DNA of 35,379 bases from Bryobacteraceae bacterium (GTDB lineage: Bacteria; Acidobacteriota; Terriglobia; Bryobacterales; Bryobacteraceae). The stretch covers positions 1 through 35,379 of the forward strand of contig JAICXC010000050.1 of assembly GCA_025980665.1 (NCBI GenBank), read 5' to 3'. Numbering within the stretch: the stretch's first letter is position 1; every line of letters begins with the position of its first letter. A program made the position numbers and the translations under genes. This document shows, piece by piece, positions 1 to 35,379 of this stretch. The notes below the pieces were generated by a model. That model worked only from the letters and a program-made list of their open reading frames with translations. It had not been told where the DNA came from and searched no databases.

Positions 1-1
1 C

Positions 2-1243
2 CCGCTCTCTCCGGTTTGGCCCGACCTGCGGCCGAATTTGTTCCCGTCCACTGTGAACAGCATTGTTGCTGGTCCCCCGGTTGTCGATCAGAACTACGGA
101 CGTCCCGCTCGCATGCTGCAATACAGCGTAGGCGTCCAGCGTGAGATCTCGAGGGATCTGGTGGTAGAAGCCAGCTACGTTGGTAACCGCGGCGTCTGGT
201 GGAGAACCGCATCGTTGCTCGATTACAATGCGCTGACGCCACAGCAACTACTAAGTCAATACGGTCTGGATTGGAGCAATCCCGCGGATCGCACGATCCT
301 CGCTTCGCCGCTGAATTCAGCCGCTGCCGGCCGCTTCCAGAATAAGGTTCCCTATGCCGGCTTCCCGACGACACAAACCGTGGCGCAGTCGCTGCGGCCC
401 TTCCCGCAGTTCACCAGCTTGAGTGCAACAGGAGCCCCGTTAGGCAAGACCTGGTACGATTCGCTCCAACTGAAGGCCACCAAGCGCCTCTCGCACGGGG
501 TAAACTTCACCTGGACTTACACCCGCTCGAAAGAACTCCAGTTGGGAGCCGAGGATTACACCGGCCTGGGTGTGATCAATGACGTCTTCAATCGCGATAA
601 CAATAAGCAGTTGTCGGCCTCCTCGCGGCCGAATTGGATGACACTGGCCGTCAATTACACCACGCCCCATGTGAGCCAGAACCGCTGGCTCAGTTACGCT
701 ACCCGGGATTGGATGCTGGGCGCCGTGCTCCAGTATGGCAGCGGCTTGCCGATCCAAGCGCCGCTCAGTCCGAACAACAACAACGCGGCGACGCTCTTGC
801 GCGGTACTTATGCGACGCGCGTTCCAGGAGTGCCGCTCTACCTGGTGGATATAAACTGCCACTGTTACGACCCCAGCAAGACGCAGGTGCTGAATCCCGC
901 GGCGTGGACCGATACTCCTAACGGAACGTTCAGTCCCTCAGCGGCTTATTACAACGACTATCGTTATCAGCGGCGCCCGTCGGAACTGGCCAGCTTCGGC
1001 CGGACGTTCCGCCTTAAAGAGCGCGCCGCGCTTTCCATCCGCGCCGAATTCAATAACGTATTCAATCGGACGCTGCTCCTCGGCGTAACCTCTGGGACGT
1101 ACGTTAACCCCAGCACCGCACTCAATACTCCCGTCAAAGCCGGTCCCGATGGCCGCAACATTAGCGGATTCGGAACCATCAACACCACGGGCACGGTCAG
1201 CGGAGAACGCCAAGGCACCATCGTGGCGCGCCTCACGTTCTAG
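2..1243 (+). CDS. TonB-dependent receptor, C-terminal beta-barrel part (5' truncated by window)
   Basis: The reading frame is open from base 2, so the N-terminus, including any plug and carboxypeptidase-regulatory-like domain, lies outside the window; about 413 residues are visible. The visible part has many alternating hydrophobic/polar strands with aromatic girdles. Barrel-type phrases typical of Oar-like acidobacterial receptors are present: 'VEASYVGNRG' near the start, 'WYDSLQLKATKRLSHG' in the middle and 'IRAEFNNVFNRTLL' near the end. It finishes in a hydrophobic strand with terminal Phe (VARLTF), the usual outer-membrane insertion signal. In this lineage such proteins are large outer-membrane transporters of unknown substrate. 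The next gene starts 53 bases downstream with its own ribosome-binding site. The family call is from motif recognition and the substrate cannot be inferred. Confidence 0.85.
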   Translation, partial: PLSPVWPDLRPNLFPSTVNSIVAGPPVVDQNYGRPARMLQYSVGVQREISRDLVVEASYVGNRGVWWRTASLLDYNALTPQQLLSQYGLDWSNPADRTILASPLNSAAAGRFQNKVPYAGFPTTQTVAQSLRPFPQFTSLSATGAPLGKTWYDSLQLKATKRLSHGVNFTWTYTRSKELQLGAEDYTGLGVINDVFNRDNNKQLSASSRPNWMTLAVNYTTPHVSQNRWLSYATRDWMLGAVLQYGSGLPIQAPLSPNNNNAATLLRGTYATRVPGVPLYLVDINCHCYDPSKTQVLNPAAWTDTPNGTFSPSAAYYNDYRYQRRPSELASFGRTFRLKERAALSIRAEFNNVFNRTLLLGVTSGTYVNPSTALNTPVKAGPDGRNISGFGTINTTGTVSGERQGTIVARLTF

Positions 1244-1296
1244 CGGTACCCGGTGGTATTATCAATTCGTTTCTGGAGTAAGGGAGGAGCCTGATA

Positions 1297-2478
1297 ATGC
1301 CCGATAAGATCAGCCGTAGGGAGACTCTACGTCGCGGACTGGCCGCCACCAGCCTGCTTGCGCTGCTGCCGGATTGGTCCGTTCCTGCTCTCGCTCAGGG
1401 CGAGACCGATGTTCCGTTTACCGACCTTCCCAAGAACTTCAATCCGGGCGGACTCCCCGGCGCCGCGACGCGCCAACTCGATATCCGCACGATCGACGGC
1501 ATGCTGACCCCCAAGGATCAGTTTTTTACCACGCAACACTTCACGAAACCCCAAATCGATCCTGCCAAGTACCGTTTGAAGTTCACGGGCATGGTGAACA
1601 AGCCGACCGAATTCACGCTAGCCGATCTGAAGGCCATGAAATCGGTCGAGCTGGTCAATGGCTTCGAATGCTCCGGCAACAGCCCGCGGGCGATTCAAGG
1701 ATTGTCGTCCTGTGGCAAATTTACCGGAGTGCCGTTGAGCCGCGTGCTGAAACAGCTCGGAGTCAATCCGAAGGCCAGGGAAGTAGTCTTCTTCGGCTAC
1801 GATCATGGACCGCTGGACATCGCATTCCGCCAGCAGACGTATAAACTCGATCAGCAATTCGGCCGCAGCGTTACTCTTGAGCATGCCCTGAAGCCGGAAC
1901 CGCTGATCGCCTATGCGCTCAACGGCGAGCCGCTCACGCTCAACCAGGGATTCCCCGTCCGTCTCATCATGCCGGGCTGGTACGGAGTGGCCAACGTAAA
2001 GTGGCTGGGAGAGGTCCATCTCCAGGAAGATCGCTACCTCGGCAATTTTCAAGCCCGTTGGTATCGGACTTTGCGCGGCGTGGGCGGGACCGGCCAGGAT
2101 AACGATCCGGACACGCAATGGGTGGAAACCGAAGTCACCCATATGCAGCTCAAGTCGGTGATCGCGCGCGTGCGCAAGACCGGGGGCGCGTACCAGGTCC
2201 TGGGCTTCGTCTTGAACGACGGCACGCCGGTGAAATCGGTGGAAGTCCGGATCGACAACGGTCCTTGGCAAAGAGCGACACTCGATTCCGCGAATTCGCA
2301 ATTTTCGTGGAAGCTGTTTACTTATCGTTGGGAGGGCGCTCTTCCCGGCGAGCACACGCTGGTTTCGCGCGTCACAGACGTGAACGGAGTGGTCCAGCCG
2401 ACCACTTCCGAGCTGTCCAGGAAGAAGACGTTCCTTGAGGACAACTCGCAGTTTCCGCGCAAGGTCATGATCGCCTAA
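1297..2478 (+). CDS. Tat-exported sulfite oxidase-family molybdopterin oxidoreductase
   Basis: This 393-aa protein belongs to the Oxidored_molyb plus Mo-co_dimer family (sulfite oxidase/SorA-like). Residues 1-34 form a twin-arginine-type signal (SRRETLRRG followed by a hydrophobic stretch and ALAQG), so it should be exported folded with its cofactor to the periplasm. The likely Mo-ligating cysteine is Cys125 in '[11 protein letters not shown]'. The segment '[20 protein letters not shown]' (about 213-232) is a family hallmark. The region after about residue 280 has the immunoglobulin-like dimerisation fold ('[13 protein letters not shown]'). No haem domain is present, and no dedicated cytochrome subunit lies next to it. 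The start ATG is backed by a strong AGGGAGGAG ribosome-binding site. The true substrate could be sulfite or another S- or N-oxide. Confidence 0.9.
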
Positions 2479-2533
2479 CTGCGTCGCCGCCCCTCCAATC
2501 GCAGAAGACAGAAGTTCGCGCGATAATAGAGGG

Positions 2534-4375
2534 ATGTCTACGGTAACTACTAAGTCCGCCCGCGATGTTTCCAAGCCGCTAAGTGCAAATAAGCACCTTC
2601 TCCGCTGGGTGGAGAAGATGGCCGAACTCACCACGCCGGCAAACATCCATTGGGTGGACGGCTCCCAGGAAGAGAACGACGCCCTTTGCGCCCAAATGGT
2701 TGAAAACGGGACGTTTATCAAGCTGAACCAGGATCTGTGGCCGGGCTGTTATTACGCCCGCTCGGATGCCAGCGATGTCGCCCGCGTGGAGGATCGCACC
2801 TTCATCTGCTCCCTGTCTAAAGACAACGCCGGGCCCACCAACAATTGGGTCAATCCGGTGGAAATGCGCCACAAGCTCAAAGAACTCTTCAACGGCTGCA
2901 TGCGCGGGCGCACCATGTACGTCCTGCCTTTCAGCATGGGACCAGTCGGATCGCCGATGTCCCAGATCGGCGTCCAGCTTACCGATTCTCCGTATGTCGT
3001 GGTCAACATGCGGATCATGGCGCGGATCGGCAAGGCAATTTACGCGGAAATCGATAAGGTCGACACGCGGGTAGTACCGTGTATGCACACCGTGGGGATG
3101 CCCTTGGACCCAGGTGACCGGGACGTACCGTGGCCGTGCAACGACGAGAAATATATTGTTCATTTCCCCGAAGCTCGCGAGATCTGGTCCTACGGATCGG
3201 GTTACGGCGGAAACGCGCTCTTAGGCAAAAAGTGTTTCGCGCTGCGTATTGCCTCGAACATCGCGCGCGATGAGGGCTGGATGGCCGAGCATATGCTGAT
3301 TCTCGGTGTCGAGGATCCGCAGGGCGAAAAGACTTACGTGGCGGCGGCGTTTCCCAGCGCCTGCGGTAAAACCAACTTTTCCATGCTGATCCCGCCTCGC
3401 GGATTCGAGGGATGGAAGGTCTGGACGGTCGGCGACGATATTGCCTGGATCAAGCCGGACGCCAACGGGCGTCTGCGCGCAATTAATCCTGAAGCCGGAT
3501 TCTTCGGCGTGGCGCCGGGAACGTCCGTGAAGACGAACCCGAATGCGATGACAACGCTTTCAAAGAATACGATCTTCACCAACGTCGCGTTGACGCCGGA
3601 AGGCGGAGTGTGGTGGGAGGGCATGACGGACGATCCGCCGGCCGAGTGCACCGATTGGAAGGGCAACCGCTGGACTCCCCAAATCGCCAAGGAAACCGGC
3701 GCCAAGGCGGCGCACCCCAACTCGCGATTCACGGCCCCGGCATCGCAATGCCCCACCATCGATCCGGCCTGGGAAGCGCCGGATGGCGTGCCGATCAGCG
3801 CTCTGATCTTCGGTGGCCGCCGCGCGACCACCATGCCACTCGTTTATCAAGCCTTCAACTGGTCCGGTGGCGTTTACACCGGCGCGACCATGGGCTCGGA
3901 AACCACTGCCGCGATCGTCGGAACGGTTGGGCAGGTTCGCCGGGATCCAATGGCCATGCTGCCCTTCTGCGGCTATCATATGGGCGATTATTTCCGGCAC
4001 TGGATCAAGATGCAGCGCACCTTGACGGAGACTCCGCGAATCTATCACGTGAACTGGTTCCGCAAGGATGCTGAAGGCAAGTTTCTATGGCCGGGCTTCA
4101 GCGAGAACATGCGCGTTCTGAAGTGGATCGTCGATCGCGCCCACGGACGGGCTCTCGCGCGTGAAACTCCTATTGGGTGGATGCCCCGCTATGAAGACAT
4201 CGAGTGGGAAGGTCTGGGCTCGTTCACCAAGGAGCGATTCGACGATTTACAAGCGTTCGATCGCGACGCTTGGCGCAAAGAAGTGATGGCTCATGAGGAA
4301 CTATTCCTGAAGCTGCACGATCATCTGCCTCCGGAAATGATTTACGAGCGCGAACTTCTGATTTGCAGGTTGTAG
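2534..4375 (+). CDS. pckG: Phosphoenolpyruvate carboxykinase (GTP)
   Basis: This 613-aa cytosolic enzyme converts oxaloacetate plus GTP to phosphoenolpyruvate, CO2 and GDP, the entry step of gluconeogenesis. The length and motifs fit the GTP class: the P-loop FPSACGKTN (273-281), the metal-binding kinase-2 motif [10 protein letters not shown] (300-309) with Asp301/Asp302, '[12 protein letters not shown]' (320-331), and '[17 protein letters not shown]' with the guanine/substrate-site arginines. It is full length and closes in the normal LICRL tail. The start ATG is preceded directly by GATAAT then AGAGGG, so the transcript leader may be extremely short. It is probably transcribed alone: a 55-base gap separates it from the upstream oxidoreductase, and a hairpin-capable repeat follows its stop. 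Confidence 0.97.
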
Positions 4376-4376
4376 G

Positions 4377-4406
4377 GTCGGGCATGCCCCGACGCTCACC
4401 GTCGGG
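4377..4406. repeat. Inverted-repeat cluster between convergent genes (possible terminator)
   Basis: GTCGGG (4377-4382), CCCGAC (4388-4393) and GTCGGG (4401-4406) alternate, so either of two mutually exclusive 6-bp hairpins can form. The element lies between the pckG stop and the convergent downstream gene and covers that gene's stop codon. Neither side shows a clean T-run in the correct position, so a Rho-independent terminator is only a possibility. Confidence 0.4.
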
Positions 4407-5514
4407 AAAACACGTCGATGAGCTCGATCACCAGGATCGCCACCACCATGACTTCCAGGATGAATGCGCGTGCCTGGTGAAACTCGTTCACCATGACTTC
4501 GTACAGCTCCCCGGCGATTCTTAGTTTCTGATCGACCAGATTTCGATAGTCGGGAACGCCGACGCGATTGGCCGCCATGCGGTACGCGCGCGCGTAAAAC
4601 ATATCGCTCAGAAACTTGATGGAATTGTCCGCCTTCTCGGCTAGCTCCCGAACGTCGAGGCGCATGGCGTTGAGACGCTCGGCTTCGCCAGCCATTTTCC
4701 AGCGGCGTAGAAATCGCCCGCGGTGGCCCAGCATCCGGTATACGTTGTTCAGCACGCGGGTCAGAACTTCGTCGTAGTGGCGGAATTCCAGTAACTGGGT
4801 GTTGGCATACTCCAAAAGCTGAATCGTGGGGGCGGCGCCCTCCGGCGTATCGTATACGAATGCCCCTACCCATCCGGCTACCAGCAAGTCGCAAGGATAG
4901 TAGGAAAGCGCCGCCTGGAGAGCTTCGTTCTGTTCAGGCTGGGCCAATGCCGAGGCTTCCCCGCGGACGATCTGCGCGGCCTGTTGTCCATGCTCGGCAA
5001 GCATAGCGGCCGCGGTCAGCGGCTGGCGTTGATCGTCCAAAGCTTCCCGTATTTGAATGATGTAATAATCCTCGTTCAGCCAGTTCTCGTAGGGATCGAC
5101 GAGCGCCGCTCGCGCACGTTTCAAACATCCTCGGACCATCTCGGACGTCTGCTTCTCAAATTCCGGCTCGGCCAGCAACCGGCTGGATAAGCGCACCAGG
5201 TCATCCCAGCCGGTCTCGAAATCCAGCTTTAATTCGACGCTGACCACGCCATACTCGAAGTATTTGATGCGAGCCTGAAACTGTTCGCCACTGTTCATGG
5301 ATACTAAGCCGAGGTTCTCGACCACGGGTGAGCTTTCAAAACGGACGTAGTCGGGGACCGGGTGTTTGAACACCGGCTCCCTGTGTGCCGCCTCCATTCC
5401 GGACTGGGGCCGCAGAGTATCCAGACGGATCTGCTCCGCAACATCGTAAAGGACCAGGGCCAGGAAGGAAACGCGGAGCGGAGGCTGCGTGGGCATCCAG
5501 TTCAAGCATGCCAC
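4396..5514 (-). CDS. Membrane-anchored protein resembling RMD1/DUF155 family
   Basis: This 372-aa protein has an N-terminal mixed alpha/beta half ('LYDVAEQIRLDTLRP', 'FEYGVVSVELKLDF'), then a long charged helical half ending in one hydrophobic segment near the C-terminus ('VMVVAILVIELIDVF') and a short basic tail. That arrangement (soluble domain, helical bundle, single C-terminal membrane anchor) is like RMD1/YagE/DUF155 proteins, whose biochemical role is poorly defined. I am sure it is a gene and less sure of the family. Position 5514 is a GTG; an ATG at 5496 (residue 7, MPTQPP) is an equally good start. It is divergent from the DUF1080 gene that starts at 5556 and convergent with pckG. 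Confidence 0.75.
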   Translation of the reverse strand: MACLNWMPTQPPLRVSFLALVLYDVAEQIRLDTLRPQSGMEAAHREPVFKHPVPDYVRFESSPVVENLGLVSMNSGEQFQARIKYFEYGVVSVELKLDFETGWDDLVRLSSRLLAEPEFEKQTSEMVRGCLKRARAALVDPYENWLNEDYYIIQIREALDDQRQPLTAAAMLAEHGQQAAQIVRGEASALAQPEQNEALQAALSYYPCDLLVAGWVGAFVYDTPEGAAPTIQLLEYANTQLLEFRHYDEVLTRVLNNVYRMLGHRGRFLRRWKMAGEAERLNAMRLDVRELAEKADNSIKFLSDMFYARAYRMAANRVGVPDYRNLVDQKLRIAGELYEVMVNEFHQARAFILEVMVVAILVIELIDVFSRR

Positions 5515-5555
5515 GCCCTGGGCACTTGCGTTACTATGGCGCAGGGAGGCGATCT

Positions 5556-6335
5556 ATGGCGCGATTTGCCTTGCTAGTTCTGACGGCCGTGGCGATGTTC
5601 GGTCAAGCAAACCACGATCTGGGCTACGACGATATTCCCATGCTGCCCGGCCTTCCATTCCACGTTCACGATCCTAAGCGCCCGCATCCGCCCGTGGTGA
5701 CTCCCGCGGCGCAGGCCGGCGGCGCACCCTCCGATGCGATCGTGCTCTTTGATGGTAAGGACTTATCAGAATGGCAGAGCGGCAAGAGCAATTGGAAGGT
5801 GGCCAGCGGATATCTGGAAGTCGCGCCCGGCGCCGGCGATCTCGTCACCAAACAGAAATTCGGCGATGTGCAATTGCATGTCGAATGGGCCGCGCCCTTG
5901 GAAATCCGCGGCAACAGCCAGAATCGCGGTAATAGCGGGATCTACTTGCAGGGCCGCTACGAAGTGCAGGTGCTCGATTCCTACCAGAATCCGACTTATG
6001 CCGATGGGCAGGCGGGGGCGCTTTACGGGCAATGGCCGCCACTCGCCAACGCTACGCGCAAACCCGGCGAATGGCAAAGCTACGATATCGTCTTCGAGGC
6101 CCCAAAATTTGAGGCGGGCAAACTAGTCAGGCCAGCATACGCCACGGTCTTTCTCAACGGCGTTCTTTTGCACAGCCACAAAGAATTGATGGGGCCGACG
6201 GTGCATCGCCAGCTCGCGAAATACACCGCGCATCCCGCCGAGGATTCGCTGGTACTTCAGGACCATCAGCAGCCAGTGCGCTATCGCAACATTTGGATCC
6301 GCCGCTTGCGCGGTTACGATCAGCCGGAGAAATAG
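5556..6335 (+). CDS. Secreted DUF1080 (3-keto-disaccharide hydrolase-like) protein
   Basis: This 259-aa exported protein has a signal peptide at 1-18 (MARFALLVLTAVAMFGQA). It then has a DUF1080 beta-sandwich of the concanavalin-A-like fold: 'AIVLFDGKDLSEWQ', 'GDVQLHVEWAAP', 'NRGNSGIYLQGRYEVQVLDS', 'GEWQSYDIVFEAPKF' and the closing 'VRYRNIWIRRL'. Some family members hydrolyse 3-keto-glycosides, and many in planctomycetes and acidobacteria are uncharacterised. The ORF stays open upstream to 5385, but the ATG at 5556 is chosen because AGGGAGG sits at 5543-5549 and a signal peptide begins right there. The gene starts the long same-strand run of exported proteins that extends to 11694. Its stop is shared with the next start (TAGTG). 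Confidence 0.92.
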   Translation: MARFALLVLTAVAMFGQANHDLGYDDIPMLPGLPFHVHDPKRPHPPVVTPAAQAGGAPSDAIVLFDGKDLSEWQSGKSNWKVASGYLEVAPGAGDLVTKQKFGDVQLHVEWAAPLEIRGNSQNRGNSGIYLQGRYEVQVLDSYQNPTYADGQAGALYGQWPPLANATRKPGEWQSYDIVFEAPKFEAGKLVRPAYATVFLNGVLLHSHKELMGPTVHRQLAKYTAHPAEDSLVLQDHQQPVRYRNIWIRRLRGYDQPEK

Positions 6336-7102
6336 TGTTCAAGATCCTCACATTTGCGCTAGTCGTGGCGATGGCTCCCAGAGCCGCTGGGCAAGGCGAA
6401 GCCATCGAGACGGCCGAGCGCCTGAGCGCATCCGCTCCCAAAGGTCCCGCGCCGCGAACGTCTTCTGGTAAACCGGATCTTTCGGGAGTCTGGAGCCCGG
6501 ATCGCGCTTTCATCTACAACATCGAGACTGCGCTGAAGAAAGGCGAAAAGCTTCCGATCCAGCCATGGGCCGAGAAACTCGCCGCCCAGCGCATGTCGAA
6601 AGACGATCCCGAGGCGAACTGCCTGCCGACCGGCGTCCCTCGCATGGCGCCCTATCCGTGGCGGATTGTGCAAACGCCCACGCATATCTTCTTCTTGTTC
6701 GAAGGGAACATCCACAGTTATCGCCAGATCTTTCTCGGTGATCGTGAAAAAGTCGGGCGCAAGCATCCCTCCGATCTCGATCCCAGCTGGTACGGCGATT
6801 CCATCGGAAGCTGGGACGGCGATGCGTTGGTGGTCGATTCCATCGGGTTCAACGACAAATTCTGGTTCGATTTTGCGGGCCATCCGCACACCGAGCAGTT
6901 GCACATCGTCGAGCGCTTCCACCGCCCCGATCTCGGTCATTTGGATATCGAAGCCACCATCACGGATCCCGGAGCGTATACGCGACCATTTACTATGTAC
7001 GGGCACTCCGTGCTTGAGGCGAATGCCGATCTGTTCGAATATATCTGCAATGAAAATAACCAGGACGTACCACACATTACGGGCAAAGACGATCGCCGCT
7101 AG
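6335..7102 (+). CDS. Secreted protein with the shared two-cysteine periplasmic module (stand-alone copy 1)
   Basis: The protein has 255 residues when started at the GTG overlapping the upstream stop (TAGTG), which opens a signal peptide (residues 1-20, ending AAGQ). After 'GKPDLSGVWSP' (45-55) it carries a module also found in the genes at 9118 and 10765. Shared features are 'PWAEKLA', a 'DDP' followed by Cys96, a 'YGDSIGSWDGDALVV' motif, 'GHPHTEQL', 'DPGAYTRP', and a C-terminal 'YICNENN' with the second cysteine. The two cysteines could pair in the periplasm. I do not know a function. The gene overlaps the following solute-binding protein gene by 53 bases. Confidence 0.85.
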   Translation: MFKILTFALVVAMAPRAAGQGEAIETAERLSASAPKGPAPRTSSGKPDLSGVWSPDRAFIYNIETALKKGEKLPIQPWAEKLAAQRMSKDDPEANCLPTGVPRMAPYPWRIVQTPTHIFFLFEGNIHSYRQIFLGDREKVGRKHPSDLDPSWYGDSIGSWDGDALVVDSIGFNDKFWFDFAGHPHTEQLHIVERFHRPDLGHLDIEATITDPGAYTRPFTMYGHSVLEANADLFEYICNENNQDVPHITGKDDRR

Positions 7103-8123
7103 CTGCTTGCTGTTCGCGACGGTCGTCGCCGCGCAGGCCCAGACGCCCGCGCTGCGCGATATCACCATTAACTACGCCACTCGCACTGGCACCACCTGGC
7201 CGCTTTACATCGCCCAGGAAGCCGGCTATTTCGAAAAATATGGGTATCGGGCGAAGCTAGTGTTCGCAGTGCATCCGGCAGCCGTCGCGATGATCGTTAG
7301 CGGCGAAGCGCAGATGACCAACTATCCGCTGGAGCAGGCCATGCAGGCGGCTTCGAAAGATGGATCGCTGGTGATGATCGGGAGTCCTTACCGGAAGAGC
7401 TTGTTCGCGCTGATGGCTCCGAACACTTTTGCGAGCGTCAAGGATCTCAAGGGCAAACGGATCGGCGTCAGCCAGTTGGGCGACGCGCCGTACAACTATG
7501 CGGTCGGATTGCTATCGAAGTTCGGGCTGGGCCCGCGGGATGTCCAGTGGATCCCGATCGGAACTGACGTGAACGGCCGCGCCGCAGCTCTTTTGAGCGG
7601 CCGGGTGGATGCCACCATGCTCACCGCCCCCATCTATTTCAAGCTGGAGGAGAAGGGCTACAAGAGCCTGGCGAACACCAGCGATTACGACGACATCTAT
7701 GCGCCCACGGTTTACTTATATAAGAAGAGCCTCGCGACCTCCGATCCGAAGCTGCCCGAACTGATGATCAAGGTCCATGCGGAAGCCATCCAGCGCTTCT
7801 ATGAGGACAAAGCCTTCGCGGTGAAGGCATACCTCGCCTACAACAAGAACGACGATCCGGCCGATATCGCCCGCGTGTACGATCGTTACGCCAGCACCAA
7901 CACATATGAGCGCATCCCCTATCTCAAGGCGGCTGCCGTCCGGTACATGATCGACCATCCGGTGGACACGCAATCGGCCGCGCAGTTGAAGAAGTTCGAC
8001 TTCCGCACCGTGATCGACAACGCCGCGGTCGACCGCTTGGTGCGCGAAGGCTTCTTCGAGAAGCTTTACGGCCCGGCCATCAAGGCCGAAGAGGATCGCC
8101 AGGCCAAGACAGCGTTCCGGTAG
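7050..8123 (+). CDS. ABC-type substrate-binding protein, NMT1/SsuA/TauA-like (orphan)
   Basis: This 357-aa periplasmic binding protein carries an N-terminal signal (residues 1-31, with the hydrophobic run IAASCLLFATVVAAQAQ). It then shows the NMT1/THI5-like start 'INYATRTGTTWPLYIAQEAG' (40-59), 'LKGKRIGVSQLGD' and 'GRVDATML'. The family binds small molecules such as sulfonates, nitrate, taurine or pyrimidine precursors for an ABC importer. No permease or ATPase gene is adjacent, so its partner or a non-transport role is unknown. The ATG at 7050 is the only standard start that keeps the complete signal peptide, which forces a 53-base overlap with the upstream gene. The ligand cannot be deduced. 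Confidence 0.88.
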   Translation: MKITRTYHTLRAKTIAASCLLFATVVAAQAQTPALRDITINYATRTGTTWPLYIAQEAGYFEKYGYRAKLVFAVHPAAVAMIVSGEAQMTNYPLEQAMQAASKDGSLVMIGSPYRKSLFALMAPNTFASVKDLKGKRIGVSQLGDAPYNYAVGLLSKFGLGPRDVQWIPIGTDVNGRAAALLSGRVDATMLTAPIYFKLEEKGYKSLANTSDYDDIYAPTVYLYKKSLATSDPKLPELMIKVHAEAIQRFYEDKAFAVKAYLAYNKNDDPADIARVYDRYASTNTYERIPYLKAAAVRYMIDHPVDTQSAAQLKKFDFRTVIDNAAVDRLVREGFFEKLYGPAIKAEEDRQAKTAFR

Positions 8124-8166
8124 CGGTTACCTCCCTCGTCTAAACAGCGTCTTAATACAAGCACCC

Positions 8167-8195
8167 TTGACAATGCGGGCCGAAAATGTTGATCT
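8167..8195 (+). promoter_or_regulatory. Possible sigma-70 promoter (perfect -35, weak -10)
   Basis: TTGACA at 8167-8172 is followed after 17 bases by TGATCT (8190-8195). It lies in the 116-base gap before the small secreted protein gene at 8240, the largest gap inside the 5.5-11.7 kb run, so it may start a sub-operon. The -10 match is poor. Confidence 0.3.
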
Positions 8196-8239
8196 GTAAG
8201 GTACCCACCAGAACCCGTAAGGTGTGTAAGGAGAAGAAG

Positions 8240-8635
8240 ATGCGCCGCGTTGCCGCTGTTTTAGCCTGTCTTGTAGCAGGCTTTGCCCTCACCATGCTGG
8301 CCCAAGAGGGCCACCCGTTGACCGGAACCTGGCACGGTGACTACGGTACATCCCCTACCCAGCGGACCCCAATTGTTTTCCTGATGCATTGGAATAGCAA
8401 GACCGTCGAGGGCAAAATCAATCCCGGCGCCAACTCGATCCCCTTGAAGGTAGCGACCCTCGATGCGAGTAAGTGGGGCGTGCATTTTGAGGCTGATATG
8501 AAGGATGCTTCGGGCAAAGCGATGCCCATGGTTTTCGACGGAAAACTGGAGAACGTCGGTTCTTACAATCGCACGATCATCGGCACCTGGACCTCAGGGA
8601 CCCAAAAGGGCGACTTCAAGCTCACCCGCGACTGA
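8240..8635 (+). CDS. Small secreted hypothetical protein
   Basis: This 131-aa protein has a clear signal peptide (MRRVAAVLACLVAGFALTMLAQ). The mature domain is about 110 residues and predicted mainly beta: 'LTGTWHGDYG', 'VFLMHWNSKTVEGKINPG', 'WGVHFEADMKD', 'IIGTWTSGTQKGDFKLTR'. The pattern, opening and closing with 'GTW' strands, resembles small lipocalin-like or avidin-like barrels, but this is a visual impression only. The reading frame is open back to 8186, but the ATG at 8240 has AAGGAG at 8228-8233 and begins the signal peptide. It is followed 21 bases later by the dihaem cytochrome gene. Confidence 0.88.
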   Translation: MRRVAAVLACLVAGFALTMLAQEGHPLTGTWHGDYGTSPTQRTPIVFLMHWNSKTVEGKINPGANSIPLKVATLDASKWGVHFEADMKDASGKAMPMVFDGKLENVGSYNRTIIGTWTSGTQKGDFKLTRD

Positions 8636-8656
8636 CACGATTCGCGATGAACCAGA

Positions 8657-9118
8657 ATGTTGGGAAGACAAGTAGCGCTGTGGGGAATGAATCTGTTGCT
8701 TGGAGCAGCAGCGTTTGCCGCCAGCCCGCTTCCGGAAGGGCCCGGCAAGAAGACGCTCGAATCGGCCTGCTCGGCATGTCACGCCCTGGATGTCATTACC
8801 AGCAAGACCTGGGATCGGAAACAGTGGCAGGACGAGCTCGCCAAGAAGAAGGATCTCCACTTGAGCCGCGAAGAAACCATAGATCTGGTGGGCTATCTGT
8901 CCCGGCACTTCGGACCCAAGGATCGCGGCAAGGAACTGGTCCAAGAGATTTGCAGTTTTTGTCACGGTCTGGCGAAACTCCAGGGCCAGACGTACACCCG
9001 CAGCGAATGGGAGAGCGTGACGAAAGGTATGATCTTCGAAGGCGCGCCAGTGACGGAAGAAGAATATTCCTTGATTCTGGACTACCTCGAAAAGAATTAC
9101 GGAGCTGAGGAGAAGTAA
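8657..9118 (+). CDS. Periplasmic dihaem c-type cytochrome
   Basis: This 153-aa exported protein has a signal peptide (about 1-22) and two haem-attachment motifs, CSACH (38-42) and CSFCH (99-103), about 60 residues apart. The repeat layout with W-x-x...E-x-x-x-I-x-x-YL segments after each haem looks like the dihaem domain of quinohaemoprotein amine dehydrogenase alpha subunits. The first half has no methionine after the haem motif; the second has Met125, so the haem ligation may differ between halves. It presumably passes electrons in the periplasm. Its TAA stop overlaps the ATG of the next gene (TAATG), suggesting coupled translation and a functional link with the DUF6152 fusion protein. Confidence 0.93.
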   Translation: MLGRQVALWGMNLLLGAAAFAASPLPEGPGKKTLESACSACHALDVITSKTWDRKQWQDELAKKKDLHLSREETIDLVGYLSRHFGPKDRGKELVQEICSFCHGLAKLQGQTYTRSEWESVTKGMIFEGAPVTEEEYSLILDYLEKNYGAEEK

Positions 9119-10263
9119 TGACACGTAGCGCGTTCGGATTCTTCGTATTGAGTGCAGCGGCCGCAATCGCGCCCGCGTGGGCGCACCATTCTATCGCGGC
9201 CGAATACGACGAGAAGAAACCCATCACGTTACGCGGAACGGCCACTAAGTTCGACTGGACCAATCCGCACGTCTATTTGTGGATGGATGTCCGTGACGCC
9301 AGCGGAAAGACCGTCAATTGGGCGGTCGAGTACGAGAGCAAGCTGGACCTCAAACGGAGCGGCAATGGCTGGAATCGCGACATCGTCCAGGTCGGCGACA
9401 CCGTTACGGTCGAAGGAATCCTGGCTCGTGATGGAAGCAAGCAGATCAGCGGGAAATCGCTGACAACCGCGAGCGGAAAGAAAATAGCCACAGCGAATCC
9501 CGCGGCGATCAAGCTCGCCGGAACGCGCACCGGTAAAGCAGCTCCGCATTGGCCCAATGGACATGTTCGTTTGGGCGTCGTACCGGGCGGAAAGGGGTTT
9601 TGGGCCGATCCCAATCCCGTCGGCTTGTACGAAACCAGTGCCGGCAACATCCGCATGGACTACAGGGGCCAACTGGCCAATATTGCGGATGCGGGCAAAG
9701 TGGCTCCCTTCCAGCCCTGGGCCAAAGCGCTGTATGAGTATCGCCAGAAAAACAACCTGAAGGACGATCCCATGGCGTACTGCCTCCCGCCCGGGGGCCC
9801 GCGTCAATTCCAGGATCATTATGGAGTGCAGATCGTTGAGCAGCCCGACCGGAAGCGGATCTTCATCATGTCCGCGGGCGGAAATCGCAACTGGCGTATC
9901 ATCTGGCTCGACGGGCGCAAGAACCCCGAGCCGGACGATGTAACTCCAACGTACTATGGGTATTCTTCAGGGCGATGGGAAGGCGACACGCTGGTGGCCG
10001 ACACCACTGCTTTCACCGAGCGCTTTTGGTTCACCAACGGCGGTCTGCCGCATACCGAGAAACTGGCGTTGACGGAGCGGATCACCCGCCCCGATTTCGA
10101 CACGCTAAAATATGAAGTAACGGTAAACGATCCAGGGGCTTACACAAGACCGTGGACCGGCGGCTTTAGCCTGTCATGGGTTCCGGCCGACGTAGAAGAA
10201 TATTTTTGTGATGAAAGTAATCACGAGACCGAGTCCTTATCTGGCAAACACGCAACACCTTAA
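9118..10263 (+). CDS. Secreted fusion: DUF6152 domain plus shared two-cysteine periplasmic module
   Basis: This 381-aa exported protein has a signal peptide at 1-22. Residues 22-125 are a DUF6152-type domain ('AHHSIAAEYDEKKPITLRG', 'TKFDWTNPHVYLWMDV', 'VGDTVTVEGILARDGS'). Residues from about 145 are the module shared with the genes at 6335 and 10765: 'PHWPNGHVRLG', 'PWAKALYEYRQ', 'DDPMAYC' with Cys222, 'YYGYSSGRWEGDTLVADT', 'GLPHTEKLALTERITRPD', 'NDPGAYTRPW', 'EEYFCDESNHE'. This gene is the physical link showing the two domains work together, and it starts on the stop of a dihaem cytochrome gene. The domain N-terminus 'AHHS' directly after signal cleavage could be a metal site, but that is an inference. 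Biochemical function is unknown. Confidence 0.9.
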   Translation: MTRSAFGFFVLSAAAAIAPAWAHHSIAAEYDEKKPITLRGTATKFDWTNPHVYLWMDVRDASGKTVNWAVEYESKLDLKRSGNGWNRDIVQVGDTVTVEGILARDGSKQISGKSLTTASGKKIATANPAAIKLAGTRTGKAAPHWPNGHVRLGVVPGGKGFWADPNPVGLYETSAGNIRMDYRGQLANIADAGKVAPFQPWAKALYEYRQKNNLKDDPMAYCLPPGGPRQFQDHYGVQIVEQPDRKRIFIMSAGGNRNWRIIWLDGRKNPEPDDVTPTYYGYSSGRWEGDTLVADTTAFTERFWFTNGGLPHTEKLALTERITRPDFDTLKYEVTVNDPGAYTRPWTGGFSLSWVPADVEEYFCDESNHETESLSGKHATP

Positions 10264-10291
10264 GTTAAGCTTGAGCACACCCAAAGGAGAC

Positions 10292-10699
10292 ATGACCATG
10301 AGACTGCGCGCATTTGCGATTTTGGGAGTAACTGGCGTGCTGATGGCGGCGGCTCCGCTGCTGGCGCACCATTCCTTCGCGGCCGAGTATGATGCCAAAA
10401 AGCCCATTGAGCTGAAGGGCACCATTACCAAGGTCGACTGGATGAATCCGCACGTGTATTTCTACATAGACGTGAAAGACGAGGGCGGCAAAATCGCCAA
10501 CTGGGCGTTCGAGATGGGTCCTCCCAGGCTCCTGGAACGCGGTGGCTGGAAGAAGAGCACCATGAAGGAAGGCGATGAAGTCATCGTCAGCGGGACCCTT
10601 GCCAAGGATGGCGGGAAGCATGGCAACGCGCGCTCTGTGACGCTTGCCAATACCGGGCAGAAATTGGGCGGCGCCTCGAGCGAAGGCACCATTCCGTAG
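10292..10699 (+). CDS. Secreted DUF6152 domain protein
   Basis: This 135-aa protein has a signal peptide (about 1-26, ending 'APLLA') and a single DUF6152 domain. It is a close paralogue of the N-terminal half of the upstream fusion protein: 'HHSFAAEYDAKKPIELKG', 'TKVDWMNPHVYFYIDVKDEG', 'EGDEVIVSGTLAKDG'. The ORF is open upstream to 10208, but the ATG at 10292 is preceded by AAAGGAG at 10283-10289 and opens the signal peptide; an ATG at 10298 is a minor alternative. The mature N-terminus would begin close to 'HHS'. The family has no established function. The position between the fusion gene and a stand-alone module gene supports a common complex or pathway. Confidence 0.92.
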   Translation: MTMRLRAFAILGVTGVLMAAAPLLAHHSFAAEYDAKKPIELKGTITKVDWMNPHVYFYIDVKDEGGKIANWAFEMGPPRLLERGGWKKSTMKEGDEVIVSGTLAKDGGKHGNARSVTLANTGQKLGGASSEGTIP

Positions 10700-10764
10700 A
10701 TCTTTGAAGTATTTTGTCTGCGCGGTGGTCGAGGTGTCTATACAGTGCAGTAGGGAGGGTCGAA

Positions 10765-11694
10765 GTGCGAAAACGTGAATTCGTTGGCTGGGCCGCAATC
10801 GCAACCGCGGCGTTGATTTTCTCAGTGGCCGCGCCCTCCTTTGGGCAGAATGGCGGCACTCCCAACGCAGGCAAGGATAATGGCGTGGGGCAGGGAATCA
10901 TCCCACCTCCCCCTCGCGGAGTTCCGAATCCGGGCCAGGGGCAAGGCAAAGGCAGGGGTAGGGCCAAGCGCGGGCCATCCCGCCCGACTCCGCATGGTCC
11001 TGACGGGCACGTGCTGCTAGGTCCACTGCCCGGTGAAGGCGGCGTCTGGAATGGCGGCGCCGGCTCGACTCTCTTCAGTAGCGGACGTGGCGGCATTGAC
11101 AACGCGCTTACCAACGCACCGGTGAACCTCAAAGTTGAAGATGTACCTTTCCAGGATTGGGCGCGCGCTCTTTACGAATCGCGGCGTGCCAACAACACTG
11201 CGGACGATCCGCACGTACGTTGCAAGTCCTCGGGCGGCCCACGGCTATTTCACACGCCTTACGGATTTGAGATCGTCGATATCCCCGAGCTAGAACGCAT
11301 TTACATAATGGGTGTTGGCGGCCCGCACACCTATCGCACGATCTATATGGATGGCCGGGAGCGTCCCAAGGACATCGATCCGAGTTTCCATGGCTATTCG
11401 ATCGGGCACTGGGAAGGCGAAAAACTGGTGGTGGAGACCACTAACTACAACCAGCGATTCTGGATCAGCCGCGAAGGCCCCCCGACCACAGAACTGCTGA
11501 AGATGACGGAAACCTTCGAGCGCCCCGAATACGATACGTTGCGCTACATCGCCACCATCGACGATCCGGGCGCTTACACCGCTAAGTGGTCGGGCGGCTG
11601 GGCGATTCCATGGAACGCCAACGACGAGATGTACGAATACATCTGCCAGGAAAACAATCGCGACGCGAAGCACATGTTCCGCGGCGAACAGTAG
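10765..11694 (+). CDS. Secreted protein with Gly/Pro-rich linker and shared two-cysteine module (stand-alone copy 2)
   Basis: The protein is 309 aa from the GTG at 10765, chosen because AGGGAGG lies at 10752-10758 and a signal peptide (1-28, ending SFGQ) follows. Residues about 30-78 form a Gly/Pro/Lys/Arg-rich low-complexity linker ('IIPPPPRGVPNPGQGQGKG'). From 'PHGPDGHVLLGPLPG' on, it is colinear with the C-terminal part of the 9118 fusion: 'WARALYESRRAN', 'DDPHVRC', 'FHGYSIGHWEGEKLVVET', 'DDPGAYTAKW', 'YEYICQENNRD'. The paired cysteines are conserved. The gene ends the same-strand run and stops only 4 bases before the convergent response-regulator gene. Function is unknown. Confidence 0.87.
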   Translation: MRKREFVGWAAIATAALIFSVAAPSFGQNGGTPNAGKDNGVGQGIIPPPPRGVPNPGQGQGKGRGRAKRGPSRPTPHGPDGHVLLGPLPGEGGVWNGGAGSTLFSSGRGGIDNALTNAPVNLKVEDVPFQDWARALYESRRANNTADDPHVRCKSSGGPRLFHTPYGFEIVDIPELERIYIMGVGGPHTYRTIYMDGRERPKDIDPSFHGYSIGHWEGEKLVVETTNYNQRFWISREGPPTTELLKMTETFERPEYDTLRYIATIDDPGAYTAKWSGGWAIPWNANDEMYEYICQENNRDAKHMFRGEQ

Positions 11695-11698
11695 ATCG

Positions 11699-12403
11699 CT
11701 ACCAGCGAGCCTGCTCGCGGATTGCGCTCGCCAGGCGCTTACTGACCACCGCCTCAAAACCGTTCGACATTTTCAGCAGCCAGCGCCGGCTGGACAGCGG
11801 CGAGATCTTGCGTAGGTGATCAGTGTTGATCAGCGTACCCCGATGCACGCGGCGGAAACGCGGTCGCTCCAGTTTTTCCTCCAGCGCTCTTAGTGAGTGG
11901 TCCGACAGATAACGCTGTCCGGTGGTGATGATGTGCACCAGTTCGCCATCCGCTTGAAAAGCCACGATCTCAGATGGATCCAGCAGGTACAAATCCGTGC
12001 CGCGGCGCCCTACGATTTTCTTAGGACCCTGGGCTGCGGGTAGACTCTTCAGCTGCCGCCGGGCTTTCTCAATGGCTTTTTCTAAGCGTTCCCGGCGGAC
12101 CGGCTTGAGGAGGTAATCCACAGCGCCGACTTCGAACGCTTCCAGCGCATGCCGCTCGTAGGCCGTTACGAAAATGATCAGCGGCGTGTGCGCGCCGCGC
12201 AGGGAACGGACCACCGCAAGCCCGTCGAGCTCCGGCATTTGCTGGTCGAGGAGCACCACATCAGGATCCCAATCCAGGATCCTTTGCAGCGTCTCTTTCC
12301 CCGTCGATGCCTCGCCCGCGATTTCGAGCGACGGAATCGCTTCCACGTGTTCACGGAGAACTTGACGGGCCACCGGCTCATCGTCGGCAATCAGGATTCT
12401 CAT
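11699..12403 (-). CDS. LytTR-family response regulator
   Basis: This 234-aa cytosolic regulator has a receiver domain (1-120) with acidic pair Asp8/Asp9, phospho-acceptor Asp53 in 'LLDQQMP' and the conserved Lys in 'DYLLKPV'. A LytTR DNA-binding domain follows (about 130-234; 'IVAFQADGELVHIITTGQRY', 'FRRVHRGTLINTDHLRKI'). A TTG six bases upstream extends the frame to 12409. The ATG at 12403 is preferred because it overlaps the kinase stop as ATGA, the usual coupled arrangement for LytS/LytR-type pairs. LytTR proteins bind short imperfect direct repeats; I could not identify one confidently. Targets are unknown. Confidence 0.95.
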   Translation of the reverse strand: MRILIADDEPVARQVLREHVEAIPSLEIAGEASTGKETLQRILDWDPDVVLLDQQMPELDGLAVVRSLRGAHTPLIIFVTAYERHALEAFEVGAVDYLLKPVRRERLEKAIEKARRQLKSLPAAQGPKKIVGRRGTDLYLLDPSEIVAFQADGELVHIITTGQRYLSDHSLRALEEKLERPRFRRVHRGTLINTDHLRKISPLSSRRWLLKMSNGFEAVVSKRLASAIREQARW

Positions 12404-14181
12404 CGCCAAGCCTCGATAGTCCTGGCGGATGCGGCGGGAATTCGAACGCTCAGTTCCGAACCCGCGGGGCTGGATTCGATGCTCAGGCGCGCGCCGCCCC
12501 CGTAACAGAGTTCCAATCGGCGCTCCACATTCTCCAAGCCAACACCAGTACGGTTGGATTCCGAAAATCCCGGTCCGCTATCGCGCACAGAGATGATCAG
12601 CTCGCATTCCGCGCCTATACTGGCGTCGATCTGGATCAAGCCGCCGCCCGCCAAGGGCGCGATCCCGTGCTTCACCGCGTTCTCCACCAGCGGCTGGATA
12701 GAAAGAATAGGGATCGGAACCGATTGGGCGTCGGGCGTCACGTGGATCTCGATTCTGAGCTTGTCGCCCAGCCGGAGACGCTCCACGTCGAGATAGGCTT
12801 TGACGATATGCATCTCTTCTTCGAGTGGCACCAAGGTTTTCTTGGTCTCGAGGAAATAGCGAAAAATGTCGGCTAGATTCAGCACAGTCTCGCGCGCGCC
12901 GCGAGCTTCGCGAGGAATAATTCCATACAGCGCGTTCAGCGCGTTGAACAGGAAATGCGGATGAATCTGAGATTGGAGCGCGCGCAGTTCGGCCTGCGCT
13001 ACCAAGCGGCGCGTTTCGAGGTCGCGGTGTTGCTCCAATTGCTCACTGATTACTGCGGCCACGCGGGCCAGTGCCTGCAAGTCTTCGCTGAGGTAGCGTC
13101 GGCCGCCCGTGCGTCGTCCGAGCAGCACGGAAAGCGATCCGCCCGAGCCCGTTCGTAAATGCACCACGGCCTCGGTGCCTTGGTCTTCGGGGTCTATTGT
13201 CCTCGCGGCCCCGGCAGATACCCGCGCCGGCGCTTCCATGAACTCGCCTAATCGCGCCACCGCGCCCGCGATGTACTCTTCTTCACTGCGGACGTTGGTC
13301 TTCAGATCGCGCAGGAGCGCCTCTTCATTCGGCCGGCGAAAGATTAGCCGGGTCAGAGCCCTCTGAACTCCGCCGCGAGCCAGCGCGAATAACACCAGCA
13401 CAAGGCACGCACCTGCGAGTAGCAGCGCGATGTGAAAGGGCGTGTCGGCGGCGGGCAATAGCTCCAGACGCCAAGCCTCCACCGCGCCGAACACAAAGAG
13501 CGCGGCCAGAAAAACGTTGGCCAAAAAACGAAAGAAAGCATCCAGCAGAATGAAGCGGTAATCCTGCAGCAATACCAGCAAAGCCAGCGGTATCGCCGCA
13601 TGGTGGAAAGCCAATTCGTGGGACCAGATCTGCCGCGCGTGCCCGCTTCCCAGGTGGACGAAGGACATTGCCAGCAGGAACAGCGACATGGTCCCGGCTA
13701 CGCGCGACGTGGTGGCCCGGTCGTGCCCCTCGCGGTAGACAAATACGGTCGCGATAAGTGTGAGGATTCCGAATCCGATGGTGATTGAGATTAGGGCCCA
13801 GCGGTGATAGCTGGCGTAGTCCCGGAACAGCTCGGCGATGTGCAACACGGTTGCCAATGAGCTGAGCGCATATCCGCTGCGGACCAGCACGCGGTGGCGC
13901 CGCTCCAGGCAAAGATCGAAGAGCACCGCTGGCAGTAAGCTCAAAACCGAAAATCCAACGGCGATGGTGATGCGGATAAATCGAGTGTCTGGCGAATCGC
14001 TACCCAGCACGATCAAGGAAGCCAAGTTCCATACCAGAGCCAGCAGCGCGGCGACCATCGACTTGACGCCCCCGCGCAAGCGCCGCGCAGCACGATCCCG
14101 CAGCAGCAGCACCAGAAAGATGCTGAAGATCAGCACGCCAGCCGAGTGGCCGAGAGTATTGACCAGCAGGGACTCGTTCAC
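12400..14181 (-). CDS. LytS/YehU-type sensor histidine kinase
   Basis: This 593-aa membrane kinase is the partner of the LytTR regulator. Residues about 7-270 hold seven or eight hydrophobic helices, a membrane sensor in place of a classical periplasmic loop. A GAF-like linker (about 285-385) follows. Then comes the His_kinase (PF06580) phospho-acceptor motif around His407 ('QIHPHFLFNALNAL'), and a HATPase domain with N-box 'LVENAVKHG' (498-506) and G-boxes 'DSGPGFS' and 'GVGLENVERRL'. The start is GTG at 14181. TAAGAT lies exactly 6 bases upstream of it (14188-14193), so the message may be leaderless. It lies 71 bases downstream of the 6-phosphogluconate dehydrogenase gene on the same strand. 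The signal it senses is unknown. Confidence 0.94.
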   Translation of the reverse strand: MNESLLVNTLGHSAGVLIFSIFLVLLLRDRAARRLRGGVKSMVAALLALVWNLASLIVLGSDSPDTRFIRITIAVGFSVLSLLPAVLFDLCLERRHRVLVRSGYALSSLATVLHIAELFRDYASYHRWALISITIGFGILTLIATVFVYREGHDRATTSRVAGTMSLFLLAMSFVHLGSGHARQIWSHELAFHHAAIPLALLVLLQDYRFILLDAFFRFLANVFLAALFVFGAVEAWRLELLPAADTPFHIALLLAGACLVLVLFALARGGVQRALTRLIFRRPNEEALLRDLKTNVRSEEEYIAGAVARLGEFMEAPARVSAGAARTIDPEDQGTEAVVHLRTGSGGSLSVLLGRRTGGRRYLSEDLQALARVAAVISEQLEQHRDLETRRLVAQAELRALQSQIHPHFLFNALNALYGIIPREARGARETVLNLADIFRYFLETKKTLVPLEEEMHIVKAYLDVERLRLGDKLRIEIHVTPDAQSVPIPILSIQPLVENAVKHGIAPLAGGGLIQIDASIGAECELIISVRDSGPGFSESNRTGVGLENVERRLELCYGGGARLSIESSPAGSELSVRIPAASARTIEAWR

Positions 14182-14187
14182 GGTCCA

Positions 14188-14193
14188 ATCTTA
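14188..14193 (-). promoter_or_regulatory. -10-like hexamer next to kinase start
   Basis: On the minus strand TAAGAT is followed by TGGACC and then the GTG start at 14181. A transcript from such a -10 would begin at or within a few bases of the start codon. No convincing -35 is visible. Confidence 0.4.
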
Positions 14194-14252
14194 CCGAACC
14201 GCGCCAGTTATGGTCGCGATCCGAACTTCGTGGGCCGATCGGCTCGAGTAAT

Positions 14253-15149
14253 TTACTTCGGTTTGACTGCGTGCCCGCCGAACTGGTGCCGCATTGCCGC
14301 CAGCATTCGTGCGCCGAAGGAATTCTCCTGCCGCGACCGGAAGCGCATCATCAAAGATAATCCGATCACCGGAGCCGGAACGGCGGTGTTGATGGCCTCC
14401 TCTACTGTCCAGCGGCCTTCGCCGGAATCCTCCACCCAAGCTTGAAGATGATCGAGGCCGGGGTCCTGCTTGAGCGCATTTGCCGTGAGCTCCAGCAGCC
14501 AGCTTCGCACCACGCTGCCCTGATTCCAGAGATTGGCGATGGCTCCCAGATCCAGCGGAAAGCGCGAGGCTTTCATGATCTCGAAACCCTCGGCATAGCC
14601 CTGCATCATCGCGTATTCGATCCCGTTATGGACCATCTTGACGAAATGCCCCGATCCCACGGCCCCGCAATAGAGATACCCATCTGGAGGCGCCAGGGTC
14701 TTTAAGATAGGTTCCACCCGACGGAAATCGTCCTGCTGGCCGCCGACCATCAGGCAGTAGCCTTCCTTTAGCCCCCAGATTCCGCCGCTGGTGCCCGCAT
14801 CCATGTAATGGATCCCCTTTGGTTCCAGCGCCTCGGCGCGGGCGATGTCGTCGGTAAAACGCGTGTTCCCTCCGTCGATGATCAAGTCGCCCGGTGACAA
14901 TAACTTAGCCAGGGCATCCACTGTGTCCTGGGTAGGTTTCCCGGCCGGCACCATTATCCACACGGTCCTAGGGGCAGGCAGTTGCGCCACCAGCCCCGCT
15001 AGGTCTGCGGCCATGGTCGCTCGCATCTCCTCTATCCGGGCGGCGTCTGGAGGGTGTGAATCGTAGCCAATCACCTCGTGTCCCCCCATAGTAAGCCGCT
15101 GCGCCATATTCGCGCCCATCTTCCCTAACCCAATCATTCCAATACGCAT
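14253..15149 (-). CDS. gnd: 6-phosphogluconate dehydrogenase, short form (decarboxylating)
   Basis: This 298-aa cytosolic enzyme of the oxidative pentose phosphate pathway converts 6-phosphogluconate to ribulose 5-phosphate and CO2 with reduction of NAD(P)+. It has the Rossmann start 'MRIGMIGLGKMGANMAQRL', the substrate motifs 'IIDGGNTRFTDD' and 'DAGTSGGIWGLKEGYCLMVGG', and the catalytic Lys/His segment 'VKMVHNGIEYAMMQ'. About 300 residues is the length of the short YqeC/GndA-like form, which lacks the C-terminal duplication of the 470-aa enzymes; these are often NAD-preferring. The ATG at 15149 lies 6 bases after a TACACT hexamer. It is divergent from hsp20 and possibly cotranscribed with the kinase/regulator pair 71 bases downstream. 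Confidence 0.95.
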   Translation of the reverse strand: MRIGMIGLGKMGANMAQRLTMGGHEVIGYDSHPPDAARIEEMRATMAADLAGLVAQLPAPRTVWIMVPAGKPTQDTVDALAKLLSPGDLIIDGGNTRFTDDIARAEALEPKGIHYMDAGTSGGIWGLKEGYCLMVGGQQDDFRRVEPILKTLAPPDGYLYCGAVGSGHFVKMVHNGIEYAMMQGYAEGFEIMKASRFPLDLGAIANLWNQGSVVRSWLLELTANALKQDPGLDHLQAWVEDSGEGRWTVEEAINTAVPAPVIGLSLMMRFRSRQENSFGARMLAAMRHQFGGHAVKPK

Positions 15150-15155
15150 GGGAAC

Positions 15156-15187
15156 AGTGTATCGGAACGGGGAGGGAAGGAAGTCAA
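15156..15187 (-). promoter_or_regulatory. gnd: Candidate promoter for the 6-phosphogluconate dehydrogenase gene
   Basis: On the minus strand TTGACT (15187-15182) precedes TACACT (15161-15156) by 20 bases, longer than the ideal 17; an offset GATACA gives 18. TACACT ends 6 bases before the ATG, so the message would be nearly leaderless. Confidence 0.4.
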
Positions 15188-15206
15188 AAATTCTTCGGCG
15201 GAAAAC

Positions 15207-15235
15207 TTGACTATATGCTAAGCAGATTATATACT
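15207..15235 (+). promoter_or_regulatory. hsp20: Strong sigma-70-like promoter of hsp20
   Basis: TTGACT (15207-15212), a 17-base spacer, and TATACT (15230-15235) make the best housekeeping-type promoter in the window, each hexamer one base from consensus. The predicted transcription start is about 15241-15243, giving a leader of roughly 29 bases. The surrounding AT-rich stretch stands out from the GC-rich background. Confidence 0.75.
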
Positions 15236-15240
15236 GTTAT

Positions 15241-15258
15241 TGAAGTTAGATAACTTCA
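15241..15258 (+). promoter_or_regulatory. hsp20: Perfect 8-bp palindrome at the predicted +1 of hsp20
   Basis: TGAAGTTA (15241-15248), GA, TAACTTCA (15251-15258) is a perfect inverted repeat placed at about +1 to +17. Its last base is the first base of the AGGAG ribosome-binding site (15258-15262). It could be a repressor operator or, in RNA, a 7-bp hairpin with a 4-base loop. It is not the CIRCE element. Confidence 0.65.
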
Positions 15259-15270
15259 GGAGAAAACATC

Positions 15271-15723
15271 ATGGCGATCATCAAATATGCACCTTTTAGC
15301 GGTTTCGATCCATTTCCGGGTTTGAAAGCGTTTGAGGACACCATGAATCGGCTGTTTGTGGAACCGAATGGCCGTCCATGGGTACCTCCGGTCGATATCC
15401 GGGAGACGGAGAATGAATTAGTAGTGAAGGCCGATATTCCGGACGTGAAATTCGAAGACATTGATGTCCAGCTAGAGAACGGGACGCTCACCGTGAAGGG
15501 CGAGCGCCATTTCGAGAAAGAGACTGAAGAAAGCAAAGTGAAGGGCGGCTGGCATCGCGTCGAGCGTTCTTACGGCCACTTCGAGCGCGTGTTCACCCTT
15601 CCCGACACCGTGAATCCCGAGGGCGTAAAGGCCGACTACAAGAACGGCACGCTGACGATCACGTTGCCGAAGAAGGAGATCGCCAAGCCGCGCCAGGTGA
15701 AAGTCCAGGTCAGCAATAACTAG
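15271..15723 (+). CDS. hsp20: Hsp20/alpha-crystallin small heat shock protein
   Basis: This 150-aa cytosolic ATP-independent holdase binds unfolding proteins. The N-terminal arm has the bacterial class-A look ('FDPFPGLKAFEDTMNRLF'). The alpha-crystallin domain starts 'PPVDIRETENELVVKADIPD' and includes 'LENGTLTVKGER' and the signature 'ADYKNGTLTITLPK'. The short tail has a V-x-V oligomerisation motif ('RQVKVQVSNN'). The ATG at 15271 is preceded by AGGAG with 8-base spacing. It has its own strong promoter with a palindrome at the predicted transcript start, and a hairpin follows its stop. The neighbour htpX, also a stress-quality-control gene, fits a proteostasis group. Confidence 0.97.
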   Translation: MAIIKYAPFSGFDPFPGLKAFEDTMNRLFVEPNGRPWVPPVDIRETENELVVKADIPDVKFEDIDVQLENGTLTVKGERHFEKETEESKVKGGWHRVERSYGHFERVFTLPDTVNPEGVKADYKNGTLTITLPKKEIAKPRQVKVQVSNN

Positions 15724-15749
15724 CACCGAAGCTGTTGTCGTTTATTGCC

Positions 15750-15785
15750 GAGGCGGGGTGGGGGAACCGATCTCGACCCCGCCTC
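15750..15785 (+). terminator. Hairpin terminator after hsp20
   Basis: GAGGCGGGGT (15750-15759) and ACCCCGCCTC (15776-15785) form a perfect 10-bp GC-rich stem with a 16-base loop, followed by GTCTTCT. The tail has few consecutive Ts, so termination may be partial. It sits in the 101-base gap between hsp20 and htpX. Confidence 0.65.
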
Positions 15786-15824
15786 GTCTTCTATGATGGG
15801 ATCAGGACTTTAGGAAACAACCGT

Positions 15825-16700
15825 ATGAACGGCGTTAAGACCGCAATGTTGCTGGGCTTGCTCAGCGCTTTATTGTTGTTCGGTGGAGTGATGATCGCAG
15901 GCCGATCCGGGCTCGAGATCGCCCTGGTGCTGGCCGTCGTCATGAACTTCACCAGCTACTTTTTTTCCGACAAGATCGCGCTGGCGACCTACTCGGCTCA
16001 GCCAGTCACCCCCGAGGAGAATCCCGAAGTCTACCGGCGCGTTTATCCCCTCGTCCAAAGCTTAGTCCAGCGCATGAGCTTGCCGATGCCCAAGCTGTGG
16101 CTGATCCCGGATGCCTCGCCGAACGCCTTCGCTACTGGCCGGAACCCTGAGCACGCTTCTGTCGCGTTCACTGCCGGGATTTTGCAGCTGATGAACGATC
16201 GTGAGCTCGAAGGCGTCGTCGCCCATGAACTGGGGCACGTCCTGCATCGCGACATCCTGACCAGTTCGATCGCGGCCACGCTGGCCGCGGCCATCACGCA
16301 TCTCGCGTATATGGCGATGTGGTTCGGCGGTGGACGCCGCGACGACCGTGAAGGCAGTCCGTGGGGCGGCTTGTTGATGATCATCCTGGCGCCGATGGCC
16401 GCCGGTTTGATTCAGATGGCTATTTCCCGGTCCCGCGAGTACGATGCCGATGCGGCCTCCGCCAAGTACACCGGTTCGCCGGATGGCTTGATCGCTGGGC
16501 TGCGCAAACTCGAGATAGGAGTCGCGCGAGTCCCCATGGAGGATGCTTCGCCCGCAACCGCGCACATGTTCATCCTGAACCCATTCAGAAACGGCGGCAT
16601 GACGCGACTGTTCTCCACCCACCCCTCGACCGAGGACCGCATCGCGCGCCTCGAAGCCATGCGTGGAGATGCCTACGGTCTCTCGGTACAGAGTCGTTGA
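15825..16700 (+). CDS. htpX: Membrane zinc protease HtpX (M48 family)
   Basis: This 291-aa inner-membrane metalloprotease clears misfolded membrane proteins. Two N-terminal membrane helices (about 5-25 and 30-48) are followed by the zinc-binding HELGH at 134-138, a further hydrophobic region (about 145-200), and the third-ligand segment 'SREYDADAASAKYTG'. The C-terminus ends in the typical 'FSTHPSTEDRIARLEAM'. The ORF is open back to 15735, but the ATG at 15825 has AGGAA 8 bases upstream and gives the family length. Its TGA overlaps a TTG start for the next gene (TTGA), implying translational coupling. It probably responds to envelope stress along with the nearby hsp20. Confidence 0.96.
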   Translation: MNGVKTAMLLGLLSALLLFGGVMIAGRSGLEIALVLAVVMNFTSYFFSDKIALATYSAQPVTPEENPEVYRRVYPLVQSLVQRMSLPMPKLWLIPDASPNAFATGRNPEHASVAFTAGILQLMNDRELEGVVAHELGHVLHRDILTSSIAATLAAAITHLAYMAMWFGGGRRDDREGSPWGGLLMIILAPMAAGLIQMAISRSREYDADAASAKYTGSPDGLIAGLRKLEIGVARVPMEDASPATAHMFILNPFRNGGMTRLFSTHPSTEDRIARLEAMRGDAYGLSVQSR

Positions 16701-17854
16701 ACCTAGTCAAAGTCAACCGCAAGGCTGCCGATCGGGCGGCCAGTGGCCATCCCTGGCTCTTTTCGAGCGATATCACCGATCGCGGCGAAGCCCAGCCAGG
16801 CGATGCCGTCGCTGTGGCCGACCCAAGGGGCCGGATCATCGGCACGGCGCATTACAGTTCCACCTCGCAGATTGCGCTGCGCCTTCTCACCAACAATCGC
16901 GAGCCGATCGACCGGCCGTTTTTTCTGCGCCGCCTGACCCAAGCCCTCGCGCATCGCGAACGCATCGTAACTCATTCCAACGCCTATCGGCTGGTCTTTT
17001 CCGAAGCCGATCTTCTGCCCGGACTGATTGTCGATCGCTATGGTCCGTATCTCGTGATGCAGACACTCAGCCAGGGGATGGATCGAGCGCGGGACGTAAT
17101 CACTCATTGTTTGAATGAGCTTTTGCATCCCGCCGGCATTCTGGCGCGCAACGATGCCAATGTCCGCAAGCTGGAAGGCCTGGCTGCGGAGACTCTCGTC
17201 TTATCAGGCGAAATCCCCGAGCGTGTCGCGATAGAAATGAACGGCCTGGAACTTGAAGCCGACCTGCTGCATGGCCAGAAGACCGGCATTTATCTCGACC
17301 AGCGCGAAAATTACATCGCCGCTGAACGCCATGCTCATGGACGGGTGCTCGATTGTTTCAGCTCCACCGGCGGATTCGCCCTGCATACCGCCCGCCAGGC
17401 TGAATCGGTCGAAGCAGTGGAGTCCTCCGTTCCCGCGCTGGCGATCGCCGAAACCAATGCCCGCGCGAACGCGCTTACCAACATCCAGTTCCGCAAGGCG
17501 GATGTATTCGAATTCCTCGCAGGGCTCGACCGCCGGTATTCAATGATTGTCCTGGATCCACCGGCCTTCGCGCGCTCACGCAAGATGCTGGACGATGCCG
17601 CCCGCGGGTACAAAGAGATCAACCTGCGTGCGCTGCGGCTGCTCGATCCGGGCGGAATTCTCGTGACTTGCTCCTGCTCGCATCATATGAGCGAGGCGAT
17701 GCTGTTCCAGATCGTCGCCGAAGCCGCGCTCGATGCGGGCAAGACTGTTCGGGTTCTGGAACGCCGGACCCAGGCTTCGGATCATCCCATTTTGTTAACC
17801 GTGCCCGAAACGCTCTATCTCAAGTGCCTGATTCTGGAAGTTCTCGCAGCATAA
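16697..17854 (+). CDS. rlmI: Class I SAM-dependent 23S rRNA methyltransferase, RlmI-like
   Basis: The protein is 385 aa from the TTG at 16697. An N-terminal PUA domain (about 1-75; 'KAADRAASGHPWLFSSDI', 'PGDAVAVADPRGRIIG') precedes an EEHEE-type middle domain and a Rossmann methyltransferase. Methyltransferase motifs are the SAM loop 'DCFSSTGGFALHTAR', the catalytic-site motif 'VLDPPAFARSRK' and 'VTCSCSHHM'. RlmI makes 5-methylcytosine at position 1962 of 23S rRNA; RlmK-type relatives have other specificities. A longer frame runs to 16361, but it overlaps htpX and has no conserved content. The TTG overlapping the htpX stop fits the window's coupling pattern and places the protein start right at the PUA domain. 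Confidence 0.92.
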   Translation: MNLVKVNRKAADRAASGHPWLFSSDITDRGEAQPGDAVAVADPRGRIIGTAHYSSTSQIALRLLTNNREPIDRPFFLRRLTQALAHRERIVTHSNAYRLVFSEADLLPGLIVDRYGPYLVMQTLSQGMDRARDVITHCLNELLHPAGILARNDANVRKLEGLAAETLVLSGEIPERVAIEMNGLELEADLLHGQKTGIYLDQRENYIAAERHAHGRVLDCFSSTGGFALHTARQAESVEAVESSVPALAIAETNARANALTNIQFRKADVFEFLAGLDRRYSMIVLDPPAFARSRKMLDDAARGYKEINLRALRLLDPGGILVTCSCSHHMSEAMLFQIVAEAALDAGKTVRVLERRTQASDHPILLTVPETLYLKCLILEVLAA

Positions 17855-17876
17855 ACAAGAGATAGAATATAGGGCG

Positions 17877-19445
17877 ATGAAAGCCCTCCGGCTCGCCCCT
17901 TATTTGGCGCTCGTAGCCGGATTTGTCCGCGCCCAAGGCGACATCAAACCGGAAATTCGTGGCTCCGTGATGGAGCCGAGCCTCAATTTCGGCATAGCCG
18001 GCGCGGAAATCACATTGTTCGAATTTCTTCTCGATGCGGAAAAGACGTTAGTCCGTACCCAGATCGCAACAACCTCAACGGACACACACGGCGAGTTCCG
18101 ATTTCCAATCGACCACTTCGGCGAGTACTTTGTCGAGGTAAAGAAGGAGGGCTATTCCGTTCCCTCAGTCGCGTCGGGTGACGCGTTCGCTCGCGCGGAT
18201 GTGAATCGTGACCATCCTACGCAAGACCTGCGCTTCTCGCTGACGCATCCGGGCGAAATTACGGGTCGGGTCGTCGATGAAGACGGTAATCCAGTAGCCG
18301 GTCTGCAGGTCGGAATCGAAATTGGTGACTCACCGATTCCAATACCAATGGGAGCCGGAGGCGTTACTGGCCAAGACGGATCTTTCACTATGAAAGAGTT
18401 GCCCGCTGGGCAATACATAATTCTAGTCTCTCCAAAGGTCCCAGAGAATGTTAAGGCTGAGTTCTCTGAAGACGATTTGAAGATCGTCGATCAGGACATC
18501 GATTCCGCACCAAGTGCGCCGGTACCGCTAAGTCCGGGAGCCACGACAAGTGTGGGGACGATTACGGTCCGCAAGGCGCCCTACTACCGCGCGCATGTTT
18601 CGGTGGCGGGCGCCGATTGCTCGCCCAATGAGCGTTGGACGTTTTCGGCGAGAACGGCAAAGATAAGCCCTGAATTCGGTCGTCAGATCACCGTACCGTG
18701 CGGCAGCGGGTTTCTGGTCCGCAACCTGAAACCCGGCTCATACTTGTTCACCCTCAGGACCGGGGAACCAAACGAGACAGCTAAATGGGCACTGGCCGAA
18801 GTCGAGATCAGACGCGCAAACGTGGAAGTTTCGATGGTCATGTCGCAGGCTGCCGAAATCCACGGTCGTTTTATAGCTTCCGAAGGCGCGACGTTGCCGA
18901 CGTTTCAGCGTGTGGGGATCATGATGCGTGGGCGCTTCGACTCCGCCGTCGGAGCCGTGGACACGGAAGGCAAGTTCACGGTTAGGAATCTTTGGGGGGT
19001 ACCCCATGATTTGTCCGTGCAGGGATTGGGCGGCAGATACTACGTCAAGGAAATCCGCGACAACGGCGTGGTCATGACGGACGGAATGGTCACACCGGTT
19101 CCAGGCGCTCAGGCGCAAAATCTGGAAATCGTTCTGGACGACCGGCCCGCGACCATTACTGGATCAGTGCGGGACGGAGACAAACCCGTCAGGAAGCCTT
19201 TTGTGCTCGTCGTGAGATTGCCTTTCACGGTAGGTGACCCACTCATGAATTCCGAGCGACCGGCCGGCGACGACCAAGGAAGATTTCAAATTTCCGGACT
19301 TGCGCCCGGAGAGTATCGTGTGATCGCTCTCACCAGGAACATAGTGAATACGCAAGTCTCGAACCAACTCTTGATGCGCGCCGAGAAAGTCATGCTGGAA
19401 CGCGGCGGCTCTCAAAGCGTTTCACTGAAGATCGTCGAACCTTAG
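17877..19445 (+). CDS. Secreted carboxypeptidase-regulatory-like (beta-sandwich repeat) protein
   Basis: This 522-aa exported protein has a signal peptide (about 1-20, ending VRAQ). It contains several carboxypeptidase-D regulatory-like or prealbumin-like beta-sandwich units, recognisable by 'ITGRVVDEDGNPVAGLQV', 'GVTGQDGSFTMKELPAGQYI', 'ITGSVRDGDKPVRKPFV' and 'DDQGRFQISGLAPGEYRVIAL'. There is no catalytic peptidase domain. Such proteins are very numerous in Solibacter-like genomes and are thought to bind surface partners or polysaccharides, but function is not established. The ATG at 17877 is preceded by TAGAAT 8 bases upstream. Codon use looks a little less GC-biased than its neighbours. 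The next gene follows after 9 bases with a strong ribosome-binding site. Confidence 0.88.
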   Translation: MKALRLAPYLALVAGFVRAQGDIKPEIRGSVMEPSLNFGIAGAEITLFEFLLDAEKTLVRTQIATTSTDTHGEFRFPIDHFGEYFVEVKKEGYSVPSVASGDAFARADVNRDHPTQDLRFSLTHPGEITGRVVDEDGNPVAGLQVGIEIGDSPIPIPMGAGGVTGQDGSFTMKELPAGQYIILVSPKVPENVKAEFSEDDLKIVDQDIDSAPSAPVPLSPGATTSVGTITVRKAPYYRAHVSVAGADCSPNERWTFSARTAKISPEFGRQITVPCGSGFLVRNLKPGSYLFTLRTGEPNETAKWALAEVEIRRANVEVSMVMSQAAEIHGRFIASEGATLPTFQRVGIMMRGRFDSAVGAVDTEGKFTVRNLWGVPHDLSVQGLGGRYYVKEIRDNGVVMTDGMVTPVPGAQAQNLEIVLDDRPATITGSVRDGDKPVRKPFVLVVRLPFTVGDPLMNSERPAGDDQGRFQISGLAPGEYRVIALTRNIVNTQVSNQLLMRAEKVMLERGGSQSVSLKIVEP

Positions 19446-19454
19446 GAGGAATCC

Positions 19455-20309
19455 ATGCGACGCAGAGATTTTCTACCTGCATTAGCCGCGCCGCTCGCGC
19501 TCGCGCAAAATACAGGAATCGTTCCGCCGGTCCAAAGAAAGGGCCGCATCAAGCAAGGCATCACGCGCGGCGTCTTCGCCCGCGAAATGAGCATGGAGGA
19601 CTGCTGCCGCGAGGCCGCGCGCCTCGGCATCAAAGGATTCGATCTGGTCGGACCAGCCGACTGGCCTCTGCTCAAGAAGTACGGACTGGTGCCCTCGATG
19701 TATCCGCTCGGCCCCGGCGGGACCATCGCCGATGCTTTGAACACTCCGGCGAATCACGCCAAGCTCGAAGCATCGCTGCGCGCGGCCATCGACGAATCGG
19801 CGGCCGCCGGCGTGCCGAACGTGATCACGTTTTCGGGAAATCGGCGCGGCATGGACGATCGCGTGGGAGCGGACAACTGCGTGGCGTTTCTCAACAAAGT
19901 CAAAGCCCAGGCGGAGGACAAAGGCGTCACCATCTGCATGGAGTACTTGAATAGCAAAGTGAACCACAAGGACTACATGTTCGATCACATCGGCTGGGGT
20001 GTCGATGTGATGAAGCGCGTGAACTCGCCGCGCGTGAAGATCCTGTTCGACATTTATCACGCGCAGATCATGGACGGCGATATCGTGCGCAACATTCGCG
20101 ATAACTTCCAATGGATCGCGCACTTCCACACTGGCGGCAATCCCGGCCGTCACGACATCGACGATTCTCAGGAGTTGAACTATCGTTTCATTATGCAAGC
20201 CATCGCGGATTTGGGGTTCACTGGGTTCGTCTCGCACGAGTACAGCCCAGCTCCAGGGCACGATCCAATCGCTACCCTGAACAAGGCAATCGAGATATGC
20301 GACGTCTGA
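19455..20309 (+). CDS. Hydroxypyruvate isomerase-like TIM-barrel protein
   Basis: This 284-aa protein is of the xylose-isomerase/AP-endonuclease-2-like TIM-barrel superfamily, hydroxypyruvate isomerase branch. It has 'CCREAARLGIKGFDLVGP', the acidic metal-site strands 'VTICMEYLNSKVNHKDY' and 'KILFDIYHAQIMDGDI', 'WIAHFHTGGNPGRHDID', and 'GFTGFVSHEYSPA' with the last glutamate. The N-terminus 'MRRRDFLPALAAPLALAQ' reads as a short twin-arginine-type export signal, so the enzyme is probably periplasmic rather than cytosolic. Members isomerise hydroxypyruvate/tartronate semialdehyde or sugar ketoses; the real substrate is open. AGGAGG lies just upstream of the ATG. It overlaps the next cytochrome gene by 13 bases. 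Confidence 0.88.
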   Translation: MRRRDFLPALAAPLALAQNTGIVPPVQRKGRIKQGITRGVFAREMSMEDCCREAARLGIKGFDLVGPADWPLLKKYGLVPSMYPLGPGGTIADALNTPANHAKLEASLRAAIDESAAAGVPNVITFSGNRRGMDDRVGADNCVAFLNKVKAQAEDKGVTICMEYLNSKVNHKDYMFDHIGWGVDVMKRVNSPRVKILFDIYHAQIMDGDIVRNIRDNFQWIAHFHTGGNPGRHDIDDSQELNYRFIMQAIADLGFTGFVSHEYSPAPGHDPIATLNKAIEICDV

Positions 20310-21049
20310 TCTTGCTGGTCTTGGGTTCGTTTTGTCAGCACGCGTTTGGACAAGCCGGACCCTATGTACGCCAGCAGGTGGACCCCGCGGCTGCGGATCG
20401 CGGCAAGCGCGTCTACACTCAGTTCTGTATCAACTGCCACGGAGCGCTGGCGAAAGGCACTGAACAAGGGCCGGATCTCATTCGTTCTCCTTTGGTGCTG
20501 CGCGATCGCCTGGGTAATGAGATCGGACCGGCGCTCAAGAAACTCGCGAATCACAAGACGGACCTGACGAACGCGCAGGTGGCCGACCTCACGCATTTTC
20601 TCAAAGACCAGATCGAAGCGACGGCCAAGAATCGCAATCCTGAGCATCCTCCTAATGTGCTCACGGGCAATTTGGAAGCCGGGCGAGCTTATTTTAATGG
20701 TGCTGGTAAGTGCAATACGTGTCACTCACCTTCGGGTGACTTGGCTGGAGTCGGGCGCAAATATAGCCCGATCGACCTGCAGCAGCGTTTCCTGTTCCCA
20801 CGCCGAAGTAAACCGCTCCAGGTCACGGTGACGCCTTCGGGCGGCCAGCTCGTCACGGGATCTCTCGAGCGCATTGACGATTTCAGCGTCGCTCTGCGCG
20901 ATGCCACTGGAGAATATCGTGCCTTTACGCGCGGCCCCAATGTGAAGGTGGACATTGACGACCCGCTGACGGTGCACAATCAGATGCTCGATGCTTACAC
21001 CGACCAGGACATGCATAACGTGGTCCGATACCTGGAGTCGCTCAAGTGA
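20297..21049 (+). CDS. Periplasmic dihaem c-type cytochrome with interrupted second domain
   Basis: This 250-aa exported protein has a signal peptide (1-19, ending FGQ) and haem motifs CINCH (44-48) and CNTCH (139-143). There is no methionine between about residues 48 and 229, so the first haem lacks an evident Met ligand; His86 or His100 are candidates. Between the second haem and the final helix ('DMHNVVRYLESLK') a beta-rich insert of about 55 residues ('VTVTPSGGQLVTGSLERI', 'DFSVALRDATGEYRAF') interrupts the cytochrome fold. The ATG at 20297 lies inside the upstream gene, and its TGA overlaps the GTG of the PQQ dehydrogenase, so it is very probably that enzyme's electron acceptor. Confidence 0.93.
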   Translation: MRRLILLVLGSFCQHAFGQAGPYVRQQVDPAAADRGKRVYTQFCINCHGALAKGTEQGPDLIRSPLVLRDRLGNEIGPALKKLANHKTDLTNAQVADLTHFLKDQIEATAKNRNPEHPPNVLTGNLEAGRAYFNGAGKCNTCHSPSGDLAGVGRKYSPIDLQQRFLFPRRSKPLQVTVTPSGGQLVTGSLERIDDFSVALRDATGEYRAFTRGPNVKVDIDDPLTVHNQMLDAYTDQDMHNVVRYLESLK

Positions 21050-22614
21050 ATCGGCTCGCCGTCTTCCTATTTGCTGTTAGTACGTTTGGACAAACGACTT
21101 TCCCCCAAGCATGGCCCAGCTACAATGGCGACACCTCCGGCCGCCGCTACAGCAGCCTTTCGAAAATCAACCAGTCGAATATCAATTCGTTGCCGCTCGC
21201 CTGGGTTTATCGCGTGAATCCCGGTCGCGCTCCGCAGGCCGGCGGCGGGAATGTCAACACCACCATCAAGGGAACGCCCGTGGTCGTGAACGGGGTGCTC
21301 TATACGACAATCCCGGATCACGTATGGGCCATCGACGCGCGCACCGGTCGCGAGATCTGGCATTATGTGTGGCCATCTAAGGGCGGATGGCACATCGGCA
21401 ATCGCGGTGTGGCGGTTCTGCGTGAAATGGTGTACGTCGAAACTCCAGACTGCAACTTGGTCGCGCTGAACTCGAAAAATGGAAAGGAAAAGTGGCATAC
21501 GCAGATCTGCGACCTGGAGCAGTTCTACTATGCCTCCGTTGCTCCCGTCATCGTAAAGAATCACGTGATCACCGGCGTCAGTGGCGACGATCTGGATATT
21601 CCCGGCTATATCGAATCGCACGATCCCGATACCGGGGCACTGCAATGGCGGTGGTACGCGCATCCCGAGCCGGGCAGTCCTGAAGCCAAGACCTGGCCAA
21701 GCGTCGAAGCTATGATGCACGGCGGCGGAATGACCTGGGTGCCTAGCACTTACGATCCCGATCTGAATCTCCTATACTTCGGCACGGGCAACCCGCAGCC
21801 GGTGATCGCTGGGCAGGGCCGCGAAGGATCGAACCTGTACACGGAGTGCATCATTGCCCTAAATCCTGATACAGGCAACCTGGCGTGGTACTTCCAACCC
21901 TCGCCGCACGATACGCACGACTGGGATGCGGTGCAGACGCCAGTACTTTTCGATGGCGAGATCAACGGACAACCCAGGAAGCTTCTGGCGCAAGCCAGCC
22001 GAAACGGGTGGTTCTTCGTGCTCGATCGCGCCACCGGCAAGAACGTCTCAAGCAGCGAGTTCGTCAAGACCAACTGGACCCTCGGCGTCGATGCGAAGGG
22101 CCAGCCGATTCCGAATCCAGCCAAGCAGCCTAAGCTCGATGGCGCACTGGTGACGCCCAACCAGGGTGGAGCGATCAACTGGCCCTCGCCTAGTTTCAAC
22201 CCCGAGACTGGATTGTTCTACGCCAACGCTGCCCGCGCCTGGAGTGTGTACTACGTTTACGATGACGACGACAAACCCGAGGGGTGGGGTGGCAACGATC
22301 GCAGCGGTGTCTCCGAAGCGATGCTCCAGGCGATCGATTACAAAACCGGAAAGATTCGCTGGAGCCATAAATGGCCGGGCAATGGCGGCGGCGTCCGATC
22401 GGGACTGCTGAGCACAGCGGGGAAACTTTTGTTCGCCGGCGATCCAAGCTCGAACTTCGTAGCCCTGGATCCCGCCACCGGTGAGCCGCTGTGGCACGCG
22501 GTCCTGCATACGGTGGTCAGCAACGGTCCGATCACCTATGAACTCGACGGGGTTCAATATTTAGTGGTGGGTGCCGGGGATACGCTGTATGCGTTCGCCA
22601 TGCGAGCCCGCTAA
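21046..22614 (+). CDS. PQQ-dependent dehydrogenase (soluble periplasmic quinoprotein) with Asp-x-Asp metal motif
   Basis: This 522-aa exported quinoprotein has a short signal (about 1-16) and an eight-bladed propeller: 'SYNGDTSGRRYSSLSKINQS', repeated 'ALNPDTGNLAWYFQPSPHD'-type blades, and a C-terminal 'GVQYLVVGAGDTLYAF'. It should oxidise an alcohol, aldose or polyol and pass electrons to cytochrome c. In the active-site segment 'PHDTHDWDAVQ', Asp292 matches the catalytic Asp and Asp294 the extra Asp of lanthanide-dependent enzymes. The usual metal-ligand Glu of this family appears replaced by Asp182 ('VSGDDLDIPG'). No adjacent Cys-Cys pair is seen. GTG overlaps the cytochrome stop (GTGA). 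No pqq biosynthesis genes are in the window. Confidence 0.94.
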   Translation: MNRLAVFLFAVSTFGQTTFPQAWPSYNGDTSGRRYSSLSKINQSNINSLPLAWVYRVNPGRAPQAGGGNVNTTIKGTPVVVNGVLYTTIPDHVWAIDARTGREIWHYVWPSKGGWHIGNRGVAVLREMVYVETPDCNLVALNSKNGKEKWHTQICDLEQFYYASVAPVIVKNHVITGVSGDDLDIPGYIESHDPDTGALQWRWYAHPEPGSPEAKTWPSVEAMMHGGGMTWVPSTYDPDLNLLYFGTGNPQPVIAGQGREGSNLYTECIIALNPDTGNLAWYFQPSPHDTHDWDAVQTPVLFDGEINGQPRKLLAQASRNGWFFVLDRATGKNVSSSEFVKTNWTLGVDAKGQPIPNPAKQPKLDGALVTPNQGGAINWPSPSFNPETGLFYANAARAWSVYYVYDDDDKPEGWGGNDRSGVSEAMLQAIDYKTGKIRWSHKWPGNGGGVRSGLLSTAGKLLFAGDPSSNFVALDPATGEPLWHAVLHTVVSNGPITYELDGVQYLVVGAGDTLYAFAMRAR

Positions 22615-22640
22615 GCGAATGCAGTTACTCTAGAAGCGTA

Positions 22641-24215
22641 GTGTCCGAGCGCCACGTCAACCCCTGGATTGTTGCCTTCTCGGTGATGCTGTGCACCTTC
22701 ATGGAGGTGCTGGATACCACCGTCGTCAACGTCTCGCTTCCTCACATCGCCGGGAACCTTTCGGCGACCATCGAGGAAGCTACCTGGGTTCTTACCTCGT
22801 ACCTGGTAGCTAACGCCATTGTTCTGCCCATGACCGGCTGGCTGGCGAACTTCTTTGGCCGCAAACGTCTGCTGATGTATAGCGTGGCGGGCTTCACCCT
22901 ATCGTCATTCTTGTGCGGAGCGGCGCCGACGCTGCCCCTGCTGGTGATCTTTCGTGTGATTCAGGGGCTGTGTGGAGGCGCGCTGCAGCCGATTTCGCAA
23001 GCTGTTCTGCTCGAAGCGTTCCCACCCGAAGGCCGCGGCAAAGCGATGGGTTTCTGGGGGTTAGGAATTGTGGTTGCGCCGGTCTTGGGTCCCGTGTTCG
23101 GCGGCTGGCTCACGGACAGCTATAGCTGGCGCTGGGTCTTCTATATCAACTTACCGGTCGGCATCCTGTCGGTTCTTATGGTGCACTGGTTCGTTTTCGA
23201 TCCCTCTTACATTAAGCGCGATGAAACGGCGCGTATCGATTATTGGGGTATCGGGATGCTGGCCGTATGGATCGCGGCGTTGCAGATCTCCTTCGATAAA
23301 GGTCAGCAGTTAGATTGGTTCAGCTCGCCCTTTATCGTGGGACTTCTGGTAATCGCCGGCATATTTCTGGCTGCGTTCCTGGTTCGCGAAATGCTGGCCG
23401 AGCACCCGGTCGTGAACCTCCGTATTTTCAAGGTTGGAAGTTACAGCACTGGCGTGTTTCTGATGGCGGTTCTGGGATTCGTGCTGTATGGCAGCATCGT
23501 AATTCTGCCCATCTGGCTACAGACGCTGATGGGATATCCGGCCACGCGAGCAGGAATGACCATGGCTCCGCGAGGGATGGGATCGATGATCGCCATGCCG
23601 CTCATAGGCATGATCCTGCCGCGGTTCGATCCGCGTAAGCTACTCGCGGGCGGCTTGCTCATGGGCGCTCTCTCGACGTGGCAGTTCGGACAGTTGAATC
23701 TGAACGCAGGCTACTGGGATCTGTTCTGGCCCCAATTTATACAAGGTTTCGGACTGGGACTGATTTTCGTCCCGCTCACAACCATTACGATGGGCAGGGT
23801 GCCGCGCGAAAGTATGGGAAACGCGACCAGCCTCTTTAACCTGATGCGCAATATCGGCGGGGCGGTAGGGATCGCGGTGATCGCCATGCTCAATACGCGT
23901 TATCAGCAGAAGTACATCAACATTCTCGGATCCCACGTCGCCCAGGGCGATCCGGCGACGCAGCAATGGCTGGGATCCCTAAGATCCATGTTCCTCGGTG
24001 CAGGGGCAGGGCCGGGATTGGCGGATCAACGTGCTTACGGCGCGGTATTCGGATTAGTGCAGCAGCAGGCCGCCATGCGGGCGTTCCTGGACATTTTCAA
24101 ACTGTTGACGCTGGTGTTCGTCTTGATGATCCCGCTGGTGCTGCTGATGCGGAAGCCCAAGAAAGGCGAAGGTGGCCCTGCAAAGGGTTCAGACGACGTT
24201 CCCATGGCTCATTAA
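22641..24215 (+). CDS. DHA2-family MFS drug exporter (EmrB/QacA-like)
   Basis: This 524-aa inner-membrane proton antiporter has about 14 hydrophobic helices. Helix 1 carries the DHA2 motif 'EVLDTTVVNVSLPHIAGNL'. Motif A follows helix 2 ('GWLANFFGRKRLLM'), motif C lies in helix 5 ('GLGIVVAPVLGPVFGGWLTD'), and 'SWRWVFYINLPVG' is typical. The family exports hydrophobic drugs, often with an EmrA membrane-fusion partner, which is not seen here. The GTG start at 22641 lies 9 bases after TACTCT. It is 26 bases downstream of the PQQ dehydrogenase stop, so it may be read-through from that operon or have its own short-leader promoter. Confidence 0.93.
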   Translation: MSERHVNPWIVAFSVMLCTFMEVLDTTVVNVSLPHIAGNLSATIEEATWVLTSYLVANAIVLPMTGWLANFFGRKRLLMYSVAGFTLSSFLCGAAPTLPLLVIFRVIQGLCGGALQPISQAVLLEAFPPEGRGKAMGFWGLGIVVAPVLGPVFGGWLTDSYSWRWVFYINLPVGILSVLMVHWFVFDPSYIKRDETARIDYWGIGMLAVWIAALQISFDKGQQLDWFSSPFIVGLLVIAGIFLAAFLVREMLAEHPVVNLRIFKVGSYSTGVFLMAVLGFVLYGSIVILPIWLQTLMGYPATRAGMTMAPRGMGSMIAMPLIGMILPRFDPRKLLAGGLLMGALSTWQFGQLNLNAGYWDLFWPQFIQGFGLGLIFVPLTTITMGRVPRESMGNATSLFNLMRNIGGAVGIAVIAMLNTRYQQKYINILGSHVAQGDPATQQWLGSLRSMFLGAGAGPGLADQRAYGAVFGLVQQQAAMRAFLDIFKLLTLVFVLMIPLVLLMRKPKKGEGGPAKGSDDVPMAH

Positions 24216-24291
24216 AGTCTTAGATTTCTTAATGTTCTGACCCCTTTTAGGCACCATTCGCCGTTGGGGTTCGGCTTATGATGGAAGTGGC

Positions 24292-24933
24292 ATGAGATCG
24301 CTCATTCACCTCCGCTTGGCTGCGATCTTATTCCTTGCGGTTTTCCCCATTGCCAAGGTGCACGGGCAGGTTCTGGAGTTCGAATCCGGAGGCTTGAAAT
24401 ACAAAGCGCTGACGCGTGGCGGTGTAACCATCATGTTCGCCCCGCTTCCCACGCGAGTACTGGGCTACACCATCTTACAGGTTGCCATCTCCAACGGTTC
24501 GCCGGTGTCCTGGAGTTTTAAGCCGGAAGACTTCCGGTTCGAGCGGGACGATGGCCAGCGGATTCAAGCTGTGTCGGCCGGAACCGTGGTTAAGCAGCTA
24601 CTGGATCACGCCAGCCGGGGAGATGTCGGGCGGTTGATCAGCGCCTACGAAGCGGCGCTGTTTGGCAACGCACATGTACGTTCCACCAACGGTTACGAAT
24701 CGCGGCGGCAGGACTACCTGGCCCTGGGCTCGACCAAGCTGAAAGCCGCATCGGCAGCCTCGGCGATCGCGCTGGTGACGACCAAGCTCTCATCTGGACA
24801 ATCCACTGACGGCGCCGTGTTTTATCCCAGCAAGGGCAAGCCATTAGGCGCGGGAAAGCTGATTGTCGAAGCGGCGGCCGAGACATTTGAATTCCCGGTG
24901 GAAGCGGAGCCGCAATCCCGAGCCTCTCGATAA
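24292..24933 (+). CDS. Secreted hypothetical protein
   Basis: This 213-aa exported protein has a signal peptide at about 1-25 (ends KVHGQ). An N-terminal beta domain ('GLKYKALTRGGVTIMFAPLP', 'YTILQVAISNGSPVSW', 'FKPEDFRFERDDGQ') is followed by an Ala/Lys-rich helical segment (about 95-165) and a last strand region ('GAVFYPSKGKPLGAGKLIV', 'ETFEFPVEAE'). The pattern resembles DUF4352-like or immunoglobulin-like extracellular domains, but I cannot name a family. The ATG lies 9 bases after TATGAT. It is convergent with the ygfZ gene, 9 bases away. Confidence 0.85.
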   Translation: MRSLIHLRLAAILFLAVFPIAKVHGQVLEFESGGLKYKALTRGGVTIMFAPLPTRVLGYTILQVAISNGSPVSWSFKPEDFRFERDDGQRIQAVSAGTVVKQLLDHASRGDVGRLISAYEAALFGNAHVRSTNGYESRRQDYLALGSTKLKAASAASAIALVTTKLSSGQSTDGAVFYPSKGKPLGAGKLIVEAAAETFEFPVEAEPQSRASR

Positions 24934-24942
24934 CTCTACGTC

Positions 24943-25887
24943 TTAAACCACCCGGGCAGCGGCATTATCAAGAGCTATAGGTGTTCCGGGATCGGCGAAC
25001 TGCGTACGCACATACGCCAACGCGACTGTCTTGCCGAGCGCCGGTGAGAACACGGCGCTGGCGATTTCAGCGGCATCCGCATCGCCGGACTTGAGCTTGG
25101 TCCCCGCGGCGGGAGGCTCGCCCGTTTCGATTTCCAGACGCCGCAGCACTCGATGGATCTGGGCGCGGCTGCGGACACGTTCTACGATTTCCTGGCCCAG
25201 ATAACAGCCTTTGTTGAAATTAACCGCCCGCAACTGGTCGGTTTCCTGGACGAGATAACGCTCCGTGATTTCCTCGCCATAACGCGGACGGCCGCTTTCT
25301 ATGCGCACGACGCGGGCGTCCTCGGCGGTCGCCTCAGGAAACCCTGCCTTGAACAGTTGCGAGAGCACGGCCTCTTTTTCTTCCATCGGGATGAATAGGA
25401 AGAACCCTCCCTTCCCGGTGGTGTCCAGGTGGGCAACCGTTCCGAACTTCCAGGACACAGACGAATACGGTCCCGCAGGCACCGGGGCACCCAATTCCGC
25501 CAGTGCGACGGCAGCTTTCGGCCCTTCAATGGCGATGGTCGCCATCCGGCCAGTCTGGTCTTCCAGCGTGACATCGTCGGCAATGATGTAACGATCCAGA
25601 TGCTCGTAAACCTTCGTCCGGGTTTCCGGCTCGGTATCGATCAGGAAATGATCCTCGAAGCAGAGCAGGTTTGCGTCCGCGAGGATGCGCCCCTGGGCGG
25701 TCAGGAAAAAGGCGTAGCATCCCTCGCCCGGCTTGAGGGTTTCCACCTGGTTGGTGGTCATCGCGTGCAGCAGCCTCGCCCGATCCTCCCCGATGGCGCG
25801 AATCTTGCCGCGCCCGGACAGATCCATCCACGCTGCACCTTCCCTCAGAGCGATATATCCATTGCTTAATGTGGCGGTTGCTGTCAT
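24943..25887 (-). CDS. ygfZ: Folate-binding YgfZ-type protein (GcvT-like)
   Basis: This 314-aa tetrahydrofolate-binding protein acts in maintenance of some iron-sulfur enzymes. The hallmark 'NKGCYLGQEIVERVRSR' (K-G-C-Y-x-G-Q-E) is present with its essential cysteine at about residue 228. The N-terminal GcvT-like domain has 'WMDLSGRGKIRAIGEDRARL', 'HAMTTNQVETLKPGEGCYAF' and 'GRILADANLLCFEDHFLIDT'. The start at 25887 (MTATATLSNGY) is preferred because homology-like content begins there; the frame stays open to 26052, with a second ATG at 25926 as alternative. It is divergent from the MBL-fold gene, and the 173 bases between the two starts hold no other gene I can see. Confidence 0.92.
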   Translation of the reverse strand: MTATATLSNGYIALREGAAWMDLSGRGKIRAIGEDRARLLHAMTTNQVETLKPGEGCYAFFLTAQGRILADANLLCFEDHFLIDTEPETRTKVYEHLDRYIIADDVTLEDQTGRMATIAIEGPKAAVALAELGAPVPAGPYSSVSWKFGTVAHLDTTGKGGFFLFIPMEEKEAVLSQLFKAGFPEATAEDARVVRIESGRPRYGEEITERYLVQETDQLRAVNFNKGCYLGQEIVERVRSRAQIHRVLRRLEIETGEPPAAGTKLKSGDADAAEIASAVFSPALGKTVALAYVRTQFADPGTPIALDNAAARVV

Positions 25888-26060
25888 GGTATTTACTTCA
25901 AGAGCGTCTATTACTTGCGAAGCCATGCACTCTAGTGCTTCAGGCAAGCCGACCCGCTCATACAATTCTGTCCTCAGGCAACAAGGATTCCACCGAATGG
26001 TTCTTAGCCCACAGGGGCATACTCCGGTCCTGCTTACAACCCGAGTATACAATCGTGGTT

Positions 26061-26693
26061 GTGATTCACGAGATTCTGCCGGTTGGAATGCTGCAATGCA
26101 ACTGCTCGATCTTTGGTGACGAGCAGTCCCGAGATGCCATTGTGGTTGATCCGGGGGACGAGATCGCTAACATCACCGAAGTGCTGGACCGGCACGGCTT
26201 AACCGTCAAGGCCATCGTGATCACGCACGCCCATATCGATCACATCGGGGGCGCGGCCAAGCTGAAGGCGCTCACTGGCGCACCCGTGTACATGAACCAG
26301 AACGATGCCGAACTCTATGCTCACCTGGATACTCAGGCCTCGTGGCTCGGAATCCAGCCGCCCTCGCGGACTGAAATCGACAGCGAAGCGCGCGAAGGCG
26401 ATCGGTTGCGCCTGGGTGACGGTGACTTCCAGATTCTTCACACGCCGGGGCACACCCAGGGCAGCATCTCTATCTGGATTCCCGCGGAGAACAAGCTGGT
26501 CGCGGGCGACACGCTGTTTCGCGACAGCATCGGCCGCACGGACTTACCAGGCGGCGACGGGCGTCAGATTCTCCGCTCCATTCATGAGAAGCTTCTGTCG
26601 CTTCCAGAGACTGCGGTGGTGATTCCCGGCCACGGGCCCAACACGACCATCGGCCGCGAGAAAGCTCGCAATCCGTTCTTACAAGATCTGTGA
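26061..26693 (+). CDS. MBL-fold metallo-hydrolase (glyoxalase II-like)
   Basis: This 210-aa cytosolic di-metal hydrolase has HxHxDH at 56-61 ('THAHIDH'), 'TPGHTQGS' with the next His, 'VAGDTLFRDSIGRTDLPGG' with the bridging Asp, and 'VIPGHGPNT'. The compact size and 'LPVGMLQCNCSIFGD' start fit the small YcbL-like glyoxalase II group, which hydrolyse thioesters such as lactoylglutathione-like substrates. The start is GTG at 26061; a GTG at 26055 is two codons upstream. TACAAT ends 7 bases before the 26061 GTG and no ribosome-binding site is visible, so a leaderless message is likely. Its last 15 bases overlap the convergent TPR gene. Confidence 0.92.
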   Translation: MIHEILPVGMLQCNCSIFGDEQSRDAIVVDPGDEIANITEVLDRHGLTVKAIVITHAHIDHIGGAAKLKALTGAPVYMNQNDAELYAHLDTQASWLGIQPPSRTEIDSEAREGDRLRLGDGDFQILHTPGHTQGSISIWIPAENKLVAGDTLFRDSIGRTDLPGGDGRQILRSIHEKLLSLPETAVVIPGHGPNTTIGREKARNPFLQDL

Positions 26694-27599
26694 CCGGCCT
26701 GCGCCTGTGACTACCGCCGCCTTGCGGAGCTTCGACAGCTCCCGCCGCGCGATGCTCGACCAATGGCTCGCAGGGTCCAGCTTCAGGTATTCGGTCCAGT
26801 GCCGTACTGCCTTCATCATCTGGTTGGACCCTTGATAGAGCAGAGCGAGGTTGTAGTGCGCGTCGGCGTATGACGGCGCGATTTCGAGCGCAGCCACGTA
26901 ATGTTCCAAGGCCTGGGCACGGTCGCCACGCTCATCATATAGATTGGCCAGATCGAAATGTGCCAAAGCGTATTGCGGATCGGCCGTCAGTGCTTCGAGG
27001 TAGTACCGCTCAGCTTCCTTCCAGTTGCGCGCGTTGAACTGGATGGTTCCCAGGTTGACCAGCGCTCCAGCGGAAGTCGGATCCAGCTCCACTGCTTTCT
27101 GATAGGCCTCGATCACTTCCGCCAAGGGCGCACCAGTTTGCTCCAGTTCCAGCCCGCGCTGAAACCACTGTTCGGCGGTGGCTCGCCGGACCTGATCTGT
27201 GTTGACCTGCACCGGCTTGCGGAATTCCAGCAGGCGCTTCAGCTCCACGGCATCGAAATTCAGCAGCAGCTGCCCGGATTCAGCCTCCATAGCGCGGCCT
27301 TCGATTTCGACTCGAATGCGTTTCCCGTCTGCGTAAATCTTCAGTTGGCTTAGAGGATCGTGGATATCGCGCAGTTTCTCGCGGAGTGCGGTCAGCGCGC
27401 GCTTGATTTGCGGCGAGGGCATCCGGCTGGCGCGAAGTTTCAGCAGGGTTCGCAACGCCAGAAGCTCCTTGAACCCGTATGTTTCGGAGGCCGGAAGGAG
27501 CTTCTGGTGTTCCCAACTCTTCAGTTGCCGCTCAGTGATTTTGAGAAGACGCCGCGTCTCCGCTCGCGAATAGGCTTGCTTAGCCGCAGCTGCTGTCAC
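26679..27599 (-). CDS. MerR-type HTH plus tetratricopeptide repeat protein
   Basis: The protein is 306 aa from the GTG at 27599. Residues 9-75 are a MerR-like winged helix ('YSRAETRRLLKITERQLKSW', 'LPASETYGFKELLALRTL', 'MPSPQIKRALTALREKL'). A short linker with beta strands (85-130) follows, then about four TPRs (140-290; 'WFQRGLELEQTGAPLAEVIE', 'ALVNLGTIQFNARNWKEAER', 'ALAHFDLANLYDERGDRAQA', 'AHYNLALLYQGSNQMMKAVR'). It probably binds DNA through the HTH and a protein partner through the TPRs; targets are unknown. The start overlaps the upstream gene stop as GTGA, and the 3' end overlaps the convergent MBL-fold gene. The frame extends to 27863, but that part lies inside the ThiE/TenI gene. Confidence 0.9.
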   Translation of the reverse strand: MTAAAAKQAYSRAETRRLLKITERQLKSWEHQKLLPASETYGFKELLALRTLLKLRASRMPSPQIKRALTALREKLRDIHDPLSQLKIYADGKRIRVEIEGRAMEAESGQLLLNFDAVELKRLLEFRKPVQVNTDQVRRATAEQWFQRGLELEQTGAPLAEVIEAYQKAVELDPTSAGALVNLGTIQFNARNWKEAERYYLEALTADPQYALAHFDLANLYDERGDRAQALEHYVAALEIAPSYADAHYNLALLYQGSNQMMKAVRHWTEYLKLDPASHWSSIARRELSKLRKAAVVTGAGRSQIL

Positions 27600-28162
27600 G
27601 AATTGGATTTTACCAACTCTTGAAACATAGTGATTCCCGCGATGCCCGCTGCACCTGCAGACATGCACAAGTCGGAGTTTTCGCGCGTCACGCCGCCGAG
27701 CGCGAGGACGGGGATCGTCACCGCTGCCGCTGCGCGCGCCAGACCGTCTAATCCCCTCGGGTCGAGCCCGGTGGATTTCGACAGGGGCGGAAATACCGGA
27801 CCAAATAGGGCGTAATCGGCTCCGTCCTTCTCCGCGTTGCGAACATCGTCGACAGAGTGGCATGACACACCGATTAGGAAAGGCGGATGCCGCCAGACTC
27901 GCGCTGGGGGCGATCCCGAGGGTAAATGTGCGCCGTCGGCTCCCGCAGCGAGGGCAACATCTACACGGCTGTTGACAAGGATTTTCGAACCATGTGGATT
28001 CGGCAGTTTGCCGGCTGCTTCAACCAGTTCGAACAACGCTCGGGCGCTCAGATCTTTTTCGCGAATCTGAATCCATTCAATGCCTGCCGCAAGATTGCGG
28101 GCGATCGTGTCTAGCAACGACCCCGCAAGTGTCCGCCGATCCGTAATATAGCAACGAATCAC
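27596..28162 (-). CDS. ThiE/TenI-family protein, more TenI-like
   Basis: This 188-aa TIM-barrel protein belongs to the thiamine phosphate synthase/TenI family ('YITDRRTL', 'GIEWIQIREKDLSARALFEL', 'LFGPVFPPLSKSTG', 'VLALGGVT', 'AGAAGIAGITMF'). Two Mg-ligand positions of true ThiE appear changed: the 'ND-R-VDVAL' segment reads 'NSRVDVAL', and the 'HLGQxD' segment reads 'HLPSGS'. The segment 'GVSCHSVDD' instead recalls the TenI thiazole tautomerase active site with its His. It may therefore be a tautomerase or another side activity rather than the coupling enzyme. It starts with GTG overlapping the zincin stop (GTGA), and its stop overlaps the TPR gene start. No other thiamine genes are in the window. 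Confidence 0.85.
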   Translation of the reverse strand: MIRCYITDRRTLAGSLLDTIARNLAAGIEWIQIREKDLSARALFELVEAAGKLPNPHGSKILVNSRVDVALAAGADGAHLPSGSPPARVWRHPPFLIGVSCHSVDDVRNAEKDGADYALFGPVFPPLSKSTGLDPRGLDGLARAAAAVTIPVLALGGVTRENSDLCMSAGAAGIAGITMFQELVKSNS

Positions 28163-28521
28163 CGAATTCCGTGCTTCCTCTCGGCCTTTCGCACGCGTGC
28201 TTCATCCATACCGAAATAATGCGCTATCTCATGCCAAACCGTATCCGCCACCATCTGCTCCAACTCCTCCGGAGTTCGCGCTATGCGTTCATGCGGGCCC
28301 TGGTAGATGGTGATTTTGTCAGGCATCGTGAAGCTATTGCCCACGCTGCGTGTAGTGAGAGGATGTCCCTGGTACAAACCGAGAAGGCCGGGCCGCGACG
28401 GCTCGCGCTCTACGATGATGGCGACATTTTGCAGATGCTTGCGAAAGCGCGGGGGAATACGGCGCAGCGCCCGCGTGACTAAGGTGTCGAATTCGTTTTC
28501 AGAGAGCACGTACGCTCTCAT
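28159..28521 (-). CDS. Zincin-like metallopeptidase family protein
   Basis: The protein is 120 aa from the ATG at 28521. It is a small zincin-like domain with HExxH in 'VWHEIAHYFGMDEARVRKAE', the usual C-terminal position for this PF06262-type family, preceded by 'GLLGLYQGHPLTTRS' and 'PDKITIYQGPHERIA'. The protease activity is predicted and its substrates are unknown. The frame also allows starts at 28539 and 28551. The ATG at 28521 is preferred because a TATGAT element lies just upstream on this strand and the family usually starts near 'ENEFDTLVTRALRRIP'. It leads a coupled trio with the ThiE/TenI-like and MerR-TPR genes (4-base GTGA overlaps). Confidence 0.88.
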   Translation of the reverse strand: MRAYVLSENEFDTLVTRALRRIPPRFRKHLQNVAIIVEREPSRPGLLGLYQGHPLTTRSVGNSFTMPDKITIYQGPHERIARTPEELEQMVADTVWHEIAHYFGMDEARVRKAERKHGIR

Positions 28522-28549
28522 TTTACGCCGCTGTATCATAGTAGGCTGC

Positions 28550-28822
28550 ATGGAAGAAAAAGCCTTTTACAAGGAATCGAGAACGACGAAGCCCGCGACG
28601 CTGAACTGTCCGTTTTGCAAAACAGCGGACACCTACGACCTGAACTGGCTGGTGCGCAAGAAGCTCGACCGTATCCCCGGCGGCGCCGACGAGCGCGACC
28701 GCGCCAAGTTTGCCAAGTGGATGAGCTATATGGTCCTACTCGACGATAAAGCCATGTGCAAGAACATGCGTTGCCGCAAGCGTTTCGATGTGTCCGGCAT
28801 CAAGACCACTGCGTTTATTTAG
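28550..28822 (+). CDS. Small zinc-ribbon-like hypothetical protein
   Basis: This 90-aa protein has 'LNCPFCKTADTYDLNWLVRK' near residues 18-37 and 'CKNMRCRKRFDVSGIKTT' toward the end. Four cysteines in two pairs (CPFC and CKNMRC) make a plausible zinc-ribbon. Between them is a charged helix ('GGADERDRAKFAKWMSYM'). No signal peptide is seen, so it is likely cytosolic. TATCAT at 28534-28539 lies 10 bases before the ATG, and the same AT-rich stretch reads as TATGAT on the minus strand toward the divergent zincin gene, so the two may share a compact two-way promoter. I do not recognise a named family. Confidence 0.82.
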   Translation: MEEKAFYKESRTTKPATLNCPFCKTADTYDLNWLVRKKLDRIPGGADERDRAKFAKWMSYMVLLDDKAMCKNMRCRKRFDVSGIKTTAFI

Positions 28823-28831
28823 GAAACCCGG

Positions 28832-30766
28832 TCATTTAGGGAATTCGATCCAGCCATCCGCCGGAAGCGTCATCGGAGGCAGGCCATCGCGCTCCACGGT
28901 GACGCGGAAGCGATCGCCTTTTCGCGGAGTTTCCATTTCTACGATTCGCCCCGTCACCACGCGGGCGGTGGCCGCGCCATCGTTCTCGAATTCGATGCCG
29001 AACTTTCCCGCGTCCGCCGAATCGAGCCGCACGAACAGTTCGGTGCCATTGCTCCCATAAAACATCTCACGCGCCACGGCTTCGCCCCCGTGCATTGCTC
29101 CTGAGCGAGAATCCGGCCGGTAGTGCCCCGCACCCATCCATTCAAAAGCCGAAGTCATCTCGCCGTCCAGCGTCACGTGGATCGCATTCGAGGGAGGCTC
29201 ATGCAGCTCGCCTTCCTGTGTTTTGAGAATCGGGTGCGAAAGCTGCGCGGGCGGATCGAGGCCCAGCGCGCGATACACATTCGATAGGTGATCGCGGTAA
29301 AGCTGGTCGAACTCCGGACGATTGTCCGAGCCATGCTCCGGTCCATACCACCAGCACCAATCACTTCCCTCTGCGATCAGCAGTTCTTCATAGGCCAGCA
29401 GACGCGCGATTTCCATGGTCCCGTCCGCGTATTCGTCGTACACGCGCCGGGCGTCCAGCAGCAGATCCCAAGCCTGATTGTCTTCCTCCGCGCCTATCCA
29501 GATATCGAAATTCGCATTGATCCACGATCCTGGAACAACGTGCTGGAGCGCTCTTGTTTCGTATCGTTCCAAGGCCCGCGAGACGGTCGTCGCTTCCAGC
29601 CGCGGATCATCGGAAATGCGCCGGTACAGGGCGCGCAGGAATGGACGTCCGTTGGCCTCATACCATTCCCAGGCATTTTCGCCATCCAGGATGATGGGGA
29701 CCAGCACATCGTGCTGACTGGTGTTCTCTCGAATCCGCGCAAGGAAGTGTTCCGCCGCCTGTTCGGCGTCCATGCGCGAATACTCGAACCCAATCAGGTC
29801 GCTTAAGTAGTGATCGCGGAACAGCAGGCGCATCTCGCGTCCGTTTTGTTCCCACAGATATTGTTGATAGGTTTCCTCGCAGCCGGCAGCTTTGCCCAGC
29901 GTCCGCGACAGTACCCCGTTGTCGCTCGCGGCCCATTTAAAGCCGCAGCCGGCGGCCATGGCCAGGGCCTCGTCAGAAACCGATCCTTCCGAAGGCCACA
30001 GGCCGGTCGGTTTCACGCCTAACATATCCTGCATATACGTTCGCGCGCGTTCCAGTTGCGTGAGAGCATCCTGGGGATACTGGAAGCGCGGCGGCAGGGT
30101 CACGCCCGGATGCGAGACCGCGGCGATATCGGAATCGCACAGCAGGGGCAGAATCGGATGATAAAAGGGCGTGGTGGCGATCTCGATCTGGCCCTGCGCG
30201 GCGAAGTCGCGATATACCGGCAGGACCGCCGCGAGCGATTCGCGCTGCTTGCGAATCATCAGCTCCTGATCGGCCAGAGAAAATTCCCGACCCTTGCGGA
30301 CCAATTCCCTTAGCTCTTCATCTTTCGCCAGCAGGTCTTCATCGAACCACGCGATCTGGCTCAGAATCTGTAAGTCGCGCAGATCCTGGATCGACATGGG
30401 ACCGCGCCGGCGATCGTACAGCTCAACATAACGCGGATAGCGGCGCATGATCTTATCGACATTGACCTGAAAGAAATAGCGCAGCACGAAGGTCTGCTGC
30501 GCCTCGGTCAGCGCTTCCGCGGGCATGGCTGCGCATTCGAAAAACGGGTCAGACGCAGTCCCGGCGGCGTATTCCGCGATCTGGGACACCATGGATGGGA
30601 CCAGATTGAAGGTCTGCCGCACGTTTGGAAATTCACCGAGAATTCGGACCATGCCGGCGTAATCCTTCAAGGCATGCAAACGTGTCCAGGGCAGCTTATA
30701 CTGGCCGGTCCACAGATCCTTGTAGAACGGCTGGTGCATGTGCCATATAAAGCAGAGCGAGGTCAC
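28832..30766 (-). CDS. Glycoside hydrolase family 57 (alpha-amylase/glucanotransferase-like)
   Basis: This 644-aa protein has no signal peptide, so it is cytosolic. GH57 conserved regions are present: 'HMHQP' (9-13), 'GQIEIATTPFYHPILPLL' (192-209), 'GLWPSEGSVSDEA' with the predicted nucleophile Glu260, and 'LDGENAWEWY' with the predicted acid/base Asp361. The C-terminal 150 residues are a beta domain ('FYGSNGTELFVRLDSADAG'). GH57 enzymes act on glycogen- or starch-type alpha-glucans as amylases, branching enzymes or 4-alpha-glucanotransferases; the exact reaction cannot be chosen here. The start GTG at 30766 overlaps the upstream gene's TGA (GTGA). It is the last gene of a three-gene minus-strand operon. 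Confidence 0.93.
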   Translation of the reverse strand: MTSLCFIWHMHQPFYKDLWTGQYKLPWTRLHALKDYAGMVRILGEFPNVRQTFNLVPSMVSQIAEYAAGTASDPFFECAAMPAEALTEAQQTFVLRYFFQVNVDKIMRRYPRYVELYDRRRGPMSIQDLRDLQILSQIAWFDEDLLAKDEELRELVRKGREFSLADQELMIRKQRESLAAVLPVYRDFAAQGQIEIATTPFYHPILPLLCDSDIAAVSHPGVTLPPRFQYPQDALTQLERARTYMQDMLGVKPTGLWPSEGSVSDEALAMAAGCGFKWAASDNGVLSRTLGKAAGCEETYQQYLWEQNGREMRLLFRDHYLSDLIGFEYSRMDAEQAAEHFLARIRENTSQHDVLVPIILDGENAWEWYEANGRPFLRALYRRISDDPRLEATTVSRALERYETRALQHVVPGSWINANFDIWIGAEEDNQAWDLLLDARRVYDEYADGTMEIARLLAYEELLIAEGSDWCWWYGPEHGSDNRPEFDQLYRDHLSNVYRALGLDPPAQLSHPILKTQEGELHEPPSNAIHVTLDGEMTSAFEWMGAGHYRPDSRSGAMHGGEAVAREMFYGSNGTELFVRLDSADAGKFGIEFENDGAATARVVTGRIVEMETPRKGDRFRVTVERDGLPPMTLPADGWIEFPK

Positions 30767-32676
30767 TGGTTGGTTGGCTCCATGGAGTAGGGAGCGTTGT
30801 TAGGCATGGAAACAAACGCGGCCGCCAGCGAACGGGCCGAGAAATCGAATACAGTCATAGGCCGGAGATTCAGAATCAGCTCAATGGTGCGCAGCACGGA
30901 GACTTGGTCGTAAGGCGTTGGGTCTGTCGCCACCCGGCGTGTGTAAGGCGAGAGCGCCAGCAGCACGGGAGTTGGAATAGAAGGATTCATCGCGAAAATC
31001 GCCGTCTGCGGCCAGAATTTGCTTTTGGAAACGCCTTCCACAATCCGTCCAAGAGCCGCGTCGCTCTCAACACGGACCGTGAGTAAGTTGGGCATCATGC
31101 CCGACTCGAACTGTTTCAAGTCGTCGAGAAAGGCCTGCGGATCGGTCCCGCGATACTTCATATTAGTGATGTTTTGAAGCGAGGGGTCCTTGACTCGCGC
31201 CCCCTGCGGTCCGTTATCGACGAACAAGCCATAATTTCGTACCGTCAAGCCAGCCGACAATGCGTTGCTCCACAAATATCCAGCGGGAGGGAGATTAGCG
31301 GATTCACCGCCTTCAAAACCGTCGTAGCGCAAACGTCCCGCGGCGAAGCTTGGACTTAGCCTCTCTGTAAAATCCGGAGCGATGGCCGCCACAGACCAGT
31401 TGAAAGCGCTGGCTGGCGTATCGCCGGCTGGGTGGAAATTATTCAGGTGCACGAACTCGCGCGCAAGCTTGGCGGAGTTCGGACCCCCAGCTCCGTCCAT
31501 GAGGATATAGATCACGTGTTCAATCGACGAGCGCTGCTCGGGCAGAGAATCCGAAAACGACTCGCGATAGGGCGTTGCCGCCATGGCCTTCGTCGTCAAT
31601 GCGGGCAGTGTTTCGTCAGTTGGAGTTTCGATCACCGACATGCTGGCGCCATGGCCGTTCAAGACTGCCAGTTTGCCGCTCTTCAGAATGCGCACGGCCG
31701 TCGGGTACGCGCCTGTAGGAATGAATCCCGCTATGCGGCTGCGTGTTTCCGAAACATCCGCCACCGCCAACGCGTTCACATCAGAACAGGCGATGTAGAG
31801 ACGCGTTTGGTCGGCGCTCAGCGCCAAGCCACTGGGCGTCATACCCGCTGGAGCCACAGCGCTGAACCCGGCGTTCAGCGTTTCGAGCACGCTCACGTCT
31901 TTACTTTCGGTCACGCCCAATACGAATACATCGTTGGTGTTCGCCGCCGCCACGAACAGGCGATACTGCCACGTACTTTGCTCGTCGGGAATCTTTCGAT
32001 TGCTCAAAACGAGATCGGTGGGATGCGCGCCCACACGAGCGCGCGCCATCTCGGTGCCTGAAGGCAAGCTATACTCGTACACCGATGCATCGGCCCAGCT
32101 CGAAACGAAGTACGACTGGCCATCGGGATGAAGCAGGATCCGGTACGGCCGCCGTCCGGACTTGAGCGCTCTCGTGACTTGGCCCGATTGCGCGTTGATC
32201 ACTAGCACACGGTCATGAAAAAGATCGCCTGCCAAGATCGTCCTACCGTCCGGCGAGACCGCGACGTCGCCGATGAAGTTCATGGTGGCGGGTTGTCCCG
32301 CCGAAATTTCCCGCAGCGGTTTTAATTCGCCCGCGGGCGAGAACGTGAATTCCAGAACGACGTTTCGCGCGCCCCCGCCGGCGTATACGCGCCGCCCGTC
32401 CGGCGAAAACGCTAATCCGAGTCCGGCGTCCGCGATCGCCACTCGCGCGGTCTCTTTCATCGCACCCGTTTCTACAACGCTGATGGAGGGATGGGTTCCC
32501 GCGTTCAGAGCCAGAAGGTATCTGCCGTCGGGCGAGACCGCCGCACTGAGCGGCAGCGAATCCAGCGCCGCCTGAGTGCCGGCCGGCTGAACGCGCCAGT
32601 TTACCGGCAGGGTCTGGGCACACGCGCACGCCGCGAGCAACAGTAGGGACAGTTTTCGCGCCAGGGCGGTGCGCAT
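30763..32676 (-). CDS. Secreted beta-propeller fused to degenerate phosphoesterase-like domain
   Basis: This 637-aa exported protein has a signal peptide at about 1-20 (ends ACACAQ). Residues about 20-370 are YVTN/Lp-type propeller blades ('SAAVSPDGRYLLALNAGTH', 'GLAFSPDGRRVYAGGG', 'VAVSPDGRTILAGDL', 'GLALSADQTRLYIACSD'). From about 400 a phosphoesterase (alkaline phosphatase-fold) region follows ('EHVIYILMDGAGGPNSAKLA', 'ARVKDPSLQNI', 'SPYTRRVATDPTPYDQVSVL'). The usual metal/nucleophile motifs of the family (ENRTYDQ near the start and the DDxQ...HxDAHR block before SPYT) are missing, so this half is probably inactive. It lies 25 bases after the gamma-glutamyltransferase gene and overlaps the GH57 gene by 4 bases. 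Confidence 0.87.
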   Translation of the reverse strand: MRTALARKLSLLLLAACACAQTLPVNWRVQPAGTQAALDSLPLSAAVSPDGRYLLALNAGTHPSISVVETGAMKETARVAIADAGLGLAFSPDGRRVYAGGGARNVVLEFTFSPAGELKPLREISAGQPATMNFIGDVAVSPDGRTILAGDLFHDRVLVINAQSGQVTRALKSGRRPYRILLHPDGQSYFVSSWADASVYEYSLPSGTEMARARVGAHPTDLVLSNRKIPDEQSTWQYRLFVAAANTNDVFVLGVTESKDVSVLETLNAGFSAVAPAGMTPSGLALSADQTRLYIACSDVNALAVADVSETRSRIAGFIPTGAYPTAVRILKSGKLAVLNGHGASMSVIETPTDETLPALTTKAMAATPYRESFSDSLPEQRSSIEHVIYILMDGAGGPNSAKLAREFVHLNNFHPAGDTPASAFNWSVAAIAPDFTERLSPSFAAGRLRYDGFEGGESANLPPAGYLWSNALSAGLTVRNYGLFVDNGPQGARVKDPSLQNITNMKYRGTDPQAFLDDLKQFESGMMPNLLTVRVESDAALGRIVEGVSKSKFWPQTAIFAMNPSIPTPVLLALSPYTRRVATDPTPYDQVSVLRTIELILNLRPMTVFDFSARSLAAAFVSMPNNAPYSMEPTNQ

Positions 32677-32701
32677 CAATCTCTTATTGTACCGGGACGG
32701 T

Positions 32702-34360
32702 TTACCGGATCGGCTCCGGAACGGCGGCGCCGTCGGCTCTTGGGTCCGACCCACCGAACTTCGTCTTCGTGGTCGAGTTGTACAAGATAGCCTGCCCGCG
32801 ACCCGTAGCGGCAGAATCGTACTCGCCAATGAGTTGCACCTGATGACCCCGTTGCTTCAATCCCTGGATCGCCGCTGCTGGCACTCGCCCTTCAATTCGC
32901 ACGTCGCATCCGGGCGCGCCATTCTTGCGGAATCGCGCGGCTTCCATCGCCTGCTGGACGTTCATCCCGTAGTCGACCACGTTTGAGACAAACTGCGCAT
33001 GCGCCATGGCTTGATTGGATCCGCCCATGATCCCGAACCCGATATGTTGATCGCCCTTTTCCATAAAACCCGGAATGATGGTGTGCGAAGGACGCTTCCC
33101 GCCGGCCAAGACGTTCGGACTCCCGCGCGCCAGCGTGAAATTCTTGCCGCGATCGTGCAATAGAAAGCCCAGGCCTTCCACCGTTACGCCGGAGCCGAAG
33201 TAGTCATACAGGCTCTGGATCCAACTGGCGATGTTGCCATCCTTGTCCACCGTGGTCAGGTAGGTAGTCTCACCGAACACCGGCGTACCCGCCGCTACGG
33301 CACAGTTGGCTTTCGCCGAATCGATCGCCGCGGCACGCTTGCGCGCGTAGTCTTTCGATAAAAGCCCGCGCACGGGGATATCCCCAAAGCGAGGATCGCC
33401 GTTGTATCGCAGATCGGAATACGCCAGCTTCATGGCTTCGATGCGGCGGTGCAGTTCGTAAGCCGTGTAGGGACTACCTTTGCCGGCCGGAATGGCTTCC
33501 ATGATGTTCAGCATCTCAAGCGCGGCGATCCCTTGACTGTTCGGCGGTAACTCATACACGCGCCAACCGCGATATTCCGATGAAATCGGATCCACCCACT
33601 CGGAGGAGAACGCCGAAAGATCCTCCGCAGTCATGGTGCCGCCCAAGCTCTTCGACGTCTTCAGGATTGCATCCGCAATTTCACCCTTATAGAAAGCGTC
33701 GCGGCCCTTTTCGGCAATTACGCGGAGCGCCCGGCCCATTTCGGGATTCTTGAAAATGTCACCGACTTTGGGTGCGCGGCCTCCCGGCAAATACACGCGA
33801 GCGCTTTCCGGCTGAGCTCGCAGCGAACCGGCCGACCCAGCCCAATAACGCTGGGCATCCTCGGTTACCGGGAAGCCTTCCTCGGCATACGCAATCGCCG
33901 CCTGAAACAAATCTCTCCACGGCAGCTTGCCGAAGCGCGCATGCATCTTGGCCCAACCATCGACGGCTCCCGGCACGGTGACGCTGTGAATGCCGTCCGG
34001 AATCGACTGGAACCCTTGCTTGGTAAGGAAGTCCGCGCTCAGCCCGCGCGGCGCTGGTCCCGACGCGTTCAGTCCCGTCAGTTTCCCTGACTTGGCATCC
34101 CAATAAATCACAAACAGGTCGCCGCCGATGCCGTTCATCATCGGTTCGACCACGCCCAGCACGGCGTTCGCGGCGATGGCTGCATCCACGGCCGAACCGC
34201 CCCTGGCCAGCATTTGTGCGCCGGCTTGCGACGCCAGCGTCTGGCTGGTGGCGGCTATGCCCTGCTGCGTGATTACCATTGACCGGCCGTAATCGCGGGC
34301 CTGGCCGAAAATGCAAGCGGCACCGAAGGCAATCAGCGAACACTGTAGCCGGAGGTTCAC
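32702..34360 (-). CDS. ggt: Gamma-glutamyltransferase family enzyme (exported)
   Basis: This 552-aa Ntn-hydrolase has a signal at about 1-20 (IFGQ) and is expected to self-cleave before Thr365 in 'FGETTYLTTVDKDGN', giving the two periplasmic subunits. Other family features are 'AGAQMLARGGSAVDAAIAAN', 'MNGIGGDLFVIYWD', 'PGAVDGWAKMHARFG', 'PSHTIIPGFM' and 'GIMGGSNQAMAHAQ'. The 'SHTIIPG' segment resembles YwrD-like members rather than the double-serine site of Escherichia coli GGT, so acceptor or donor preference may differ. It could use glutathione-like or gamma-linked compounds. The start is GTG at 34360 with no strong ribosome-binding site. It heads the operon with the propeller and GH57 genes and diverges from the bicupin gene. 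Confidence 0.92.
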   Translation of the reverse strand: MNLRLQCSLIAFGAACIFGQARDYGRSMVITQQGIAATSQTLASQAGAQMLARGGSAVDAAIAANAVLGVVEPMMNGIGGDLFVIYWDAKSGKLTGLNASGPAPRGLSADFLTKQGFQSIPDGIHSVTVPGAVDGWAKMHARFGKLPWRDLFQAAIAYAEEGFPVTEDAQRYWAGSAGSLRAQPESARVYLPGGRAPKVGDIFKNPEMGRALRVIAEKGRDAFYKGEIADAILKTSKSLGGTMTAEDLSAFSSEWVDPISSEYRGWRVYELPPNSQGIAALEMLNIMEAIPAGKGSPYTAYELHRRIEAMKLAYSDLRYNGDPRFGDIPVRGLLSKDYARKRAAAIDSAKANCAVAAGTPVFGETTYLTTVDKDGNIASWIQSLYDYFGSGVTVEGLGFLLHDRGKNFTLARGSPNVLAGGKRPSHTIIPGFMEKGDQHIGFGIMGGSNQAMAHAQFVSNVVDYGMNVQQAMEAARFRKNGAPGCDVRIEGRVPAAAIQGLKQRGHQVQLIGEYDSAATGRGQAILYNSTTKTKFGGSDPRADGAAVPEPIR

Positions 34361-34409
34361 CCCATGACACTAACACGCCCGGATGTTATCGTAATCGGGG
34401 ACAGTGAAT

Positions 34410-35321
34410 ATGCGCCTTTTCAAACAAATCGCGATTTTTGCGGCGGTGGCTTTTGGCCTATTTTCCGCTCTGCGGGCTCAGCAGCGCGAAACCTTTGCCT
34501 GGGCGCCGCTGCCGGTCCAGCCTAACGCGTGGGTAGCGCCGAACCAGCCCATCTGGAAGCTTTCCGAGCTTCTCGCCAAGCACAAGGGTCAGTCCAGCTG
34601 GAGTCAGACGGTAGTCGATGACAGCACTCTCCGCGCCGATTATGTCTCCATGGCCCCGGGCGCGAAGACGCCGCGCCAGTTCCATCCCGATACCCGCGCC
34701 TGGTGGATCGTCCAGGACGGGCAGATTCGCTTCAGTATCGAGGGGCAGGAGCCGTTTGTCGCCTCGAAGGGCTATCTTGTGCAGGTACCGTATCGCAACG
34801 TTTTCAGCATGGAAACCGTGGGCGATAAACCGTCGCTGCGTCTAGAAGTGAATATCGCGGGTGCAAAGACGATGTACCCCATTGACGAAAAACCTGCACC
34901 GATGCCCGGGTTCAACTTCGTCAAGGTGCGAATCAGCGGCAAAGGCAAGTACGATCAAGGCAACAAGCCTTACATCGACTTCAACGCCGTTGTGGCGGGA
35001 ACGGAAAAGCAACGCCGCTTTATCGCCGACGATCGCGCCGTGGCCAATATCATCATCGGCGATCCCACCAAGCAGAGGCCCGCGCCCGACAGCGACTGGG
35101 GCCATTTCCACCTGGAATCGTCCGAGTTCTGGTTCATCCTGCTAGGCAAGATGGAGTACAAGATCGGATCGTTGCCCATCTTTATCGCCGACCAGGGCGA
35201 TATCGTCTACACGCCCCGCGAAACGTGGCATCGCGCGCGCTTCGCGGGAACCGAGATGGCGTGCAGGCTGGCGATGAACGGCTATCAGGATCTGCTGCAC
35301 AACTATCAACCACCTGATTAA
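34410..35321 (+). CDS. Secreted bicupin protein
   Basis: This 303-aa exported protein has a signal peptide of about 20 residues (ends ALRAQ). It contains two cupin beta-barrels. The first ('YVSMAPGAKTPRQFHPDTRA', 'VASKGYLVQVPYRNVFSME') has an incomplete metal-ligand set. The second ('GHFHLESSEFWFILLGKMEY', 'GDIVYTPRETWHRARF') has the G-H-x-H ... E ... H arrangement of a metal-binding cupin. Substrate and reaction are unknown. GTG at 34404 is possible, but ATG at 34410 is preferred because GGGGA (34397-34401) then has an 8-base spacing. The stop codon and last few codons lie in the first unit of a 22-bp tandem repeat. Confidence 0.87.
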   Translation: MRLFKQIAIFAAVAFGLFSALRAQQRETFAWAPLPVQPNAWVAPNQPIWKLSELLAKHKGQSSWSQTVVDDSTLRADYVSMAPGAKTPRQFHPDTRAWWIVQDGQIRFSIEGQEPFVASKGYLVQVPYRNVFSMETVGDKPSLRLEVNIAGAKTMYPIDEKPAPMPGFNFVKVRISGKGKYDQGNKPYIDFNAVVAGTEKQRRFIADDRAVANIIIGDPTKQRPAPDSDWGHFHLESSEFWFILLGKMEYKIGSLPIFIADQGDIVYTPRETWHRARFAGTEMACRLAMNGYQDLLHNYQPPD

Positions 35322-35379
35322 GAGCGGGCAACCACCTGATTAAGAGCGGGCAACCACCTGATTAAGAGCGGGCAACCAC
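35307..35379 (+). repeat. 22-bp tandem repeat, 3.3 perfect copies, cut by window end
   Basis: Units of 22 bases start at 35307, 35329 and 35351, followed by a 7-base partial copy to 35379. All copies are identical. The first unit contains the last codons and TAA stop of the bicupin gene. There are no spacers, so it is not a CRISPR array. The true copy number is unknown because the array runs off the window. Confidence 0.95.

Follow-up and report, generated by a model that had tools for sequence, protein, structure and literature searches.

An exported module and its partner DUF6152, a possible overlooked family of metal-handling proteins in the periplasm

Introduction

The window analysed here, a 35,379-nucleotide stretch of contig JAICXC010000050.1 from a soil bacterium of the Bryobacteraceae, carries a run of genes in which one two-cysteine module occurs three times, once fused behind DUF6152, with a dihaem cytochrome gene lying among them (Table 1). 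What might such a module do, and which of its neighbours belong with it? The first-pass annotation, made from the DNA letters, had suggested that module, DUF6152, and cytochrome form a physical complex, perhaps serving a redox or oxidative-decomposition pathway.

Table 1. Features of the module region in the window
Feature	Position	Strand	Remarks
Solo module gene	6335..7102	+	GTG start overlaps stop of preceding gene
Small exported-looking protein	8225..8635	+	GHPLTGTW.GD; recurring cassette member
Dihaem cytochrome c	8657..9118	+	Two CxxCH; between small gene and fusion
Fusion gene	9118..10263	+	Signal-like segment, then DUF6152 (HHS at 9184; NPH histidine) and module
DUF6152 domain of fusion	9184..9498	+	Predicted OB fold; starts at presumed mature His-His
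Module part of fusion gene	9700..10260	+	Alignment, profile match, and AF2 model
Solo DUF6152 gene	10292..10699	+	HHS at 10367
Solo module gene	10765..11694	+	Long G/P-rich stretch after signal-like segment

Results

The three modules are colinear over 194 alignment columns, as the first-pass annotation had described, with the other two sharing 46% and 42% identity with the first copy (6335-7102). Because a profile built from these three matches 110 places in the 5.0-Mb genome of the window (the window's own included), this sharing lies above chance. The copies are divergent, with a median pairwise identity of 34%. Across 115 aligned module rows, the two cysteines (kept at 99% and 100%), G.S.G.W.GD, DP, and C.E held up as motifs, whereas the 'PHTE' and the 'GAYT' of 'DPGAYT' proposed alongside them are variable. 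The suggestion that all these proteins are exported agrees with N-termini that, judged by eye, resemble signal peptides. The module also proved to be undescribed within the libraries searched, having no family match in Pfam, NCBIfam, PHROGs, or PDB sequences and otherwise only chance-level matches. Its GxW first strand, as we take it, recalls lipocalins.

The fusion and the solo DUF6152 gene that had been recognised from the letters both match DUF6152 (PF19649) far above its cut-off of 27 bits, the N-terminal part of the 9118 gene at E 2.3e-26 (92.2 bits) and the 10292 gene at E 3.2e-30 (104.5 bits). The genome carrying the window has 47 DUF6152 matches. Of its 42 solo DUF6152 genes, 32 have a module gene on the same strand as an immediate neighbour; 2,000 label shuffles averaged 5.1 such cases and never exceeded 13. 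In addition, we saw 14 DUF6152-module fusions, and among 247 genomes, 30 of the 32 with either domain contained both. Gene order, fusions, and co-occurrence thus support the linkage of DUF6152 and module that had been proposed. Co-occurrence was weak in a second sample of 369 genomes, drawn from the class of one Pseudomonadales host of a related locus, with the module in four, DUF6152 in eight, and both in two. Moreover, part of the family stands apart from DUF6152, a pattern that the first-pass annotation had named as counting against its reading: 76 of 111 module genes in the window's genome lack both a fused DUF6152 and a same-strand DUF6152 as immediate neighbour.

The cytochrome fared differently. 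Its TAA is indeed overlapped by one base by the ATG of the 9118 gene, and it carries the two CxxCH motifs as described, scoring 53.3 bits against the SorB cytochrome family NF052246, below the 93-bit cut-off. However, none of 94 related loci held a matching ORF at E 1e-5, and CxxCH proteins were not enriched among immediate neighbours (6/192 vs. 31/941 for the remaining genes of the stretches). A related cytochrome (36% identity) was seen next to one further DUF6152 in the window's genome. On the evidence of the loci and the neighbour counts, we dropped the cytochrome as a partner.

Two partners had been overlooked: the 8225 gene and DUF6644. The former, for which no Pfam family scored above chance, has a relative in 10 of 13 loci with a DUF6152-module fusion, window counted. 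Other phyla show the same succession of small protein, fusion, DUF6152, and module, but the dihaem cytochrome does not recur. Tannase and metallo-beta-lactamase-fold genes also occur among the neighbours, as does a recurrent cluster with, by eye, a PQQ-type quinoprotein look (11 genes in 9 stretches). Among the few recurrent neighbour clusters of the window's genome that were scanned, no metal-transport family was recognised.

Neighbours of DUF6152 match DUF6644 (PF20349) above cut-off, a family of small membrane proteins in which one histidine is invariant. It was detected above cut-off in 31 of the 247 genomes, exactly the same 31 as DUF6152, and in the 369-genome sample, all four genomes with DUF6644 were among the eight with DUF6152. 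Our forecast of DUF6644 in all eight was borne out by Pfam in four, two of them above cut-off. With a more sensitive profile built for this analysis, a DUF6644-like gene was found beside DUF6152 in five of the six module-free genomes of this sample, the exception being G391. In G369, the gene seems to be spread over two frames. Since DUF6152 and DUF6644 are found together without the module, the pair does not need it.

Possible metal genes adjoin some DUF6152-DUF6644 units, namely a FecCD permease with an ABC ATPase in two similar genomes and a DUF411 protein with a CxCC motif in one. DUF411 may correspond to CopG, in part on account of the CxCC motif. CopG is treated in the portion of PMC7558416 considered here, which does not name DUF411. 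A kinship of DUF6644 with CopD (PF05425) was considered and set aside. Three of six DUF6644 proteins scanned scored on CopD (E 1e-4 to 6e-4; 20.6-22.9 bits, cut-off 32.1), these three having been drawn from a CopD search, and the remaining three had no CopD match. This was suggestive for the three proteins, but hhalign did not confirm it (probability 1.4% and 4.9%).

Within DUF6152 itself, two histidines follow the signal-like segment in nearly all copies, with the cleavage site judged by eye, so that the mature protein probably starts with His-His. The NPH histidine is present in 110 of the 112 rows with a residue at that position, and both features occur together in 108 of 114 domains. Three fusions lack His-His, and two of these also lack NPH, each lying beside an intact DUF6152. 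The divergent DUF6152 of S. meliloti retains AYA|HHG plus a PPH. In an AF2 model of the mature fusion, with a mean pLDDT of 90.1 and a pTM of 0.81, the DUF6152 domain is predicted to take an OB fold. The best PDB matches to this model in Foldseek were OB proteins such as PriB, SSB, and LysRS, none at E <= 1e-3, and the top 50 in both PDB and BFVD appear dominated by the OB domain. CopC, DUF1775, and LPMO families were absent from the Pfam matches of the DUF6152 proteins scanned.

Discussion

Our leading explanation, held tentatively, is that DUF6152 is a putative N-terminal-histidine periplasmic metal protein working with DUF6644, and that the module confers specificity on each copy. On this account, positions 8225-11694 would be one copy of a recurring cassette whose products are all exported (small protein, DUF6152-module fusion, DUF6152, and module), with the cytochrome gene lying here between small protein and fusion. 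Cutting by signal peptidase would leave a mature DUF6152 chain that opens with His-His on an OB barrel, and the terminal amine, these histidines, and the NPH histidine could then jointly bind a metal in the manner of N-terminal-histidine proteins. Copper would be the favoured metal, with nickel or another metal possible. DUF6644 would be the membrane partner, the basic pair capturing metal in the periplasm and passing it to the inner membrane or across it. The exported two-cysteine module, beside or fused to DUF6152, may bind whatever a given DUF6152 serves, be it a ligand, a metal complex, or a client protein. Such a specificity role would explain the expansion to ~110 divergent copies.

An unlikely, though not far-fetched, alternative is that the module belongs to an extracytoplasmic ligand-binding family for catabolic substrates, with DUF6152 as a structural or assembly partner whose histidines serve folding or interaction. 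The size, divergence, and exported look of the family fit this, as do the tannase and metallo-beta-lactamase-fold neighbours, the many module genes that adjoin no DUF6152, and further module fusions to Lactamase_B and to CarboxypepD_reg. Yet the joint conservation of His-His and NPH, together with the identical genome profile of DUF6644, suggests a chemical role for DUF6152.

It is improbable that DUF6152 and module form a two-part exported metallo-oxidase or oxygenase. In that scheme, oxygen or peroxide would be activated at the histidine site, as happens in histidine-brace enzymes, while the module would hold an organic substrate and the paralogues would differ in the substrate they accept. 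His-His together with NPH, the fusions, the divergence of the copies, and the quinoprotein-like, tannase, and metallo-beta-lactamase-fold neighbours are all compatible with this chemistry. However, DUF6152 and DUF6644 occur where no module was found, CxxCH proteins are not enriched, and the predicted OB fold is unlike the folds known for histidine-brace oxygenases. Bolder and quite doubtful is the proposal that DUF6152 and module constitute an unrecognised class of secreted N-terminal-histidine metalloenzymes built on an OB fold. The module would then be their interchangeable part for recognising substrates, present in ~100 copies in some soil Acidobacteria. Finally, the redox complex with the dihaem cytochrome is highly improbable, as the overlapping genes in the window and the one related cytochrome beside another DUF6152 are set against 94 loci with no match and the absence of CxxCH enrichment.

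The metal-protein reading can be compared with known systems. According to the parts of PMC12537917 considered here, DUF4198, DUF6702, and the anglerases are exported and have an N-terminal histidine plus further ligands, and anglerases are appended to membrane permeases. There, DUF6702 and anglerases have a beta-sandwich, in contrast to the OB barrel predicted for DUF6152, which the main text does not name. In CopC-CopD and YcnI-YcnJ, as covered in sections of PMC8424229 and PMC7558416, a periplasmic copper protein is likewise encoded with a membrane protein, and YcnI has an N-terminal monohistidine brace. The putative DUF6152-DUF6644 arrangement is similar, but DUF6152 has no CopC or DUF1775 match, and DUF6644 stays below the CopD cut-off. 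A further point of comparison is the lytic polysaccharide monooxygenases (PMC10952591, PMC7924993). DUF6152 differs from these in predicted fold, and no family match links them.

Both Pfam families, matched here above cut-off, are of unknown function, and a full-text literature search returned no paper naming DUF6152, PF19649, or DUF6644. Their pairing and the His-His/NPH pattern come from the present analysis. The pairing gives the two families a shared, testable role, and the pattern makes DUF6152 a concrete metal-binding prediction. With 110 matches to the module and 47 to DUF6152 in 5 Mb, we estimate that ~3% of one bacterium's genes are unexplained by the libraries searched. If the metalloenzyme class were real, an entire tier of oxidative chemistry in the periplasm would have escaped annotation. 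The probable His-His start of mature DUF6152 hints that a family of metal-handling proteins in the periplasm has gone unrecognised. If this is right, some soil Acidobacteria would possess a large, unseen periplasmic system for metal handling or metal-dependent chemistry.

The module and its place in the window

As the first-pass annotation described, three genes in the window carry one colinear module, with the later copies sharing 46% and 42% identity with the first, and Pfam found both the DUF6152-module fusion and a second, solo DUF6152 gene. Searches of Pfam, NCBIfam and PHROGs returned no family for the module, and its profiles gave nothing above chance against PDB sequences. For 60 proteins from the wider family, including 12 fusions, Pfam and NCBIfam returned only DUF6152 and chance-level matches. 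The molybdopterin oxidoreductase, NMT1/SsuA-like and SorB-like cytochrome genes lie in one stretch and perhaps share a sulfite or sulfonate theme.

Features of the window and of two other loci (L108, L065)
Feature	Position	Remark
Molybdopterin oxidoreductase	1297-2478	
Module gene, first copy	6335-7102	
NMT1/SsuA-like binding protein	7050-8123	
Small gene	8225-8635	Relative in 10 of 13 fusion loci, window included
Dihaem cytochrome c, SorB-like	8657-9118	SorB match below cut-off
DUF6152-module fusion gene	9118-10263	DUF6152 domain first, module behind
Solo DUF6152 gene	10292-10699	Pfam match
Module gene	10765-11694	
Cytochrome c gene, then acido-empty-quinoprotein group A gene	20111-22614	TIGR04528, 812 bits
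Exported-looking protein, 213 aa	24292-24933	No Pfam family at E 0.001
Module fused to metallo-beta-lactamase domain	L108 7722-9599	One ORF
Another DUF6152 of the window's genome, adjoining a cytochrome	L065 8145-8958	Cytochrome 36% identical to the window's

The window's assembly (5.04 Mb, 214 contigs, 89% complete) contains 110 module places by a three-copy profile and 47 DUF6152 places by the Pfam model; a few of these places are fragments of a single gene. Applied to the window and to 70 stretches around these places, a family-built profile yielded 112 ORFs with the module and 46 with DUF6152, three of the latter fusions; after gene calling, 111 module genes and 42 of 43 solo DUF6152 genes remained. 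Median pairwise identity among modules was 34% (105 near-complete rows), and the two cysteines were conserved at 99% and 100%. Two modules occur together in each of three ORFs, and a single ORF joins a module to CarboxypepD_reg.

Association of the module with DUF6152

A same-strand module gene sits immediately beside 32 of the 42 solo DUF6152 genes, with gaps of -99 to 113 bases. In 2,000 random placements of 42 labels on the 983 genes of these stretches that are not module genes, the corresponding count averaged 5.1 and reached at most 13. The suggested co-occurrence stood across 247 genomes of the phylum, where raw counts that ignore kinship place the module in 31, DUF6152 in 31, and both in 30 (G080 has only the module, G171 only DUF6152). 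It was weak in 369 genomes from the class to which the Pseudomonadales host of locus L165 belongs, where the module occurred in 4, DUF6152 in 8, and both in 2. Moreover, 76 of the 111 module genes have no DUF6152 either fused to them or directly beside them on the same strand, and 40 of 80 named loci recruited by the module have DUF6152 within the stretch, some stretches ending at contig ends. These counts argue against a strict pair.

The module also occurs beside DUF6152 on sphingomonad plasmids. On a Croceibacterium plasmid (L200), two G8-domain genes flank the DUF6152 and module genes. Three IMG/VR contigs (L197-L199), possibly host DNA, carry module-like frames, and a module-bearing MAG (L146) is labelled Bordetella parapertussis, which seems doubtful.

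A recurring unit that lacks the cytochrome

We found 14 fusions in 13 loci, 3 in the window's genome and 11 in 94 other loci. The window's order of fusion, DUF6152 and module recurs in L041 (a second copy within the same genome), L125, L148, L165, L169 and L185, while in L170, L182 and L184 the module follows the fusion; the records carry the labels Bryobacterales, Acidobacteria, Pseudomonadales, Candidatus Rariloculus, Terriglobia and Gammaproteobacteria. The small gene or a relative of it lies upstream, in the same orientation, in the window, L041, L125, L165, L169 and L185, behind the module in L148, L182 and L184, and divergently in L170. At E 1e-5 it was absent from fusion loci L059, L121 and L177, and it also appears in five fusion-free loci (L132, L133, L152, L196 and L232).

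The dihaem cytochrome had been proposed as a component, but no ORF in the 94 loci matched it at E 1e-5. Because the order and the small gene recur without it, the unit that recurs comprises small protein, fusion, DUF6152 and module, and the cytochrome between small protein and fusion belongs to this copy only, as far as the examined loci show.

Conserved histidines and predicted fold of DUF6152

An A/G/S/C-His-His at the domain start, which by eye follows a signal-like segment, and an internal NPH histidine occur together in 108 of 114 distinct DUF6152 domains; by column, each start histidine is present in 107 of 108 and the NPH histidine in 110 of 112. The six exceptions are three truncated or partial frames and three fusions. 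One of these fusions (L041) retains NPH, and the other two have neither feature; an intact DUF6152 gene lies beside each of these fusions without His-His. A highly diverged Sinorhizobium meliloti relative retains AYA|HHG and PPH.

Modelled with AF2 from a 65-row alignment, the mature fusion had a mean pLDDT of 90.1 and a pTM of 0.81. The model had no PDB structure match at E <= 1e-3, and its best matches are OB-fold proteins.

A terminal His plus a second His, as predicted for DUF6152, is the pattern seen in histidine-brace and related metal sites (PMC10952591; PMC8424229). Passages of a 2025 search for such N-terminal-histidine proteins report DUF4198, DUF6702 and anglerases (PMC12537917), and its main text does not contain DUF6152. 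No paper on DUF6152, PF19649 or DUF6644 turned up in open full-text literature, and passages of the Solibacter duplication paper mention no such family (PMC3174227).

DUF6644 as a proposed membrane partner

The membrane family DUF6644 (PF20349) was above cut-off in 31 of the 247 genomes, precisely those 31 that have DUF6152; a further three (G125, G143 and G229) had weak matches below cut-off. In the window's genome DUF6644 matched at 16 places, 14 of which exceed the cut-off. Many of them form tandem pairs on contigs where DUF6152 or module genes are close by, the C55 pair being the exception. One histidine is invariant (31/31 rows with a residue at that column). On S. meliloti pSymB, the DUF6152 and DUF6644 genes overlap by one base, and the module query matched no Sinorhizobium plasmid; on Novosphingobium and Sphingobium plasmids, the module lies within ~5 kb of DUF6644.

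We had forecast DUF6644 in all eight DUF6152 genomes of the 369-genome sample, and Pfam found it in four, two above cut-off. With a family-built profile, five (G369, G408, G493, G498 and G559) of the six module-free genomes showed DUF6644-like genes next to DUF6152, and G391 showed none there. Four of these five neighborhoods were partly scanned: G369 and G493 look similar, with an FecCD permease and an ABC ATPase nearby, G498 has a DUF411 protein bearing a CxCC motif, and G408 has a DUF748 protein.

Against CopD, three DUF6644 proteins gave E values of 1e-4 to 6e-4, which do not reach the cut-off, and three others scanned gave no match; kinship with CopD, unconfirmed by hhalign, was set aside.

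Interpretation

The simplest account is that DUF6152 is a predicted periplasmic metal protein with DUF6644 as its membrane partner. Copper would be the favored metal, only by analogy and from the one DUF411 neighbor, with nickel or another metal possible. Acidobacteria and some Proteobacteria may have added the module to DUF6152-DUF6644 as an exported partner family. Because of its number, divergence and fusions, the module may recognize a ligand or client.
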